In this document: in pieces, positions 1 to 64,000 of the stretch
Layout: every line of letters starts with the position of its first letter
Numbering within the stretch: position 1 is the stretch's first letter
Source: Pelomonas cellulosilytica
GTDB lineage: Bacteria > Pseudomonadota > Gammaproteobacteria > Burkholderiales > Burkholderiaceae_C
Assembly (NCBI RefSeq): GCF_021353265.1
Contig: NZ_JAJTWU010000010.1
Coordinates: 124,001-188,000, forward strand
Reading direction: 5' to 3'
Length of the DNA: 64,000 bases
The notes under the pieces: model-generated
What the model was told of the DNA's origin: nothing
The model's input: the letters and a program-made list of their open reading frames with translations, nothing else
The model's database searches: none
Translations under genes and position numbers: made by a program

Positions 1-137
1 AACGTGCGGAAGCCGCCGTTGTTCTTGATTTCGCTGTGGTGAGCAAAGAGGTCCTTGCCGCCGTCGGCGGGGGTGATGAAGCCGAAGCCCTTGCCGTCGT
101 CAAACCACTTGACGATGCCGGTCTGCTGGGTGCTCAT
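1..137 (-). CDS. Cold-shock protein, CspA family (partial, cut by window edge)
   Basis: Small single-stranded nucleic-acid-binding cold-shock domain protein, normally about 67 aa; only the first 45 residues are in the window. Translation on the minus strand starts [12 protein letters not shown] and contains the RNP1 motif KGFGFI (residues 17-22) and an RNP2-like DLFAHHS. These two motifs form the nucleic-acid-binding face of the beta barrel. The ATG (135-137) is preceded by a purine-rich GAAGGAAATTTC leader. The family identification is secure. Whether it is truly cold-induced cannot be told from this fragment. Confidence 0.93.
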
Positions 138-217
138 GAAATTTCCTTCAGTTGTCGTGCAATGCGGCCCGCCGCGAGCGGCTGCAAAGACACAACGACT
201 TCGGGCTAGGGACCAGC

Positions 218-244
218 AAAAAAACGGCGCCACTCCTGGCGCCG
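218..244 (-). terminator. Intrinsic terminator of bfd
   Basis: Perfect 8-bp stem CGGCGCCA/TGGCGCCG with loop CTCC at 225-244. On the minus strand it is followed by a run of seven T (218-224). It lies 30 bp beyond the bfd stop codon and also separates bfd from the cold-shock gene downstream. Confidence 0.85.
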
Positions 245-274
245 GATTGCATTCTAGCGGCCTGCCCCGCAGGC

Positions 275-499
275 TCAGGCGGCCATCAGCGCCTTGGCGG
301 CGACGGCCATGCCGCGCGCCACCGGCGCGCCGCCTTCCACACGGCTTTCGTCGAACACCGCGCAGGCGCAGGCGTGGCAGGCGCCGCAGGCCGTGGCCAC
401 GCGCAGGTCATCCTGCAGCGTTTCAAAGTCCGGGCAGCCGGACGCCGCCGCAATGGCGATGTCCCGGTCGGAGACGCGATGGCAGACACAAACAATCAT
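275..499 (-). CDS. bfd: Bacterioferritin-associated ferredoxin
   Basis: 74-residue [2Fe-2S] protein that in characterised bacteria docks on bacterioferritin and passes electrons to the haem to release stored iron. The Bfd-type cysteine pattern is visible: C-x-C near the N-terminus (MIVCVCHRV) and C-x2-C in [11 protein letters not shown] chose the ATG at 499 because the protein then begins [14 protein letters not shown] as in the family; longer upstream readings add unrelated sequence. It is divergent from bfr, and a Fur-box-like site lies between the two starts. The C-terminal tail (about residues 50-74) is somewhat longer than minimal Bfd and carries two extra cysteines. Confidence 0.93.
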
Positions 500-511
500 G
501 GAAAGAAGAAT

Positions 512-530
512 AATGCGAATCGCTCTCATT
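512..530. promoter_or_regulatory. Candidate Fur box between bfd and bfr
   Basis: The 19-mer AATGCGAATCGCTCTCATT matches 14 of 19 positions of the form AATGATAATCATTATCATT. It is an imperfect inverted repeat (7-bp arms, one mismatch). It sits 12 bp from the bfd start and 76 bp from the bfr start, in the only divergent promoter region for an iron-storage pair. The match is seen directly; control by Fur is inferred. Confidence 0.55.
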
Positions 531-606
531 TGCAAATAGACTGGTTTTGCCGGAGGGCATTCCCTGCCGATACTCCGGGAAGTTGTCACAAACCCAGGAG
601 GACTCC

Positions 607-1083
607 ATGAAGGGCGACCCACAGGTCATTGCTCATCTCAACCAGCAGCTGAAGCTGGAACTGACCGCCATCAACCAGTACTTCCTGCATGCCCGCATGC
701 TGAAGAACTGGGGCCTCAACAAGATGGCCAAGCACGAGTACGAGGAGTCCATCGAAGAGATGAAGCACGCCGACAAGCTCATCGAGCGCGTGCTGACGCT
801 GGACGGCCTGCCCAACCTGCAGGACCTGGGCAAGCTGCTGATCGGCGAGAACGCCGTCGAGACGATGAGCTGCGACCTGCAGGTGGAGAAGGCCTCACAG
901 GTGCACCTGAAAGAGGCCATCGCCTACTGCGAGGGCGTGCGCGACTACGTGTCCCGCGAGCTGTTCGTCGAGATCCTCGACGACACGGAGGAACACATCG
1001 ACCACCTGGAGACGCAGCTGGAGCTGGTCAACAAGGTGGGCGAGCAGAACTACCTGCAGAGCCAAATGGGCGATCTGAGCTGA
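607..1083 (+). CDS. bfr: Bacterioferritin
   Basis: 158-residue haem-containing ferritin that oxidises Fe(II) and stores it as a mineral in a 24-mer. Family residues are in register: E18, E51, H54 and E94 of the di-iron ferroxidase site, the DTEEH stretch around 126-130 that supplies the remaining Glu/His ligands, and M52, the haem ligand shared between two subunits. The start at 607 has an AGGAGG Shine-Dalgarno 5 bp upstream and gives the usual length. It is divergently paired with bfd, as in many proteobacteria. No substitution in the visible catalytic residues suggests loss of function. Confidence 0.97.
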
Positions 1084-1102
1084 CCCCAGCTCAAGCTGTC
1101 CG

Positions 1103-2158
1103 TCAGGCAGCGTCCAGCATCGCGCTGAAGAACTTCTCGCCGCTGACGCGCGGCCGGTAGGCCGACACGGCCTTGGCGATGGCAGCGATGTGGTCGGGCG
1201 TCGTGCCACAGCAGCCGCCGGCGATGTTCAGGAAGCCGGCCTGCGCGAACTCGCCCACGAGGCGCGCTGTCACGTCCGGCGTCTCGTCGAAGCCGGTGTC
1301 GCTCATCGGGTTGGGCAGGCCGGCGTTGGGGTAGCAGCTGACCGCCACGTCGCCCGCCACCTTGCTCAGCTCCTCGATGTAGGGCCGCATCAGCGTGGCG
1401 CCCAACGCGCAGTTCAGGCCGATGGCAATGGGCCGGGCGTGTCGCACCGAATGCCAGAAGGCCGTGACCGTCTGGCCGGACAGGATGCGGCCAGACGCGT
1501 CCGTCACCGTGCCGGAGATGATGACCGGCAGCCGCTCGCCGGTGTCTTCCATCAGCTCGTCGAGCGCAAAGATGGCAGCCTTGGCGTTCAACGTGTCGAA
1601 GATCGTCTCGACGAGGAAGACATCGGCGCCGCCGTCCAGCAGCCCCTTGGCCTGCTCGTAGTAAGCGGCGCGCAGCGTGTCGAAGTCGATGTTGCGGGCA
1701 CCCGGGTCGTTCACGTCAGGGCTGATGGACGCCGTGCGCGGCGTCGGGCCGAGCGCGCCGGCCACGTAGCGTGGCTTGTCGGGCGTCGCGTACTTGTCGC
1801 AGGCGGCGCGCGCGATCTGCGCGGCCACGAGGTTCAGTTCGTAGGCGAGCTCGGGCAAACCGTAATCCTCCTGCGCGACGGACGTGGCGCCGAAGGTGTT
1901 GGTCTCGATGAGGTCGGCCCCGGCCGCCAGGTACTGCTCGTGGATCTCGCGGATCACGTCGGGCCGCGTGAACAGCAGCAGCTCGTTGTTGCCCTTCAGG
2001 TCGGTCGGGTGATCCTTGAAGCGCTCTCCGCGGTAGTCTGACTCGGTCAGCTTGTAGCGCTGGATCATCGTGCCCATCGCGCCGTCGAGCACGGCGATGC
2101 GTTGCTGGAGCAGGGCCGGCAGGCCGGCGGCGCGGGTGTAGGCGATGGGCTTCATCAT
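1103..2158 (-). CDS. metH: Homocysteine S-methyltransferase domain of split methionine synthase
   Basis: 351-residue protein corresponding only to the N-terminal homocysteine-binding TIM barrel of cobalamin-dependent MetH. It has the opening motif [10 protein letters not shown], the IETNTFGAT segment, and the zinc-cysteine motifs GLNCALGA and [10 protein letters not shown]. In E. coli this domain is one quarter of a roughly 1,200-aa enzyme. Several Burkholderiales encode it separately, with the folate/B12/SAM-binding half in another gene. No such partner is visible within the next kilobases, so the second half is either elsewhere or, less likely, missing. Two ATG codons (2158 and 2155) are equally possible starts. 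It is convergent with bfr and divergent from the binding-protein gene. Confidence 0.9.
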
Positions 2159-2213
2159 GCTATTTTCGCAGGGCGAACCGGTGTCCCTCAAAGCGTCCGG
2201 GACAATGGCCCCC

Positions 2214-3797
2214 ATGACGACCTCCCGCCTCGCCCTGGCGGCGCTTCTGGCCCTCGCCGCGCCGACGGCCGCGCTGGCCCAGGGCAAGCCGCTGATCTAC
2301 TGCGCAGACGCCAGCCCCGAGGGTTTCGACCCCGGCATGTGGGACAGCGCCAGCACCAACACTGTCAGCTACCAGCTGTTCGACGGGCTGTTGGGCTTCA
2401 GGCGGCCGACGACGGAACTCGCGCCCAAGCTCGCGACGAGCTGGGAGATCTCGCCGGACGCGAAGAGCTTCACCTTCCACCTGCGCGAGGGTGTGAAATT
2501 CCACACCACGCCGTGGTTCACGCCGACGCGGGACTTCAACGCCGACGATGTGATCTTCACGTTCCAGCGCTTCATCGATCCGAACGCTGACTTCAACAAG
2601 GCCTTCCCGGTCAACTTCGTCTACCCCAACAACCTGGGACTGGCCAGGCTGATTGCCGGTATCGACCGGCTGGACGACCACACCGTCCGCTTCCGGTTGC
2701 ACCAGCCCAACGTCACCTTCCTCGCCAACTTCGCGTTCGCCTGGGCCGGCATCCAGTCGGCCGAGTACGCCGCGCAGCTGTTGAAGGGCGGCAAGGCCAG
2801 CCAGATCAACGTGAAGCCGGTCGGCGCCGGACCCTACCAGTTCAAGAGCTATGCGAAGGACGACGTCCTGCGCATGCGGCCGCACCCTGGCTACTGGGGC
2901 GGCAGGCAACTGAACTCGGCGCTGGTGTTCAGCATCAGCCGCGAACCCAACGTGCGCGTGCAGAAGGTGGCCGTGGGCGAATGCCAGGTGGCCGCCGCGC
3001 TGCGCGACGTCGACGTGGGCGTGCTGACCGGCAACCCCAACGTGCGCATCGACAAGATCCAGGCGCTGAACATCTCTTACCTGAGCTTCAACCTGAAGAA
3101 GCCGCCCACCGACCGGCGAGAGGTCCGCGAGGCGCTGGACATCGCCATCGACCGCAATGCCATCTTCAAGGCGCTGTTCCCGCGTGGCGATGCCACGCAG
3201 GCCGTGAGCGCCTTCCCGCCGTCGGTCCCCGGCTACAACAAGGCGCTGAAGAACGAGTTCGACCCGGCACGTGCCAAGGCCTTGCTGGCGCAAGCCGGCT
3301 ACCCCAACGGCTTCGACATCGACCTCTGGGCCCTGCCCGTCGCCCGGCCCACCAACCCCAACGGCCAGCTGATGGCCCAGCTCATCCAGCAGGACTGGGC
3401 ACGCATCGGCGTGCGGGCCCACATCAAGACCTACGAGTGGGGCGAATACCTCAAGCGCGCCAACAACGGCGAGCACAACGTCTACATGAGCGGCTGGAGC
3501 GGCGACACCGGCGACGCGGACGACTTCCTGACGCCCAATCTCAGCTGCGCCGCCAACAAGACCGGCGTGAAGTTCTGCAACGCCGAGTTCGACAAGCTTA
3601 TCGACGAGGCCCGCGCGACGCCCGATCAGGCCCGGCGCATCGCCCTTTATGAACAGGCGCAGGCCATCTTCAAGCGCGAGCGGCCGTGGATCACGATGGC
3701 GCACTCGACCGTCTACATCCCGGTGCGCAAGGACGTTGTCGGGTTCAAGATGGCGCCGAACGGCAGCGTCGACTTCGAGGGCGTGTACAGAAAATGA
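2214..3797 (+). CDS. Periplasmic peptide-binding protein, DppA/SBP_bac_5 family
   Basis: 527-residue extracytoplasmic solute-binding protein of the ABC dipeptide/oligopeptide class. A Sec signal peptide ([21 protein letters not shown]) is followed by mature sequence with family hallmarks: early [44 protein letters not shown] and a late [12 protein letters not shown]. The M at 2214 was chosen because it gives a compact signal peptide; M at 2205 is an alternative. No permease or ATPase gene lies beside it, so it is an orphan binding protein that must use membrane components encoded elsewhere. The D-Ala-D-Ala dipeptidase two genes downstream suggests cell-wall dipeptides as a possible ligand; that is inference from context. 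Confidence 0.9.
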
Positions 3798-3821
3798 CCC
3801 TGATGGCCATCGTGCATGCAT

Positions 3822-3862
3822 GGGCCGAGCGCCGGGCCGCCCCAAGCCGGCCCCTCGGGGGG
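3822..3862. repeat. GC-rich intergenic repeat, copy 1
   Basis: The first 32 bases (3822-3853) recur with one difference at 39341-39372, again in an intergenic position just after a gene end or near a start. The tail is a C-rich/G-rich run (CCCCTCGGGGGG). It looks like a dispersed extragenic element rather than coding sequence. Confidence 0.6.
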
Positions 3863-3897
3863 CAGACCAGCGCTCACACCGGGCCGGGGGCTGACAG

Positions 3898-4809
3898 GTG
3901 CGTCTGAGGCACATCGAGGTCTTCCACGCCATCATGCAGGCCGGCAGCATCAGCGGCGCGGCGCAGTTGCTGCACATCTCGCAGCCCGCCGTGACCAAGG
4001 TGCTGCAGCACGCCGAGCTGCAACTGGGTATGCCGCTGTTCGACCGTGTGCGCGGCAAGCTCTATCCGACGCCCGAGGCGCAGCGGCTGTTTGTCGAGGT
4101 CGACAAGCTCACGCGCGATCTCGTCGGCATCCGGCGCCTGGCGGCCAACCTGAAGAGCGGCGAGAGCGAGCATGTGCGGCTCGTCGCCACGCCGGCTGTC
4201 GCAATGGCGCTGCTGCCAGCGGCGATGACACCCTGGTGCGCGGCCCACCCCAAGGCGCGCTGCTCGCTGGCCACGCACCACACGCGCGAGATTGTCTCTG
4301 CGCTGCTGCTGGGCGATGCCGACCTGGCGCTGTCGCTGCAGGACCCGCGCCACCCCGGCATCAAGACCGAAATCATCGCCAGCGGCGCGATGGTGGCGCT
4401 GTGCCCGCTCGGCAGCCCCGAGGGCCGCGCCATCGGGCCCCTGCGGCTGACCGACCTGCGCAGCGAAGTCATCGGCCTGCCGCCCGACGACCCGCTGGCC
4501 GGCCTGCTGCACCATGCCGCCGAATCGCTCGACGATGGAGACGCCGCTCCGCTCGCCGGCCGCCTCACCGTGCAAACCTACCAGCTCGCCCGCGGGCTGG
4601 CCGAGGCGGGCGTGGGCGTCGCGCTGGTGGACCCTTTCACCGCCGCCAGTGCCGACCCGGCACGCGTCCGACTGCGCCCGCTGGAGCCGACGCTGACCGT
4701 GCACCTCCACCTGCTCACCGCCGCCAGCGCCCCGCTCGCGCAGGCGGCGCGCCGCCTCGTCAAATGCCTGCAGACGGCGGCACAGGCCCACCTCGCCCAA
4801 TTGCCATGA
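3898..4809 (+). CDS. LysR-family transcriptional regulator
   Basis: 303-residue regulator with an N-terminal winged helix-turn-helix (residues 1-60: FHAIMQAGSISGAAQLLHISQ) and a periplasmic-binding-protein-like effector domain. It starts with GTG at 3898. Its stop codon overlaps the start of the downstream dipeptidase gene (ATGA), so the two are co-translated, and regulation of D-Ala-D-Ala use or of the adjacent binding protein is the natural guess. The gap to the upstream binding-protein gene is 100 bp and contains a GC-rich repeat, so a common transcript is possible but not certain. Confidence 0.92.
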   Translation: MRLRHIEVFHAIMQAGSISGAAQLLHISQPAVTKVLQHAELQLGMPLFDRVRGKLYPTPEAQRLFVEVDKLTRDLVGIRRLAANLKSGESEHVRLVATPAVAMALLPAAMTPWCAAHPKARCSLATHHTREIVSALLLGDADLALSLQDPRHPGIKTEIIASGAMVALCPLGSPEGRAIGPLRLTDLRSEVIGLPPDDPLAGLLHHAAESLDDGDAAPLAGRLTVQTYQLARGLAEAGVGVALVDPFTAASADPARVRLRPLEPTLTVHLHLLTAASAPLAQAARRLVKCLQTAAQAHLAQLP

Positions 4810-5411
4810 TCGCCATCGAGGACATCGCCGCTCACCCCGACTTTCGCCACCTCGCCAGCCTGCCACATGGCATCGACATCGACCTGCGCTACGCCACCGC
4901 CGACAACTTCGTCGGCCATCCTGTCTATGCCGGCATCGACTGCGCCTGGCTGCGTCGCGAGGCCGCCGCCGCGCTTGAGCAGGCTGCCGCGTGGCTGCAG
5001 GACCGCCGCCCCGGCTACCGCCTGCGCGTGCTCGATGCCCTGCGCCCGCAGCGCGTGCAGCAGCGCCTGTGGGACGAACTGCAGGGCACACCGCTGACGC
5101 TGTACCTCGCCCACCCGGACCGCGGCTCCATCCACAGCTTCGGCATGGCGGTGGACCTGACACTGCTGGACCCGCAGGGCCGCGAGGTCGACATGGGCAG
5201 CGGCTTCGACGAGATGACGCTGGCCAGCCACCCCGACCACGAGGCCGAGCACCTGGCGCTGGGCGTGCTGACCGCACAGCAGCTCGTAGAACGCGGCTGG
5301 CTGCGCGCGGCGATGCGCGAGGCGGGCTTCCACGGCATCGCCACCGAGTGGTGGCACTTCGACTTCGGCGACCGCGTGGCGGTCAGGCGGGACTTGCCGC
5401 GGGTGGTGTGA
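4806..5411 (+). CDS. ddpX: D-alanyl-D-alanine dipeptidase, VanX/DdpX family
   Basis: 201-residue zinc peptidase that hydrolyses the dipeptide D-Ala-D-Ala. The metal-binding signature S-x-H-x2-G-x-A-x-D appears as SIHSFGMAVD, followed by the second metal motif E-W-W-H in TEWWHFDF. A conserved DALRPQRVQ segment supplies the active-site arginine. The length equals that of VanX/DdpX (about 200 aa) and no signal peptide is present, so it is cytoplasmic. In E. coli ddpX is grouped with a D-Ala-D-Ala ABC importer; here the neighbours are a LysR regulator (4-nt overlap) and an orphan DppA-type binding protein. No vanH/vanA ligase is nearby, so a salvage role is more likely than vancomycin resistance. 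Confidence 0.93.
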   Translation: MIAIEDIAAHPDFRHLASLPHGIDIDLRYATADNFVGHPVYAGIDCAWLRREAAAALEQAAAWLQDRRPGYRLRVLDALRPQRVQQRLWDELQGTPLTLYLAHPDRGSIHSFGMAVDLTLLDPQGREVDMGSGFDEMTLASHPDHEAEHLALGVLTAQQLVERGWLRAAMREAGFHGIATEWWHFDFGDRVAVRRDLPRVV

Positions 5412-5862
5412 GGCGCAGCGGCTTCTGCATGAAGACGCTCAGCGGGTGGTCCGGATAGCTGCCGTAGGGGCCACGCCGTTCGAAGCCGCAGGCCGCGTAC
5501 AGGCCCAGCGCCTCGGTCTGGTGGGGGCCGGTCTCCAGCATCAGCCACCGGCAACCACGCGACGTGGCCGCGGCTTCAAGCGCGAGCAGCAGCCGTCGGC
5601 CCAAGCCCCGGCCTCGGGCAGCCGGGCTGACGAACATGCGCTTCAGTTCCCCGAACTTTTCGCCAACGACGACCGCGCCGCAGGCCGCGGCGCGACCATG
5701 TTCGTCGCGCGCCACGGCAAACAGCACGTCCGGGTGGCACAGCGCAGCGAGGTCCAGCGCATAGCGGGCCTCAGGCGGATAGAGGGTGTCCTGATAGGCG
5801 TCAAGCTCGGCGATGAGCGCGACGACGTCCGGCTGGTCCGGCGATTCGAAGGCGATGTCCAT
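5383..5862 (-). CDS. GNAT-family N-acetyltransferase
   Basis: 159-residue acyl-CoA-dependent acetyltransferase. The acetyl-CoA pyrophosphate-binding loop is seen as ARGRGLGRRLLLALE, preceded by the beta-strand ELKRMFVSP and followed by LGLYAACGFERRGPYG, the usual motif B. It resembles the YsnE/PA4866-like GNATs acting on small molecules or amino acids, but the substrate cannot be inferred. Start at 5862 or 5874; the first gives a compact N-terminus. Its 3' end overlaps the 3' end of ddpX by 29 bp in convergent orientation, and it lies 29 bp downstream of the C13 protease gene on the same strand. Confidence 0.88.
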   Translation of the reverse strand: MDIAFESPDQPDVVALIAELDAYQDTLYPPEARYALDLAALCHPDVLFAVARDEHGRAAACGAVVVGEKFGELKRMFVSPAARGRGLGRRLLLALEAAATSRGCRWLMLETGPHQTEALGLYAACGFERRGPYGSYPDHPLSVFMQKPLRLTPPAASPA

Positions 5863-5891
5863 CGAGCTCAGCATGCCACGTGCAAGGCGGC

Positions 5892-7352
5892 TCAAAGCGT
5901 GTCGAGCTGCTGCTGCAGGCGATCCAGCACGCGATGGACGCCAGCACCTTCACTGATCTGCGGATTCGAATAGCCGTCGCTCTTGCCCGCCGCTTTCTCG
6001 CGCTGGTCGATGAGCAACCGCGCCTTCGCATGCGCCTCGGTGAAGGACCGCGTCTCGCGCAGCGCGTCCACATACATCGCACGGCCGAAAAAGGTCAACT
6101 CCGAGCGCTTGCCGCAGCCATAGGACGTGTGGTCGGCATCCGCGGCCGTCATCACCAGCGTGCCGTCGCCGGCCAGCGGCGCGATCCAGCTGCCGGAGTA
6201 GCAAGCCGACACCGAGATCACGCGCCAGCGCACGCCCGCCTCGTCCAGCCACTGCTTGAGCTGGGCCGGCGTGACGGGTTCGGTCCTCAGCGGCTCCGTG
6301 TCGTTGGCCAGGTGGCCATCGCGCCCGCCGTGCGACGTGAGGTGCAGGAGCAGCACGTCGCGGTCGCGGTCCATCACCGCCGCCATGCGGGCGATCGTCG
6401 CTCGCAGGTGGGCCGGCGTGGCCCAGGGCAGCGTGTCGGTCGTCGCGCGGTTGGCTACCAGCTGCACCGTGCGCCCGCCCGCGCCGAAGCGCTCTCGCAT
6501 CGTGGCGGCCACGGCCGCGCTCTCGCGCATGAACACGTTCTCCGACGCATTGGGCGCATAGGTCACCGCGTAGACGTTGACTCGGCCCCGCTGCGGCGGC
6601 TTCAGGTCACGCAGCGCCGTGGCGAGCAGCTCGGCCTGGCGCACGATGGTGTCGTCGGTGAGTGGCAGGCCGGTGTCGGACTCGTCGTCTGCCCCGGCCT
6701 GCGCGTCGGCGGCGGGCCTGGCCGGCGGCTCGGGCCACCAGAACACCACCGGCGCGAGCAGCCCGCCCACCGCCAACGGCACGACCATCAGCAGCGTCGT
6801 CGCGACCCGCGTCAAACCCGGCCCGGCCACACGCCCCAGCAGCACGGATTGCGCCACCCACGCCCAGCCGAATGCGGCACCCCAGGTGGCCCAGCTTGCC
6901 GTGGTGGGCCACTCCTGCACCGGTCCGACGGACAGCCGCAGTACGCCCCACAGCGCCGATTGCGCCACCGTCAGCACGAGGCTCGCCGCCATGGACACCG
7001 CCAGCAGCGTGCCGGCCCGCTCCGCCGCGCCGCAAGCCCGCGCCGCCAGCCAGCACAGCCACGCCGTCCAGGCCAAGCCCAGCCACCCGCTGAGGATGCC
7101 GTTCCACAGGAAGCGCGGCTCGCCGCCCATCAGGCTGCGCTGCATGACCAGCGCCAGCGCATAGCCGGCGAGCACCAGCCACGCCAGCATCCACGGCGTG
7201 GCGGCAAGCCCAGCCCAGCGCGGCGGCTGCAAGACCAGCACACGGGCGCCCTCGCGCAGCCACGCCACGCCGCCGCGGTCAACCTGCGCGGGCACCGGCT
7301 CACCGGCCTGCTCGTCCGCCGGCAGCGGCGTTGCGGCCTCTTCTGCTTCCAT
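5892..7352 (-). CDS. Membrane-anchored caspase-like protease, peptidase family C13
   Basis: 486-residue protein with a multi-pass N-terminal half and a legumain/caspase-fold protease at the C-terminus. Hydrophobic segments lie at about 52-70, 83-105, 116-138, 155-173 and 184-204. The soluble part (about 230-486) has the clan CD pattern: catalytic His341 in HLTSHGGRDG and catalytic Cys384 in SVSACYSGSW, each after a hydrophobic strand. Family C13 includes legumain and the GPI-transamidase subunit; bacterial members are mostly uncharacterised. A later TAADADHTSYGCG segment resembles the substrate-pocket region. There is no N-terminal signal peptide; the topology would place the protease on one face of the inner membrane, which side is not determined. 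It is co-directional with the GNAT gene. Confidence 0.85.
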   Translation of the reverse strand: MEAEEAATPLPADEQAGEPVPAQVDRGGVAWLREGARVLVLQPPRWAGLAATPWMLAWLVLAGYALALVMQRSLMGGEPRFLWNGILSGWLGLAWTAWLCWLAARACGAAERAGTLLAVSMAASLVLTVAQSALWGVLRLSVGPVQEWPTTASWATWGAAFGWAWVAQSVLLGRVAGPGLTRVATTLLMVVPLAVGGLLAPVVFWWPEPPARPAADAQAGADDESDTGLPLTDDTIVRQAELLATALRDLKPPQRGRVNVYAVTYAPNASENVFMRESAAVAATMRERFGAGGRTVQLVANRATTDTLPWATPAHLRATIARMAAVMDRDRDVLLLHLTSHGGRDGHLANDTEPLRTEPVTPAQLKQWLDEAGVRWRVISVSACYSGSWIAPLAGDGTLVMTAADADHTSYGCGKRSELTFFGRAMYVDALRETRSFTEAHAKARLLIDQREKAAGKSDGYSNPQISEGAGVHRVLDRLQQQLDTL

Positions 7353-7400
7353 CGGTTGGTCCTCCCGCGGCCATGCTAGCCGCGGCTCAGGCAGCGGCCG

Positions 7401-7634
7401 CTAGGCGATGCGCTCGAACCGCTGGCGCTGCACGCCGTGCACGACTACGGTGCCGGTGAACATCTCGTAAGGCCGCACCCACCAGCCGCTGTCGTTGTAG
7501 AGCGGCCGGTAGACGACGACCGGCTCCAGCGTCTCGCTGTGGCGGGCGACGGCGATTACGTCGTAGTCGCCGCCCTTGTAGTGGCGGTAGTGGCCGGGGG
7601 CCAACGGCGGAAGGGTGGGGAGATCGGCATCCAT
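7401..7634 (-). CDS. DUF1653 family protein
   Basis: Small 77-residue protein of the DUF1653 type: the pattern GHYRHYKGGDYDVIAVARHSETLEPVVVYRPLY ends in WVRPYEMF, conserved in this family. Function is unknown. I prefer the ATG at 7634 because the upstream in-frame extension has no similarity. It lies 48 bp upstream of the C13 protease gene on the same strand and is divergent from the LD-carboxypeptidase gene. Confidence 0.85.
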   Translation of the reverse strand: MDADLPTLPPLAPGHYRHYKGGDYDVIAVARHSETLEPVVVYRPLYNDSGWWVRPYEMFTGTVVVHGVQRQRFERIA

Positions 7635-7687
7635 GCACGCATTGGACCTCAGCGACACTGCCCCGACTCACCTCGCCCCATGCTGCC

Positions 7688-8722
7688 ATGACGACCTCCC
7701 GCCGCCACCTGCTGCAACTCGGCACCGCCGCGAGCCTGCTGTCCGCGCCCGCCGCCCGAGCCGCAACGCCCGGCACGCTGCTGGCGCCGCGGCTGCGCCC
7801 CGGCGACACGCTGGGCCTCGTCAGTCCGGCCAATGCGACCTTCGAGCGCGAGCCGCTGCAGATGGCCGTCGAGGCACTGCAGGCGCTGGGCTTCAAGGTC
7901 AAGCCGGGCGCCCATGTCGCCGCGCGGCGCGGGCCGTTCGCGGGCACCGACGCCGAGCGGGCGGCCGACATCAACGCGATGTTCGCGGACGATGGCGTCT
8001 CGGGGCTCATCGCGTTGACCGGCGGCTCGGGCTGCAACCGCATCGTCGACAAGCTCGACTACGAGCTCATCCGCCGCCGACCGAAGTTCTTCGGCGGCTT
8101 CAGCGACCTGACCAGCCTCGTCAACGCCATCCACCGCCAGACAGGGCTTGTCACCTTCCACTGCCCGGTGGCCGGCTCGGAATGGAACGACTACTCCGTG
8201 CAGAGCTTCAAGGCCGTCGCGATGAACGCCGAGGCCGCCATGCTTCGCAACCCCACGCCGGCGACCGGTGACGACCTCGTACAGCGTGAGGAGCGCATCA
8301 CGACGCTGTGCGCCGGCCGGGCACGCGGCCGGCTGGTGGGCGGCAACCTGACCGTCCTGGCGTCATTGGCGGGCTCGGCGTACTTCCCCGACTGCCGCAG
8401 CGCGATCCTTTTCCTGGAGGACATCAACGAGTACATCTACCGCATCGACCGCTGCCTCTCGACGCTGCGGTTGGCCGGCGCCCTGGGGTCGCTGGCCGGC
8501 GTCGTGCTGGGCCGCTTCACAAAGTGCGAGCCGGGCGACGGCTATGGCAGCCTGACGCTGGACGAGGTGTTCGACGACTACTTCGGCCCGCTGGGCGTGC
8601 CGGTGTTCCGCGGCGCGGCCATCGGCCACATCCGGCGCAAGCTGACCGTGCCGGTGGGCGCCATCGCGGAGATGGACGCGGACGCCGGCACGATCCGGCT
8701 GCTGGGCGCCGCCGTGGCGTGA
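7688..8722 (+). CDS. LD-carboxypeptidase, peptidase family S66, exported
   Basis: 344-residue relative of LdcA, which removes the terminal D-Ala from muropeptide tetrapeptides. The N-terminus (TTSRRHLLQLGTAASLLSAPAARA) has a twin-arginine motif and hydrophobic core, so it is probably a Tat substrate, unlike cytoplasmic E. coli LdcA. Family landmarks: LRPGDTLGLVSPAN; GGSGCNRIVDKLDY; nucleophile Ser in FFGGFSDLTSL; catalytic Glu in LFLEDINEYIYRID; and catalytic His in GAAIGHIRRKLTVPVG. With ddpX and the DppA-type binding protein within 6 kb, it suggests a local cluster for peptidoglycan peptide turnover. It could also act on other peptides, such as microcin-like substrates. Confidence 0.9.
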   Translation: MTTSRRHLLQLGTAASLLSAPAARAATPGTLLAPRLRPGDTLGLVSPANATFEREPLQMAVEALQALGFKVKPGAHVAARRGPFAGTDAERAADINAMFADDGVSGLIALTGGSGCNRIVDKLDYELIRRRPKFFGGFSDLTSLVNAIHRQTGLVTFHCPVAGSEWNDYSVQSFKAVAMNAEAAMLRNPTPATGDDLVQREERITTLCAGRARGRLVGGNLTVLASLAGSAYFPDCRSAILFLEDINEYIYRIDRCLSTLRLAGALGSLAGVVLGRFTKCEPGDGYGSLTLDEVFDDYFGPLGVPVFRGAAIGHIRRKLTVPVGAIAEMDADAGTIRLLGAAVA

Positions 8723-8739
8723 CCGGCCAGCGCAACGAC

Positions 8740-11016
8740 TCAGACGTTGCGGTGCTTGAAGAAGGCGTTCATCGTCAGCCGGCCGTCGCCCGACAGGTAG
8801 CGCTCGGGCTGCCAGCAGATGTGGCCGGAGTGCTCGATGCCGCCGTCGTAGAAGATCGCACGGTTCCAGCGCGCGGGCACATGGCCGATGCGCCGGAAGT
8901 ACCGGTTGCCTTCGGTCATGTAGCCGGGCCCGATGCCGTATCTGGAGGCGAAGCCCGGGTCGTCGAGGGCGCCGGCGTCGCGGCGGAACTGCGCCAGCTC
9001 GGTCGGGCTCATCAGCGGCTGGAAGAACACGGTGCCGCCAAGCGCCTCGTCGTGGAAGAGGTAGTGCACGAGCGCCGATACCGAGTGGCCGGGCTCCACG
9101 CCGGTGTCGTCGCGGTGGCACACGCGCTGGCGCGCGTCCAGCCGGGCCGGGTCGGTCGTCACGCGTGAGAAGCGGGCGTACATGCCGACCGGATGCCGCG
9201 CCCCCAGGAACTCCCGACAGTGCTGCTGGAAGTGGTCGTCGATCTGCTGAGCCAGGCCGTCGGGTAACAACAGCTGCGGGCCGGGATAGGGATGGCCCCT
9301 GGGCGCATCGAACGCGGACGCGTGCGCCCGCGCCAGCGCCACCAGGTCCTCGGGGTTGTCGAGGAAGTCGTCGATGACGAAGACGCGTTCGCCGGTGTCG
9401 AACTTGACGGTCTCGACGCGCGCGGCGAGGTTGAACCGCAGCGACATTCCTGGTGCGCTGGCCGCGACCGGAGCGTTAGGCCGCGGCATCGGCGCATCGC
9501 GCTGCGGCTCGGCCTTGCAGTACCGGTCGATGAAGGCCTGGTGCCGGGGCAGCTTGATGAGCTTGCGGGCCACGTCCTTGCGCACCTCGCCGAGGAAGTC
9601 CGACAGCGCCGCGTCGCTCATGTTGCGCGTGATCGGATGGTGGGCCTGGGGCGTGATGCCCTGGCCCATCATGACCTGCACCCAGGAGTTCTCGCCAAAC
9701 AGTTCGCCCGGCCGGTTGACGAGCCGGCCCGTGTCACGGAACTGGTCGATGCGGTGCTGGAGGCTCGCGGGGACGTCCATCTCGCGGCAGGTGTTCCAGA
9801 AGGTACTGTCGCTGCGGTTCGTCACCTTGTAGTGCAGGATGATGAAGTCGCGGATGTCCTCGATGACGTAGCGCGCCTGCTGGTTGTATTCGTCGATGTC
9901 GCTCTGGCTGATGCCGTTGCAGGGAAAGAGTTCGACGAGGCGCAACGCGCCCTTCTGGATCAGATGGATGCTGGTCGATTCAAGCGGCTCCAGGAAGCCG
10001 CTGGACAGACCGATGGCCACGCAGTTGCCGCGCCAGACGTCCTCGCGCTGGCCGGGCGTGAAGCGGATGAAGCGCGGCTCGCGCAGGACCTCGCCCTGCA
10101 CATTGGCCAGCAGCGCGGCCTTGGCGTCGTCCGGCGAGAGGTGCTTGCTGCTGAATACCAGACCGTTGCCGACGCGGTGCTGCAGCGGGATGCGCCACTG
10201 CCAGCCCCAAGGGTGGGCGATGGAGCGCGTGTACGGGACCGGCTCGCCGACGGCCGCGGTCTGCACCGCGACCGCGGTGTCGCACGGCAGCCAGTGGTGC
10301 CAGTCCTCGTACCGGACGCCCAGCGTCTCGCCGAGCAGCAGGCTGCGGATTCCGGTGCAGTCGACGAACAAGTCGCCCTCGATCAGGGTGCCGTTCTCCA
10401 TCGCGAGGCCCGTGATGAAGCCGCTGGACGGGTCGGTGCGGACCTGGCCGATCTTGCCCTCGATGCGCTGCACGCCGAGTGCCTCCGAGTACCGACGCAG
10501 GAAGCGCGCGTAGAGCGTGGCGTCGAAGTGATAGGCGTAGCTGACGAGGCTGCGATCACGGTCGGTCGCGAAGCGCTCGGCAAGGCCGGCGCGCAGTTCC
10601 AGGCAGTAGTCGCCGTAGTCGCTGGCCAGCCCGCGGCGCCTGCCCTCCAGCCAGAAGTGCTGGAAGCCGGCGGACCAATGCGACTGGCCGGTCTTGCCGA
10701 ACGAGTGGAAGTAGTGCTCGTTGACGTTGCGCCAGTTCTCGAAATGGATGCCCAGCTTGAACGTGGCCTGCGTGGCGCGGAGGAACTCCGGCTCCTCGAT
10801 CTCCAGCACATCGTGCAGCAGCATCAGCAGCGGGATGGTGGCTTCACCGACGCCGACGGTGCCGATCTCCTCGGACTCGACAAGCCGGATGTCGACCTGC
10901 CGGCCCAGGCATTTGGCGAGGACCGCCGCGGTGATCCAGCCCGCGGTGCCGCCGCCAGCAATGACGACGCGCCTGACTGGCGTGCCAGGGAGCTTGGAGG
11001 GCTGGGCAGCTTGCAT
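8740..11016 (-). CDS. Flavin-dependent halogenase-like protein fused to a DUF6445-like oxygenase domain
   Basis: 758-residue two-part protein. Residues 1-500 match the flavin-dependent tryptophan halogenases: FAD motif GGGTAGW at 21-27, the conserved lysine in ATFKLGI (K87), halogenase motif W-x-W-x-I-P at 272-277, and the catalytic glutamate in LEPLESTS (E346). After a proline/alanine-rich linker (about 505-525), residues 526-758 form a second domain with VFVIDDFLDNPEDLV, an H-x-D pair (H634, D636) and a distal HSGHI, resembling the DUF6445/2OG-Fe(II) oxygenase-like proteins often encoded separately beside such halogenases. Genes of this type near TonB receptors are common, but no halogenated product is known for most. 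It lies downstream of a TonB receptor gene on the same strand. True halogenase activity is not established by sequence. Confidence 0.88.
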   Translation of the reverse strand: MQAAQPSKLPGTPVRRVVIAGGGTAGWITAAVLAKCLGRQVDIRLVESEEIGTVGVGEATIPLLMLLHDVLEIEEPEFLRATQATFKLGIHFENWRNVNEHYFHSFGKTGQSHWSAGFQHFWLEGRRRGLASDYGDYCLELRAGLAERFATDRDRSLVSYAYHFDATLYARFLRRYSEALGVQRIEGKIGQVRTDPSSGFITGLAMENGTLIEGDLFVDCTGIRSLLLGETLGVRYEDWHHWLPCDTAVAVQTAAVGEPVPYTRSIAHPWGWQWRIPLQHRVGNGLVFSSKHLSPDDAKAALLANVQGEVLREPRFIRFTPGQREDVWRGNCVAIGLSSGFLEPLESTSIHLIQKGALRLVELFPCNGISQSDIDEYNQQARYVIEDIRDFIILHYKVTNRSDSTFWNTCREMDVPASLQHRIDQFRDTGRLVNRPGELFGENSWVQVMMGQGITPQAHHPITRNMSDAALSDFLGEVRKDVARKLIKLPRHQAFIDRYCKAEPQRDAPMPRPNAPVAASAPGMSLRFNLAARVETVKFDTGERVFVIDDFLDNPEDLVALARAHASAFDAPRGHPYPGPQLLLPDGLAQQIDDHFQQHCREFLGARHPVGMYARFSRVTTDPARLDARQRVCHRDDTGVEPGHSVSALVHYLFHDEALGGTVFFQPLMSPTELAQFRRDAGALDDPGFASRYGIGPGYMTEGNRYFRRIGHVPARWNRAIFYDGGIEHSGHICWQPERYLSGDGRLTMNAFFKHRNV

Positions 11017-11147
11017 GGGCGGGCAGGCGTCTGACGATGGGGCGTTCGAGTAGAACGGATCGGAGAAATCTCGAGTTGCTCCTGGTCAAAGAGCCTTGCT
11101 CGCCGCACGCAGGTGCGGGTGCGCGATTTGCCGAATAGGTCTCCCCC

Positions 11148-11181
11148 AAAAGCAAAACCGGCCGCGAACGGCCGGTTTTGC
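11148..11181 (-). terminator. Intrinsic terminator after TonB receptor gene
   Basis: Perfect 13-bp stem GCAAAACCGGCCG/CGGCCGGTTTTGC with loop CGAA (11152-11181), followed on the minus strand by four T (11148-11151). It lies between the receptor stop (11260) and the halogenase start (11016), so it would reduce read-through into the halogenase gene. The short T tract suggests partial termination. Confidence 0.75.
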
Positions 11182-11259
11182 AGGAGAGCCGCTGGGCGAC
11201 TATGGGCCGCAGGCGCCCCGCTCGGATGGGCGAGTCGCCTGGGTCACCAGCGGCGACGG

Positions 11260-14200
11260 TCAGAAGCGATAGCGAGCGCCAACCAGGTAACGGCGGCCGG
11301 TCTGGATGGCCGAAATGATTTCGTTTTTGCTCCGGCCATGCTGGCGGATGTAGCCGTCGTTCAAGTTCAGCAAGTCGGCCTGCAGGGTCAGGTTCTTGCC
11401 AATCTTGTAGCCGATGGACGCATCGACCTGACCATAGGCCTCGGTGTACCGCGGGTTGTTGCCGTTGTCGTCACGTGCCGCCAGGAAGCCACCGCGCCAG
11501 TTGTAGGCCGCGCGAACGGACCACTGGTCGTTCTCGAAGAATCCCACGAGGTTGGCGGAATTGCTGATCCCCACCAAGCCCGTCTGCACATCGGTCGTGG
11601 CAGCGTTGTTGTTGAACTCCAGTCCGCTCTTGACGTACGTGTAGTTCCCCGAAACGCCAAAGCCGGTTGTGCCGAACACGTGCGAGAAGTTCAACTCCAC
11701 GCCCTTGATGTTGTCGCCATCGCCGTTGGACGGGGTCGAGATATCGAATACCAGCGGCTTGGTGCCCGGGACGGAGCCCAGGATGTCGCCCTTCAGGAAG
11801 GTCGGGTCGGAAGCGTCCGTGATCTTGACACCCGGCTGGCCGTTGTAGTTCTTGAGGATGTAATTGCGCAGCAGTTTGGGACTGTCGGCGGGAATGCCGG
11901 ACGCCCGGGCGGCGTCGTAGTACGTGCCACTGGCGGGCTGATTCAGCCCGGCGAAGGTCGCCTGAACGACCTTCGTGCTGAAGAAGTCCGTCACCTTCTT
12001 GTAGAACAGGCCGGCGGCCACGTACGAGGACTTGGTGTAGTAGTACTCCGCCGACAGGTCGAGGTTCTTGGACTTCAGCGGCTTGAGTGCCGGATCACCG
12101 GTCGAACCACTGCCGTTGATGTTGTAGCGCCCTGAGTTGGCGTTCAGTTGGATGCCACCCAGCATGTTCGAGAACGCCGGGCGGCCGATGTTGACACCGT
12201 AGCTGGCACGGACCTTGAGTTTGTCGGTGACGTCCATGTCCCAGTCGATGCTCGGCAATACATAGCTGTACTTGCCCGTCTTCGTCCCGAACGTGGTGGT
12301 ATCACCGGTCAGCTTCACCTCGTTTTCGGCATACCAGACGGTGCCCGTGTACGAGGTGACTTGTGACGTCGAATCCACCTTGGTGCGCTCGTAGCGCAGG
12401 CCCACCGACACGTTCATCGGCATCTCGGTGTCAAAGGCGTGGTCCCACTGGCCGTAGATCGATGTGGACTTCTCGGTGGTGCGCCAGTCGTTGCCGTGGC
12501 TGAAATCCGTATACGGCGAAAAGTACGCTTCGGCTTCCGCCGCGCTCAGCGGCGCGCCATCACCGAGCGACGTCGGGCGATACGACTGAGCGTTCTTGAC
12601 GGCCTGCGCACGCAGTGCATTGAAGTCGGGCACAAAGAACGTCTGGAACTGGCGCGGGTCGTCGTGGCCGGGGATCCGGTTGAAGAAACCGGGCAGGCTG
12701 TACTGCGCCACGGGCACGTCCTTGAACGAGCCTTGGGGACCAATGCCGCCCCAGTCGCCGTGGAAGTTGTTGGAGCCGGCCGAACGGTTCTTCAGCTTGG
12801 TGAACCCCAGGCCGGCGAGCAGTTTGTCCGCGGCGTTCAGGCGGTACGTGCCGCTCAGCTGGACTTGGTCGACGTCCTGATCGGCAATGTTGTTCTCGAA
12901 CTGCGAACCCGTAACAGTGGTCTTGCCGGAGTTGTACGCCAGGGTCTTGGACTCCATGACCGGGAACTTCTGGTCGTAGTACATCGTCGTGTTGCCCTGG
13001 TTGAACAGCGCCAGGTCGATGATGTTGCCGGAGCCGTAGGGGCTGTCAGGGCGGGTCCTGGACTTCGACGAGTGCGCATCGAAGTCGATGTTCAGCGCCT
13101 CGCTGACCTTCCATGCGGCATTGAGGCCGGTGGAGTTCAGCTTGGTCTTGTTCGCGAACTGGGCTGCGTACATCGCGTAGTCATGCGTGCCGTCCCAGGT
13201 GGCGGTCTGAATGATCGGGTCGGAGACCTGCCCGGTCGTGACGAACGTGGAGGGCGGTGAGCTACCCAGGGCGCCCGAGAACGACGGGCCGAACCACGCG
13301 GAGTTTTCGATGGCCTTCGACTTGGTGGTGTTGATGGCCAGCGTGTGGTCCAGCGTGAACTTCAGGTCCTTCGAGGGCGCGAACTGCAGTACGGCCTGAC
13401 CGTTGATGCGCTCACGCTCCAGGTCGGTCACGCGGTAACGCACGTCGTTCGTGTGCGTCACGTAGCCGCTGGTGGGGTAGTTCTTGAGGCCGTCGATCGG
13501 GCCAATCCATGATCCGTCCGGGCTCGATTTGGCCCATGCGCTCCCCGGCTTGTTCCAGGCCGTCGTCTCCCAGCCATTGCCGGTGAACGCGTTGTTGGAG
13601 CCTGAGTTGCGCTTGGAGTAGTTGCCGCTGATCGCGATGCCGATCGTGTTGTTCGCGAGCGCGGTGCTGTAGATGCCGGAGACTTCCGGCGTGGTCTTCG
13701 AGCCCGCGATCTCGCTCGGCAGGCGGCCGATCGATTCGTCGTAGTTCATCTTCACGCCGACGCTGGCGAGCGTCTCACGCTGGTCCAGCGGGCGGGCCGT
13801 CTTGACATTGATGGTCGCACCGATGCCGCCGGTCGGCGACGAGGCCCGGGCGGTTTTGTACACCTCCAGCGCGGAGACGGCATCCGAGGACAGGTTGGCG
13901 AAGTCGAAGGCCCGCGTGCCGCCGGCAGACGTCGGCATCTGCCGACCATTCAGCAGCACCATGTTGAATTCAGGGCCGACGCCGCGAACGGTGACGCGCG
14001 AACCTTCGCCGCTGGCGTTGCGGTCGATCGACACGCCAGCGATGCGCTGCATCGACTCGGCCAGGTTGGTATCGGGGAACTTGCCAATGTCTTCAGCGAC
14101 GATGCCGTCCACCAAGCCGGTGGCGGTGCGCTTCAAGTTGGTCGTGGTCTCCAGCGACTTGCGGATGCCGGTGACGACGACTGTTTCCAGCGATTGCGTG

Positions 14201-14319
14201 GCCTGCTGGGCCTGCGCGGCCGTGGCGCCGCACATCGCCACGGTCATGTGGCAGGCGATGACGATAGGGCGGTGGCGACGGCGGCTGGCGCCAAGCCTCT
14301 GCAGTTTTTCAGAAGTCAT
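11260..14319 (-). CDS. TonB-dependent outer-membrane receptor
   Basis: 1,019-residue receptor of the large family common in Caulobacter/Xanthomonas-type nutrient scavengers. The N-terminus has a signal peptide ending near AAQAQQ, a TonB-box-like stretch ETVVVTGIRKSL, then the plug domain (GIVAEDIGKFPDTNLAESMQRIAGVSIDR; VRGVGPEFNMVLLNGRQMP), and a beta barrel ending in the aromatic terminus GARYRF. No N-terminal secretin/STN signalling domain is present, so it is not a FecA-type transducer. It is followed by the halogenase-like gene. A GGTA..TACC palindrome about 210 bp upstream suggests control by a LacI-family carbohydrate regulator, so sugar-oligomer import is a reasonable but unproven guess. 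Confidence 0.92.
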   Translation of the reverse strand: MTSEKLQRLGASRRRHRPIVIACHMTVAMCGATAAQAQQATQSLETVVVTGIRKSLETTTNLKRTATGLVDGIVAEDIGKFPDTNLAESMQRIAGVSIDRNASGEGSRVTVRGVGPEFNMVLLNGRQMPTSAGGTRAFDFANLSSDAVSALEVYKTARASSPTGGIGATINVKTARPLDQRETLASVGVKMNYDESIGRLPSEIAGSKTTPEVSGIYSTALANNTIGIAISGNYSKRNSGSNNAFTGNGWETTAWNKPGSAWAKSSPDGSWIGPIDGLKNYPTSGYVTHTNDVRYRVTDLERERINGQAVLQFAPSKDLKFTLDHTLAINTTKSKAIENSAWFGPSFSGALGSSPPSTFVTTGQVSDPIIQTATWDGTHDYAMYAAQFANKTKLNSTGLNAAWKVSEALNIDFDAHSSKSRTRPDSPYGSGNIIDLALFNQGNTTMYYDQKFPVMESKTLAYNSGKTTVTGSQFENNIADQDVDQVQLSGTYRLNAADKLLAGLGFTKLKNRSAGSNNFHGDWGGIGPQGSFKDVPVAQYSLPGFFNRIPGHDDPRQFQTFFVPDFNALRAQAVKNAQSYRPTSLGDGAPLSAAEAEAYFSPYTDFSHGNDWRTTEKSTSIYGQWDHAFDTEMPMNVSVGLRYERTKVDSTSQVTSYTGTVWYAENEVKLTGDTTTFGTKTGKYSYVLPSIDWDMDVTDKLKVRASYGVNIGRPAFSNMLGGIQLNANSGRYNINGSGSTGDPALKPLKSKNLDLSAEYYYTKSSYVAAGLFYKKVTDFFSTKVVQATFAGLNQPASGTYYDAARASGIPADSPKLLRNYILKNYNGQPGVKITDASDPTFLKGDILGSVPGTKPLVFDISTPSNGDGDNIKGVELNFSHVFGTTGFGVSGNYTYVKSGLEFNNNAATTDVQTGLVGISNSANLVGFFENDQWSVRAAYNWRGGFLAARDDNGNNPRYTEAYGQVDASIGYKIGKNLTLQADLLNLNDGYIRQHGRSKNEIISAIQTGRRYLVGARYRF

Positions 14320-14937
14320 ATGTCTCCTCGTTGAGGCAATTGATTTAAGGTTTCAGGCGGAATGAAATCGCTGCGAAAACAGCCAGCGAGATGCCTGCGG
14401 CAGTTGCAGCCGCCGGTCGATCGAGGTCGGTCATTCCCCAGCGCCTCGATAGACACCGCTATCAAATCTAGTGGGAAGCCCAAAGCCACGTCCTGCGGGT
14501 TTGCCCCTTGGGCAAGCGACAAGTGTGGTACCGCTACCTTAGGACAAACACCAGGCGATCTTCGTTTTGGAATGCATAAGTGCGCTGCCATGCCTCCCGG
14601 TTATCACTTCAACGCAGATATCGCTAACATGAGGCTGGTCCGGCGTCAGGCTGCGTCCGCGCCGACCTGCGAGACGCCCGAGAGCTAAGCGCCGCGCACC
14701 GTTTCATATATGTCCCGACAAGGCGCTGTATTCGGATTGCTTGCATGGGATGTGGCCAATAACCTACTGCAGGGTTTTCTATATATTTACAGAACAGAAA
14801 CGTGCAAATAAGTGATCGACCGTAGTTTTCACAATATCCGGCAACGTCGTTCCGCGCGTCTCGTCGCCGACTGCCTGGAGGCTTGACGGGCACACCGCGG
14901 AGGCCCACGCGGCCTGCCGTGGTTATCCTGCCGCCCC
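14320..14937. other. 618-bp intergenic region between TonB receptor and exeA
   Basis: No convincing gene: the short open frames here lack ribosome sites and family resemblance. It must contain the receptor promoter (minus strand) and the exeA promoter (plus strand). The part at 14700-14870 is clearly more AT-rich than its surroundings. An operator-like palindrome is listed separately. Confidence 0.6.
14527..14538. promoter_or_regulatory. Candidate LacI-family operator upstream of TonB receptor
   Basis: GGTACCGCTACC is an imperfect palindrome of the type GGTA-N4-TACC with a central C-G step, like operators bound by LacI-family sugar regulators in xanthomonads (for example the xyl box TGGTAGCGCTAACA). 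It lies 208 bp upstream of the receptor start. Only one copy is seen and no LacI-family gene is in the window. Confidence 0.4.
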
Positions 14938-16614
14938 ATGTACGCGCCCTTCTTCGGCCTGAAACAGCCGCCGTTCTCGATCGCGCCGGACCCGCACTAC
15001 CTGTTCATGAGCGAGCGCCACCGCGAGGCGCTGGCGCACCTGCTGTACGGGCTGGACGGCGGCGGCGGCTTCGTGCTGCTGACCGGCGAGATCGGTGCGG
15101 GCAAGACGACCGTCTGCCGCTGCTTCCTGGAGCAGATCCCCGCCACCTGCAACGTCGCCTACATCTTCAATCCGAAGCTGACCGTGGCGGAGTTGCTGCA
15201 AGGCATCTGCGACGAGTTCCATGTCCCGGTGCCACCGGGCGCGCGGACGGTGAAGGACTATGTCGATCCGCTGAACGCCTTCCTGCTGGGCCAGCATGCC
15301 GCGGGCCGCAACAACGTGCTCATCATCGACGAGGCGCAGAACCTGTCTGCCGACGTGCTGGAGCAGCTGCGCCTGTTGACGAACCTGGAGACCAGCGAGC
15401 GCAAGCTGCTGCAGGTCGTTCTGATCGGCCAGCCCGAGCTGCGCGGCATGCTGGCCCGCCCGGAGCTGGAACAGCTGGCGCAGCGCGTCATCGCCCGCTT
15501 CCACCTCGGCGCGCTGTCCGAGGCCGAGACGGCGCAGTACATCCGGCACCGGCTGACGGTGGCCGGCCTCAGCGGCGCGCTGCCCTTCGACCGCGCCGCG
15601 CTGCGGCTCATCCACCAGCTCACGCGCGGCGTGCCTCGGCGCATCAACCTGTTGTGCGACCGCGCGCTGCTCGGCGGGTACGCGAGCGGCCAGGCGCAGA
15701 TCACGCCGGCCATCGTCCGGCGCGCGGCGGCCGAGGTATTCGACACACCCGGCACGCCGGCCCGGCGCGCCCGCTTCACGCCGGTGGGCGTCGGCCTGGG
15801 CGTGCTCGCCGCCGCGGCCGCCGGTGCCGGCCTGACGTGGGCGCTGCAGCAGCCCGCGCGACTGGCACCGGCGACCCCTGCCAGCCGCCCGGGGGCCGAA
15901 CGGCCGGCCTCCGCGCCCGCCAGCGCGCCGCCCACCACCGCCGTGGCCAACGCCGCTTCAGCCGCGGCCTCCGCGGCCAGCAGCGCCGCACCCGCTGCCG
16001 AGCCGCTGAGCCTGGCCGATTGGGCGCCACTGGAGGGCGACGCGTGGCAAGCGCTGGCACAGCGCTGGGGCCTGCCGTTGCCAGCCGACGCCGACCCCTG
16101 CGCCACCGCCGCGCAGCGTGGCCTGCAGTGCTACCGCAGCGGCGCCGGCAGCCTGTCGCTGATCCGCCTCATCGACCGCCCGGTGGTGCTGACGCTGCTG
16201 CGCCCCGGCCAACCGCCCGCGCTGGTCGCGTTGGTGGGGCTGGATGGCCCGCAGGCCACGCTGTTGGTGGACGGCCGGCCCCGGCGCGTCGCCGTGGCGG
16301 AGCTCGCCACCGTGTGGCGTGGCGAGTTCACGACCTTCTGGCGCATGCCGCCGGGCTATGCGACCCGCGCAGAGAACATGGCGCCGCTGCGCGCCTGGCT
16401 GGCCGAGCAACTCGCCGCCGTGCCCGGCCTCGCGCCCGCCGGCCGCGCAGCGTCGGCGGCACGACCAGGGGCTTGGGCGGAGCTGACGCGCCAGCTGCAG
16501 GCCTTCCAGGCCAGCCAGGGCCTGCAGCCCGATGGCCGCATCGGTCCCGTCACGCTGATGCAGCTGAACCGGGCGACCGGCGTGGCCGAGCCGCGACTGG
16601 ACGTGGCCCGCTGA
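14938..16614 (+). CDS. gspA: General secretion ATPase ExeA/GspA
   Basis: 558-residue inner-membrane AAA ATPase that with GspB helps assemble the type II secretion secretin across peptidoglycan. Walker A is GEIGAGKTT (about residues 51-59), Walker B is NVLIIDEAQNL, and the sensor-like VLIGQPEL follows. A transmembrane helix (about 285-305, VGVGLGVLAAAAAGAGLTWAL) is followed by an Ala/Pro-rich linker and a periplasmic part with a degenerate C39-like fold and a C-terminal peptidoglycan-binding repeat (LQAFQASQGLQPDGRIGPVTLMQLN). The ExeA opening MYAPFFGLKQPPFSIAPDP is characteristic. gspB begins 27 bp downstream. Confidence 0.93.
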   Translation: MYAPFFGLKQPPFSIAPDPHYLFMSERHREALAHLLYGLDGGGGFVLLTGEIGAGKTTVCRCFLEQIPATCNVAYIFNPKLTVAELLQGICDEFHVPVPPGARTVKDYVDPLNAFLLGQHAAGRNNVLIIDEAQNLSADVLEQLRLLTNLETSERKLLQVVLIGQPELRGMLARPELEQLAQRVIARFHLGALSEAETAQYIRHRLTVAGLSGALPFDRAALRLIHQLTRGVPRRINLLCDRALLGGYASGQAQITPAIVRRAAAEVFDTPGTPARRARFTPVGVGLGVLAAAAAGAGLTWALQQPARLAPATPASRPGAERPASAPASAPPTTAVANAASAAASAASSAAPAAEPLSLADWAPLEGDAWQALAQRWGLPLPADADPCATAAQRGLQCYRSGAGSLSLIRLIDRPVVLTLLRPGQPPALVALVGLDGPQATLLVDGRPRRVAVAELATVWRGEFTTFWRMPPGYATRAENMAPLRAWLAEQLAAVPGLAPAGRAASAARPGAWAELTRQLQAFQASQGLQPDGRIGPVTLMQLNRATGVAEPRLDVAR

Positions 16615-16641
16615 GCCCGAGAACCGAACCACCGAAACGCC

Positions 16642-17265
16642 ATGTCCTACATCCTCGATGCCCTGCGACGGGCCGAAGCCGACCGCGAACGCGAGCGCGG
16701 CCAGGTGCCGGGCCTGCACACCCAGCCGCCGTCGGGCAGCGACGCCACGCCGTCCGCGCCACGACGCGCCTGGCTGCCCTGGGTGGGCGGCGGCCTGCTG
16801 TTGGTCGCGGGCGTGGGCGCCGGCAGTTGGTTCGCCGCCAGCCCCGGCAACAGCCCGGCACCGGCCACGCCTGCGACCCCCCCTCCGGCCACCGTGCCCC
16901 AGCCCGCCGCGACGGCGCCACCTGCGCCAGCGACGGTGGCATCCGCCTCACCTTATCTGCCGCCCGCACCACCGCCGGTGGCCATCGCGCCGGCTCCCGC
17001 ACCGGTTTCACCGCCGCTTGCGCCAACCGCCGAAGCCCCCATCCCGCGTCTGGCGGAGCTTCCCGACAGCCTGCGCCGCGAGCTGCCCAAGCTGGCCATC
17101 AGCGGCTCGGTCTATTCCGACGATCCGGCCGGTCGCTTCGTCATCATCAACGGCGACGTACAGCGCGAAGGCGCCCGACTGGGCGCGGACCTCGTGCTGG
17201 AGCAGATCCGTCCGCGCGAGCTGGTGCTGCGCTTCAAGGGCCAGCGATTCCGCCAGGCGGTCTGA
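16642..17265 (+). CDS. gspB: General secretion pathway protein GspB
   Basis: 207-residue bitopic partner of ExeA. It starts with the family signature MSYILDALRRAEADRERERGQVPG, has one transmembrane helix (about residues 50-69), a long Pro/Ala-rich periplasmic linker (about 70-130), and a compact C-terminal T2SSB domain (LPKLAISGSVYSDDPAGRFVIING ... GLVLRFKGQRF-like end). Together with ExeA it inserts the GspD secretin. The other type II secretion genes are not in the window, as is usual for gspAB. It is convergent with dacB, 2 bp apart. Confidence 0.92.
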   Translation: MSYILDALRRAEADRERERGQVPGLHTQPPSGSDATPSAPRRAWLPWVGGGLLLVAGVGAGSWFAASPGNSPAPATPATPPPATVPQPAATAPPAPATVASASPYLPPAPPPVAIAPAPAPVSPPLAPTAEAPIPRLAELPDSLRRELPKLAISGSVYSDDPAGRFVIINGDVQREGARLGADLVLEQIRPRELVLRFKGQRFRQAV

Positions 17266-17267
17266 CA

Positions 17268-18707
17268 TCAACGCTGCGCGGCCACCCAGTCGACGAGCGC
17301 ATCCAGCACCGGCCGCCCCTTGGCGGCGGCCTCGGGATGATTCACGAATGCGACGAACACCCACGGTCGCCCGGTAGCGTCCGGCACGAAGCCGGCCAGC
17401 GCCACGGCGTCGCGCAAGGTCCCGGTCTTCAACCGCGCCTGGCCCGCCGCCAGACTGTTCTTCAGCCGGCGCGACAGCGTTCCGTCTACGCCCGCCACAG
17501 GCAGTGCGGCTAGCAGGTCGGGCGCATGGGGGCCGGCCTGGCTGGCGCGCAGCACGCCGGCCAGCTGCGCCGGGCTGATGCGCTCGGTGCGTGACAGGCC
17601 GGAGCCGTTGTCCAGCACGAGGCCGCGGTCGTCCAGCCCATGGGCGGCGAACCACTGCCGCACGACGCGCCCGGCCGCCGCCAGCGTCGCCTCGCCGGGC
17701 TGCGCCGCCTGGGCTCCCAACTGCAGGTAGATGAGTCGCGCCAGCGCGTTGTCGCTACGCTTCATGACGCCGCGCAGCACCTCGGCCAACGGCCGGCCCG
17801 CGTGGGCCGCCAGCACGACGGTGCCGGGCGGCGTGGCGGCTTCACGGTCGCCAGAGCCCATCGCGCCGCCGAGCTCCGCCCACAGCTGTCGCACGGCGTG
17901 CGTCACCAGCCATTGCCGGTCGACGAGCTGCAGCGCCACGCGCTGCCGGCAACCAGCCGGGAAGGCACCATGCAGGGCCAGCCGCCAGCCGTCACCCTCG
18001 GGCGTGGCCGTGGCGGGCTGCCACACCTCGTCCCAGTCCTTGCAGGCGCGCGAGGCCAGCGCCATCTCGCGCGTGTCGATGCGCAGGCCCTGCCAGGCGG
18101 GCACGCTGCGCGCGGCCACGCCGGCATCGGCGGCCTGCAGCACCAGTTCCAGCAGGCTGCCGTTGAGGTGCAGCGCATCGGGGATCACGTTGTAGGGGAA
18201 CTCCGGCGCCTCGTCGAAAGGCGGCTGGCCGATGTCCAGGCGCGTGGGCTGGAACAGCGAGCGGTCAACGACGAGGCCACCGCGGATGTCGCGCACGCCG
18301 GACTCCCGCAGCTCGCGCAGCAGCCCCCACAGCGCCGGCCAGTCGAGGTCGGTGTCGGCACCGCCGCGCAGGATCAGCGGACCGTCGATGACGCCGTCCT
18401 TCGGCGGCATGGCCGCCAGCAGCTCGGTGCGGCCACGCTGGTTGGGCCCCAGCACATCGAGCGCCACTGCCGCCGTGACAAGCTTCATCGCAGAACCCGG
18501 CGCCAGCGGCTCGTCGGCGCGGCGGCCCCGTGGCGCGCGCGAGCCGTCCAGCGGCTGCAGCACGAAACCCAGGCTGTCGGCCGGCAGCCCCGCGCGGTCC
18601 AGCGCCTGCTGCACCGGCGGCGGCACGGCAGTCGTCGCGCAGCCGGCCAGCAGGCAGGCCAGCACCAGGAAGGCGGGGGCGAACAGGCGAGAAGCGCGAG
18701 GTGACAT
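17268..18707 (-). CDS. dacB: D-alanyl-D-alanine carboxypeptidase/endopeptidase, PBP4 family, lipoprotein
   Basis: 479-residue class C penicillin-binding protein (peptidase S13) that trims or cuts peptidoglycan cross-links. All three active-site boxes are present: S72-A-M-K75, S318-D-N and K427-T-G. The ATG at 18707 gives an N-terminus with lipobox LAGC (Cys23), so this protein is probably membrane-anchored, whereas E. coli DacB is soluble and periplasmic. The inserted domain between the SxxK and SDN boxes, typical of PBP4, is present. It is divergent from the second TonB receptor gene. Confidence 0.93.
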   Translation of the reverse strand: MSPRASRLFAPAFLVLACLLAGCATTAVPPPVQQALDRAGLPADSLGFVLQPLDGSRAPRGRRADEPLAPGSAMKLVTAAVALDVLGPNQRGRTELLAAMPPKDGVIDGPLILRGGADTDLDWPALWGLLRELRESGVRDIRGGLVVDRSLFQPTRLDIGQPPFDEAPEFPYNVIPDALHLNGSLLELVLQAADAGVAARSVPAWQGLRIDTREMALASRACKDWDEVWQPATATPEGDGWRLALHGAFPAGCRQRVALQLVDRQWLVTHAVRQLWAELGGAMGSGDREAATPPGTVVLAAHAGRPLAEVLRGVMKRSDNALARLIYLQLGAQAAQPGEATLAAAGRVVRQWFAAHGLDDRGLVLDNGSGLSRTERISPAQLAGVLRASQAGPHAPDLLAALPVAGVDGTLSRRLKNSLAAGQARLKTGTLRDAVALAGFVPDATGRPWVFVAFVNHPEAAAKGRPVLDALVDWVAAQR

Positions 18708-18908
18708 CGGGTTCCACGGATGGGGCACGGCCGCACTGTAGAAGGGCCGCGCCGCACCGCCGCGTGCTTTCTCGGTGGCACGCATTCCCGCAGGTTATGT
18801 GCCGTGCACAAGCATTCATTGCGCGACACGCAACAACGCGGGCGCGCCCCCTGGGCGGGTCGGCGCGCGGCGGCGAACATGGCCGCAAAGACAACAGGAG
18901 TCGTTGCG

Positions 18909-21773
18909 ATGACATTGAATCGTCTGGTGGCCCACCTCGCCCTGCTCGGCCTCGCGGCCCATACCGGCGGTACGCTGGCTCAGGAAGCCGGCGCCAAGCT
19001 CGAACGCGTGGAGATCACCGGCTCCAGCATCAAGCGCCTGGCCGACGAAGGTGCACTACCGCTGGAAGTCATCACCGCCGATGACGTGAGGCAGAAAGGC
19101 CTCACCAGTGCGGAGGACGTGCTGCGCAGCCTGTCCGTCAATGCGGCCAATGCCAACAACGCGGTGTCCAGCAACAGCGTGTTCGGCCAGGAGGGCGACC
19201 GCCTCGCCGGCGGCGGGGCCTACGCCAACCTGCGCGGCCTCGGCCCCACCGGCACGCTGGTGCTGCTGAACGGCCGGCGGCTGTCCAACCAGGGCACATC
19301 CGGCGGCTCGGTGGACCTCAACGCCATCCCGCTTGAAGCCATCGACCGCATCGAGGTGCTGAAGGACGGCGCCTCGGCCGTCTACGGCACCGATGCCATC
19401 GGCGGCGTCATCAACTTCATCCTGAAGCGCGAATACCGCGGCGTGCAGGCCAGCGCCACCTACAGCACACCGCTGGACTGGGGTGGGGGCCAGCAGCGCA
19501 AGGTCAACCTGACGGCCGGTTGGGGCGACCTGACGGCCAACGGCTTCAACGTGCTCGGCAGCATCACGCACAGCAGCAACGTCATCCTGCGCGGCGTGGA
19601 CCGCCCCTGGGCGCTGGGCTACCAGCCAGAGCGAGGCCTGGCGCCCGACACATCCAGCTCGCCCTTCTTCGCCAACATCCTGGGCCAGGCCAACAGCGCC
19701 CTGCCTACCGCCGGCACGACCGTCGGCGCGACGGACCCGACCAAATACACCGTGCTCAACGCGCTGGCCCTCAACAGGCAGTGCGCCGCCGTGCCGTTCG
19801 GCGTGAGCCAGCTGGCCAACGCGACGGTGCTGTCGGGCCTGGGCTACAACGCCGCCAACAGCACCTACCGCTGCGGCACCGACTACGGCCGCCAGTTCAT
19901 GCTGACGCCACCGAGCCAGACGACCAGCGGCGTCGTGCGTGCGAACTTCGCCGTCGGCAAGGACGCAACGGCCTTCGTCGAGTTCATCGGCTCGCGCTAC
20001 TACTCGCTGGGCGAGTTCACGCCCTTCCAGTTCAGCACCTCGTCGCTGCCGCAGAACGCGACGGTCAACGGCAAGACCTACCCCGTCGGCGCCAACTATC
20101 CGGTGGGCGGCCCGTACTACGTCAACATGAAGGCGCTGTACGGCGCCAACCAGTTCGACCCCACGAAGTCCATCGCGTACCGGCTGCGCATGTGGGACTG
20201 GGGCTATCGCACGCTCGGCAACGAGTCCATCAACGACCGGCTCACGGCCGGCATCGAAGGCTCGTTCGGCAGCTACGACTACCGCGTCTCGCTGGCCCGC
20301 GGCCAGGCCAAGGGCTACCAGGAGATGGTGGACGGCTATGCCGATGCCAACAAGCTGGTCGACCTGCTGGCCAGCGGTGTCTACAACCCCTTCTTGATGC
20401 CTGGGCAGACGCAGACGCCCGAGGCAATGGCGGCGGTGGAGGCCACCAAGGTGCACGGCCGGCTGGCCAGCGGCAAGACACGCGTGGACCAATTCCTCGC
20501 CAACGTGTCGGGCCCGCTGATGAAACTGCCGGCCGGTGACCTGTCCTTCGCCGTCGGCACCGACCTGCGTCGCGAGTTCTATGGCTACAGCGGCACGCGG
20601 AACTACGGCTGCGTCAGCACGTTCACGCCGGCCAACCTGCAGGCCACCAACCCGGTCATGGGCTGCCCGGGCAACGGCACCGCGCCGGACTCGACGCGCA
20701 AGGTCGGCGCCGTGTACGGCGAGCTGCTGATCCCGGCGCTGCGGAACCTCGAGTTCAGCCTGGCGCTGCGCTATGACCACTACCAGGAGATTGGCAGCAC
20801 GACGAACCCCAAAATCGGCTTCAAGTTCACGCCGAACAAGGACCTGCTGCTGCGCGGCTCCTACAACACGGGCTTCCGCGCACCGACGCCGCAGCAGCTG
20901 CATCTCGCTACGGTGCTGCTGGCCACCACCGGCACCTTCCCCGACCCGGTGAAGTGTCCCAACCCGACCGGCAACAACGACCCGTCCTGCCAGCTCAACA
21001 GCATCCCCTACCTGTCGGGCGGCAACCCGGACCTGAAGCCCGAGAAGTCGCACCAGGGCTCGCTGGGCGTCGTGTTCTCGCCGGCTCGCGACGTGACGGC
21101 GTCCGTGGACTACTGGCAGATCAAGATGATCGACCGCATCCACAACCTGACGCCCACGCAGGAGCTGCAGAACTACAGCGTCTTCGCCGACAACTTCCTG
21201 CGCGATGAAAACGGCAACCTGGTCGGCATCCGCGCGGGCTGGATCAACGCCGGCGGCAGCATGACCAAGGGCGTGGACTTCACCGCCAACTGGGTGACGA
21301 CGCTGGACGGCAACCGGCTGACGACGACGCTGTCGGCCACCAAGATGATCAGCGCCAAGGAGCAGCTGATCGACACGACGCCCATGATCCAGTACCTTGG
21401 CCAATGGACCAACACGACGCTGTACCTGCCGTGGAAGGCCGCACTCAGCGCCACCTACAAGATGCCGGTGCTGACGACCACGCTGTCGGCCAATTACTCC
21501 TCTGGCTACCAGGACGAGGACCACACCACCGCCACCAACGTGGTGGAGTTCCAGCGCCGGAAGGTCTCGCCCTACCTGACGTTCAACCTCGTCGGCACCT
21601 TCACCGGCGTGAAGGACCTGACGCTGGGCGTGGGCGTGCTGAACCTGTTCAACCGCCAGCCGCCCTTCACCTGGCACAACGTGGACAACGCGGTCGGCAC
21701 CGGCTGGGACCCGCGCGTGGCCGACCCGCGTGGCCGCACCGTCACGTTCACCGCGAGCTACAAGTTCCTGTGA
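18909..21773 (+). CDS. TonB-dependent outer-membrane receptor
   Basis: 954-residue receptor with a Sec signal peptide (LVAHLALLGLAAHTGGTLAQ), then LERVEITGSSIKR as the TonB-interacting segment. The plug domain has NLRGLGPTGTLVLLNGRRLSNQG and RIEVLKDGASAVYGTDAIGGVINFILKR, and the barrel ends in FTASYKFL. This is the plug type seen in the vitamin B12/peptide or polysaccharide receptors of Xanthomonas and Caulobacter. I chose ATG 18909 because CAGGAG lies 9 bp upstream and the signal peptide follows directly; a longer frame exists but runs through the promoter. No substrate-specific genes flank it. It stands between dacB (divergent) and a histidine-kinase gene (convergent). Confidence 0.92.
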   Translation: MTLNRLVAHLALLGLAAHTGGTLAQEAGAKLERVEITGSSIKRLADEGALPLEVITADDVRQKGLTSAEDVLRSLSVNAANANNAVSSNSVFGQEGDRLAGGGAYANLRGLGPTGTLVLLNGRRLSNQGTSGGSVDLNAIPLEAIDRIEVLKDGASAVYGTDAIGGVINFILKREYRGVQASATYSTPLDWGGGQQRKVNLTAGWGDLTANGFNVLGSITHSSNVILRGVDRPWALGYQPERGLAPDTSSSPFFANILGQANSALPTAGTTVGATDPTKYTVLNALALNRQCAAVPFGVSQLANATVLSGLGYNAANSTYRCGTDYGRQFMLTPPSQTTSGVVRANFAVGKDATAFVEFIGSRYYSLGEFTPFQFSTSSLPQNATVNGKTYPVGANYPVGGPYYVNMKALYGANQFDPTKSIAYRLRMWDWGYRTLGNESINDRLTAGIEGSFGSYDYRVSLARGQAKGYQEMVDGYADANKLVDLLASGVYNPFLMPGQTQTPEAMAAVEATKVHGRLASGKTRVDQFLANVSGPLMKLPAGDLSFAVGTDLRREFYGYSGTRNYGCVSTFTPANLQATNPVMGCPGNGTAPDSTRKVGAVYGELLIPALRNLEFSLALRYDHYQEIGSTTNPKIGFKFTPNKDLLLRGSYNTGFRAPTPQQLHLATVLLATTGTFPDPVKCPNPTGNNDPSCQLNSIPYLSGGNPDLKPEKSHQGSLGVVFSPARDVTASVDYWQIKMIDRIHNLTPTQELQNYSVFADNFLRDENGNLVGIRAGWINAGGSMTKGVDFTANWVTTLDGNRLTTTLSATKMISAKEQLIDTTPMIQYLGQWTNTTLYLPWKAALSATYKMPVLTTTLSANYSSGYQDEDHTTATNVVEFQRRKVSPYLTFNLVGTFTGVKDLTLGVGVLNLFNRQPPFTWHNVDNAVGTGWDPRVADPRGRTVTFTASYKFL

Positions 21774-21801
21774 TCCGCACGCGCGGCCTACGTGCCGCGG
21801 G

Positions 21802-24378
21802 TCACGGAACTGGCCCCCGATCCAGCCAGTGCAGCACCCGCGCATACAGCAGGTCGGGGTCCACCGGCTTGACGATGAAGTCGTTCATGCCGGCCTGCAG
21901 GCAGGCATGGCGGTCTTCCTCGAAGGCGTTGGCCGTCAACGAGATGATGGGCATCGTGGCGCCGAGGGCACCGCGGAGCTGCCGGCTGGCCTCCAGGCCG
22001 TCCATGCCAGGCATCTGCATGTCCATCAGCACGAGGTCGTAGACACGCTGGCCGGCCAACGCCAGTGCCGCGTGGCCGTCGTCGGCCAGCTCCACCTGCA
22101 GCCCGGCCTCGCCCAGCAGCTCACGCACGATCTCCTGGTTGACCGGGTTGTCCTCGGCCAGCAGCACGCGGCGGCCGGCGTGGCGCAGCCGCAGCAGCCG
22201 CTCGGCATCGCCGGCAGCCAGCACCGGCGCGGGGGCCTCCGGCGGCGTTGGAATCGCGCGGTTGACGAGCACCTCGATCAGCGCGTCGTGCAGCGACGAG
22301 GGGCTGACCGGCTTGGCGAGCGTCAGTGCGGCCCCCTTGGCGGCCCGCGCCGCCTGCGCCTCCGGCGGCGGCACCTCGTCGTCCGTCACCAGCAGCACGA
22401 CCGGCGGCAGGCAACCCTCGAACGCCTGGAGGAGTGCGTCGCTCCACGCCGCCTCAGCCACGAGCAGCACGTCGCAGCCGCGGCCGCTGCGCGCATCCGC
22501 CGCGGCCTGCGCCAGACCGTCGGCGCTGCCATCCAGGCCCTGGGCCTGCAATCCCAGGCTGTCCAGGCTGCCACAGATGGCGGCCCGCGACTCCGCCAGA
22601 TCGTCCACCACGCCGACCTTCAGATGGCGCAACGCCGCCGGCATCGTGAGCCGTCCCTGAGGCCGCGCCGCACGGCCCAGCCAGGCGGTGAACCAGAAGC
22701 TGCTGCCCTCGCCCGGCACGCTGTGCACGCCGGCCTCGCCGCCCATCAGCGATGCCAGATGCTTGACCAGCGCCAGCCCGAGACCGGTACCGCCGTGCTG
22801 GCGGGCGATGGAGGCGTCTGCCTGCTCGAACTTGGAGAACAGCCGCGCCTGGTCTTCCAGCGCGATGCCGGGGCCGGTGTCGCGCACCTCGAACCGCACC
22901 TTCAGGCGTGAGTCATCCTCGGCCAGCACCTCGGCGGCCAGCCGCACCCAGCCGCGCTCGGTGAACTTCACCGCGTTGGCCAGCAGGTTGATCAGCGCCT
23001 GCGACAGGCGCTTGGCGTCGCCGTGCAGTTCGCTGGGCAGGTGGTCGACGTCCAGCACGAGCTCCAGCTGCTTGGCGTGTGCGGCTTCCGACACCATCGC
23101 CAGCGCGCCGGACAGCAGCGCGTCACGGTCGAAGTCCAGCCGCTCCAGCGTCAGCTTGCTGGCCTCGATCTTGGACAGGTCCAGGATGTCGTTCACCAGT
23201 GCCAGCAGGTGCCGCGCGGCATCGCTGACCTTGGCCAGGCGCTGGCGCGCCATCGGCTCATGCACATCGCGATGCACCATGCGCGTCAGGCCGATGATGG
23301 CGTTCAGCGGCGTGCGGATCTCGTGGCTCATGTTCGCCAGGAAGATGCTCTTGGCCTGGCTGGCCTGGCGAAGCGCATCGTTGCTCTGCGCCAGCTCGTC
23401 GTCCTTGGCCACCATCGCCTCCAGCGCCTGTTCGCGCTCGCGCCAGGCCTTCACCATCGCCCGGTGCAGCGCCAGCGCGAAGCCGCCGCAGGCCAGCACG
23501 AAGGCCGCCACCGCCAGGGCCTGCCGTCGCCAGTCCGCGAGAATGTCGTCGCGCGACATGCTGACCAGCACATAGAGCGGAAAGCCCTCGACCTTGCGGA
23601 AGGCCACCAGCCGCGCCACGCCGTCGATGGAACTGCGCACGGTCTCGTAGCGGGCCTCTTCGAGGCCCCGGGCAAGCGTCTCGACGGTTTCCGGGGCGTC
23701 GAAGCGCCACACCTGCTCGTCCTGGCGTACAGGCAGTTCGGGTTGGCGGAAGTAGATGCGGCGGTCGGCGTCGAACAGGGCGGCACTGCCGCGCGCCCCG
23801 GTGTCGACGCGGCGGAAGGCCTGCGCCAGCCGCGTCAGGTCGACGTTGATCCACACCACGCCGCCGAAACTGCCGTCTGCACGGCGCAGCGTGCGAACCA
23901 CGGGCATCACCCACTCGCCCGTCACGCGGGAGCGCAGCGGCAGACCGATGACCTTCTCGCGGCCGGCCAATGCATCAAGGAAGAACTGGCGCGAGGCCAC
24001 GCTCAGCGGCGGCCCCTTGGGCACGCTGGCCCCGTAGCGCACCCAGCCGTTATCGTCGCTGCCGCGCAGTCCGGACGTTCCGGGCACCAGGTTCTCCAGC
24101 AAGGCCAGCTGGCTCGTGAAGGCGGCCGCGTCAACCTGGCCGGCGCCAACGGCCGGGGCCACCGCGCGATAGGCCTCGGCAGCGCGCGCCAGCACGCGGT
24201 CGGCCGACTCCATCTGCCCACGCACGTACTGGCCCAGCGTGAGCGTCAGGTTGCCCGCCTGTGCATTCGCGTTGTGCAGCGTGCTCCGGTAGCTGTTCCA
24301 CAGGTCGTAGCCGGCGAGCATGCAGATCGCCAGCAAACTGACCCACAGCCCGAACTGCCAGAGCGCCTTGTCACGCAT
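21802..24378 (-). CDS. Hybrid sensor histidine kinase with Cache-type sensor
   Basis: 858-residue inner-membrane hybrid kinase. There is one transmembrane helix near the N-terminus ([19 protein letters not shown]), a periplasmic double-Cache/PDC-like sensor (about 40-290), and a second helix ([18 protein letters not shown]). A HisKA box [14 protein letters not shown] and HATPase motifs ([29 protein letters not shown]) follow, then two receiver-like domains. The first ([14 protein letters not shown] ... [10 protein letters not shown]) lacks the phospho-acceptor Asp and is degenerate; the second is canonical ([10 protein letters not shown] ... [15 protein letters not shown]). No separate response regulator or Hpt protein is adjacent. 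An ATG at 24468 in the same frame is an alternative, less natural start. Confidence 0.9.
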
Positions 24379-24550
24379 CGAGCGCTGCTCTTGCGTCACT
24401 GCTGGCCCCCTCCCCGAGGATGTCAGGGCGCCGACCGGTCGCCCCGCCAAATAATCATAAATGATCAACCATCGATCAGATCCTGCGTGATTGGCAGCGG
24501 CGGGTCAACCATGCAATCCCCACTGCCGCACAGCTCGCAGCCGCGGCCCT

Positions 24551-25804
24551 TCACCGCCCCAGACCGTCCAGCGGCAACGGGCTGGCTTGGCCCGACACGA
24601 GTGCCGCGACGATATCGGCTGTTGCGAACGAGAACGTGAAGCCCAGCGCGCCATGGCCCACGTTGAGCCACAGCCCCGGCACGCCGCTGGCGCCGACGAT
24701 GGGCGCGCCGCCAGGCGTGGCGGGGCGCAGGCCGGCCCAGGGCACGGCGCGGTCGTAGTCGGCCGCGTGGGGGAAGGTCGCATCCACCGAGCGACGCAGC
24801 GAGGCCAGGCGGCGCGCATCCAGCGTCAGGTCGTCGCCGACGAGATCGGCCATCGCCGCCACGCGCAGCTCGGCACCGATCCGGGCGTAGAGGATCTTCT
24901 TCTCGAAGTCGGTGACGCTGACCTCCGGCGGCCGGTGCTGCGACCCGATGGGCGCCGTCAGGCTGTAGCCCTTGAGCGGGTAGAGCGGCAGCTCGACACC
25001 CACGCTCGCGGCGAGCGAACGGCTGTGCAGACCCGCGGCCAGCACGACAGCGTCCGCGGTGAGCGCCCCTTGCGTCCCCTGCACCATCCGCACGCCGACG
25101 ACCGCCCCTCGCGCATCGCGCTCGAAGGCCCGAACCGGCGACGCCAGCCGGCCGCGGAAACCGCCGTGCGCGCTCATCCGCGCGAACAGCGAATCGCAGA
25201 ACGCGCGGCAATCCGCCACCGCCTCGCCGTGCGTGAAGATGCCGCCCGCCAGCTGCCCCCGGGCCTGCGCCAGCGCGGGTTCCAGCGCGAGGCAGTCGTC
25301 ATGCGACAGCGCCTGCTCCGCAGCGCTGCCCCGCACGCGGGCCGCCGCGCGCGCGAACTCGGCCGGCCGGCGGTAGAAGACCAGCTTGCCCGGCGCGCGC
25401 AGCGCCATCGCGTCGCCCAGCCCGGCCTCGGCCTGCAGCCGCGCAAAGGCTGCCTGGCTATGCGCACCCAGCGCCAGCAGCCGCTCGGTCGTGCGGCGGT
25501 TCACCGGCCCACGACAGTGCCGCAGGAAGTCCCACAGCCAGCTCCACTGCGCCCAGCTCGCCTCCGGCCTGAAGCGCAGCGGCCCGTCTGGGTCCAGCAG
25601 CCAGCGCAGCGCCTTCAGCGGCACGCCCGCGTCGGCCAGCGGCGACACGTAGCGGTAGCTCAGCTGGCCGCCGTTGGCGTGGCTCGCGCCCTGGGCCACG
25701 GCCGCCTCGCGTTCGACCAGCGTCACGTCATGGCCGCGCTGCAGCAACGCCCAGGCCGTCGTCAGCCCGACGACGCCGCCGCCGATCACCATGCAATGCT
25801 TCAT
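24551..25804 (-). CDS. D-amino-acid dehydrogenase-like FAD oxidoreductase, DadA family
   Basis: 417-residue DAO-superfamily flavoprotein. The N-terminal dinucleotide motif is VIGGGVVGLTTAWAL. ANGGQLSYRYVSPLADAGVPLKALRWLLDPDGPLRFRP is the DadA signature region, and the C-terminal WAGLRPATPGGAPIVGASGVPGLWLNVGHGALGFTFS completes the FAD site. Such enzymes oxidise D-alanine and other D-amino acids to 2-oxo acids at the inner membrane. The ATG at 25804 puts the GxGxxG motif at residue 6. An aminotransferase gene lies 90 bp upstream on the same strand, so the pair may handle amino-acid degradation together. Substrate specificity is inferred only. Confidence 0.88.
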   Translation of the reverse strand: MKHCMVIGGGVVGLTTAWALLQRGHDVTLVEREAAVAQGASHANGGQLSYRYVSPLADAGVPLKALRWLLDPDGPLRFRPEASWAQWSWLWDFLRHCRGPVNRRTTERLLALGAHSQAAFARLQAEAGLGDAMALRAPGKLVFYRRPAEFARAAARVRGSAAEQALSHDDCLALEPALAQARGQLAGGIFTHGEAVADCRAFCDSLFARMSAHGGFRGRLASPVRAFERDARGAVVGVRMVQGTQGALTADAVVLAAGLHSRSLAASVGVELPLYPLKGYSLTAPIGSQHRPPEVSVTDFEKKILYARIGAELRVAAMADLVGDDLTLDARRLASLRRSVDATFPHAADYDRAVPWAGLRPATPGGAPIVGASGVPGLWLNVGHGALGFTFSFATADIVAALVSGQASPLPLDGLGR

Positions 25805-25894
25805 CCTGCCGCTGAGCTGTTCATGCAGCCGGCAGGTTAAGGACGTCGGGCGCGCACCGCCAATGAAAGCGGCGGCGCGGGCCATGAGTTGCCG

Positions 25895-27091
25895 TTATGA
25901 GGCCAGCACGGCCGCGAAGGCCTCGGCCGTCGCGTCGACGTTGCGGGTGTTGAGCCCGGCGACGCACATGCGGCCCGAGCGCAGGATGTAGACGCCGAAC
26001 TCTGTCTTGAGCCGCTCGGCCTGCTCGGCGCTCAGCCCGGTGTAGCTGAACATGCCGCGCTGCGTCAGGAAGTAGCCGAAGTCCCGTCCCGGCACGCGGG
26101 CCGCCAGCACGTCGTGCAGCTGCCGGCGCATCGCCTGGATGCGCACGCGCATCTCGGCCACCTCGGCCTCCCACATCGCGCGCAGCTTGGGATCGGTCAG
26201 CACCTTGGCGACGATCTGGCCGCCGTGCATCGGCGGGCTGGAGTAGTTGCGGCGGATCGTGAACTTCAGCTGGCCCAGCACGCGCTCGGCCTCCTCGGCG
26301 GTGGCGCAGACGACGCTCAACGCGCCGCCGCGCTCGCCGTACAGGCTCATGCTCTTCGAGAAGCTGTTGGCGATGAGGAAGGAAAGCCCCTCTTCGGCCA
26401 GCAACCGCGGCGCGAACGCATCCTCCTCGATGCCGTCGCCATAGCCCTGGTAGGCCAGGTCCAGGAAGGGCAGCAGCTCGCACTCGCGCAGCACCGGCAC
26501 CAGCGCGCGCCACTGGTCGTGCGTCAGGTCCACACCGGTCGGGTTGTGGCAGCAGGCATGCAGCACGACGATGCTGCGCGGCGCCAGGCCCCGCAGCCGC
26601 TCCAGCATCGCGTCGAATCGCAGGCCGCCGGTGGCGGCGTCGTAGTACGGGTAGGTCTCGCAGACGTGGCCCGAGCCTTCAAAGACGGCGCGGTGGTTGT
26701 CCCAGGTCGGATCGGACAGAACAACCCCGCTGTCGGGGAAGTAGCGCTTGAGGAAATCGGCCCCCACCTTCAGGCCGCCGCTCGAGCCCACGCCCTGAAT
26801 GGTGGCGATGCGGCCGGCCTTCAGCACCGGGTGCCCGGCGCCGAACAGCAGCGCCTGCACGGCCGCGCGGAAGTTGGCCGCACCTTCCATCGGCAGGTAG
26901 GGCCGCGCGCCGGCGGCCTCCACGACGGCCAGCTCGGCTGCGCGCACGGACGGCAGCATCGGGATGCGGCCCTCGTTGTCGAAATAGATGCCGATGGACA
27001 GGTTGATCTTGCCGGCGCGCGGGTCCTTCTGGAACGCCTCGTTGAGGCTGAGGATGGGGTCGCCAGCGTAGGCATCGACGTGTTCGAACAT
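25895..27091 (-). CDS. Aromatic-amino-acid/aspartate aminotransferase, class I
   Basis: 398-residue PLP enzyme of the aspartate/tyrosine aminotransferase group (TyrB/AspC). It opens MFEHVDAYAGDPILSLNEAFQKDPRAGKINLSIGIYFDNEG as in the family. The PLP-phosphate and pyridine contacts include SDPTWDNH, CCHNPTG and LDLAYQGYG; the Schiff-base lysine is in NSFSKSMSLYGERGG; the substrate-carboxylate arginine is near the end in LRSGRMCVAGL. Family members swap amino groups between aromatic amino acids or aspartate and 2-oxoglutarate in the cytoplasm. It is upstream of and co-directional with the dadA-like gene. Confidence 0.93.
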   Translation of the reverse strand: MFEHVDAYAGDPILSLNEAFQKDPRAGKINLSIGIYFDNEGRIPMLPSVRAAELAVVEAAGARPYLPMEGAANFRAAVQALLFGAGHPVLKAGRIATIQGVGSSGGLKVGADFLKRYFPDSGVVLSDPTWDNHRAVFEGSGHVCETYPYYDAATGGLRFDAMLERLRGLAPRSIVVLHACCHNPTGVDLTHDQWRALVPVLRECELLPFLDLAYQGYGDGIEEDAFAPRLLAEEGLSFLIANSFSKSMSLYGERGGALSVVCATAEEAERVLGQLKFTIRRNYSSPPMHGGQIVAKVLTDPKLRAMWEAEVAEMRVRIQAMRRQLHDVLAARVPGRDFGYFLTQRGMFSYTGLSAEQAERLKTEFGVYILRSGRMCVAGLNTRNVDATAEAFAAVLAS

Positions 27092-27154
27092 GGACGGGCT
27101 CCTTGGGGAGCGGGGATTATCCGAGCGGTGCCGAGTCGGCGGTCGGCCCTGGGT

Positions 27155-28249
27155 TCAAAGCCAGTGCACCCAGCGGCCGTGCGGGTGGCTCCAGGCCAAT
27201 GCCCGCTCCTCGCCGCGCAGGCGCAACGTCCACAACGTCAGCGACGACGCCGCCTCGTCGGCCGGCAGCACCGGCTCGGGCGGCACTGCAGCCTGCCGCG
27301 CACTGAGCCGGGCCAGGTCGCCGCAGATCCAGGCCAGGCCGTGGCGCTGCGACAGCCGGTCCACCGTGGCGTGCAGCCGCGCGAGGTCGGCGTCGCCCAG
27401 GTAGTACAGCACCCAGCTCGTCACCAGCACCGGCTGCACACCGGCCGGCAGGCCCGACAGCCACGGTTCGATGGCGGCGATGCAGTCGTCCGACCGCTGC
27501 AGCCGGTGCGGTAGCGCCTGCAGCCGACGCGCCGCACGGGCCAGGCGCTCGCGTCGGGCCGCGTCGTGCGGCCACAGGCAGGCCTGCAGCCAGCGCAGGC
27601 CGGCCCGGTCGTTCACGTCAATGGGCGCGGGGTCGATACCGTCGCGCACGGTCAGCCGCCAGACGGCAGGCCCGGGCAGCGGCGCCGGGCCCAGCCAGCG
27701 CGCATCGACCTCGGCGTGCTCACCATCGCGCGACACGCCGCGGTCATGGGCGGCGCCATCGGCCGTGCGGTAGCGCAGCGCCACCTGGTCCACGCCCAGG
27801 TTCAGCCCGGCGCTGCAGCCGAAGTCCAGCAACGCCAGCTCGCGCGCGCCCGTCGCCGCGGCCACGGAGCCAAGCGCCGGCCACAGCACGGCGGCGCGGC
27901 CGACCTCGTTGGTCTGCGTCGCACCGTGGCGCAGATGCTGCACGAGGGCAGGCCACTGCTGCCGCAGGCAGGCCGTCAGCGCGGCCGGGAGATCGGCATC
28001 CGGCGCCCGCCGCCCACCGACGCTCGGGTAGTAGGCCGCCAGCGCGGGTGCCACACCGGCCAGCACGCGCTCGTGCAGCGCGGCCAGCAGCAGGTTGGCC
28101 TTGCGCTGCTCGGGCGGCGCCTCGGCCAGCAGCGCCAGCGCGCGGGCGTCGTCGGCGGCCACGTCGCACAACGCGGCGTACAGCGGTTCCAGCGCGCAAT
28201 CCTCGCGACCGAAGCGGCGCAGCAGGTGGGGCAAGTCGTCGAGATACAT
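27155..28249 (-). CDS. DUF2332 family protein
   Basis: 364-residue protein of the DUF2332 type. It has an N-terminal helical part, then LALLDFGCSAGLNLGVDQVALRY, a Rossmann-like glycine-rich motif reminiscent of SAM-dependent methyltransferases, then LVTSWVLYYL and a C-terminal LRGEERALAWSHPHGRWVHWL. Function is not known. The ATG at 28249 was chosen because it opens MYLDDLPHLLRRF; a far longer reading through the upstream gene on the other strand is an artefact. It is divergent from the Crp/Fnr regulator, with starts 58 bp apart, so the two may share a control region. Confidence 0.8.
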   Translation of the reverse strand: MYLDDLPHLLRRFGREDCALEPLYAALCDVAADDARALALLAEAPPEQRKANLLLAALHERVLAGVAPALAAYYPSVGGRRAPDADLPAALTACLRQQWPALVQHLRHGATQTNEVGRAAVLWPALGSVAAATGARELALLDFGCSAGLNLGVDQVALRYRTADGAAHDRGVSRDGEHAEVDARWLGPAPLPGPAVWRLTVRDGIDPAPIDVNDRAGLRWLQACLWPHDAARRERLARAARRLQALPHRLQRSDDCIAAIEPWLSGLPAGVQPVLVTSWVLYYLGDADLARLHATVDRLSQRHGLAWICGDLARLSARQAAVPPEPVLPADEAASSLTLWTLRLRGEERALAWSHPHGRWVHWL

Positions 28250-28306
28250 GCGGCCAGCATAGGGACGCGGCGACAGCCCTTGTGTCGGCCAGCCGACAAT
28301 GCGGCG

Positions 28307-28984
28307 ATGCACGATGACGTGGTGCGGCAACTGATCACCGCGAACTTCCCGGGCCTGGCGGTGCCGGCCAGCGTGGCGGCGCGCCTGCCGGCGCTGCTGC
28401 CGCGCCGGCGGCTGGCGGACGGCCGCAGCCTGTTCGTCCAGGGCCAGCGGCCGTCGGCTTTCTACGCGGTGGCGGCTGGCGCGATCGAATCGCGCTTCAC
28501 GGGCGCGGACGGCCGGGTGTCGGTGATCGGCCAGGTGTCGCCGCCGCAGTTCTTTGGCCTCGCCGCCTTCGCCGCGCGCCAGCCGGCGGAGTACGAATCC
28601 GTGGCCCGCGGGGCGACCGAGGTGTGGGTCGTCGGCCGCGAGGCCTATGCACTGCTGATGGACGAGGTACCCGGCTTCGCCCGAGAGCTGCTGGCGGAGT
28701 TCGCGCGCCGTTTCGACGGCACGCTGCGCCAGTTGCAGGCCGCCCGCCACCACGATGCCGCCGAGCGCTTCAACTTGGCGCTCGCGCAGCTGGGCCAGGA
28801 GCGCGGCCGACCCGCCGCCGGCGGCTGGATGGAGGTACGGGCCACACAGGCGGAACTGGGCCAGCTGGCCCATGTGTCGCGCCAGACGGCCAACGAATTG
28901 CTTGCCGCCGCCGAGCGCGCCGGGCAGGTACGGCGTGGCCGGTCGCACTGGCTGTGGCGGCCGGCGCCTCCGCCGCGGCGGTGA
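28307..28984 (+). CDS. Crp/Fnr-family transcriptional regulator
   Basis: 225-residue regulator with an N-terminal cyclic-nucleotide-binding-like beta roll (about 20-130, LADGRSLFVQGQRPSAFYAVAAGAIES) and a C-terminal winged helix (about 150-215, TQAELGQLAHVSRQTANELLAAAERAG). No Fnr-type cysteine cluster is present, and the canonical cAMP-contact arginine/serine pair of Crp is not obvious, so the ligand is unknown. It is divergent from the DUF2332 gene and followed by a PEP-CTERM gene 94 bp downstream. Confidence 0.88.
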   Translation: MHDDVVRQLITANFPGLAVPASVAARLPALLPRRRLADGRSLFVQGQRPSAFYAVAAGAIESRFTGADGRVSVIGQVSPPQFFGLAAFAARQPAEYESVARGATEVWVVGREAYALLMDEVPGFARELLAEFARRFDGTLRQLQAARHHDAAERFNLALAQLGQERGRPAAGGWMEVRATQAELGQLAHVSRQTANELLAAAERAGQVRRGRSHWLWRPAPPPRR

Positions 28985-29078
28985 CAGCCATCCGCGCTCG
29001 GGGAGGCATGCCTTAGGGGTGCCGATCCGGCGTTCGACCGCCCAGAATGCTTGCGCCGCCACCTTGAGCACCGCCACC

Positions 29079-29699
29079 ATGAATACGTTGCGCCTCCTCG
29101 CCCTGGCTCTGCCGCTGGCGGCAGCCATCACGCCGGCCCACGCCGTCAAGTTCACGTTCGACAGTGACGACGAGGGCTGGCGGGCGACTCACGGCGGCAC
29201 GCAGGTCTGGCACAGCACCGGCGGCAACTCCGGCGGCTGGATCGAGACCGCCGACACGGACGACGGGGACGACTACGTCGTCGGTGCGCCGGCATCCGCG
29301 CTTGGCAACTGGTCGCACCTCATGGGCGGCACGCTGTCGTTCGACGTGCGCAACGTCAACGGTGCCGCGCCGAACTGGGCGCCGTTCGGCACGGTCTCGA
29401 TCAGCGGCGCGGGAAGGACTCTTTCGGCCGACATCGTCGCACCGGACAACCCGCCGGCCGACGGGCTGTGGCACACCTACACCGCCACCTTCAACACGGC
29501 CACCTGGGGGGCCGACCTGCCAACGGTGCTGGGCCAGGTGACGAGCTTCCAGCTGAAGCTGGAATCGCACGCGGGCGCCAGCGAAATCAACGGGCTCGAC
29601 AACGTGACGTTCAGCGCCGCCGTGCCTGAGCCCACATCGGCCGTGCTTCTTGGCCTGGGGCTGGCCGCGCTCGCCTGGCGCCGTCGCCGGGCGGCCTGA
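29079..29699 (+). CDS. PEP-CTERM protein with laminin-B-like domain
   Basis: 206-residue exported protein. A signal peptide (LRLLALALPLAAAITPAHA) is followed by a beta-rich domain resembling laminin B (domain IV): FTFDSDDEGW..., GWIETADTDDGDDYVV, LSFDVRNVN, FQLKLESHAGASEINGLDNV. It ends in a sorting tail with PEP motif, hydrophobic helix and arginine cluster (VPEPTSAVLLGLGLAALAWRRRRAA). PEP-CTERM tails are processed by an EpsH/XrtA-type exosortase, which is not in the window; the exosortase at 49 kb is of another type. Likely a surface or matrix protein. Confidence 0.9.
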   Translation: MNTLRLLALALPLAAAITPAHAVKFTFDSDDEGWRATHGGTQVWHSTGGNSGGWIETADTDDGDDYVVGAPASALGNWSHLMGGTLSFDVRNVNGAAPNWAPFGTVSISGAGRTLSADIVAPDNPPADGLWHTYTATFNTATWGADLPTVLGQVTSFQLKLESHAGASEINGLDNVTFSAAVPEPTSAVLLGLGLAALAWRRRRAA

Positions 29700-29715
29700 C
29701 CGGCGGGCCGTCCGT

Positions 29716-30207
29716 TCAGGCTGCGGCCAGCGCGGCCTCGATGTCGGCGCGAAGCTTTTCCGGTGGGTCGTTCGGCGCGAAGCGCTTGACGACCTGGCCA
29801 TCGCGCCCGACAAGGAACTTCGTGAAGTTCCACTTGATCGCCTCGGTGCCCAGGAAGCCGGGCTTCTCGCTCTTCAAGAACTTCCACAGCGGGTCGGCAT
29901 CGCCACCGTTGACCTTGATCTTGCCCATCATCGGGAAGCTGACACCGTAGTTCAGCTCGCAGAAGCTCGCGATCTGGTCGTTGCTGCCGGGGTCCTGGCC
30001 GCCGAATTCGTTACTCGGGAAGCCGATGACGACAAGGCCGCGCGGACCGTAGTCCTGCCACAGCTGCTCCAGGCCCTTGAACTGCGGCGTGAAACCGCAT
30101 TCGCTCGCCGTGTTGACAATGAGCAGCACCTTGCCGCGCTGGGCGGCGAGGTCCGCGGGCTCGCCGCGGATGGAGGTGGCCTGGAAGTCGAAGACGCTCT
30201 GGCTCAT
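29716..30207 (-). CDS. Glutathione peroxidase family protein (thiol peroxidase)
   Basis: 163-residue thioredoxin-fold peroxidase. The peroxidatic residue is a cysteine (C37 in NTASECGFTPQFKGLE), not selenocysteine. The companion residues are in FPSNEFGGQDPG (Gln) and KWNFTKFLVGRDG (Trp/Asn), completing the catalytic tetrad. Bacterial Cys-type members usually use thioredoxin as reductant. The ATG at 30207 has GGAGGA 7 bp upstream and gives the normal length. It is convergent with the PEP-CTERM gene. Confidence 0.93.
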   Translation of the reverse strand: MSQSVFDFQATSIRGEPADLAAQRGKVLLIVNTASECGFTPQFKGLEQLWQDYGPRGLVVIGFPSNEFGGQDPGSNDQIASFCELNYGVSFPMMGKIKVNGGDADPLWKFLKSEKPGFLGTEAIKWNFTKFLVGRDGQVVKRFAPNDPPEKLRADIEAALAAA

Positions 30208-30358
30208 GGGCAAGTCCTCCCTAGAAGAGACGATCATGCTACCGCTGGGGACTCTCGAGGGTTTGTAGCATGGCGGCCGTCGCGCGGCTGGCCTTCCAAT
30301 CGCGCGAACTTCGCGGCTCCCGCCCCGGGGAGCGCCGGCCCCCAAAACACCATCCCCC

Positions 30359-31327
30359 ATGTCCATGGACCACCTGGCTTGCTACACCCCGGCTGACCTG
30401 GCCGGCCGCACCCCGCCCGACCTGGGGCAGTTCCGCTGGAAGCTGCTGGCCCAAGGCGACTCCTGGTTCTCGAACGCCCGAGACAAGCTCAACGCCCATG
30501 CGAACCTGCTGCAGGAGCTGGTGTTCAAGGAAAAGGCGGCCGCGGTGAACTGCGCCGGCACCGGCAATGCGCTCTCGCACATGGTGGACCTGGAGTCCGC
30601 CGCCGACTTCGTACGGTTGCTGGTGGGCGCCGACGCGCCAGCCTGGGACGGCGTGCTTCTGTCCGTCGGCGGGAACGACCTCATCGCCGCAGCCCGCACA
30701 CCGGCGCAGGACGGCCATGGCCAACCCGTGCCACTGGAACTGCGTCTGCTGCGCCGCCAGACCGAATGGGGACCGCCCTCGGCCGGCGTCGCGCGCTACT
30801 TCTCCGAGCCCGGCTGGGCGACGTATGCGGACTACCTGCGGGCCAACGTGAAGCACCTGCTGTCGCTGCGCGACCAGGGCGCGTCGGCCGGCAAACCGGT
30901 CTTCATGCATTGCTACGCTGTGCCTATGCCGCGACCGGCCGGCGCGGAGCATGGCGACGAACTGGGCACCAGCGGCCCCTGGCTCTACCCGGCGCTGAAG
31001 GCCTACGGCGTGCCGGCAGCGGACTGGGCGGCGGTCAGCCGGCTGATGGTGTTCCACCTGGCGCAGCTGCTCAAGGGCATGGCGGCCGACAAGGACGGCT
31101 TCCCAGGCCTGTTCGTGTTCGACTCGACCGCCGTGCCGCTGGCGCTGGCCGCCCCCGGCTCCACCGGCATCAGCGGCGACTGGCACAACGAGATCCACCT
31201 GAACCACAGCGGCTGCTTCAAGATCGCCCGCGCCTGGAGCGAGGCGATCGAGTTGGTGCTGGAGGGCAAGCACCTGATTCCGGCCCCCACCGGCCGCAAG
31301 GGCCGGGGCTCCAGCAGCAACAGCTGA
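30359..31327 (+). CDS. SGNH/GDSL-type hydrolase
   Basis: 322-residue protein with the SGNH blocks: nucleophile Ser in LAQGDSWFS (block I), GGND (block III, SVGGNDLIAA) and Asp/His in GDWHNEIHLN (block V, D-x-x-H). There is no signal peptide, so it is probably cytoplasmic, though the family acts on many esters including lipids and acylated sugars. Two near ATG codons (30359, 30365) are possible starts. Its stop abuts the stop of lplT (convergent, no gap). Confidence 0.8.
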   Translation: MSMDHLACYTPADLAGRTPPDLGQFRWKLLAQGDSWFSNARDKLNAHANLLQELVFKEKAAAVNCAGTGNALSHMVDLESAADFVRLLVGADAPAWDGVLLSVGGNDLIAAARTPAQDGHGQPVPLELRLLRRQTEWGPPSAGVARYFSEPGWATYADYLRANVKHLLSLRDQGASAGKPVFMHCYAVPMPRPAGAEHGDELGTSGPWLYPALKAYGVPAADWAAVSRLMVFHLAQLLKGMAADKDGFPGLFVFDSTAVPLALAAPGSTGISGDWHNEIHLNHSGCFKIARAWSEAIELVLEGKHLIPAPTGRKGRGSSSNS

Positions 31328-32620
31328 TCAGCGGTCGACGGGCTTCAGGTCGTCGGAGCGCGCCAGGTCGAGCAGATGCTCGACCTCTTCCTTGTGCTCA
31401 ATGAGGTTGCGCTGGTGCCAGCGGCGGATCCACCACATCGTGGCTGCCACGGCGACGCCGAAGATGGTGATCGCGCCAAAGGCAGACAGGCCGAAGCGCG
31501 TCATCGCCGTGTAGAAGGCGCCCAGCCCGAGGATGCAGGCCTGCTCGTTGAAGTTCTGTACTGCGATGCTGCGGCCCGCCCCCATCAGGTTGTGGCCGCG
31601 GTGCTGCAGCAGCGCGTTCATCGGCACGACGAGGTAGCCACCGATGGCGCCCAGGAAGATCAGGAATGGCGCCGCCACCCAGACGTTGTGGATACCGTTC
31701 ATCAGGATGACGGTCACGCCCATGATGACACCCAGCGGGATGACCGAGGTGGCCCGGTCCAGCCGGCAGTACATCGACGCAACGACCGCCCCCACCGCCG
31801 TGCCGATGGCGACGACGCCCACCAGCGACGACGCCTGCTGCGTGCCATAACCCAGCGCCGCGGCGGCCCAGGCCAGCACGATGTAGCGCAGGTTGCCGCT
31901 CACGCCCCAGAACAGTGTTGTCGTGGCCAGCGAGATCTGGCCCAGCTTGTCCTGCCAGAGGCGGCTGTTGCAGGCGGAGAAGTCGCGCACCAGGCCGGTC
32001 AGGCTGTGGGCGAAGGGCTGCAGCGGCGCCTCGGTGCGCGGGATGCGCAGGTTGAACAGCGCCGCCAGCACGTACAGGCCCACGAGGCTGGCGATCGCCG
32101 CCTCGGACGGCGTGTCGATGCCGGTGTCGATCAACGGCATGTCCACCATCAGCAGCATGTGAGAGATGCGGTCGCCGATGAGCTGGCCGCCCAGCAGCAC
32201 GCCCAGGATGATGGACGCGATGGTCAGCCCCTCGATCCAGCCGTTGGCCTTGACGAGCTGCGACGGCGGCAGCAGCTCGGTCAGGATGCCGTACTTGGCC
32301 GGCGAATAGGCCGCCGCCCCCAGCCCGACGATGGCATAGGCCGCCAGCGGGTGCGTGCCGAACAGCATCATCAGGCAGCCCACGACCTTGATGCTGTTCG
32401 AATAGAACATCACCTTGCCCTTGGGCACTGCGTCGGCAAAGGCGCCGACGAAGGGCGCCAGCACGACGTAGAAGAGGGCGAACATCGGCACGAGGGCCGC
32501 GCGCTGCCACTCGGCGGCGCCGGAGGCCCGCAGCAGCTCGACGGCAGCGACGAAGAGCGCGTTATCAGCCAGCGAGCTGAAGAACTGCGCCGACATGATG
32601 GTGTAGAAGCCGCGTTTCAT
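31328..32620 (-). CDS. lplT: Lysophospholipid transporter LplT (MFS)
   Basis: 430-residue inner-membrane transporter with about 12 hydrophobic segments. It opens MKRGFYTIMSAQFFSSLADNALFVAAVELL and contains YSPAKYGILTELLPPSQLVKANGWIEG, which are LplT signatures. In E. coli LplT flips lysophospholipids inward for re-acylation by Aas; no Aas domain is fused or adjacent here. The ATG at 32620 is preferred over a longer reading. It is divergent from alr, an arrangement common in Burkholderiales. Confidence 0.92.
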   Translation of the reverse strand: MKRGFYTIMSAQFFSSLADNALFVAAVELLRASGAAEWQRAALVPMFALFYVVLAPFVGAFADAVPKGKVMFYSNSIKVVGCLMMLFGTHPLAAYAIVGLGAAAYSPAKYGILTELLPPSQLVKANGWIEGLTIASIILGVLLGGQLIGDRISHMLLMVDMPLIDTGIDTPSEAAIASLVGLYVLAALFNLRIPRTEAPLQPFAHSLTGLVRDFSACNSRLWQDKLGQISLATTTLFWGVSGNLRYIVLAWAAAALGYGTQQASSLVGVVAIGTAVGAVVASMYCRLDRATSVIPLGVIMGVTVILMNGIHNVWVAAPFLIFLGAIGGYLVVPMNALLQHRGHNLMGAGRSIAVQNFNEQACILGLGAFYTAMTRFGLSAFGAITIFGVAVAATMWWIRRWHQRNLIEHKEEVEHLLDLARSDDLKPVDR

Positions 32621-32827
32621 CGACCGGAGTGCGATCCTGACAGGGAAGCCATGTGCAAAAGAGGCCGACAAAGGACGGGCGGCGCGGGTTTATAGCACGC
32701 ACCCCTTTTGCCGACGACTGGCCGACGGGCGCGCAGAATCGCGGGTTCATGACGCCCTCACGCTCCTGCCTGTCGCTGCGCCCCGCGGGGGCGCAAGCGC
32801 GTCCCGGGCGGTCGAGCCTTCCCTGAT

Positions 32828-33928
32828 ATGCCCCGTCCGATCGAAGCCCTCGTCCATACCGACGCCCTCGCCCACAACCTGGCCCGCGCCCGCGCGCAGG
32901 CCCCCAACGCCCGGGTCTGGGCGGTCGTCAAGGCCAATGCCTATGGCCATGGCATCGAGCGCGCCTTCGACGGCTTGCGCGCCGCCGACGGCTTCGCGCT
33001 GCTGGACCTGGCCGAGGCCGAGCGGCTGCGCGCGCTGGACTGGCGCGGCCCCATCCTGCTGCTTGAGGGGGTGTTCGAGCCACGCGACCTGGAGTTGTGC
33101 TCGCGGCTGAAGCTGTGGCATGCGGTGCACTGCGAGCAGCAGATCGACTGGTTGGCCATGCACAAGACGCATGAGCCGCACCGCGTCTTCCTGAAGCTGA
33201 ATTCGGGCATGAACCGCCTCGGCTTCACGCCGGCCGCCTTTCGCGCTGCCTATGCCCGGCTGGAGGCGCTGCCGCAGGTGGACGAGATCGGCCTGATGAC
33301 GCATTTCTCGGACGCCGACAGCCTGCGCCGCGGCGCCGACGGCATCGCCCACCAGCTCGCCGCCTTCCAAGCGGCGACCGAGGGCCTGGCCGGTGAGCGC
33401 ACCATCGCCAACAGCGCCGCGACGCTGCGCCACGCGCCGCGCACGACCGAGGACTGGGTGCGCGCCGGCATCATGGTCTACGGCGGCGTGCCGGACTTCC
33501 CCGAGCACGACGCCGCCCACTGGGACCTGCGGCCGGCGATGACGCTGCGCTCGCGCCTCATCGGCGTTCAGCAGCTGCAGCCGGGCGACACGGTGGGCTA
33601 CGGCAGCGCCTTCACGGCCGAGCAGCCGACGCGCATCGGCGTCGTCGCCTGCGGCTATGCGGATGGCTACCCGCGCCACGCCCCCACCGGCACGCCGGTG
33701 CTGGTGGACGGCCAGCGCACGCGCACGCTGGGCCGCGTGTCGATGGACATGCTGGCCGTGGACCTGACCGCCCTGCCCGCCAGCGGCTGGGGCAGCGAGG
33801 TGACGCTGTGGGGCGAGGGGCCGCGCGGATCGCGCCTGCCGATCGACGAAGTCGCCCAGGCCGCAGGGACGATCGGCTACGAGCTCATGTGCGCCGTCGC
33901 GCCCCGCGTTCCCGTCCGCTGTGCCTGA
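32828..33928 (+). CDS. alr: Alanine racemase
   Basis: 366-residue PLP enzyme interconverting L- and D-alanine for peptidoglycan. The Schiff-base lysine is K35 in [12 protein letters not shown]. The second active-site residue, a tyrosine, lies in the region DTVGYGSAF...[16 protein letters not shown], and substrate-binding [12 protein letters not shown] is present. Length and motif order are normal. Its 3' end overlaps the GTG start of arfB by 8 nt, so both are probably co-translated. Confidence 0.96.
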
Positions 33929-34328
33929 CTTCCGCTGGACGCCCCGGCCCGGCGAGATTGCGTTCGACGCCATCCGCGCCAGCGGCCCGGGCGGCCAGAA
34001 CGTCAACAAGGTCAGCAACGCCGTCCACCTGCGCTTCGACATCCGCGCGTCCAGCCTGCCCGATAACGTGAAGGCCCGGCTGTTGGCCTGGCCCGACCAG
34101 CGCATCAGCGCCGACGGCATCGTCGTCATCAAGGCGCAGGACTCGCGCAGCCTGGAGCGCAACCGCGCCGACGCGCTGGCGCGCCTCGTCGAGCTGGTGC
34201 AGGCCGCCGCGCATGTGCCCAAGGCGCGGCGCGCGACGAAGCCGACCTACGGCTCGCAGCAGCGGCGGCTGGCCGGCAAGTCCCGCCGAAGCGAGGTCAA
34301 GGCCGGCCGCCGCAGCGGCGACTACTGA
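33921..34328 (+). CDS. arfB: Ribosome-rescue peptidyl-tRNA hydrolase ArfB
   Basis: 135-residue release-factor-like protein. It has the GGQ catalytic motif ([21 protein letters not shown]) and a basic, arginine/lysine-rich C-terminal tail ([21 protein letters not shown]) that in ArfB enters the empty mRNA channel of stalled ribosomes. It lacks codon-recognition domains, separating it from RF1/RF2. It starts with GTG at 33921, overlapping the alr stop. It is convergent with the prolyl oligopeptidase gene, overlapping 7 bp at the ends. Confidence 0.93.
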
Positions 34329-36496
34329 GCCGGCTTGTAGGCCATGCCCAGCTGGTCGAACAGGAAGGCGTAGATGTCGGCCTGTTGGTTCACGCGGATG
34401 GACAGCGAACTGCCCATGCCGTGGCCGGCGTGCGCGTTGATGCTCAGCAGCACCGGCCGGCCGGAGCCGGTGGCGGCCTGAAGCCGCGCGATCATCTTGC
34501 GTGAGTGCATCGGGTTCACACGGCCGTCCGTCTCGCCGGTGGCCATGAATATCGCCGGGTACTTGGCGCCGCTCTTGACGTGGTGGTAGGGCGAGTAGGC
34601 GTACAGGGCCTTCAACTGCGCGGGGTTCTTCACGCTGCCGAACTCGGTGACGTTGAAGGCGCCGTTCGGATCCAGCTCCACGCGCAGCATGTCGTAGATG
34701 CCCACCGTCGACACGACGGCGCGGAACAGATCCGGGTGCTGCGTGAACGTGGCGCCCATCAGCAGGCCGCCGTTGCTGCCACCGATGGCGGCCATGCGCG
34801 CCGGCGCCGTGTAGCCCTTGTCGACCAGGTAGCGGGCCGATGCAGCGAAGTCGTCGAAGACGTTCTGCTTGTTCGTCAGCGAGCCCTGGGTGTGCCAGGT
34901 CTCGCCGAACTCGCCGCCACCGCGGAGGTTGGCAACGACGAAGATGCCGCCGCCGTCCAGCCACAACCGCGTCGCCGCACCGAGGAAGCGCGGCACCATG
35001 CTGACGCCGTAGCCGCCATAGCCGTTCAGCAGCAGCGGGTGGCTGCCGTCGAGCTTCGTGCCCTTCTTGCGGACGATGTTCAGCGGCACGCGCGTGCCGT
35101 CCTTGCTCGTCGCGAACTCGCGCACGACCTCCACGTCGTCGAAGGCCAGCGGGCTGGTCTGGCGCAGCGCCGTCGGCGCGGCCTGGCCGCTGGCCTCGTC
35201 GAAGCGCACGAAACGCGCCGGCTCCAGATAAGTCTTCACGGCCACGAGCAGGCTGCCGTCGTCCAGCGCCTCAACCTCGTCGACCGTCGCCACGTCCGGC
35301 AGGGGCAACTGGCCGCGCTGCGTGCCGTCATGGCCGTAGATGGCCACACGTGACGGGCCGCCAATGATCTCGCGCAGGTAGATCGCCGTCTTCGTGACGG
35401 TGATGTTGGCCGCGCCGAACTCGCCGCCCGGCTCCAGCGCCGCCTCGGACTCCGGCACCAGCGTCTGCGCCTTGGCCAGCGTCAGGTCGCCCAGCGGCAG
35501 CTTCAGCAGCTTGCCGCGCGGCGCGCCCTGGCGGGAGATCAGGTAAAGCGCATCGGGCCCCAGCGCCGCGGCGACGACCTTGTCCTCGAAGCGGGTGATC
35601 TGCGTCGTGCGGCCGTCCTTGCCGATCAGGTAGTGCGCGAACTCGCCGCCATCGCCGTTGGCCACAGCGACGATGACGCCGGCCGTGCCCGGCCGCGCGT
35701 CCAGCGCGATCTCGGCCACGCGCGGGAAGTCCTGCCCCAGCACGTACGCGTCCTTGGCGGGGTCGTCGCCGATGCGGTGGTAGTAGACCTGCTCGTAGAA
35801 ATGCCGGCGCTCGGCCGGTGCATCGGCGCCGGGGTAGCGCGTGTACCAGAAGCCGCTGCCGTCCTCGCGCCAGGCGACGCTGCCGCCGCCGGTCGGGTAC
35901 TGCACGTTTGGAATGACGGCGTCGACTTCCCGGCCAGTAGTCACGTCGACGATGTGCAGCGAGCCGTCCTCGCTGCCGTTCTCGGACATCGAAACCGCCA
36001 CCAGCTTGCCCGTTGGCGACGGCACGTACCAGTCGATGGCCGTCGTGCCCTTGGCGTTCAGCGCGTTCGGGTCCAGCACGATGCGCGCCTTCGCCGGTTC
36101 GGCGTCCTGGCCCATCACGGCCAGCATGGGCTGTTGTTTGGGGGGCTGGTTGTAGAGCGCGAACAGCTGGCCGCCAGCCGCCTTCAGGTCGTAATAGGCG
36201 CTGGAGCTGGCCGCGGCCTGCTTCATCAGCCAGTCGGCCATGGGTTGGCGTGCCGGCAACTGGTCGAGATAGCCGCGGGTGCGCGCGTCCTGCGCGGCGC
36301 TCCAGCGCTGGACCTCCGGCGTGCCGGCCTTCTCCAGCCAGCGGTAGGGGTCGGTGACCGCGAGGGCGCCATAGCGGTCGGTGACGGGCTTGACCGCAGT
36401 CGGCGGCGCACCCTTGTCGGCAGCGTGAGCCAGCAGCGTGACGCTGGCGAGGAGGCAGGCGCCGGATAGGCGCTTCAGGGCGGAATGCCAGGGCAT
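34322..36496 (-). CDS. Prolyl oligopeptidase, family S9A, exported
   Basis: 724-residue serine peptidase with a signal peptide (LSGACLLASVTLLAHA) suggesting periplasmic location. After an N-terminal seven-bladed propeller region (about 40-420) comes the alpha/beta-hydrolase domain with nucleophile Ser in AIGGSNGGLLMGA, Asp in MATGETDGRVNPMHS and His in INAHAGHGMG. It cleaves after proline in short peptides. NGYGGYGVSMVP and NLRGGGEFGETWH are strongly conserved POP motifs. The ATG at 36496 is the only start giving a signal peptide. Confidence 0.95.
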   Translation of the reverse strand: MPWHSALKRLSGACLLASVTLLAHAADKGAPPTAVKPVTDRYGALAVTDPYRWLEKAGTPEVQRWSAAQDARTRGYLDQLPARQPMADWLMKQAAASSSAYYDLKAAGGQLFALYNQPPKQQPMLAVMGQDAEPAKARIVLDPNALNAKGTTAIDWYVPSPTGKLVAVSMSENGSEDGSLHIVDVTTGREVDAVIPNVQYPTGGGSVAWREDGSGFWYTRYPGADAPAERRHFYEQVYYHRIGDDPAKDAYVLGQDFPRVAEIALDARPGTAGVIVAVANGDGGEFAHYLIGKDGRTTQITRFEDKVVAAALGPDALYLISRQGAPRGKLLKLPLGDLTLAKAQTLVPESEAALEPGGEFGAANITVTKTAIYLREIIGGPSRVAIYGHDGTQRGQLPLPDVATVDEVEALDDGSLLVAVKTYLEPARFVRFDEASGQAAPTALRQTSPLAFDDVEVVREFATSKDGTRVPLNIVRKKGTKLDGSHPLLLNGYGGYGVSMVPRFLGAATRLWLDGGGIFVVANLRGGGEFGETWHTQGSLTNKQNVFDDFAASARYLVDKGYTAPARMAAIGGSNGGLLMGATFTQHPDLFRAVVSTVGIYDMLRVELDPNGAFNVTEFGSVKNPAQLKALYAYSPYHHVKSGAKYPAIFMATGETDGRVNPMHSRKMIARLQAATGSGRPVLLSINAHAGHGMGSSLSIRVNQQADIYAFLFDQLGMAYKPAQ

Positions 36497-36549
36497 GTGA
36501 ACTCCCAAAGAACGGAGCCGCAAGCGTACGCTCCGCCGCGCCAGCGCCC

Positions 36550-37725
36550 TCAGGCCGCCCGCGCGCGCCGGCCGAACAGCATCGGCAGCGCCAGCAGATA
36601 GCCCGCCGCGGCGACGACCCAGACGCCGCCGGCCCAGGTGGACTGCGTGGCCGAGAACGCAGCCGTCACCACCAGCGGCCCGGCGATGCCGATCAGGCTG
36701 GTGAGGCTGGCCAGCGTGCCCTGCAGCTGGCCTTGGTGCTGCTCGCCGACCTGGCGCGCGAGCAGGGCTTGCAGTGCCGGCAACGCCAGGCCGCCGGCGG
36801 CGAACAGCGGCAGCAGCGCGAACGGCATCCAGCCCGATGTCGCCATGCCCATGCCGACAAAGCCGAGGCCATCGGCCGCCATGCCGACCAGCAGCGCGCG
36901 CCTCTCGCCGAGCCTGGCCACCAGCGGCCCGGTGACGAGTGCCTGCGACACGGCATGCAGGCCGCCATAGCAGGCCAGGGACAGGCCGGCCACCCAGGCG
37001 CTCCAGCCATAGCAGTCCTGGCCGTAGAGGATCCACAGCGAGCCTGGCACCTGGGACACCAGCACGACGACGGCGAACACGCCGACCAGCGGCATCAGCG
37101 CCGGCCGCCCCTGCAGTCGGTGCAGCGCCGAGAAGGCATTGAGCTTGCTCATCTCCAGCCGCGACGTGCGGTGATGGTTGGATTCCGGCAGTGCGAACCA
37201 GGCCAGCACGAGGTTCAGCCCGTTCATCACCGCCGCAGCGACGAACGGGGCGCGCAGCGACCACTCCCCGAATGCGCCGCCGATCAGCGGCCCGGCGACG
37301 AAGCCCAGCCCCATGGCCGCGCCCATCTGGCCGAAGCGCCTGGCGCGGTCCGCCTCCGGTGTGATGTCGGTCACGTAGGCGGTGCCCACGGCCATGCTGG
37401 CGCCCGTGATGCCGGACAGCACGCGCCCGACGTACAGCCAGGCCATGCTGGGCGCCAGCGCCATCAGCACGTAGTCGGCCGCGGCACCGGCGAGCGACAG
37501 CAGCAGCACGGGCCGGCGGCCGAAGCGGTCGCTGAGCGCCCCCAGCACCGGCGAGAACAGGAACTGCATCGCCGCATAGACGGCAAGCAGCGCGCCGTAG
37601 TGGCGCGTGGTGGCGTCTGCGCCGGCCAGCTCGCGCAGCAGGCCGGGCAGGATGGGAAAGATCAGGCTCATGCCCACCGCGTCCAGCAGCAGCGTCACGA
37701 GAATGACTGTCAACGCTCGATTCAA
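36550..37725 (-). CDS. tetA: TetA-type tetracycline efflux MFS antiporter
   Basis: 391-residue 12-TM drug:H+ antiporter of the TetA(A/C/G) group. Motif A is present as LGALSDRFGRRPVLL, with the acidic membrane residue in LLLDAVGMSLIFPILPGLLREL, and motif C-like GFVAGPLIGGAFGEWS. I propose the TTG at 37725 as start: it has GGGAGG 6 bp upstream and the protein then begins (M)NRALTVILVTLLLDAVG like known TetA proteins. Upstream ATG codons would put part of the operator inside the protein. It is divergent from tetR with two tetO-like operators between. This is probably an intrinsic chromosomal homologue; actual tetracycline resistance is not shown. Confidence 0.88.
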   Translation of the reverse strand: MNRALTVILVTLLLDAVGMSLIFPILPGLLRELAGADATTRHYGALLAVYAAMQFLFSPVLGALSDRFGRRPVLLLSLAGAAADYVLMALAPSMAWLYVGRVLSGITGASMAVGTAYVTDITPEADRARRFGQMGAAMGLGFVAGPLIGGAFGEWSLRAPFVAAAVMNGLNLVLAWFALPESNHHRTSRLEMSKLNAFSALHRLQGRPALMPLVGVFAVVVLVSQVPGSLWILYGQDCYGWSAWVAGLSLACYGGLHAVSQALVTGPLVARLGERRALLVGMAADGLGFVGMGMATSGWMPFALLPLFAAGGLALPALQALLARQVGEQHQGQLQGTLASLTSLIGIAGPLVVTAAFSATQSTWAGGVWVVAAAGYLLALPMLFGRRARAA

Positions 37726-37735
37726 GGCAACCTCC

Positions 37736-37748
37736 CTATCAACGATAG
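37736..37748. promoter_or_regulatory. tetO-like operator 1
   Basis: CTATCAACGATAG: 5-bp arms identical to the core of tetO (CTATC...GATAG) with only the 3-bp centre differing from CTATCATTGATAG. It is located 11 bp upstream of the tetA start. Confidence 0.8.
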
Positions 37749-37770
37749 AGAGCATTGTGCCTGACGATCC

Positions 37771-37783
37771 CTATCATTGCTAG
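37771..37783. promoter_or_regulatory. tetO-like operator 2
   Basis: CTATCATTGCTAG differs from the canonical tetO core CTATCATTGATAG by one base. It lies 5 bp upstream of the tetR start, 35 bp centre-to-centre from operator 1, the same two-operator layout as in Tn10-type tet regions. Confidence 0.8.
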
Positions 37784-37787
37784 AGAC

Positions 37788-38432
37788 ATGAACGCCGACC
37801 GCCCTGCCCGACTGAATCGCGACGACGTGCTGCGCGCCGCGCTGGCGCTGCTCAACGAGATCGGCATCGATGCCCTCAGCACCCGCAAGCTGGCAGAGCG
37901 GCTGGGCGTGCAGTCACCGACGCTGTATTGGCATTTCAAGAGCAAGGCGGCGCTGCTGGATGCGATGTCGCAGGCTCTGATGCTGGAAAGCCGGGCACGC
38001 GAGGCGCCGGCACCGCACGAGCAATGGCAGGACTGGTTGATGGCAGACGGCCGGAGCTTTCGGCGTGCGCTGCTGACCTACCGCGATGGCGCGCGCCTGC
38101 ATGCAGGCACCCGGCCCGGCGAGGCGCAGCGCGCGACCATCGAGGCGCGGCTGCGGCTGTTGTGCGCTGCCGGGTTCGAGCCGGGGCCGGCGACCCTGCT
38201 GCTGATGTCGGTGGGCCGCTTCGTCGTGGGCTGGGTGCTGGAAGAGCAGTCCGCCCAGGCGTCCGATGCGCCGCCTTCGGCCGCGCTGGACGGGCCGGAT
38301 GCCTCGCAATACCCGCTGCTGGCGGCCGGCTGGCGCGCGACCGTGGGCAGCGACGCGGACGCGGTGTTCGACGCGGCGCTGCGGTTGCTCATCGATGGCG
38401 CTAGGCCGGCCGCGTCGCCACCCACAGGCTGA
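37788..38432 (+). CDS. tetR: TetR-type repressor of tetA
   Basis: 214-residue repressor close to the classical tetracycline repressors. The helix-turn-helix is LSTRKLAERLGVQSPTLYWHFKSKAALLDAM, followed by the TetR_C core (FRRALLTYRDGARLHAGTRPGEAQ). Tc-contact positions known from Tn10 TetR are partly kept: the histidine of YWH (H64), F86 of RSF, H100 and R104 of LHAGTR. The position matching N82 is aspartate and that matching H139 is arginine (VGRFVVG), so ligand recognition may be altered. The ATG at 37788 fits the family N-terminus and leaves operator 2 intact. Its 3' end overlaps the DMT transporter gene by 32 bp, convergent. Confidence 0.9.
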   Translation: MNADRPARLNRDDVLRAALALLNEIGIDALSTRKLAERLGVQSPTLYWHFKSKAALLDAMSQALMLESRAREAPAPHEQWQDWLMADGRSFRRALLTYRDGARLHAGTRPGEAQRATIEARLRLLCAAGFEPGPATLLLMSVGRFVVGWVLEEQSAQASDAPPSAALDGPDASQYPLLAAGWRATVGSDADAVFDAALRLLIDGARPAASPPTG

Positions 38433-39285
38433 CGAGACACAGCGCCATGCCGCCGACGGCCAGCGGCGTCACCCGCCAGCCCTCGAACACCGCCGAGATC
38501 ACCAACGCGATGACCGGGATGACCACGCCGGTCAGCGCCGCATGCGCCGGGCCACGCGCCTGCGCGAGCCTGAAATACAGCACAAAGGCAATCACCGAGC
38601 CGGCCACCGCGAGGTACAGCAGGCTCAGCACATAGGGCAGGCGCAGGTCGAAGTGCAGGCCCTGGCCGCTGGCCAGCGACACGCCGACGAGGAACACCGC
38701 GCCATAGCCCATGCTCCAGGCCAGCACCGGCACCAGCGGCAGGCCGCGCCGGGTGAGCGTCAGGGTCAGCACGTTGCCGATGCAGGCAACGAGCACGGCG
38801 AACAGGCCCAGCCCCAGGCCCAGCAGTGCCGTGGGGCGCGCACCGGTGGCGGCTATCTCCGGCCAGAAGATCAACACCACGCCCAGCACGCCACCACTGG
38901 CCGAGGCCAGGAAGCGCCGCGTGACCGCCTGGCCGAAGAACAGGCGACCCGACAGCGCATTGCCATAGACCATCAGGCAGAACAGCACCGCCACCAGGCC
39001 AGACGGGATGTGCCGCTCCGCCTGGTAGACCGACAGGTAGTTGCCGCTGTACTGCACGATGCCGGTAGTCAGCATCAACAGGTGGGCGCTGCGCGGCAGC
39101 CGCAACGACAGGCCCTGCCCGCTGGCCAGCAAGGCCAGCAGCAGCGCGGCCAGCCCGAAACGCCAGGCCACCGAATTGAACAGCGGCACATCCGAATCGA
39201 GCTGGTAGAGGATGACGTGCCAGGTGCTGGCCCAGATCAGCGTGGGCCCCCAGAACAGCCAGCGGCTGGGCGATGCAGTGGACAT
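38401..39285 (-). CDS. EamA/DMT-family transporter
   Basis: 294-residue inner-membrane protein with about ten hydrophobic segments and two EamA repeats: first half FWGPTLIWASTWHVI ... VAVLFCLMVYGNALSGRLFFGQ, second half YLAVAGSVIAFVLYFRLAQARGPAHAALTGVVIPVIALVIS. Members export amino acids, metabolites or drugs. The substrate here is unknown. It starts at 39285. Confidence 0.88.
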   Translation of the reverse strand: MSTASPSRWLFWGPTLIWASTWHVILYQLDSDVPLFNSVAWRFGLAALLLALLASGQGLSLRLPRSAHLLMLTTGIVQYSGNYLSVYQAERHIPSGLVAVLFCLMVYGNALSGRLFFGQAVTRRFLASASGGVLGVVLIFWPEIAATGARPTALLGLGLGLFAVLVACIGNVLTLTLTRRGLPLVPVLAWSMGYGAVFLVGVSLASGQGLHFDLRLPYVLSLLYLAVAGSVIAFVLYFRLAQARGPAHAALTGVVIPVIALVISAVFEGWRVTPLAVGGMALCLVSLWVATRPA

Positions 39286-39340
39286 GGGAAAGCAGAGAGA
39301 CGCCGCCGCGGTGCGGCAGGTTCGGATCAACGGTTCATGC

Positions 39341-39372
39341 GGGCCGAGCGCCGGGCCGCCCCAGGCCGGCCC
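39341..39372. repeat. GC-rich intergenic repeat, copy 2
   Basis: 32-bp stretch identical at 31 positions to 3822-3853. It lies in the 196-bp gap between the DMT transporter and lysE genes. The rest of the gap (39373-39480) contains more GC-rich inverted sequence (CCCCCTCGGGGGGCG) and no gene. Confidence 0.6.
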
Positions 39373-39481
39373 GTGTTGGCGATGTGCCTGGCGGTCAACT
39401 CGCCGGGCATCGCCGCCCCCTCGGGGGGCGGTCAACGCTGCCGGCGTTCAGCCGGTGCAGCGCCCGGCGGGGGGCGTCCAT

Positions 39482-40111
39482 TCAGGCGTGGCGCTTGACG
39501 CTGGCGAGAAGCGCGCCGGCCACGACGAACAGCGTGCCGAACACGCGGTTCATGACCCGGATGTGATGCGCGCTCTTCAGCGCCGCGAGCACGCGGGCGG
39601 CCAGCGCCGTGTAGCCGCCCATGACGACCAGGTCCGTGAACGACAGCGTCGCGCCGATGACGAGGTACTGCGGCGCCAGCGGCGCGTGCAGATCCAGGAA
39701 CTGCGGCACGATGGCCAGCAGGAAGACCGTGCCCTTGGGGTTGACCGCATTGATCCCCCAGCCGCGCAGCACGAGCTGTCGGCGCGTGACCTGCACCGGG
39801 CCGTCGTCCGCGGCCACGAGCGGCTTGGCCGGCGCCCGCCACTGCTGCACGCCGAGCCAGATCAGATAGGCCACGCCGGCCCACTTGATGGCGGCGAAGG
39901 CCGTCTCCGACGCGGCGATCAGCGCGCCCAGCCCAGCGCTGACGAACAACACCTGCGTCAGGATGCCTAGGATGAGCCCGAAGGTCATGAAGTAACCGCG
40001 TTTGAAGCCATGGCTGAGCCCGGCGCTCATGGCCGCCACCGCGCCGGCACCGGGCGACAGGCTGATGGCCCAGCAGGCGGCGAAGAGGGTCAACCAGGTG
40101 GTGAATTCCAT
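39482..40111 (-). CDS. LysE/RhtB-family amino-acid exporter
   Basis: 209-residue inner-membrane exporter with about six hydrophobic segments. The family motif is SLSPGAGAVAAMSAGLSHGFKRGYFMTFGLILG, near residues 18-50, followed by GVAYLIWLGVQQWR and GWGINAVNPKGTVFLLAIVPQFLD. Such proteins export amino acids or homoserine lactones by proton exchange. Start at 40111; the upstream in-frame ATG adds only six residues. Confidence 0.9.
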   Translation of the reverse strand: MEFTTWLTLFAACWAISLSPGAGAVAAMSAGLSHGFKRGYFMTFGLILGILTQVLFVSAGLGALIAASETAFAAIKWAGVAYLIWLGVQQWRAPAKPLVAADDGPVQVTRRQLVLRGWGINAVNPKGTVFLLAIVPQFLDLHAPLAPQYLVIGATLSFTDLVVMGGYTALAARVLAALKSAHHIRVMNRVFGTLFVVAGALLASVKRHA

Positions 40112-40211
40112 GCGGGGCTCCGAGCGCATCGCGACAACAACAGGCCGGCCAGTGTGCCCGAGGTCGTCCGGCGGCGCCGGTCGTCATGGCGCGGCGTCAG
40201 AATCGCCGCCC

Positions 40212-40907
40212 ATGTCCGCCACGCCCTCCGTCGAGCGCCAGATTCTGCAGACCCGCCGCTGGCTGAAGGCCCACCGCTGGTTGCGGCTGCATGTGGGGCT
40301 GATCGCGCTGTGCTGCCTCGCCTGCCTGTGGGCGAGCGGCGCGCTGCTGCGCCATGCGGGTGTGGCCGCCCTGTCACTACGTTTCGGCCTGAGCCTGGCC
40401 GTCAGCTACGGCGCCTACCTGCTGTTGCTGCGGCTGTGGGCCGCGTATCTGCTCAGCCGCGAGGACGCCGATGCCAGCGACGTGCTCGACATCGCCGTCG
40501 ACGTGGCCGACTGGAGCGGAGGCCTGGGAGACGCCGCGGGCACGGCCCTCGATGCTGCCTCGGCGGCCGATGAGGGCGCTCTCGTGCTGCTGCCGATTGC
40601 CGCCGTCATCGGCATGGTGCTGCTGCTGGCCACGGTGCTGGGCGCGGGCGTGAGCCTGCTGTTCGGCGTGGAGGTGCTGATGGCCGTCTCGGTCGAGGTG
40701 GCGCTGGCGGCCTTCGCCGCCGGCCTGGCCTGGCGCCACCAGCGCCAGTTCCAGCGCGGCGGCTGGCTGCGCTGCGCACTGCATCACACCTGGGCCGGTG
40801 CGCTGGTGTTCCTGATGGCCGGCGTGGCGCTGGGTGCGGCGCTGGACCATTGGGTGCCGCAGGCCGAGTCGCTGCCGCATGCGGTGCGGCTGTTGCGCGC
40901 GCACTGA
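40212..40907 (+). CDS. Uncharacterised membrane protein
   Basis: 231-residue protein not assigned to a family. It has four to five predicted membrane segments: about 26-45, 52-77, 120-150 (two) and 185-205. Between the first two pairs is an acidic Ala/Asp-rich loop (ADASDVLDIAVDVADWSGGLGDAAGTALDAASAADEG). It starts at 40212 and ends 13 bp before radA, co-directional, so it may be part of the radA transcript. It lies first in a co-directional block reaching to 46665. Confidence 0.65.
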   Translation: MSATPSVERQILQTRRWLKAHRWLRLHVGLIALCCLACLWASGALLRHAGVAALSLRFGLSLAVSYGAYLLLLRLWAAYLLSREDADASDVLDIAVDVADWSGGLGDAAGTALDAASAADEGALVLLPIAAVIGMVLLLATVLGAGVSLLFGVEVLMAVSVEVALAAFAAGLAWRHQRQFQRGGWLRCALHHTWAGALVFLMAGVALGAALDHWVPQAESLPHAVRLLRAH

Positions 40908-40920
40908 CGACAATGGCCGC

Positions 40921-42285
40921 ATGGCCACGAGCAAAAGCATCTACACCTGCACCGAATGCGGCGGCACCAACGCCAAGTGGCTGGGCAAATGCCCGCACTG
41001 CGGCGCCTGGAACACGCTGACCGAGACCGTCGCTGAAGCCCCGGGCGGCGGCAAGAACCGCTACCAGGCGCTGGCCAAGAGCCAGCCAGTGGCCACGCTG
41101 AGCGATATCGAGGCCAGCGACTATGACCGCACGCCCACGGGCCAGGAGGAGCTGGACCGCGTGCTGGGCGGCGGCATCGTCGCCGGTGGCGTCGTACTGA
41201 TCGGCGGTGACCCGGGCATCGGCAAGTCCACGCTGCTGCTGCAGGCGGTGGAGTCGCTGTCGCAGACGGTCAAGGTGCTTTACGTGACCGGCGAGGAATC
41301 GGGCGCGCAGGTCGCGATGCGCTCGCGGCGGCTGGGCCTGGCCGGCGACAAGGTCCGCGTGCTGGCGGAGATCAGCCTGGAGAAGATCCTCGCGACGCTG
41401 GAGGCCGAGGCGCCAGACTTCTGCGTCATCGACTCCATCCAGACGCTGTACTCCGAGCAGTTGGCGTCCGCGCCCGGCTCGGTCGCTCAGGTGCGCGAAT
41501 GCGCCGCGCAGCTGACGCGCACCGCCAAGGCCAGCGGCTGCGCGATGGTGCTGGTGGGCCACGTGACGAAGGAAGGTGCACTGGCCGGCCCGCGCGTGCT
41601 GGAGCACATCGTCGACACGGTGCTGTATTTCGAGGGCGACACGCACTCCAGCTTCCGCCTCGTGCGCGCCATCAAGAACCGCTTTGGCGCCGTCAATGAG
41701 ATCGGCGTGTTTGCGATGACGGAGAAGGGCCTCAAGGGCGTGGCCAACCCGAGCGCGATCTTCCTGTCCACGCATGCCGAGCCAGTGCCGGGCAGCTGCG
41801 TGCTCGTCACGCTGGAGGGCACGCGGCCTCTCCTGGTGGAGCTGCAGGCGCTGGTGGACAGCGGTGGCGTCAGCCCGCGGCGGCTGTCCGTCGGCCTGGA
41901 CCGCGACCGGCTGGCGATGCTGCTGGCCGTGCTGCACAGGCACGCGGGCGTGGCCACGGGTGACCAGGACGTGTTCGTCAACGCCGTGGGTGGCGTACGC
42001 ATCAGCGAGCCTGCGGCCGACCTGGCCGTGCTGCTGGCCATCCAGAGCTCGCTGCGCGGCCGGGCGCTGCCCAAGGGCTTCATCGCCTTCGGTGAAATCG
42101 GCCTGGCCGGCGAGGTGCGACCCGCGCCGCGCGGGCAGGAGCGGCTGAAGGAGGCGGCCAAGCTCGGCTTCAGCATCGCCGTCGTGCCCAAGGCTAACGC
42201 GCCCAAGAAGGCCATCGACGGCCTGACCATCCATGCTATCGAACGCGTGGAGCAGGCCATCGACGTGCTGCGCGGCCTAGGCTGA
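40921..42285 (+). CDS. radA: DNA repair protein RadA
   Basis: 454-residue RecA-like branch-migration protein that processes recombination intermediates. It has an N-terminal C4 zinc finger (C10, C13, C24, C27: CTEC...CPHC), Walker A GGDPGIGKST at 95-104, the RadA-specific KNRFG motif (RAIKNRFGAVNE, about 255), and a C-terminal Lon-protease-like domain (GLDRDRLAMLLAVLHRH ... FGEIGLAGEVRPA). All expected parts are in order and full length. Confidence 0.97.
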   Translation: MATSKSIYTCTECGGTNAKWLGKCPHCGAWNTLTETVAEAPGGGKNRYQALAKSQPVATLSDIEASDYDRTPTGQEELDRVLGGGIVAGGVVLIGGDPGIGKSTLLLQAVESLSQTVKVLYVTGEESGAQVAMRSRRLGLAGDKVRVLAEISLEKILATLEAEAPDFCVIDSIQTLYSEQLASAPGSVAQVRECAAQLTRTAKASGCAMVLVGHVTKEGALAGPRVLEHIVDTVLYFEGDTHSSFRLVRAIKNRFGAVNEIGVFAMTEKGLKGVANPSAIFLSTHAEPVPGSCVLVTLEGTRPLLVELQALVDSGGVSPRRLSVGLDRDRLAMLLAVLHRHAGVATGDQDVFVNAVGGVRISEPAADLAVLLAIQSSLRGRALPKGFIAFGEIGLAGEVRPAPRGQERLKEAAKLGFSIAVVPKANAPKKAIDGLTIHAIERVEQAIDVLRGLG

Positions 42286-42356
42286 CCGAAGGTTTCCGAC
42301 TGCACGGCGGCACAAACTCTGCGTACGATGGCGGCGTCCAACGGAGGAACCCTTTC

Positions 42357-42788
42357 ATGTCCGACCCCTCAGATCTCCGCCAGCACGCCCGCACCGATTT
42401 CCTGGCCGCCCAGCTGGATGCCGACTCGCTGCCTGGCTGGGTCTTCAAGCCGGTGCAGTTCAGTCAGGGCCCCGCCGGCCTGGTGCTGAACATGAGCGAT
42501 GGCGGCCTGCAGGTGCTGACCAGCGCCACCGAGCCGCTGCTGGACGACAAGTACGAGGTGGTGCTGCTGCTGGGCCGCTCGGACGTGGACAGCGATGACG
42601 AGCAGGTGTCCTGGTTCAACGGCATCGTGGAGCGCAAATGGTCCCGCCCGGTGCCGCGCATGGGCAACCTGCACGGCATGAGCTTCGTCGCCCGCAACTC
42701 CACGGCCGAGCAGTTCCTCAACGGCCACCAGGGCGCACTGGAATCAGGCCAGTGGGTGCGTTGCGTGCTGCTCAAGGTGGCCGGGTGA
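42357..42788 (+). CDS. PilZ-like domain protein
   Basis: 143-residue cytoplasmic protein with LVLNMSDGGLQVLT, resembling the second half of the PilZ c-di-GMP-binding signature ([D/N]hSxxG), and a beta-rich body (YEVVLLLGRSD...FNGIVERKWSRPV). The N-terminal RxxxR half of the motif is not clearly present, so c-di-GMP binding is doubtful. The last 4 nt overlap the GTG start of the next gene. It lies 71 bp after radA. Confidence 0.55.
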   Translation: MSDPSDLRQHARTDFLAAQLDADSLPGWVFKPVQFSQGPAGLVLNMSDGGLQVLTSATEPLLDDKYEVVLLLGRSDVDSDDEQVSWFNGIVERKWSRPVPRMGNLHGMSFVARNSTAEQFLNGHQGALESGQWVRCVLLKVAG

Positions 42789-43135
42789 CGGCCTCGCTGC
42801 CGCAGCCGCCCTACTACGCCGTCATCTTCACCAGCCAGCGAACCACCGTCGACGAGGGTTACGGCGACATGGCCGACCGCATGGTGGCAATGGCCGCCGG
42901 ACAGCCCGGGTACCTCGGCATGGACAGCGCCCGCGGCGCCGACGGGCTGGGCATCACCGTCTCTTACTGGCGCGGCCCCGACGACATCGCCGCGTGGCGC
43001 CGCCATGCCGAGCACAAGGTCGCCCGCGACACCGGCCGCCGCGACTGGTACCGGCACTACACGGTGCGCATTGCGCAGGTCGAGCGCGCCTACGGCTGGC
43101 ACCACGACGACGGCCCCGCCGACCCGCGGCCATGA
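42785..43135 (+). CDS. ABM-domain protein (antibiotic biosynthesis monooxygenase-like)
   Basis: 116-residue dimeric alpha/beta barrel type protein. YYAVIFTSQRTTVDEGYGDMADRMVAMAAGQPGYLGMDSAR and ITVSYWRGPDDIAAWRRHAEHKVARDTGRRDWYRHYTVRIAQVERAYGW are typical of ABM proteins, which act as small monooxygenases, haem-degrading enzymes or stress proteins; the substrate is unknown. It begins with GTG overlapping the previous stop, and its stop overlaps the next ATG, so three genes in a row are translationally coupled. Confidence 0.85.
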   Translation: MTASLPQPPYYAVIFTSQRTTVDEGYGDMADRMVAMAAGQPGYLGMDSARGADGLGITVSYWRGPDDIAAWRRHAEHKVARDTGRRDWYRHYTVRIAQVERAYGWHHDDGPADPRP

Positions 43136-43518
43136 ACCCCTGGATCGGCACCGGCCTGGCGCTGGCGTCGCTGCTCGTCGGCGGCGCGCTGCTGGGCTGG
43201 CAGGGCGCCATCTTCGCGACGACGGGCATCGTCTTCTGGCTGCTGCTGCAGATCACGCGGCTGATGCGCATCATGAAGTTGGCCGGCAGCGCCCCGCTGG
43301 GCAGCGTGGCCAACGCCGTCATGCTCGGCAGCCAGCTGCACGCCGGCATGAAACTGGTCGACCTGATCGCCCTGGCCGGCAGCCTGGGCGTCAAGCAGGC
43401 GCCCGAGACCTTCCTATGGCGAGACGCCGGCGGTGACGCCGTGGAGGTGGTGCTGCGGAAAGGCAGGCTCGCCGATTGGCGGCTGATCCGGGCGGACGGC
43501 GCGTCGGCCTCTTCGTAA
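43132..43518 (+). CDS. Small membrane protein of unknown function
   Basis: 128-residue protein with two adjacent hydrophobic segments (about 5-22 and 25-43) and a mixed C-terminal domain (SNAVMLGSQLHAGMKLVDLIALAGSLGVKQ-like region, then FLWRDAGGDAVEVVLRKGRLADWRLIR). I do not recognise the family. The ATG overlaps the preceding stop (ATGA). ilvE starts 35 bp downstream. Confidence 0.65.
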   Translation: MNPWIGTGLALASLLVGGALLGWQGAIFATTGIVFWLLLQITRLMRIMKLAGSAPLGSVANAVMLGSQLHAGMKLVDLIALAGSLGVKQAPETFLWRDAGGDAVEVVLRKGRLADWRLIRADGASASS

Positions 43519-43553
43519 AATCGCCGTTTTTCCTTTTCAGCCTGGAGTTCCCG

Positions 43554-44486
43554 ATGGTTCCCGCCCCCCTGCACGACCGCGACGGCAAGATCTGGATGGA
43601 CGGCGAGCTCGTCGACTGGCGCGACGCCAAGATCCACGTGCTGACCCACACGCTGCACTACGGCTGCGGCGCCTTCGAGGGCGTGCGCGCCTACGACACC
43701 GTCAACGGCACGGCCATCTTCCGCCTGCAGGAGCACACGCAGCGCCTGTTCAACAGCGCCAAGATCCTGCGCATGAAGATCCCGTTCACGCAGGAGCAGG
43801 TCAACGAAGCCCAGCGCGCCGTCGTCAAGGCCAACGGCCTGAAGAGCGCCTACATCCGCCCGCTGACGTGGATCGGCTCCGAGAAGCTGGGCGTCAGCCC
43901 CAAGGGCAACAAGATCCACCTCATCGTGGCCGCGTGGAGCTGGGGCGCCTACCTCGGCGAGGAAGGCATGAAGCGCGGCATCCGCGTGAAGACCAGCTCC
44001 TACACCCGCCACCACGTCAACATCACGATGACGCAGGCCAAGACGGTGTCCAATTACACCAACTCCATCCTGGCCAACATGGAAGCCACGGACGATGGCT
44101 ACGACGAGGCGCTGCTGCTGGACGCCGCCGGCTTCGTCTCCGAAGGCGCGGGCGAGAACCTGTTCGTCATCAAGAACGGCGTCGTCTACACGCCGGACCT
44201 GTCGGCCGGCGCGCTGAACGGCATCACGCGCAACACCATCTTCGCGATCTGCCAGGACCTGGGCCTGAAACTGGTCGAGAAGCGCATCACCCGCGACGAG
44301 GTCTACATCTGCGACGAAGCCTTCTTCACCGGCACCGCTGCGGAAGTGACGCCCATCCGCGAGCTGGACCGCATCGAGATCGGCGCTGGCTCGCGCGGCC
44401 CCATCACGGAAAAGATCCAGTCGGCCTTCTTCGACATCGTGAACGGCCGCAACGCCAAGTACGCCGAGTGGCTGACCGCCGTCTGA
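43554..44486 (+). CDS. ilvE: Branched-chain amino-acid aminotransferase
   Basis: 310-residue fold-type IV PLP aminotransferase catalysing the last step of valine, leucine and isoleucine synthesis. Schiff-base lysine is K163 in HVNITMTQAKTVSNYTNSILANMEA. HTLHYGCGAFEGVRAYD near the N-terminus and EGAGENLFVIKNGVVYTP, with the phosphate-binding GITRNTI further on, are standard for IlvE. The ATG at 43554 has a GGAG at -11. The CHCC zinc-finger gene follows after 13 bp, as in many Burkholderiales. Confidence 0.97.
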   Translation: MVPAPLHDRDGKIWMDGELVDWRDAKIHVLTHTLHYGCGAFEGVRAYDTVNGTAIFRLQEHTQRLFNSAKILRMKIPFTQEQVNEAQRAVVKANGLKSAYIRPLTWIGSEKLGVSPKGNKIHLIVAAWSWGAYLGEEGMKRGIRVKTSSYTRHHVNITMTQAKTVSNYTNSILANMEATDDGYDEALLLDAAGFVSEGAGENLFVIKNGVVYTPDLSAGALNGITRNTIFAICQDLGLKLVEKRITRDEVYICDEAFFTGTAAEVTPIRELDRIEIGAGSRGPITEKIQSAFFDIVNGRNAKYAEWLTAV

Positions 44487-44499
44487 GCACGAGAAACCC

Positions 44500-44715
44500 A
44501 TGAGCACCACCCAAACGCCCGCCGCCACCGTCGAAGTCCTCGCCAAGGACTGCAACGACAACGGCACCGTCTTCTGCCCCAACCCCAAGATGGCGCTGTG
44601 GAGCAACCACCCACGCGTCTTCATCGACCTGAGCCACGGCGGCCAGGGCCAGTGCCCGTACTGCGGCACGGCCTACAAGCTGAAGGCGGGCGAGGTGGTC
44701 GGCGGCCACCACTGA
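44500..44715 (+). CDS. CHCC-type zinc-finger domain protein
   Basis: 71-residue protein with the metal-binding set C18, C26, H37 or H46, C52 and C55 (CPYCGTAYKL at the end), the zf-CHCC domain related to the NDUFS6 subunit of complex I. In bacteria it is a small stand-alone protein of unclear role, very often encoded next to ilvE. Its stop shares one base with the next start. Confidence 0.88.
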   Translation: MSTTQTPAATVEVLAKDCNDNGTVFCPNPKMALWSNHPRVFIDLSHGGQGQCPYCGTAYKLKAGEVVGGHH

Positions 44716-45158
44716 TGCGCCGCTCGCCCGCTCAGCAGGCCGCGCTGCTGGCCTCTCCCGACGACACCGAGGCCCAGTTCTACGAGGCCTTGCAGCACGC
44801 CGACCTGGACCACCTGATGGCGCTGTGGGCGGATGACGAGGAGGTGGCCTGCATCCTGGCCGGCGGCGCGCGCCTGATGGGCCTGACGGCCATCCGCACG
44901 ACCTTCGAGTCGCTGTTCAAGCGCGGTGCCGTGCATGTGACCGTCGAACGCGTGCGCCGGCTGGTCAGTGGCGACTGCGCCATCCACCACGTGCTCGAGC
45001 GCGTGCAACGCCCTGGCGAGCCGCAGCAGGCCTGGGTCAATGCCACCAACGTTTACCTGAAGACGGCCCTGGGCTGGCGACTGGTGCTGCACCACGCCAG
45101 CCCCGGCAGCGCCGGCGACGTACAGGACCTGGTGTCCGAGGCTGGCATCCTGCACTAG
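44715..45158 (+). CDS. NTF2-like/SnoaL-type protein
   Basis: 147-residue single-domain protein with the cone-fold pattern of NTF2-like proteins: FYEALQHADLDHLMALWADDEEVACILAGGARLMGLTAIRTTFESLF, then a beta-rich second half with VYLKTALGWRLVLHHAS. Such domains occur in steroid isomerases and polyketide cyclases, but most bacterial ones are uncharacterised. It starts at 44715 in a 1-nt overlap with the zinc-finger gene, and yheT follows 13 bp later. Confidence 0.78.
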   Translation: MRRSPAQQAALLASPDDTEAQFYEALQHADLDHLMALWADDEEVACILAGGARLMGLTAIRTTFESLFKRGAVHVTVERVRRLVSGDCAIHHVLERVQRPGEPQQAWVNATNVYLKTALGWRLVLHHASPGSAGDVQDLVSEAGILH

Positions 45159-45171
45159 GGCATCACACGCC

Positions 45172-46137
45172 ATGCAGTACCGCGCGCCGCGCTGGCTCCC
45201 CGGCGGACATGCCCAGACGATCTGGCCCGCGCTGTTCAGCCGCCAGCACGCAGGCCCGCCACCGGACTGGACGCGCGAGCGCTGGGCCACACCGGACGGC
45301 GATTTCATCGACGTCGACTTCCTCGCCGGCGCGCCCGCGGGCGCCCCGCTGTTCGTGCTGTTCCACGGCCTCGAAGGCGACCGCACCAGCCATTCCAGCG
45401 TCGCCTTCGCAAGCATCGCCCGCGAGCGCGGCTGGGCGATGGCGCTGCCGCACTTCCGAGGCTGCTCGGGTGAGCTGAACCTGGCGCCGCGCGCCTACCA
45501 CTCGGGCGACTTCGAGGAGGTCGGCTGGATCCTGCAACGCCTGCGCGAGCGCCATGGCGCGCCGCTGCTCGCAGCCGGCGTCTCCCTCGGCGGCAACGCG
45601 CTGCTGCGCTGGGCCGAGGAGGCCGGCAGCACCGCCTCGCACACCGCGCACGCCGTCTGCTCGGTCTGCTCGCCCATCGACCTCGCCGCCGCCGGCGCGG
45701 CCATCGACCGCGGCTTCAACAAGCAGGTCTATGCGCGCCGCTTCCTGCGCACGATGGTGCCCAAGGCACTGCGCAAACTGCAGCAGCACCCCGGGCTCTT
45801 CGATGGCGACCGCCTGCGCCGCGCAACGACGATCTACGAGTTTGACAACCTCTTCACCGCACCGCTGCACGGCTTCAAGGGCACCGACGACTACTGGGCC
45901 CGCGCGGCAGCCAAGCCGCACCTGCACCGCATCCGCATCCCGGCGCTGGTGCTGAACGCGCGCAATGACCCCTTCGTGCCCGGCGACAGCCTGCCTCACA
46001 CCGCTGAAGTTGGTAGTTATGTGACACTCTGGCAGCCGGGTCACGGCGGCCATGTCGGCTTTCCCGCAGGCCGCCTGCCTGGCCATCTGCTGACCATGCC
46101 CAGGCAGGTCTGCGACTGGCTGTGGCGCCAACGCTGA
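45172..46137 (+). CDS. YheT-family alpha/beta hydrolase
   Basis: 321-residue hydrolase of the YheT/EMB8 group. Oxyanion motif FHGLEGDRTSH, nucleophile elbow GVSLGGNALLRW, acid in VLNARNDPFVP, and catalytic His in WQPGHGGHVGF. YheT proteins are predicted carboxylesterases; physiological substrate unknown. The last part of the co-directional run from radA, followed by one more gene 12 bp downstream. Confidence 0.92.
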   Translation: MQYRAPRWLPGGHAQTIWPALFSRQHAGPPPDWTRERWATPDGDFIDVDFLAGAPAGAPLFVLFHGLEGDRTSHSSVAFASIARERGWAMALPHFRGCSGELNLAPRAYHSGDFEEVGWILQRLRERHGAPLLAAGVSLGGNALLRWAEEAGSTASHTAHAVCSVCSPIDLAAAGAAIDRGFNKQVYARRFLRTMVPKALRKLQQHPGLFDGDRLRRATTIYEFDNLFTAPLHGFKGTDDYWARAAAKPHLHRIRIPALVLNARNDPFVPGDSLPHTAEVGSYVTLWQPGHGGHVGFPAGRLPGHLLTMPRQVCDWLWRQR

Positions 46138-46149
46138 AGGACGCGCTCG

Positions 46150-46665
46150 ATGGATGACATCGTCCAGGCCGCACTGAAGAAGTGGCCCAACGTGCCCCAC
46201 TGCTACGGCTGGCTTGCGCTCGACGCCCGCGGCGACTGGTACATGCGGGATGACCGCATCCAGCGCGCCGGCCCGTTCCCACGCGTCAAGGGAAGCCGCA
46301 TCGAGCACGACAAGCTGCTCGCGTTCATCGGCCGCAACTACGCATCGGACGAGCGCGGCGCGTGGTTCTTCCAGAACGGGCCTCAGCGCGTCTACGTAGA
46401 GCTGGAGTGCACGCCCTGGGTCTGGCGGCTGCAGCCGGATGGCCGCGTGCTCAGCCACACCGGCCGCGAGGCAAGCGTGGACACCGCCTGGCTGGACGAG
46501 ACCGGCCACCTCTACCTCGACACCGATCTCGGTTTCGGCCTCGTCCACACACAGGACATGGCGCTGGCGGCAGAAGCGGTCGAGGCGCGGCGCTGGACGC
46601 CGCAGGACTGCATCGCCGCCAAGCTGCCGGCCACCCACCAGTACCAGCGCCGGCCGCAGCCTTGA
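46150..46665 (+). CDS. Conserved hypothetical protein
   Basis: 171-residue soluble protein with no family I can name with certainty. It is tryptophan- and arginine-rich (HCYGWLALDARGDWYMRDDRIQRAGPFPRVKGSRI, FFQNGPQRVYVELECTPWVWRLQPDG) and looks like a compact all-beta protein. It is probably conserved in the Burkholderiales next to yheT. An inverted repeat 9 bp after its stop is a likely shared terminator. Confidence 0.65.
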   Translation: MDDIVQAALKKWPNVPHCYGWLALDARGDWYMRDDRIQRAGPFPRVKGSRIEHDKLLAFIGRNYASDERGAWFFQNGPQRVYVELECTPWVWRLQPDGRVLSHTGREASVDTAWLDETGHLYLDTDLGFGLVHTQDMALAAEAVEARRWTPQDCIAAKLPATHQYQRRPQP

Positions 46666-46673
46666 AAGAAACG

Positions 46674-46694
46674 AAGCCCGCACGCGGCGGGCTT
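46674..46694. terminator. Bidirectional terminator hairpin
   Basis: Perfect 8-bp stem AAGCCCGC/GCGGGCTT with 5-nt loop, between the convergent ends of the conserved hypothetical gene and the cytochrome gene. On the minus strand it is followed by a pyrimidine-rich tract (CGTTTCTTTC). Confidence 0.65.
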
Positions 46695-46713
46695 GTTCAT
46701 CGGAGGGACCGGA

Positions 46714-47253
46714 TCAGTTCGCTGCGGAGGCAGCGGGCGCCGGCGCCTTGGGCTCCTCGAACTTTGCCCCACCCTGGTTGGCCATGTAGACGACGGCGCG
46801 GTGGATCTCGAAATCACTGTACTCGCCACCACCCTGGGCCGGCATCGCGTTCTTGCCCTTCAGCGCGGAGTTCAGCAGCGCCTCGACGCCGTTCTTGATC
46901 CGCGGCCCCCAGGCAGCGGCATCGCCCAGCTTGGGCGCCCCGAGGGCACCGCTGGCATGGCAGGCGGAACACACCGCCTGGAAGACCTGCTCGCCGGTCT
47001 TCAGCGCCGTGGCATCGCCGGCCGCCTTGACGTCCACATGACCGATGGGCGCGATGCGCTCGGCTACGGCCTGGGCATCCAGCGCGCCGGTTCCCGCGGC
47101 GGGCTTGGTCGCCGTGCTTACGTAGTTAGCCAGCAGGATGATGACGATGACTGGCACGACGAAGGCGAACAACACGGCCCAGGCCAGCTGCTTGGGCGTC
47201 TTGATCGGGCCGGTGTGTGCGTCGTCGTGGTCGTGATCGTGGCTGGCGCTCAT
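46714..47253 (-). CDS. Cytochrome c5-type monohaem protein, membrane-anchored
   Basis: 179-residue protein with a His/Asp-rich N-terminal tail (SASHDHDHDDAH), one transmembrane helix (about 24-43) and a c-type cytochrome domain. The haem attachment is CSACH (C95, C98, H99), and the axial Met is in KNAMPAQGGGEYSD. Its layout resembles the membrane-bound c5 cytochromes that feed terminal oxidases in Betaproteobacteria. It starts at 47253, 134 bp from the tRNA gene, divergent. Confidence 0.93.
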   Translation of the reverse strand: MSASHDHDHDDAHTGPIKTPKQLAWAVLFAFVVPVIVIILLANYVSTATKPAAGTGALDAQAVAERIAPIGHVDVKAAGDATALKTGEQVFQAVCSACHASGALGAPKLGDAAAWGPRIKNGVEALLNSALKGKNAMPAQGGGEYSDFEIHRAVVYMANQGGAKFEEPKAPAPAASAAN

Positions 47254-47387
47254 GGATTCCTCTGGGTGATCCTGGTCGAAGTTCTCGGCGTGAAGCGCTT
47301 CGCGCACCACGAAAAGCCGCGGAATTATAGGAGCCGCTCATCGACCGAACCGGCCCGGGGGAACCCCGCTGTAGAATGCGAGGCTTC

Positions 47388-47463
47388 GCGCCCGTAGCTC
47401 AATGGATAGAGTACTGCCCTCCGAAGGCAGGGGTTGTTGGTTCGATCCCAACCGGGCGCACCA
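47388..47463 (+). tRNA. tRNA-Arg (anticodon CCG)
   Basis: Complete cloverleaf of 76 nt including encoded CCA. The acceptor stem is GCGCCCG/CGGGCGC with discriminator A. The D arm is GCTC-AATGGATA-GAGT, the anticodon arm CTGCC-CTCCGAA-GGCAG (anticodon CCG, reads CGG), and the T arm GTTGG-TTCGATC-CCAAC. A -10-like TAGAAT lies at 47372-47377. It is the left border of the accessory region. Confidence 0.97.
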
Positions 47464-47469
47464 GACACA

Positions 47470-47502
47470 AGCCATGCAAGTCTCTGACCTGCATGGCTTT
47501 TT
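47470..47502 (+). terminator. Intrinsic terminator after tRNA-Arg
   Basis: 9-bp stem AGCCATGCA/TGCATGGCT (47470-47478 and 47490-47498) with an 11-nt loop, running into TTTTT. It directly follows the tRNA, so it is probably the native terminator and marks how far the core sequence reaches. Confidence 0.85.
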
Positions 47503-47750
47503 GCCTTCTTAGCTCTGTGCGCTGGCTGTGTAGATAAGGCAATGTGGGCCAAAAGTGGGCCAAATGCTCTCGCGCGGTTGCTCGCGTTGGCGCCCCTTCA
47601 ATGGGACTGGCGGATTTCACGTTGAAGTGGCTCCGACAAATTAACTGAAGCCTTCGAGACCATCCGGACTCGCCAGTTCGCCGAGCGTGCTGCTGACGCG
47701 AAGCGTGAGCGAGCAATGTCTGCAGACCGGCGCTGTGACCCCATGCCAAT
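47503..47750. other. Left end of accessory region, no gene seen
   Basis: No supportable gene in about 250 bp after the tRNA terminator. It has a tandem 10-bp repeat GTGGGCCAAA at 47544-47553 and 47555-47564. No copy of the tRNA 3' end was found at the right end of the island. Confidence 0.5.
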
Positions 47751-47888
47751 GAAGCGGCTGTTCAGTCCTGCCAGTGCCCCGTTGACCAACAACTGTATGA
47801 CTCGCAGCGGGTGATCCTCGGGCGCGAGCCGAGTAAGCAGCATGGGCGTAGCGCCGGTCAGTCTTGGGTGAGCGCGCTCAACGGCCAA
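47751..47888 (-). pseudogene. IS5-family transposase N-terminal remnant
   Basis: A short frame on the minus strand reads LTRLAPEDHPLRVIQLLVNGALAGLNSRF, which resembles the N-terminus of IS5-type transposases (the conserved PxxHPLRxIR..VNxALxxL stretch). The resemblance ends near 47751 and the rest of the transposase is absent. Presumed dead insertion-sequence fragment. Confidence 0.45.
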
Positions 47889-48003
47889 GCGATGCTCGAC
47901 AGCTCAACCACGCAACGCGCAGGCTATGAGCGGCGGCGTGGCCTGGATGACGTCGACGCTCGTTAGAGGGAGAGTGCAATCCTTGCTGGCGCCCCTCCCG
48001 GGT

Positions 48004-48282
48004 TCAAGATGACCTAGCCGGATGGATACAGATCAGCGAAGTCGCTGGCAGGAGATCGTTTTCGCTCACCTGCAGGGCTTGCAGGACGTCGTAAAGCCGA
48101 ACGGAACGGTCTTTTGCGCCTTCGTCCGTCGCACGGAGCGTGACCAGTTCCTTTAGTTGAAGTGCGGCCTCGGTATCCGGTTCGGAAAGGTATGCGCCTA
48201 GATCCTGGCTTAGGAGGTTGCGCTGTTCCCACAGATCAGGCTCACCAGCTTCAACCGAGAGCGCTGCAAAAAAAGCCGGCAT
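48004..48282 (-). CDS. Hypothetical protein or gene fragment
   Basis: 92-residue open frame rich in Leu, Glu and Asp (LWEQRNLLSQDLGAYLSEPDTEAALQLKELVTLRATDEGAKDRSVRLYDVLQALQVSENDLLP), with an amphipathic, helical look. I do not recognise it. It has no clear ribosome site and stands alone in a decayed stretch, so it may be the C-terminal piece of a lost gene. Confidence 0.35.
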   Translation of the reverse strand: MPAFFAALSVEAGEPDLWEQRNLLSQDLGAYLSEPDTEAALQLKELVTLRATDEGAKDRSVRLYDVLQALQVSENDLLPATSLICIHPARSS

Positions 48283-48418
48283 GCTTTTGCCAGCTGACGC
48301 CGCGTAACGTGAATTTCCGATTTCGCCTTGCAGGGCAACGAGCTAAATCACTTTCGTCGTTGGACTACATGAATCCCGGCCGCGCCTCTGGTCGCGAGTT
48401 TGGCGTCTCCATGTGGTT

Positions 48419-48444
48419 ATTGCGATAAGAAGGATTATCGCAAT
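48419..48444. repeat. Perfect 10-bp inverted repeat
   Basis: ATTGCGATAA, 6-bp spacer GAAGGA, TTATCGCAAT. It is located about 95 bp beyond the 3' end of the exosortase cassette in otherwise empty DNA. With no T tract it looks more like an operator or mobile-element end than a terminator. Function unknown. Confidence 0.5.
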
Positions 48445-48537
48445 CGCATTTGACAGAGGCAGGGTTTTATCAAGTCCTCAGAGGGTTTCAGCATCTAGCT
48501 GACCAGCACACCGGCCCTGACGAGCCGTTGGTCCACC

Positions 48538-49182
48538 TCAAATCGCGTTAGCGGCCTGCATCATCTTCAGTTCTGGGGTTTGCGCGCTGGAGCAGGCGCG
48601 CATGATCAAAAGGCGGTGAAGGAGAAGAGATACGCCTATCGTCAGCACCCACGTGACGCCGGTTTCCATGAGGATGACCAGCCAAATGAGGCCCGACTGG
48701 TCCCGGTCGATGCCTACTTTCAGGTAGGCCTCGAGGAACACGATGTCGATCTTGCCGGCAATCAGAACGCCGGCATTCAGCACCGTCACGAGAAGTGCCG
48801 TCGCGCCTCCGACAAGCACGACCTTGGTTTTGGCTTTGAGCGACGGTGCCGGCAGCGCCAAGAGAATCGTCAGAATGATTGCGGACGGCACGACCAGGTG
48901 GTTCGAGCTGACACTCGTCACGGGGAGCCGACTGTGTCCACGAAGAAAAAGTGAATCCGACAAGCGAACGGGCTTGAGCAGGAAAGTCCTGACCTCGACC
49001 TCGTTGTCTTCGGGCCGCACAACTAGCGTGATGGCGGTCGCCGAGTGGATCGCCTCCGAAACGAAAGAGATGGCTGGCGCCAATTGCGCTACCAGGGAGT
49101 TGGCCGCTAAGTGGGCGAGGTGGACGCACAGCACCCATGCGGCGCCGAACCTGAATGCGTATCTCAAGGACATGCTCCTCAT
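48538..49182 (-). CDS. Exosortase-associated multi-pass membrane protein
   Basis: 214-residue membrane protein. An N-terminal helix (LRYAFRFGAAWVLCVHLAHLAANSLVAQ) is followed by a probable extracytoplasmic domain of about 50 residues (ISFVSEAIHSATAITLVVRPEDNEVEVRTFLLKPVRLSDSLFL), then three to four further helices (LVVPSAIILTILLALPAP, VVLVGGATALLVTVLNAGVLI, LIWLVILMETGVTWVLTIGVSLLL). It overlaps the exosortase stop by ATGA, so the two are translationally coupled. Proteins annotated as exosortase H-associated membrane proteins occur in this position elsewhere, as I recall. Role unknown; perhaps substrate presentation. Confidence 0.75.
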   Translation of the reverse strand: MRSMSLRYAFRFGAAWVLCVHLAHLAANSLVAQLAPAISFVSEAIHSATAITLVVRPEDNEVEVRTFLLKPVRLSDSLFLRGHSRLPVTSVSSNHLVVPSAIILTILLALPAPSLKAKTKVVLVGGATALLVTVLNAGVLIAGKIDIVFLEAYLKVGIDRDQSGLIWLVILMETGVTWVLTIGVSLLLHRLLIMRACSSAQTPELKMMQAANAI

Positions 49183-49688
49183 CCGGCTCTCATGCCAAGC
49201 GGCCGGATGCTGCTCATCCACAGCATGAAGGCCACCCCACAGATGAGCAGCATGGCCGTCGGCACGTAGAGGTCGTGCAGGTCGGAGAACGAATTCCGGT
49301 GGTCCTTGAAAACCACGAATAGGGCGACGATCCTGGCGACGTTTAGGACGTGGACCAGCACCAATCCCGACACCAGCCCAATCAGCTTAGGTGCTGCCCG
49401 AGATGGGAAGCATGCGACGGCGGCAAGCAACAGGAACAGCACGCCGGCGCCGTCGCACCCGCGCACAACTGCAAGGTAGATGCCGTCAGACACGAGCCCG
49501 TTGTCACGGATCCCGACCGAAGCATCAAGAACGCTATTGAGAACGGCAGCGCACGGCTGAAGTATCAGAACCTCGTGGACCCGTTTGAGCTGCGCGTCCG
49601 GCAGAAGGAAGTAGCACCAGTTCAGCAGGGCGTAGACCAGCACAAAGATGGCGCCCATCCGAACCGACTTCGCGCTGGTCAGCCGCAT
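49179..49688 (-). CDS. xrtH: Exosortase, XrtH-like (transpeptidase/protein sorting)
   Basis: 169-residue integral membrane cysteine protease of the exosortase/archaeosortase superfamily. The three invariant active-site positions are present in order and at membrane edges: Cys78 in VRGCDGAG, Arg119 in LNVARIVALF and His138 in DLHDLYVP. The small size, compared with about 280-500 aa for EpsH-type XrtA, and the partner with a VPTASEW tail point to the XrtH type, which serves IPTLxxWG-like C-terminal signals. The ATG at 49688 lies 2 bp after the substrate stop; the next gene overlaps its stop. The subtype assignment is inference; superfamily membership is strong. Confidence 0.88.
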   Translation of the reverse strand: MRLTSAKSVRMGAIFVLVYALLNWCYFLLPDAQLKRVHEVLILQPCAAVLNSVLDASVGIRDNGLVSDGIYLAVVRGCDGAGVLFLLLAAVACFPSRAAPKLIGLVSGLVLVHVLNVARIVALFVVFKDHRNSFSDLHDLYVPTAMLLICGVAFMLWMSSIRPLGMRAG

Positions 49689-49690
49689 GG

Positions 49691-50785
49691 TTAGCCTTGG
49701 CGGCCGCTGCGCCTTGCGACGTACAACGCCCCGGCGAAGAGCAACACACCGAAGATGAGCAACTGCCATTCGCTCGCCGTCGGCACGTTAGCTCCGGCAG
49801 TTCCAACTGGCCCACTGCTTCCAGAAGGCGGCGGCGGCACGTATTCAGACGTGAAACTATTGTTAAGGGAGTTTGGGTCTGGATTCTCCAGCGTCGAGAT
49901 TGACGCCGTTGCCTTCATCGCAGATGCCGCCGTCACGACGGGAATGCTAACTCCATAGTATCCGTCTGAGGCAATTCCCAAGGGAGGTATTGAAAACACA
50001 GCTTTTGGGAACGTTATCGTCATGCGATATCTCCCGTCGGCACCTTGGGTAAGCTGCGATAGTGTGGGAACCGATCCTGTCCCTTCGTAAGTATCACTCC
50101 CCGTGATGTCAGTCCCGCCGTTCCCAAGCTGTGATGGCTTAATTGAAAACCCCGAATCAGCTTCCAAAGTCACCGCAAGCACGAAAGAACCCGAGGGCCT
50201 GACGGCGCTTAGGTTGTTGACCCGAGCATTGACAACGTAGCCTGAAAACCCATAAGTCGCCTTGTCCACAACAGTGAATGTGGACAAATCTGCTTCGAGC
50301 CCCGGCAGGAACCGAATAGTTGCAGCCTGATCTGGAATACTGGCGGGAACTGAGCTAGCTGCCAAGCAGTTACGGTAAATCAATTCCTGACGCGGAGCCA
50401 ACTTAATGTAATGAACTGTTCCGGACCCATATGCAAGCTTGTCAAGCGGCCCAACTAAACTCGCCAAACTTGAACCAAAATAAAGCTTTGCGTCATAGAA
50501 ATTCTGTGGGGCAACCTCCAGATAACCCACTTCACCGGCCGAATATGAATACCAAGCATTATACCCATATGTCATCAAGGGAGTTGGCTGAACCCTTGGC
50601 GCGGAACAATCAACGACATTTTCCACTTGCTGATTCGTATTGAGACGAGTGGTAATGGTAACCGGGCCGTTTCCGCCGGCGTGAAATATTGGCGCCCGGT
50701 TAGCAAAAGTCGAATTCGTCTGAGCACTGGCTATTATTGCCAAGCCAAACAATGCAATGCCAAAAGTTTTTCTGACCAATTTCAC
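49691..50785 (-). CDS. Surface protein with VPTASEW (IPTL-CTERM-like) sorting signal
   Basis: 364-residue exported protein. The N-terminal signal peptide (LVRKTFGIALFGLAIIASAQ) is followed by a beta-rich extracellular body of about 290 residues with no family I know. A proline/glycine linker (about 316-333, PPPPSGSSGPVGTAGA) leads to a C-terminal tripartite sorting tail: motif VPTASEW at 334-340, hydrophobic helix QLLIFGVLLFAGALYVA, and a basic end RRSGRQG. That is the design of IPTL-CTERM proteins cut and anchored by XrtH-type exosortases, and such an exosortase is the very next gene (2 bp). Base composition is less GC-rich than the chromosome around it, consistent with transfer. Confidence 0.85.
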   Translation of the reverse strand: MKLVRKTFGIALFGLAIIASAQTNSTFANRAPIFHAGGNGPVTITTRLNTNQQVENVVDCSAPRVQPTPLMTYGYNAWYSYSAGEVGYLEVAPQNFYDAKLYFGSSLASLVGPLDKLAYGSGTVHYIKLAPRQELIYRNCLAASSVPASIPDQAATIRFLPGLEADLSTFTVVDKATYGFSGYVVNARVNNLSAVRPSGSFVLAVTLEADSGFSIKPSQLGNGGTDITGSDTYEGTGSVPTLSQLTQGADGRYRMTITFPKAVFSIPPLGIASDGYYGVSIPVVTAASAMKATASISTLENPDPNSLNNSFTSEYVPPPPSGSSGPVGTAGANVPTASEWQLLIFGVLLFAGALYVARRSGRQG

Positions 50786-50868
50786 AGACGTCTCCCTGAC
50801 GTTGAAAAAAATATGCCGTCAGAGTACGTTGCCGTCGTGTCGGTGAGTAGTGCTATGTCCCCGCTTTT

Positions 50869-50884
50869 TAGTCCAATAGGACTA
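50869..50884. promoter_or_regulatory. Palindrome upstream of sorting-signal protein gene
   Basis: Perfect inverted repeat TAGTCCAATAGGACTA (6-bp arms, 4-bp centre) in the 194-bp gap upstream of the surface-protein gene, 84 bp from its start. It has no T tract, so it is a possible operator rather than terminator. Confidence 0.35.
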
Positions 50885-50979
50885 GAGCCCACCATGGACG
50901 AACACCAAGAACTAGGGATCGCTCGGCCTACGAATAATCATTCAACGTCACCTACCGGTTGCCAAGCACTTCCAATTCC

Positions 50980-52608
50980 TCACGGCGCTATCCAAGCAGC
51001 GTTGAAGTCTGACGTTGCGTCAGTATTGAATCTTTCTGTTCGCCAGCCCAACAATACGCTGTCACCCGTAGCAACAAGCATTGGCTCCTTGTTGGTGGGT
51101 GACATCCCGCTACCGTAGAACACCCCGCGGACAGGGTTTGGCAGACCGACCATGGCCCCTGCGGCGGTCATGCGTACGAATTGCGTCGCGGTCAGGTTCT
51201 GAGCGTATGGATCAATATCGACCCAAGACACCGCAAACCCTGAAGTAGTCGAGGTGACAGCGGCTCTCGCAATCGGACCCATGTTCGGAGTTGCTAAAGT
51301 AGAAGCTGGGCTGCACAAATTGGTCGTACAGCTTGCCGCGGCAACTTGCTTGTAGGCGCCGATTTCTCCACTCCACACGACGAGAATCTCGCCAGAAGGC
51401 CGGACGGCGACGGCCGAAGTGTCGAATTCGCTACTGGTCAGAGTGCCAAGCGTACGCGCGTCCTTCCAAGGCGATGAACCTTCGCGAACCGACAGGCAGG
51501 TTGTAAATGTCGTGATCGCAGCTGTAGCGACTGCCAGTGGCTTGACCGTTGACGACGTGGTCTGTCGTATGGATCCGGTGCACTCGCTTGCACGCCAGGC
51601 CAACGCCACCAGCCCGGAGCTCATCGAGGACTGAACCTCAGTTATAGCGGCTGCCGTTGCCAGCATGGTTGGCTGCCCCTGCGGCAGGCTTGCAGCAGGG
51701 GCGGTCATCAGCTTCGTCGAAGATCCAACTCGTTCAAGCCACGCCAAGCCTGACTGACCGGAGGTGTCGCCACCCCACGCGGTCAGGTCGTCAATGGTTC
51801 CTTTAGAAACGTGACGCAACTGACTTGCTTGCCAACCGGCACCGGCACGGACAGCACGCCAGAGAGCTGAACTGCCCACTTCGCCGGTTCCCGCGCGCCA
51901 CGTCTGCACCAGCCAGAAGATTTCAGGGGAACCGTCGGCATTGAAACGCACCAACAGCTTGTCCACGCGCGCTGCGCTCGTGTCAGGGAGGGTGAAGACT
52001 TCGGTGACCGCCGAGACGCCACCAGCACCGAACGGCGCCGATCTAATACGCCACTCAGTTCCATTGGCCGCCATTGCATATTCGACCCATGCTGCGATGG
52101 CACCACCTGCCTGTTCACTGGCAGCAATGGCCAAGCCGCGGCCCTCTACGAGTCCGCCAGCTGAAATGCTCGCCGTCCCGACGTTCCAGGCAGTTTGGCT
52201 AACGCTGGCGAGCTTCAGGCGGCCTGTGGATGTAGCTCCGCCGGGCGTACGCTTGTCGAGCTCCACCCAGCCGGCATAGGCATTCGAACCAGTGGCGGCC
52301 AGACGGATGGCGCTGCTTTCGGCAATGAGATTGCTGACCAACCACCGCGATGAACCGAGGGAGAATAGGCTGGCAGAGCTTGGCACAGCGTCGGCGTAGA
52401 CCAAGTCGGTCGGCATGGGGGCCGTCGGCGTGGTGCCAGAGGGCACGCCTGCTGGTTGGCCGGCGGAGGGATTGATTTCGGATGGATTCGCACTCGAACC
52501 CGTTGACGGCGTCGCCGTAGGCGCACCTTCCCCACCACCACAGCCCTGAAGCATTAACGAGGCCGCGAGCACAAGGCTCAGCAGTCTGAACGTTAGGTTA
52601 CTTTTCAT
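50980..52608 (-). CDS. Lipoprotein of unknown function, beta-propeller-like
   Basis: 542-residue exported lipoprotein: signal peptide RLLSLVLAASLML with lipobox LQGC (Cys23), then CGGGE and a Ser/Thr/Pro-rich linker (about 27-65). The body has recurring patterns such as AYAGWVELDK, GAIAAWVEYA, SGLAWLERV and EILVVWSGE, spaced roughly 45-90 residues apart, suggesting a repeated beta-propeller blade fold. It is upstream of and co-directional with the surface-protein/exosortase genes, separated by 194 bp with a palindrome, so it may have its own promoter. It lacks a sorting tail itself. No named family recognised. Confidence 0.65.
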   Translation of the reverse strand: MKSNLTFRLLSLVLAASLMLQGCGGGEGAPTATPSTGSSANPSEINPSAGQPAGVPSGTTPTAPMPTDLVYADAVPSSASLFSLGSSRWLVSNLIAESSAIRLAATGSNAYAGWVELDKRTPGGATSTGRLKLASVSQTAWNVGTASISAGGLVEGRGLAIAASEQAGGAIAAWVEYAMAANGTEWRIRSAPFGAGGVSAVTEVFTLPDTSAARVDKLLVRFNADGSPEIFWLVQTWRAGTGEVGSSALWRAVRAGAGWQASQLRHVSKGTIDDLTAWGGDTSGQSGLAWLERVGSSTKLMTAPAASLPQGQPTMLATAAAITEVQSSMSSGLVALAWRASECTGSIRQTTSSTVKPLAVATAAITTFTTCLSVREGSSPWKDARTLGTLTSSEFDTSAVAVRPSGEILVVWSGEIGAYKQVAAASCTTNLCSPASTLATPNMGPIARAAVTSTTSGFAVSWVDIDPYAQNLTATQFVRMTAAGAMVGLPNPVRGVFYGSGMSPTNKEPMLVATGDSVLLGWRTERFNTDATSDFNAAWIAP

Positions 52609-52951
52609 CGCGCTGCTTCATACATCTTGGACCCCTAAAGGTGAAATGGTCGACAAGCCCGGCTAAAGCGGTGTGACGCGAAGGCTCCACGGGTGAGCCG
52701 ATCAGCTCATGATCGGGAGGCCCTCGGAGATTCGGCGCGAACTTGGAGGGGGTGCAGGAAATGTTGACCCTGTCCCAGGATCCCGTACCGTTCAGGTCAG
52801 TCTGCAAAACCGCGTCCGCAACGAGCACTAAAGCCGCCAGCGGGGTTGGCACTTCGTGATGTGCAAATTGCGAGCTCTCTGAGCTCCGTTTTTGCCCTCG
52901 GACGCGAGGTTTCTAGGCTCTCGGCGGCTGATTGCCGCACGGTGAGCGCAC
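52609..52951. other. 343-bp gap, no gene seen
   Basis: Between the lipoprotein start and an IS5 fragment. It should hold the lipoprotein promoter (minus strand). Terminal inverted repeats for the IS fragment were looked for at its lower end and not recognised. Confidence 0.5.
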
Positions 52952-53323
52952 TCATCCCTGCGCGCCCAGGATTTGTCGCCGAGCCATCCACAGATTGCTG
53001 AGGGCAAACAGCATCGTCAGTCGCGCGGTGTTCTTCGCCAAGCCGCGATAGCGGACCTTGGCGTAGCCGAACTGCTGCTTCACGACACGGAACGGGTGCT
53101 CTACCTTGGCCCGTACGCTGCCCTTGAACTGCTCGACCTGCTCCAGCAACCGATCTGACCGGTACCTCGGGTCCAGTGCCTTGCGCTTGCCCGGCTTGAG
53201 CGCCACATGCCATTGCGTCTTGCAGTCTTTGAGCTCCTCGCGCTTGGCCACACCCCGGTAGCCGGCGTCGGCGAACGCGACGATTTCTTCGCCGCGATCG
53301 AGCTCACCTGGCACGCGGTCGAC
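52952..53323 (-). pseudogene. IS5-family transposase C-terminal remnant
   Basis: The last about 123 codons of an IS5-type DDE transposase: a central strand segment EEIVAFADAGYRGVAKREEL, which includes the second catalytic Asp region, and the catalytic-Glu region VEHPFRVVKQQFGYAKVRYRGLAKNTARLTMLFALSNLWMARRQ. The N-terminal part is missing; the fragment begins where the hipA 3' end lies, so the two are joined by an old deletion or insertion. It cannot transpose by itself. Confidence 0.85.
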
Positions 53324-54617
53324 GCGATTTGGGCGCTGCCGGCCCGAGAATGACGGGCGTAGTCGCGGCGTTCTCGCGGTACTCTCGATGCGCTGAAAAC
53401 GCGGCCGCAGTGACCGCGATGTCTGCGCCCGAGATCCCTGCCTTCCGTGCAAGATCTGCCCACCCGTCGACCGCGCTGGCCACGTCCTCAACAATGGCAG
53501 CACCGCGGTCCGTCGTAAGGCCATAGAACTCGGCCGTCGTCAGCACCGTGGCCAGATTCGGTCGGTTGTCCGAGTCGTCAATGTTCAGCACGTGCTCGGC
53601 CTTGTCGATGTTTGGATTGACGTCGAAAGCAGGCGAAAGCCGCCAGCCGTCCTTGCCGAGCAGGAAGCCATGGTTTCGGAGGTGATCGTCGCGATTGCCG
53701 ACCGCGACGTTGAAAGCGACGCGGCGAAAGAGTTGTTGCAGGTCGCTGGCCACGTGCGCCGGATCTCCGGACGTCCTCAGGAACTGGGCCAATTCCAGGT
53801 AGCTGACGCCCTCGCTCTGGTCTCGACGCAGCAGCGTCATGGCGGAGGCATAGAAGCGTCGCTTGCCTTCAGTGCGATCAAATCTTTGGACGCAGAAGGT
53901 GTGGAACTCGTTGTTCAGTTGGACCACCTTGGCGGGCGGGACATCGATTCCAGCCTTGTCGGCCATCTTGTGGACCACCGCTTCCCAGGCGCCGATGTCG
54001 CGGTCATCGTCGCGTGACGGGAACTTGCCGATCCACAGCGCGCCATCCTGCTCCGAGAAGTTTGCCTTGGGCCGGGCCCCTCCCAACGAGGCACCTGGCG
54101 CTACGAGCACCGCGAGCCAGCGGCGCAGTGCGTCCAGGTCGTCGATGCGTTTGCTCGTCAGAAGCGTGGCGACGGACTCCAGCTCGCGCAGGCTCGTCAC
54201 TGGTGGCGCTGCCATCTTCTCGTCGCCGAGAAATTCTTCGGTGCCTTCCATTCGGAACCGCAGCGCGCCCTGCCGTGTGAAGTCCTGGACACCGATGAGG
54301 AAGTCCCATGCGTGCAGCGTTCGAGGTTTCTGATCGGCATCTTTTGCCTGAAGCGCCTCGCGCCTCTTCATCAGCGTCTGGCCCCATCGGTCCGGCGACG
54401 AGTCCAGGAAGATGCCGAAGTTCCCGGCCTCTGGCTTCGGGAAGAAGGGTTGTTCATCCAGAGAAAGGTCCGGATCGAGCATGAAAGCCTTCGCGTCCTT
54501 GATCCACGCCTTGTCGTAGCTGAAGCGAACCTGACCCCGGTCATGGGACAGCGTGCCGACGCGACGCATTTCGTCCAGGTCGCTATCGAGCCAGACCTCC
54601 AGATCCGATCCGCTCAT
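53304..54617 (-). CDS. hipA: HipA-family serine/threonine kinase toxin
   Basis: 437-residue HipA-like kinase; in E. coli HipA phosphorylates glutamyl-tRNA synthetase and induces persistence. It has a HipA N-domain (LDEQPFFPKPEAGNFGIFLDSSPDRWG), a glycine-rich nucleotide loop in ASLGGARPKANF, the catalytic-loop aspartates in VAVGNRDDHLRNHGFLLGKDG, and a metal-binding Asp in LSPAFDVNPNI. All core residues look intact. Its start overlaps the hipB stop (ATGA). The last roughly 10 residues (GPAAPKSRRPRAR) read into the IS5 fragment, so the native C-terminus was probably replaced. Confidence 0.9.
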   Translation of the reverse strand: MSGSDLEVWLDSDLDEMRRVGTLSHDRGQVRFSYDKAWIKDAKAFMLDPDLSLDEQPFFPKPEAGNFGIFLDSSPDRWGQTLMKRREALQAKDADQKPRTLHAWDFLIGVQDFTRQGALRFRMEGTEEFLGDEKMAAPPVTSLRELESVATLLTSKRIDDLDALRRWLAVLVAPGASLGGARPKANFSEQDGALWIGKFPSRDDDRDIGAWEAVVHKMADKAGIDVPPAKVVQLNNEFHTFCVQRFDRTEGKRRFYASAMTLLRRDQSEGVSYLELAQFLRTSGDPAHVASDLQQLFRRVAFNVAVGNRDDHLRNHGFLLGKDGWRLSPAFDVNPNIDKAEHVLNIDDSDNRPNLATVLTTAEFYGLTTDRGAAIVEDVASAVDGWADLARKAGISGADIAVTAAAFSAHREYRENAATTPVILGPAAPKSRRPRAR

Positions 54618-54955
54618 TTCGCGCTCTCACGCTTGATGGCCGCTGCAGCACGTCCGGCCTTCGGCGGGGAATCCATCCGGAGATCCTGTAGCTTCCTCCC
54701 GACCTGATCGTCGGCTGCCACCGTGTCGATATCCTTGTCTAAGCCGAGGACAGCAAGCACTCGCAGATACGTGCCCAGCGTTGCACCGGGATCTCCAGCT
54801 TCGACGTTGTACAACGAGGTGCGGGAAATGCCTGCTCGCTGCGCCACCGTGATGGTCGTCAGCTTCCGGCGTAATCGGGCAAGACGCACGCGCTCACCCA
54901 GCGCAGCGAGCATGCGCTGCTCCTGGGGGAATATGACGGGAGGTTTGCTGGGCAT
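54614..54955 (-). CDS. hipB: HipB-like XRE antitoxin
   Basis: 113-residue DNA-binding antitoxin with a helix-turn-helix (RVRLARLRRKLTTITVAQRAGISRTSLYNVEAGDPGATLGTYLRVLAVLGL), which in this family both represses the operon and restrains HipA. I chose the ATG at 54955 because it leaves the strong inverted repeat at 54983-55024 upstream as an operator; in-frame ATGs at 54988 and 55111 would put that repeat inside the gene. No Shine-Dalgarno is evident for this start. It overlaps hipA by 4 nt. Confidence 0.85.
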   Translation of the reverse strand: MPSKPPVIFPQEQRMLAALGERVRLARLRRKLTTITVAQRAGISRTSLYNVEAGDPGATLGTYLRVLAVLGLDKDIDTVAADDQVGRKLQDLRMDSPPKAGRAAAAIKRESAK

Positions 54956-54982
54956 TGGTTCGGCCGGAATTGGCGAAACGTT

Positions 54983-55024
54983 CACCATTATGGACAGAAA
55001 GAAAGGTTTTTGTCCAAAATGGTG
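54983..55024. promoter_or_regulatory. Inverted-repeat operator upstream of hipBA
   Basis: Two 14-bp arms, CACCATTATGGACA (54983-54996) and TGTCCAAAATGGTG (55011-55024), are inverted repeats with one mismatch, separated by 14 bp. The placement 28-70 bp upstream of the hipB start fits HipB autorepression. Inferred, not shown. Confidence 0.6.
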
Positions 55025-55204
55025 ATGCAACCAGGCTGTATCAAAGAGGAACGCTTTCGAGGCCAGTGCGCTGGACGGCCCCAACCTTTCACAGTTTCTC
55101 GTCAGAGCCATCCCTCGGTGCAGGCTTACTGAAGCATCCCGAGGCAGCCGTGGCCCGCGAGAGCCCTCTTCCCGGAGAGCCCAGTCTGATAGTGGAGCCC
55201 GCCA

Positions 55205-55513
55205 TCACGCGCCATCTGGCTTTTGCCAAAGCGCGATGACCAGCAGGCTATGGATGACCCACAGCACGGCGCCCTCATTGACCTCGTCCTCATCCATCAA
55301 CCCGTGCGCGAACTCGTTGCGCAGGTTCATGCCACGCGGGTCGGCAAAAACGACCTTCAGGTAAAGGGCAAGCCGTGGACCGAACGGTCCAAGTGAAGCG
55401 ACTAGGTCTGGGTTGAACAAGATGTCTCCCATGTTGATCGAGACGCTGACGCCCGGCACGGTGCCGGCGGGCTTCGTTGTCGGACGCCCGACAAGATCGA
55501 CCATCGACCGCAA
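55205..55513 (-). pseudogene. DUF4209/HEPN-like C-terminal fragment
   Basis: A 102-codon frame ending with GPRLALYLKVVFADPRGMNLRNEFAHGLMDEDEVNEGAVLWVIHSLLVIALW, the C-terminal end of DUF4209-type proteins, including the R-N-x3-H pattern typical of HEPN nucleases (RNEFAHG). The N-terminal several hundred residues are missing. Probably a relic of a defence-type gene. Confidence 0.5.
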
Positions 55514-55722
55514 AGCAGAGCGTCGCTGACGTACGGCGCAACCGCCGGCCAGTGCTATCGCGCCGTGGAAAGACTAGTTTTTCTTGACGTAGTGCTTGGT
55601 AGTTGGTGAGACGCTGATAGCCGGACGCGCTGTTGCACTTCGGGGCATCAATGCACCCCGTACATCCCGCGACGAACCACGGTGTCTCGCACGGTCCCAG
55701 CCCGCTAACGATCCGTTTCAAC

Positions 55723-56817
55723 TCAATTGCGGATGGAGGCAGCGTCCGCGGGACTGGCGCTCAGCTCCAGCCCACCCTCACGCGGTGTGACGACCAAACC
55801 ATGCAGTCTTGCCACGGCGTGCGCGAAGCCTTCGTTGTCACCGGTCCGATAGGACCCGCTGATGCGCAGAGACCGCAACGCCGTGGAATCAGCGAGCGCG
55901 ATCTGCACCTTGCTGTAGCGGTTCATGTCGGCGATGGCGTCCGGCAGCGGGGTGTCGTCCAGGATGGCGAAGCCTCGCTGCCACGCGAGCAGCCGGTCAA
56001 GCTGGGGGCGGTCCACGCGGGCTTGTTCTGCTCCCTGGCGCAGCGTGCCGGCCGAATGGCCCACGCGCAGGCGCTCGCCCGGCGCCATGACCACAGGAGC
56101 GTCGGTCGCGCTCTGCATGGCGCCTCCTGCGCGTTTCACGATCACTTGCCCCTCGATGAGCGTCACGTTGAACGCTTCACCCGCCGACTCCCCGGGGGGC
56201 GTGGATCGAACCAGGAAGGCTGTTCCCGTGGCGACAACCTCGGAGTCTGTCACGCTGACGACGAATGGCCGGCCGGCGTCCTTGGCGACCTCAAACAGCG
56301 CTTCGCCGTGTTTGACCGTCACGCTCCGCTGCGAGTCGGTCAGCCTGACCCGAGTCTCGGTCGACGTGTTCAGCGTCATGCGGCTACCGTCGGCCAGAAC
56401 GATCACCCGCTGCTCACCGACGCCGGTGCTGTACGTGTCACCCGGCCAGAGGATCACGGCAAACACCACGGCGAGGCACAGGGTCGTGAGCGCCAGTGCC
56501 GCGTGCCCAGCGCGACTGCCCCATGAGCCCGCACGGTGTGGCGGATCGCTCACGGCTGCCTGGATCTGTGCTCGAGTCAGGCCGCCCACTTCCTGCCAGG
56601 TGTCCGTGCAGCGCTCGAAGGCCAGGCGGTGCGCCGCCGACTGGGCCTGCCACGCCAGGCATTCGCGCTCCATCGCCCGCGACCGACTATGACTATGCAG
56701 CCGGGTGACCCACACGGAGGCCTCGGCCAAGATCTCGCGCGTCACGAGCGGCTTGTCGCTTGCCCCCTGTCTGCCGGAGGCATCTAACGGTTGCACGGCT
56801 ACCAGCCTTCCATCCAC
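55723..56817 (-). CDS. FecR-type anti-sigma/sigma regulator
   Basis: 364-residue membrane regulator. The N-terminal cytoplasmic part with ILAEASVWVTRLHS...AWQAQSAAHRLAFERC matches the FecR N-terminal domain (DUF4880). One transmembrane helix (about 104-124, ALALTTLCLAVVFAVILW) follows, then the periplasmic FecR domain (LADGSRMTLNTSTETRVRLTDSQRSVTVKHGEALFEVA) and a C-terminal STN-like domain of about 75 residues. It would transmit a signal from an outer-membrane receptor to the sigma factor. It overlaps the fecI 3' end by 19 bp. No FecA-type receptor lies downstream. Confidence 0.88.
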   Translation of the reverse strand: MDGRLVAVQPLDASGRQGASDKPLVTREILAEASVWVTRLHSHSRSRAMERECLAWQAQSAAHRLAFERCTDTWQEVGGLTRAQIQAAVSDPPHRAGSWGSRAGHAALALTTLCLAVVFAVILWPGDTYSTGVGEQRVIVLADGSRMTLNTSTETRVRLTDSQRSVTVKHGEALFEVAKDAGRPFVVSVTDSEVVATGTAFLVRSTPPGESAGEAFNVTLIEGQVIVKRAGGAMQSATDAPVVMAPGERLRVGHSAGTLRQGAEQARVDRPQLDRLLAWQRGFAILDDTPLPDAIADMNRYSKVQIALADSTALRSLRISGSYRTGDNEGFAHAVARLHGLVVTPREGGLELSASPADAASIRN

Positions 56818-57293
56818 TCCGTCAGCCGCAGTGTCGCCTTGGCAAGGTGTTGGTGCACGGTCGCGACGCCGATGCCGTAGCGATCGGCGATCTCAGCAGG
56901 AGTCAGGCCATCGATACGGTTCGCGATGAAGATTTCTCGCGTCCGCTCGGTCAACCGGCCCACCCCGAGCGTCAGGCGCGCCATGCGCTCTCTGGCCAGC
57001 ACCACAGCTTCTATGGACGGGGTGGTGTCGATCAGCAGCACGTCCTCCAGCAGGACATGCTCGCCACGTCCCACGGCCGTGCGATGAACGTCGATGGACA
57101 GGTTCAGCGCCGCCCGCATCAGAAACGCCTCAGGCTGGTCGACGGGTTGCCGCTCGTCCTCGTAGCGGACCAGGCGCAGCCATGCCTCCTGCACCAGGTC
57201 CTCGGCCTCGTGCTCGGTCTGCCCACGACGTTGCAAAGCGCCGCGGACCCTCGCGAAGACGTCCTGCCAGTTCTTCATGAGCCCGGCCGACAT
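56799..57293 (-). CDS. ECF sigma factor, FecI-like
   Basis: 164-residue sigma-70-family factor with region 2 (AEDLVQEAWLRLVRYEDER...FLMRAALNLSIDVHR) and region 4 (LTERTREIFIANRIDGLTPAEIADRYGIGVATVHQHLAKATLRL), the FecI layout used for siderophore uptake genes. Start at 57293 (alternative 57278), directly after the stop of the transposase-like gene. It forms an operon with the fecR-like gene, but the receptor gene usually found third is absent from the window. Confidence 0.9.
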   Translation of the reverse strand: MSAGLMKNWQDVFARVRGALQRRGQTEHEAEDLVQEAWLRLVRYEDERQPVDQPEAFLMRAALNLSIDVHRTAVGRGEHVLLEDVLLIDTTPSIEAVVLARERMARLTLGVGRLTERTREIFIANRIDGLTPAEIADRYGIGVATVHQHLAKATLRLTEWMEGW

Positions 57294-57298
57294 GGCAG

Positions 57299-57892
57299 TC
57301 AGGCCGCTCGGACCAGGACGCGGGGCGCAGAGCTGACGCCATACGGCGCCGGCTTGGCGCGCTCCCAGTAGTCGGCCAGCAGGTCCCGGTCCGCGCGCTG
57401 GAACGTCAGCGCGAGGAAGTCGGCTGCCGCGGAGTGCTCAGCGAACGGGCCGCACTTCTTCGCCGCACGCGACATGCGGTCCTGCAGGCGCTTCGCGGCG
57501 GCATCCGTCCAGCGGATGGCCTGCCGCATGCGATGGCTGATGGCGCCGGACTCGCGAAGCTCGGCCACGGTTCGCTCGCAGAGCTTGGGGTCCCGGGCCT
57601 TCATGGCGGCGGCAACGCCGGCGTCGGCGGCCAACGCGTGAACCCTCTCCAACCCGCGGTCGTGGAGGTTCTCAGCGATGCGCTGTGCCGTCTCAGGGCC
57701 TTCGTCACGCCAGGCCCCCAACACCTGGAACTGACCATCGGTGAACAGGCCGAGCGCCCAGTGCCATTCGGCGGCGCTGGACGCACCTTTGATCCGCATC
57801 GGAAGCCAGAGCTTGCCGAACTGCACAGCCGTGTAGCGGCAGCAGAGTGCGCTGCCGAACCAGTCGGAGGAATCCCAGAAGAAGTAGGACAT
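57299..57892 (-). CDS. Transposase-like protein, mutator/IS256-type resemblance
   Basis: 197-residue protein. The middle reads EWHWALGLFTDGQFQVLGAWRDEGPETAQRIAENLHDRGLERVHALAADAGVAAAMKA, like the catalytic core region of mutator-type transposases. RMRQAIRWTDAAAKRLQDRMSRAAKKCGPF resembles their C-terminal helical part. It is too short for an active transposase (normally about 400 aa) and has no visible terminal repeats, so it is either a remnant or a domesticated regulator. It is divergent from an XRE gene over a cluster of palindromes, which hints at a functional pair. Family assignment is weak. Confidence 0.4.
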   Translation of the reverse strand: MSYFFWDSSDWFGSALCCRYTAVQFGKLWLPMRIKGASSAAEWHWALGLFTDGQFQVLGAWRDEGPETAQRIAENLHDRGLERVHALAADAGVAAAMKARDPKLCERTVAELRESGAISHRMRQAIRWTDAAAKRLQDRMSRAAKKCGPFAEHSAAADFLALTFQRADRDLLADYWERAKPAPYGVSSAPRVLVRAA

Positions 57893-57962
57893 AGGTCACT
57901 CCATGCGGATCAGTGCGAAGCCAAGCTGAACCCTCTTGAGGTCAGGCCTAAGCAACCGCGAG

Positions 57963-58012
57963 CTACGAAATTCGTAGTAGTCGCATTCTACGAAAGCTAC
58001 GACTCTCGTAGC
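57963..58012. promoter_or_regulatory. CTACGA palindrome cluster, operator of XRE gene
   Basis: Three related elements within 50 bp: a perfect palindrome CTACGAAATTCGTAG (57963-57977), a half site CTACGAA (57988-57994), and a perfect palindrome GCTACGACTCTCGTAGC (57996-58012), the last ending 3 bp before the XRE start codon. Spaced inverted repeats of this kind are typical of XRE autoregulator operators. Confidence 0.65.
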
Positions 58013-58015
58013 AAC

Positions 58016-58330
58016 ATGTCTGCGACAAATGAGGGCTCATCGGATGTTTGGCGCAAGCGCCTGAAAGAGGCGAGGCTCGCGCTTGGCATGAGCCAGAAGC
58101 AGTTGGGTATCGAAGCAGGGCTGGACGAGTTCGTGGCGTCAACCAGAATCAACAGGTACGAGCAAGGCGTTCACGCCCCAGACTTCCAGATTGCGATGCG
58201 CTTGGCAGAGGTGCTTCAGGTTCCGGTGGCATTCCTCTACTGCGATGCTGACGAGATGGCGCAGATGATCTTGGCCTTCCATCGAGCATCTAAGCCGCAG
58301 AGACGGCAGGCGCTGGCTGCTTTGCAATAA
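58016..58330 (+). CDS. XRE-family transcriptional regulator
   Basis: 104-residue repressor-like protein with one helix-turn-helix (RLKEARLALGMSQKQLGIEAGLDEFVASTRINRYEQGVHAPDFQIAMRLAEVLQVPVAFLY) and a short C-terminal helical extension. There is no Shine-Dalgarno upstream because the CTACGA operator palindromes reach to the start codon; translation may be leaderless. Divergent from the transposase-like gene. Its target is probably its own promoter region. Confidence 0.85.
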   Translation: MSATNEGSSDVWRKRLKEARLALGMSQKQLGIEAGLDEFVASTRINRYEQGVHAPDFQIAMRLAEVLQVPVAFLYCDADEMAQMILAFHRASKPQRRQALAALQ

Positions 58331-58595
58331 CCCGAGTAGCGCGCTGGTGCCGCCCACGGAACCGGAGGTAGAAGCCCCACAGCTTCGGCATGGGCGGTAA
58401 TTCAGGGAAGCAGACGATCGGACTGCGGCAAAGCCGCCGCAGGTGCCGCGCTGACTTTGGGGCGGGCAGGCGCGACATGTCCTGGACCAAGAGGTTGAGC
58501 GCCGTGCCGCCCTTCATCACGAACACAGGCGTCTCAAACACCGCTGGTTCGATGTCCAGCAAGAGCTGGACTGTTCGAACGTAGGCCTCGTTCAC
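58290..58595 (-). pseudogene. abiEii toxin, truncated
   Basis: The first about 44 residues match AbiEii, the nucleotidyltransferase toxin of the type IV AbiE system: NEAYVRTVQLLLDIEPAVFETPVFVMKGGTALNLLVQDM. The GG(S/T) motif of the transferase is there, but the sequence then switches to unrelated RLPAPKSARHLRRLC..., and the DxD-containing catalytic part and the other 200-plus residues are missing. It overlaps the abiEi stop by 4 nt, as in intact operons. Toxin function is certainly lost. Confidence 0.8.
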
Positions 58596-59275
58596 GTCGG
58601 CCGCTTCAGGTTGAGCCGCTCGCCGGACTTGGTGGTGGAAACCCAGCGACGGCCTCCGCCCAGTCGCTCGCTGTGCTTGCGCGCAAGACCAGCCCAGGAC
58701 AGGCCCAGCTCCTCAGCCAGCGCGTGAGCCAGCCTTGCGACCTTGATCCGTTTGAGATGGGCAAGGAGTTCTTCCAGCACGGGCAGGCGCAGCGCTCGTG
58801 CGCTCTCGACCAGGTGACGAGTCTCTTCGAGTTCCTGTCCCTTGCCCACATCGCTCAGCAGTTCGAGCAGCGCCCGTTCCGGCGTGGAGACAAGCACGTC
58901 AGACCGCCCCCCAGGCAAGGCCGCCAAGCCAACATCGGCTTGCAGCCCTGGATCAAAGAGATGGGTCGCCTGGTAGTCCGCCGGGAAGACCGATGTGAAC
59001 CAGGTCGGCAGCGATGCCGACTTGTCACCCCAGAGGATCAGTCGATCTTTGGCGGCGAGGTTGTGCCGCACCCCTCGCCAGGCAAGCGCCGTTTTTCCGC
59101 CGACGTGCAGACCGGGTATGGAGTCCGCCAAGCGAGCCAAGCTGGCATCGCGGCCCAGCTGGTCCCCTGGGAGGATGTAGACGCCATGTCCGAGGCGCTC
59201 AAGCCAGCCATCTTGAGCAAGCCTTGACACCTGCTTGGCAGTCAGCCCACGCGCCTGTAGCCATGTGGTCGGCAT
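58592..59275 (-). CDS. AbiEi-type antitoxin
   Basis: 227-residue antitoxin/repressor of the AbiE type IV toxin-antitoxin family. The N-terminal winged-helix (TTWLQARGLTAKQVSRLAQDGWLERLGHGVYILPGD) is followed by the AbiEi C-terminal domain (HVGGKTALAWRGVRHNLAAKDRLILWGDKSASLPTWFTSVFP ... STPERALLELLSDV). The ATG at 59275 has GAGG 8 bp upstream; an ATG at 59338 lacks one. The partner toxin gene downstream is broken, so this is an antitoxin without a toxin. Confidence 0.85.
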   Translation of the reverse strand: MPTTWLQARGLTAKQVSRLAQDGWLERLGHGVYILPGDQLGRDASLARLADSIPGLHVGGKTALAWRGVRHNLAAKDRLILWGDKSASLPTWFTSVFPADYQATHLFDPGLQADVGLAALPGGRSDVLVSTPERALLELLSDVGKGQELEETRHLVESARALRLPVLEELLAHLKRIKVARLAHALAEELGLSWAGLARKHSERLGGGRRWVSTTKSGERLNLKRPT

Positions 59276-59359
59276 GGGCGAACCTCGCGGCACATCCGGC
59301 AGCAGCTCGCGGAATATAAAGGATGGCGAAGTTCCCATTTAAGGGGTATTTTATGGATT

Positions 59360-59490
59360 TTTTTATTCCGACACTAACTTAGATCGGCCGCTAAGCCGGA
59401 TGTTGAAGTCAAGTCGTTGCCTGCACCACTGCATATAAATATCGCTAAGATTCTCGCCAAACGGTCAATAAGCGAACATTTTTATTCCGA
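59360..59490. repeat. Direct repeat TTTTTATTCCGA
   Basis: The 12-mer occurs at 59360-59371 and 59479-59490, both in an AT-rich stretch between the AbiEi gene and the integrase fragment. It may be a relic of recombination near the island's right end. No third copy was noticed at the left end. Confidence 0.35.
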
Positions 59491-59534
59491 AGCCCGTTAC
59501 GGTGGCTACACCGACACGGCCGATCCTGGTCAAC

Positions 59535-59798
59535 CTAAAGAGCGAGCTTCGCCAGCGCCTCCGCCGCATGATCCGCGCGCAGGTGCCCGTAGTGCTTTTC
59601 GATCATTTCCACGCACGTCCCACTCAGCTGCGCGACCGTCAGAAGATCGAGGCCGCCGACAACTAGATCCGTGATCGTGGAATGCAGGAGGGTGTACAGG
59701 ACCGTCCCCGCTGGCAGGCCGGCCGCGGCAGCGGCAGCCTTCATGGGCTTCTTCCAGGCGTCCTTGTTCCAGGCCTTCCCACTGGCTTGAGCGAACAA
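59535..59798 (-). pseudogene. Tyrosine recombinase (integrase) C-terminal fragment
   Basis: 87-codon frame with the integrase C-terminal pattern: VLYTLLHSTITDLVVGGLDLLTVAQLSGTCVEMIEKHYGHLRADHAAEALAKLAL. The nucleophile Tyr is present (KHYGHL), but the Arg of the usual RHS/T box is replaced by Leu (LLHST), and the N-terminal three quarters of the protein are missing. It is a decayed integrase marking the right part of the island. Confidence 0.8.
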
Positions 59799-60151
59799 CG
59801 GTGCAGCGGGTCCATGGCAATGCTTACGGAATGACGTCTATCGCCTCTTTCGACGGTGGAGCGGGTGGTTTCATGGACGTCGGCGGCGGTCACGACCCGT
59901 TCGCTTGAAGGCGCAGCCAGGACTGCCGCCGGTGGAAGTCCCGCAGGTGCTGCTCACCCAACGCGCCGTCGTTCGCGTTCACAGGGACGCAGTACAGCGG
60001 ATCGCGATGACGGCGCCGCATCACGTCCTCCTACGAAAGTCTCGGCGCCCGCCGACGCCGAGCGCGGCAGCAACCGCCTAGATTGGGCGTTAGTCCAGCC
60101 GCGGCCCTTTTGCAGCGGCGGATCGTCCCGCCACCTGCTAGGAGCCCTGCC
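59799..60151. other. 353-bp gap, no gene seen
   Basis: This is the transition from island to core sequence. GC content rises again after about 59,850. A search for a repeat of the tRNA-Arg 3' end found nothing convincing. The promoter of the DUF4142 gene should lie in the last 150 bp. Confidence 0.5.
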
Positions 60152-60661
60152 ATGCGCACCCCTCAACGATTCATGAGCCTAACCGTGCTCGTCGCCGCCG
60201 CAGTGTTCGCCGGCCATGCGCACGCCCGTTCCGACGCCTCGTTCATGAAGGAGGCGGCCCATGCCGGCGCCGCCGAGATCGAGGCCAGCAAGCTGGCGTC
60301 CACGAAGGCGAAGAGCGCCGACGTGAAGTCGTTCGCCGACGCGATGGTGACGGACCACACCAAGGTGGCCGACGAGCTGAAGGCGCTGGCCGCGTCGAAG
60401 AAGGTCAAGCTGCCCGACGGTCCGTCGATGACGCAGAAGGCTGAGCTCAAGCTCATCGACACCGGCGACAACGACAAGTTCGACGAACGCTATGCCAAGC
60501 ACTTCGGGGTGAAGGCGCACGAGGACACGATCAAGCTATTCGAGGACGCCGCCAAGAACGCCAAGGACGCCGAAGTGAAGGCCTGGGCCGAGAAGACGCT
60601 GCCGGGCCTGCGGCACCACCTCGAGATGGCCCAGGCGTTGAGTGTGGCGCCAAAGAAGTAA
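60152..60661 (+). CDS. DUF4142 periplasmic protein
   Basis: 169-residue exported helical protein: signal peptide (LTVLVAAAVFAGHAHA), then the ferritin-like four-helix DUF4142 pattern SFMKEAAHAGAAEIEASKLASTKAKSADVKSFADAMVTDHTKVADELKALA ... LPGLRHHLEMAQAL. Members are periplasmic, often linked to stress. The start has an AGGAG 8 bp upstream. A small lipoprotein gene starts 3 bp after the stop, so the two probably form an operon. Confidence 0.9.
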   Translation: MRTPQRFMSLTVLVAAAVFAGHAHARSDASFMKEAAHAGAAEIEASKLASTKAKSADVKSFADAMVTDHTKVADELKALAASKKVKLPDGPSMTQKAELKLIDTGDNDKFDERYAKHFGVKAHEDTIKLFEDAAKNAKDAEVKAWAEKTLPGLRHHLEMAQALSVAPKK

Positions 60662-60664
60662 GCC

Positions 60665-60886
60665 ATGAAGGCGTGCCCCCTTCGGTGGCGTCTCGCGTGG
60701 GTAGCGCTGGCCGTCGCCGGCGCCGCAACGCTTGCCGCATGCCAGCGCGAGTTGCCCGTCGCGCAGGCCGCCACAGCTCAGGCCCCGACACCCCCCTCGC
60801 CGCCCGCCTCGCCAGCGTCGTCCACCCCGGCGTTCCCGGCGGCTTCCGGCCCGGCCTCAGCGCCGCCGTCCAGCCCAATCCGCTGA
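60665..60886 (+). CDS. Small proline-rich lipoprotein
   Basis: 73-residue protein with a signal peptide and lipobox LAAC (TLAACQRELPVAQ) followed by a low-complexity Pro/Ala/Ser tail. It may be exported and lipid-anchored. No family recognised. It directly follows the DUF4142 gene. Confidence 0.6.
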   Translation: MKACPLRWRLAWVALAVAGAATLAACQRELPVAQAATAQAPTPPSPPASPASSTPAFPAASGPASAPPSSPIR

Positions 60887-60896
60887 GATCGCCGCT

Positions 60897-61790
60897 TCAG
60901 GCGCCGACGTATCGCGTCAGCGCCTGTACCAGCGCGTCGAAGACCGCCCGGCACGGCGCGCTGTGGCGCAAGTCTTCGTGCATGGCGACCCAGGTGTCCA
61001 TCGGCCACGCGAAGGCATCGGCGAACAACCGCTCCAGCGCTGGCGTGCGGTGCGCCAGCGGCACCTGGCAGGCGCCGATGCCCGCGCCGGCGCGGATGAG
61101 CGCGAGCTGGGCGAGGTCTGAATCGCAACGCAGCGAGAAGCTGTCGCGCGTGATGCCACCGAGCTGACGCGACCTGGCGCGGATGAACGGGGTCAGCGTG
61201 TCAAAGCCGATCAGCGTGTGCCGGGACAGCGCCGCCATGGAGGCCGGCATGCCGTGACGCGCGAGGTAGTCCGGATGGGCGTGCAGGCCCACCTCGATGC
61301 TGCCGATGCGCCGCGCGATGAGCTGGCCCTGCTCGGGCGGCGTCATGCGCACGGCGATGTCGGCCTCGCGGCGCAGCAGGTCCTGCAGTTGGTTGCTCAG
61401 CGCGAGTTCCACGACGAGGCCGGGGTGGCGCTCGCGCAGGTCCGCCAGCACACCGGGCAGTACCTCCACGCCCATGACCTCACTGGTCGTCACGCGCACG
61501 GTGCCTCGCAGTTCGTCCTCATCGCCGCTGGTGGCCGCGCGTTGGAGCGCCGCGGCGGCGGCCTCCATCTGCTCGGCATGCCCGCGCAAGGCCAGTGCTG
61601 CCTCGGTCGGCCGCAGGCCGGTGGAGGAGCGAGTGAACAGCGGTCGCGCCAGCGCCGCCTCAAGCGCGACGATGTGGCGGCCGACGGTGGGCTGCGTCAA
61701 GCCCAGCGCTCGCGCGGCGCCCGACAGAGAGCCTTCCCGCAACACTCCCAGCAGCGTCCGCAGCAACTCCCAAGGGATCGTGGAGGCCAT
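60897..61790 (-). CDS. LysR-family transcriptional regulator
   Basis: 297-residue LysR regulator. N-terminal helix-turn-helix (LREGSLSGAARALGLTQPTVGRHIVALEAALARPLFTRSSTGLRPTEA) and LysR substrate-binding domain (VTTSEVMGVEVLPGVLADLRERHPGLVVELALSN ... READIAVRM). Divergent from the epimerase gene, whose starts lie 95 bp apart, so this gene is the likely regulator. Confidence 0.93.
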   Translation of the reverse strand: MASTIPWELLRTLLGVLREGSLSGAARALGLTQPTVGRHIVALEAALARPLFTRSSTGLRPTEAALALRGHAEQMEAAAAALQRAATSGDEDELRGTVRVTTSEVMGVEVLPGVLADLRERHPGLVVELALSNQLQDLLRREADIAVRMTPPEQGQLIARRIGSIEVGLHAHPDYLARHGMPASMAALSRHTLIGFDTLTPFIRARSRQLGGITRDSFSLRCDSDLAQLALIRAGAGIGACQVPLAHRTPALERLFADAFAWPMDTWVAMHEDLRHSAPCRAVFDALVQALTRYVGA

Positions 61791-61885
61791 GCATAAATGT
61801 ATAGCTGATCGCCGATCTTCGACAATTCCTTTTGCGCCCGCCGGTTCCCAGAATCCGTTCCATCGACAACGGCTGGAGAGCAGCG

Positions 61886-62893
61886 ATGACAGGCAAGGAC
61901 AGGACGGCGCTGGTGTTGGGCGCGAGCGGCGGGATCGGCGGCGAGGTGGCGCGGCAGATGCGGGCCGCCGGCTGGCGCGTGGTGGCCCTCAAGCGCGGGC
62001 TCGCGGTGGCACGGGAGACGCGCGAAAACATCGACTGGCGCCGCGGCGACGCGATGAACGCGGCGGATGTACGGGCCGCAGCAGAAGGCTGCGGCGTCAT
62101 CGTGCATGCGGTCAACCCGCCCGGCTACCGCGACTGGGACCGCCTCGTGCTGCCGATGCTGGCGAACAGCATCGCCGCGGCGACCGCGCAGCGCGCCACG
62201 CTGGTGTTGCCCGGCACCGTCTACAACTTCGGACCGGACGCATTCCCGCTGCTGCGGGAAGACGCGCCGCAGCACCCTGCCACGCGCAAGGGCGCGATCC
62301 GCGCGGCGATGGAGAAGACGCTGCGTGAGGCCAGCGACGTCGGGCTGCGCGTGCTCATCGTGCGGGCCGGGGACTTCTTTGGGCCGCGGGCCGGCAACAA
62401 CTGGTTCTCGCAGGCGCTGCTGCGGCCGGGCCGGCCGGTCGCCACGCTCCGCAATCCCGCCGCGGCCGGCGTGGGCCATCAATGGGCCTACCTGCCCGAT
62501 GTCGCCCGCACCATGCTCGCGCTGCTGGAGCGGCGCGACACGCTGCCGGCCTTCGCAAGCTTCCACCTGGCCGGGCACTGGGATGCCGACGGCCGCCAGA
62601 TGGCCGAGGCCATCCAACGCGTCGTCGCGCGACGCACCGGCCGCACGCCGCGCATCGCACCACTGCCGTGGTGGCTGTTCGACGTGGCATCGCCGTTTGT
62701 CGCGACGTTCCGCGAGATGCGCGAGATGCGCTACCTGTGGCAGCAACCGGTGCAGCTGGACAACGCACGACTCGTCGCGACTCTGGGCCATGAACCGCAC
62801 ACGCCGCTGGACGAGGCCGTCGAGGCGTCACTGCAGGGCCTGGGTTGCTTGCCGGCCGTGGCCGAGCCCTGCGCCACCAGCGCATCGGGATAG
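61886..62893 (+). CDS. NAD-dependent epimerase/dehydratase-like protein
   Basis: 335-residue extended short-chain dehydrogenase-like protein. The N-terminal Rossmann motif is LVLGASGGIGGEVARQM (G-x2-G-x2-G). A YNFGPDAFPLLRED segment lies where the catalytic Tyr is found. No clear YxxxK catalytic pair is visible (the KGAIRAAMEKTL stretch is nearest), so it may be an atypical member, similar to NmrA-like or nucleoside-sugar-binding relatives. The ATG at 61886 has GGAGAG about 9 bp upstream and gives the Rossmann motif at residue 8. Role unknown; probably under the divergent LysR gene. Confidence 0.8.
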   Translation: MTGKDRTALVLGASGGIGGEVARQMRAAGWRVVALKRGLAVARETRENIDWRRGDAMNAADVRAAAEGCGVIVHAVNPPGYRDWDRLVLPMLANSIAAATAQRATLVLPGTVYNFGPDAFPLLREDAPQHPATRKGAIRAAMEKTLREASDVGLRVLIVRAGDFFGPRAGNNWFSQALLRPGRPVATLRNPAAAGVGHQWAYLPDVARTMLALLERRDTLPAFASFHLAGHWDADGRQMAEAIQRVVARRTGRTPRIAPLPWWLFDVASPFVATFREMREMRYLWQQPVQLDNARLVATLGHEPHTPLDEAVEASLQGLGCLPAVAEPCATSASG

Positions 62894-62926
62894 CGCTACC
62901 ATAGCGTCTCGGACAGGAGACTTGTG

Positions 62927-64000
62927 ATGACGGACGGGAAGAAGAAGCTGCGCAGCCAGGAGTGGTTTGGCGGGCACGACAAGATGGGATTCGTGCACCG
63001 CTCGTGGCTGCGCAACCAGGGCTACCCGAACGACTGGTTCACCGGCAAGCCGGTCATCGGCATCTGCAACACCTGGAGCGAGTTGACGCCGTGCAACGGC
63101 CACCTGCGCGACCTCGCCGAAAACGTCAAGCGCGGCGTCCTGGAGGCGGGCGGCGTGCCGTTCGAGTTCCCGGTCATGTCGCTCGGCGAGACCATCATGA
63201 AGCCGACGACCATGCTGTTCCGCAACCTGGCGAGCATGGACGTCGAGGAGTCCATCCGAGCCAACCCGCTGGACGGCGTCGTGCTGATGACAGGCTGTGA
63301 CAAGACCACGCCGTCGCTGATGATGGGCGCGTGCAGCGTGGGCCTGCCGACGCTGGTCGTCTCGGGCGGGCCGATGCTCAATGGCAAGTTCCGCGGTGGC
63401 GAGATCGGCTCGGGCACGTTCAACTGGCAGGTCAAGGCCAAGCTGGACAGCGGCGAGTTCAACGACGCCGACCTGACCGAGGCCGAGGTCTGCGGCAGCC
63501 GCAGCGCCGGCCACTGCAACACCATGGGCACGGCGTCCACGATGGCTGTCATGGCCGAGGCGCTGGGCATGACGCTGCCGGGCATGGCGTCCATCCCGGC
63601 CGCCGACTCGCGCAAGAAGCTGATGGCGCAACTGAGCGGCCGGCGCATCGTCGAGATGGTCAACGAGGACCTGACGCCGGCGAAGGTGTTAACGCGCCAG
63701 GCCTTCGAGAACGCCATCGTCGTGAACGCGGCCGTCGGCGGCTCCACCAACCTCATCCTGCACCTGCTCGCGATTGCCGGCCGCATCGGCGTGCCGCTTG
63801 CGCTCGAGGACTTCGACCGCCACGGCAGCCAGGTGCCGTTGCTCGTCAACCTGAAGCCCTCAGGCCAGCGGCTGATGGAGGACTTCTTCTACGCCGGCGG
63901 CCTGTCCGTCGTCATGAAGGAGCTCAGCGACTTGCTGCATCGCGGCGTGCTGACGGTCAACGGCAAGACGCTGGACGAAAACTACCGCGCCGCGACCTGC
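62927..64000 (+). CDS. IlvD/Edd-family dehydratase, probably sugar-acid (L-arabinonate/D-xylonate) type; partial
   Basis: The first 358 residues of an Fe-S dehydratase, normally about 580 aa, cut by the window end. It opens with KKKLRSQEWFGGHDKMGFVHRSWLRNQGYP and has GICNTWSELTPCNGHLRDLAE and LMTGCDKTTPSLMMG, with the cluster-binding Cys residues, then SRSAGHCNTMGTASTMA. This version, rather than the IlvD version, resembles L-arabinonate/D-xylonate dehydratases. The ATG at 62927 has AGGAG 9 bp upstream. It catalyses dehydration of a sugar acid to a 2-keto-3-deoxy acid; the exact substrate is inference. Confidence 0.88.
   Translation, partial: MTDGKKKLRSQEWFGGHDKMGFVHRSWLRNQGYPNDWFTGKPVIGICNTWSELTPCNGHLRDLAENVKRGVLEAGGVPFEFPVMSLGETIMKPTTMLFRNLASMDVEESIRANPLDGVVLMTGCDKTTPSLMMGACSVGLPTLVVSGGPMLNGKFRGGEIGSGTFNWQVKAKLDSGEFNDADLTEAEVCGSRSAGHCNTMGTASTMAVMAEALGMTLPGMASIPAADSRKKLMAQLSGRRIVEMVNEDLTPAKVLTRQAFENAIVVNAAVGGSTNLILHLLAIAGRIGVPLALEDFDRHGSQVPLLVNLKPSGQRLMEDFFYAGGLSVVMKELSDLLHRGVLTVNGKTLDENYRAATC

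Follow-up and report, generated by a model that had tools for sequence, protein, structure and literature searches.

Downstream of a tRNA gene in Pelomonas cellulosilytica lies a compact run of genes that raises the question of whether an exosortase, a single protein substrate and a membrane partner can form a self-contained sorting unit, and if so to which kind of exosortase system such a unit belongs. The original prediction, made from the letters of the 64,000-nucleotide stretch analysed here (hereafter the window), described these genes as an exosortase of the XrtH type with a dedicated neighbouring substrate, on an island beside a tRNA gene. Here we find that the gene set and its setting are as described, but that the enzyme belongs with a different group of exosortases. 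The features concerned, in window coordinates, are:

50980 to 52608, minus strand: lipoprotein, 542 amino acids, with an LQGC lipobox (read by eye); beta-rich, possibly a beta-propeller
49691 to 50785, minus strand: putative single exosortase substrate, 364 amino acids from a GTG start; signal peptide, beta-rich body and a C-terminal VPTASEW motif followed by a helix and an RRSGRQG tail
49179 to 49688, minus strand: exosortase of the XrtM-like clade, 169 amino acids, with Cys78, Arg119 and His138; placed by its TIGR04178 match and by the tree
48538 to 49182, minus strand: membrane partner of the XrtM clade, 214 amino acids from the ATG in the ATGA overlap; several transmembrane segments and a central hydrophilic segment; placed by profile match
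47388 to 47463, plus strand: tRNA-Arg(CCG), the left boundary of the island
47464 to 60073, no strand: genomic island with an approximate right end; the relatives compared lack it at the orthologous site
59535 to 59798, minus strand: integrase-like C-terminal remnant, 87 amino acids, with a weak match to the phrog_1 integrase (E = 0.0021)

The positions of the open reading frames confirm the tightly packed minus-strand trio and the lipoprotein gene upstream of it. A gap of 2 bp separates the substrate and exosortase genes, the exosortase and partner genes share an ATGA overlap, and the lipoprotein gene precedes the substrate gene by about 195 bp. The mechanically called frame of the partner extends to 49221, giving 227 residues, as against 214 from the ATG in the overlap. 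All four frames are open, and scans for promoters and terminators gave signals at the level of shuffled sequence.

The gene at 49179 to 49688 encodes an exosortase. In an NCBIfam search its product scored 44.1 bits with the superfamily model TIGR04178, for which the curated cut-off is 23; the outcome that the original prediction had named as its refutation, a gene here with no match to any exosortase model, did not occur. The predicted Cys78, Arg119 and His138 are all there, and none of them varies among the 55 aligned exosortases; we take them to be the conserved residues of the exosortase/archaeosortase superfamily, with the roles they have there. The best subtype model was XrtM (TIGR04300), at 85.5 bits with a cut-off of 125, followed by XrtH (TIGR04177), at 57.3 bits with a cut-off of 86, and by XrtY and XrtX, at 53.8 bits each. 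Since the score falls below the XrtM cut-off, we call the enzyme XrtM-like and not a member of XrtM. A class-wide search found XrtM matches at E <= 1e-10 in 24 of 369 genomes, only two of which passed the cut-off, so a sub-threshold XrtM score is common in this group. Sequence searches of the PDB gave no match for either the exosortase or the substrate, and a literature search covering titles and the beginnings of abstracts returned no paper on XrtM or XrtH exosortases.

A tree was built from 55 exosortases: the family search supplied 28 of them, the class search 26 (the window's included) and Roseateles puraquae one. The 81-residue truncated R. puraquae exosortase, the remaining one of 56 rows, was left out; 29 of the 60 exosortase places from the family search were not entered, and L087 was included. 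The window's enzyme falls within a clade of 18 rows with support of 100/97, as a long branch (2.18) of the sort whose placement the tree program flags as unsure. XrtM was the top-scoring model for all seven correctly framed clade enzymes that were scanned, and one of these passed the XrtM cut-off; two of the ten proteins scanned, those from L072 and L085, were wrong frames and matched nothing.

The membrane partner follows the same division. A profile of six XrtM-adjacent partners, from which the window's own was excluded, matched the latter at 51.5 bits over nearly its full length, and a wider profile of 17 partners of this type (M-type) matched it at 41.3 bits; the best of 2000 shuffles reached 11.4 bits and the other open reading frames of the window (393 in all) at most 6.1 bits. 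By the six-protein profile an M-type partner accompanies 18 of 18 exosortases inside the clade (50.5 bits for the window's) versus none of the 37 outside it. The distribution of XrtH_assoc-type partners, judged by a profile built in two steps and with some weak matches (about 31 bits at L058 and L087), is the reverse: they adjoin 30 of the 37 exosortases outside the clade and none of the 18 inside, the two types occur together at no locus, and the 30 rows concerned lie on the opposite side of the 100/97 branch from the window's enzyme. The window's partner scored -3.3 bits with the XrtH_assoc profile and had no match at E <= 10 in Pfam or in NCBIfam, where XrtH_assoc is represented by NF041730. 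None of the six M-type partners tested passed an NCBIfam cut-off either, one reaching 16.4 bits with a signal peptidase model whose cut-off is 216, and an XrtH partner run as a control matched NF041730 at 171.6 bits. Comparison of the two partner types for distant homology gave a 25% probability over 50 columns, and a single-sequence search with the partner in 399 genomes of the order found only the window's own. Judged from these profiles, a partner family apparently lacking an NCBIfam model tracks the XrtM-like clade, and the window's locus, with its enzyme in the 18-row clade (100/97) and its partner gene, fits the definition made in this analysis of an XrtM-like clade with an M-type partner. 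That the partner spans the membrane several times holds as predicted; as to the number of segments, put at four to five in the prediction, crude hydropathy gives three at a strict and six at a loose threshold (two to four and four to seven, respectively, across seven M-type partners including this one). The XrtH label was dropped on the strength of the score below cut-off, the partner of another family and the position in the tree.

The substrate ends in the tail VPTASEWQLLIFGVLLFAGALYVARRSGRQG, and its signal peptide and VPTASEW-helix-basic ending are those predicted. Read by eye, this combination of motif, helix and basic C-terminus with an N-terminal signal peptide is the IPTL-CTERM architecture; by score the tail stays outside that family, at 15.3 bits with PF18203 (cut-off 20.8) and 22.2 bits with midcut_by_XrtH (cut-off 45). 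A profile of 12 clade tails, out of 14 such tails with both from L086 excluded, ranked it first among the 393 open reading frames of the window at E = 0.025, with the second at 0.065. The body, as expected, belongs to no recognised family, the protein having no match over cut-off in NCBIfam, Pfam or PHROGs. A structure predicted from a two-row alignment is poor (pLDDT 46.5), has a beta-rich look with terminal helices, and matched no PDB fold at E <= 0.001.

Whether this substrate is the only one was asked of the whole genome. An IPTL-CTERM scan placed it first at 14.6 bits, itself below the cut-off, so that no protein of the genome lies over it; four other places followed at 11.5 to 12.1 bits. 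The strict pattern [VIM]PTxx(E/Q)W, applied to the DNA, occurs at three places, and only the substrate's is followed by a helix and a basic tail. The genome encodes 59 PEP-CTERM matches over cut-off and two further exosortases (TIGR04178), which from their length and an EpsI-like neighbour, and not from a model label, would be XrtA-like and XrtB-like and which presumably serve the 59 PEP-CTERM proteins. Many IPTL-CTERM proteins together with a second XrtH, the other outcome named beforehand as fatal to a dedicated pair, were not found. In the part of Haft and Varghese (2011; PMC3237569) drawn on here, the term "dedicated" is used for a system in which a sortase, exosortase or rhombosortase has just one target in a genome, and of 21 genomes with a single GlyGly-CTERM target, 16 encode it no more than one gene away from the rhombosortase. 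A single target adjoining its enzyme is what this genome holds within the tail patterns used, and within their reach the predicted pair looks dedicated.

The neighbourhoods of the clade enzymes bear on this in two ways. Of the 17 clade relatives, 11 encode a protein ending in P..xW, a helix and a basic tail no more than two genes away from the enzyme, and three of these 11 have the same order of substrate, enzyme and partner as here, so a neighbouring substrate is usual in the clade; these neighbours come from a simple gene caller, several of whose frames are plainly wrong. Among the other six, five (L068, L069, L070, L071 and L131) have no nearby tail protein, and at L084 the motif seemingly lies inside a longer frame. 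The same tails, however, are diverse (IPTLSEWG, IPFLPxWA, VPLPPWS and APLPVWA among them), and two tail-bearing frames each were found at L075, L076 and L086. The enzyme might accordingly have further targets that the patterns missed, and not be part of a one-substrate system, particularly as the genome scans relied on IPTL-CTERM and one strict pattern and as the substrate leads the next place in the genome by only 2.5 bits (14.6 against 12.1). We consider this unlikely, though it is the strongest of the alternatives: no other IPTL-CTERM match exceeds the cut-off, a search of the four runner-up places for VP/IP/LP..W near the end of a frame gave one short frame without a helix and no motif-helix-basic ending, and both other places with the strict pattern lack the helix.

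The cassette lies, as the original prediction had it, on an island beside a tRNA gene. Similarity to all six related genomes compared around tRNA-Arg(CCG) stops at window positions 47463 to 47469, at or just past the end of the tRNA, and the cassette is absent from the tRNA-site stretches of all six. Similarity resumes at 60074 to 60881 in three of them (G399, R. puraquae and G030), which gives an island of about 12.6 kb directly after the tRNA; in the stretches compared from the other three, one of them just 4 kb long, no right flank was found. The distance from tRNA to right flank is about 770 bp in G030, 2 kb in R. puraquae and 5 kb in G399, so the insertion spot is variable and G030 is closest to an empty site. 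Within the island, GC per kb is mostly 0.50 to 0.63, rising to 0.66 to 0.68 at 56 to 58 kb, where sigma/FecR genes lie; it is 0.665 to 0.716 at 44 to 47 kb. The integrase-like remnant, which has no Pfam match, stands near the right end, and the island also carries pieces of transposases and of AbiEii. A search of the window for exact copies of the final 14 to 38 bases of this tRNA returned only the tRNA itself, so attR was not identified.

Relatives of the cassette are few. Among 20 genomes from the genus, two have the substrate, that of the window and that of R. puraquae, and a scan of genome contigs likewise found R. puraquae as the one relative. Exosortase matches at E <= 1e-5 occur in 58 of 399 family genomes; beyond the window's own genome, R. 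puraquae is closest at 65% identity and the next best reaches 36%. Among plasmids, the exosortase gave one weak match (34.2%, E = 3e-4, on a Methylomonas plasmid), and the substrate, lipoprotein and partner gave none. Between the two genomes the substrate is 60% and the lipoprotein 70% identical, with non-synonymous and synonymous divergences of 0.27 and 0.75 for the substrate and 0.19 and 0.71 for the lipoprotein; synonymous sites are saturated, which makes the Ka/Ks of about 0.1 a rough value. This conservation, with little non-synonymous change, indicates that both frames are more than chance.

In R. puraquae the copy and the tRNA site are on different contigs, and the copy lies between Tn3-family transposases (PF01526). 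Both its lipoprotein and its substrate are still encoded by open frames, and its exosortase is truncated, matching only to residue 85; a Tn3-family element, carrying inverted repeats of 107 bp, starts about 120 bp further on, and neither the rest of the exosortase nor the partner was found in the 16-kb locus. As the substrate frame has stayed open despite the truncated enzyme, the protein may have another processor there or undergo no processing. A separate XrtH of that genome, over its cut-off at 136.9 bits (L087), might serve the orphan substrate. This truncated copy, together with the integrase-like remnant and the transposase and AbiEii pieces around the window's cassette, would also be expected if the module were decaying, its genes still intact but unused on an eroding island. 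That reading seems to us distinctly improbable, given four open frames, an intact triad and the low ratio of non-synonymous to synonymous change in substrate and lipoprotein, although this ratio reflects their shared past and not the present, and rests on saturated synonymous sites.

The lipoprotein, like the substrate body, was predicted to fall outside recognised families, and no NCBIfam, Pfam or PHROGs match over cut-off was found. Its model, again from a two-row alignment, is poor (mean pLDDT 40.8) and suggests a beta-meander, best in residues 150 to 280. The top 15 structural matches in the PDB, at TM 0.13 to 0.31 for this low-confidence model, are mostly what we take to be beta-propeller proteins such as paraoxonases and sialidases, so that the lipoprotein may be a beta-propeller; by sequence the PDB gave two chance-level matches (E = 0.71). 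A search of 399 genomes of the order, the window's own included, gave one other match, over 77 N-terminal residues at 5.4e-5, in a sample that was not exhaustive: at most three candidates were scored per genome, and the 70% relative in R. puraquae did not appear. The lipoprotein gene accompanies the cassette at both known loci, which are too few for it to be called a component, and the protein may work with the substrate.

Taken together, the family scores, the triad in 55 of 55 enzymes, the clade at 100/97, a partner beside all 18 clade enzymes and none of the 37 others, the tail protein near 11 of 17 enzymes, the one tail of its kind that the patterns used picked out in the genome, the 59 PEP-CTERM matches and the island make it probable that the cassette is a dedicated XrtM-like sorting module, orthogonal to the two other exosortases and acquired on an island at tRNA-Arg. 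Counting against this are the long branch of unsure placement, the enzyme score below the XrtM cut-off, a tail that lies below the cut-offs of both tail models and stands out little from the next candidates in the genome scan and in the clade-tail profile, and the R. puraquae substrate frame that has stayed open beside a truncated enzyme. An XrtH/IPTL-CTERM system that has lost its other substrates would explain the faintly IPTL-CTERM-like tail and the second-best enzyme model, but with an enzyme below the XrtH cut-off, a partner scoring negatively with the XrtH_assoc profile, and XrtM-like enzymes as its neighbours in the tree, it is highly improbable.

Exosortases cleave the C-terminal tail helix from exported substrates. 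Because of this general knowledge we propose that the enzyme and its partner most likely cut the substrate at or near VPTASEW after Sec export and so take off its C-terminal helix. What is known of exosortases in this respect is summarised in the part of PMC12188702 used here. According to the dedicated XrtM-like model, the module would have been gained through the island at tRNA-Arg; Sec would export the substrate, the C-terminal helix of which would anchor it in the inner membrane; the exosortase, aided by the membrane partner, would attack it at or near VPTASEW through Cys78; and, with the helix and basic tail cut off, the substrate would be passed to a surface location or released. The other two exosortases would handle the PEP-CTERM proteins separately. 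It is also conceivable, though we hold it to be doubtful, that XrtM-like exosortases form a separate machine characterised by an obligate, hitherto undescribed family of membrane partners, and that the version on the island can be passed on as an orthogonal unit with one substrate; together with a propeller lipoprotein that travels with it and sits in the outer membrane, this unit would install a new surface complex beside the two PEP-CTERM systems.

With one enzyme, one substrate and one partner, the cassette offers a simple test bed for exosortase chemistry and is suited to asking whether small exosortases require a neighbouring membrane protein. The partner family tied to the XrtM-like clade is a concrete annotation to add, and the location on an island points to units of this sort being transferable among related bacteria. 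The rarity that the original prediction had implied for a unit of one enzyme and one substrate finds no support, dedicated systems having already been named in the cited part of PMC3237569 and nearby tail proteins being frequent in the clade.

Among known systems, that of XrtH (TIGR04177), with IPTL-CTERM substrates and XrtH_assoc (NF041730), shares with the cassette the superfamily, a related tail and the pairing of a small exosortase with a membrane partner; it differs in the family of the partner, in an enzyme score below cut-off here and in a genome without IPTL-CTERM proteins over cut-off. An S-layer protein with a predicted IPTL-CTERM domain is reported in the cited portion of PMC8671808. 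In Flavobacterium johnsoniae, deletion of XrtF or of its adjacent partner reduced colonisation and biofilm, according to the section of PMC10936215 used here; there too an exosortase stands beside an associated protein, but the subtype is XrtF and its targets are given as not known in that section. Close, too, is XrtM (TIGR04300): its model scores best, enzymes that score with it share a clade with the window's, and relatives found in this analysis have the same arrangement of enzyme, membrane partner and nearby tail protein; the differences lie in the sub-threshold score and long branch of the window's enzyme, and in a substrate and lipoprotein that the searches made found only here and in R. 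puraquae, bar one short N-terminal match to the lipoprotein. The cassette belongs to a kind already known, the dedicated sorting systems; with those described in that part of PMC3237569 it shares, as far as the tail patterns reach, a single genomic target encoded next door, and it differs from them in its enzyme subtype, its additional partner and its carriage on an island.

Every member of the XrtM-like exosortase clade, to which the window enzyme belongs, is adjoined by a gene of one membrane partner family, the loci of this family being L011-L014, L016, L022, L042-L050, L052 and L064, with L015 excluded. Among the partners tested, none of the six gave an NCBIfam match above the cut-off.

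The island that carries the cassette holds further genes (window coordinates):

52952-53524, piece of a DDE transposase, flanked by the lipoprotein gene and the HipA gene
53304-54617, HipA-like kinase
54614-55111, HTH protein adjoining the kinase
55723-57293, ECF sigma factor paired with FecR
58290-59338, AbiEi antitoxin and adjoining 101-aa frame

The HipA-like kinase and the HTH protein probably constitute a HipBA toxin-antitoxin pair. Both domains of the AbiEi antitoxin score above the cut-off and the frame beside it has a sub-threshold match to AbiEii; together they look like an eroded abortive-infection pair. The GC content of the ECF sigma factor/FecR pair is higher than that of its neighbours.

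A PEP-CTERM match (34.3 bits) lies at about 29619-29687 on the plus strand of the window and is one of 59 matches above the cut-off in the genome. Roseateles puraquae encodes an exosortase H that scores above the cut-off (locus L087, 6343-7041), despite the truncation of its cassette exosortase. At L084 (about 1-1556), a locus of the XrtM-like clade, an IPTL-like motif together with a helix seems to be present at the start of a longer frame, close to an XrtM-like enzyme; this arrangement is reminiscent of the XrtH 'midcut' type named in NCBIfam.
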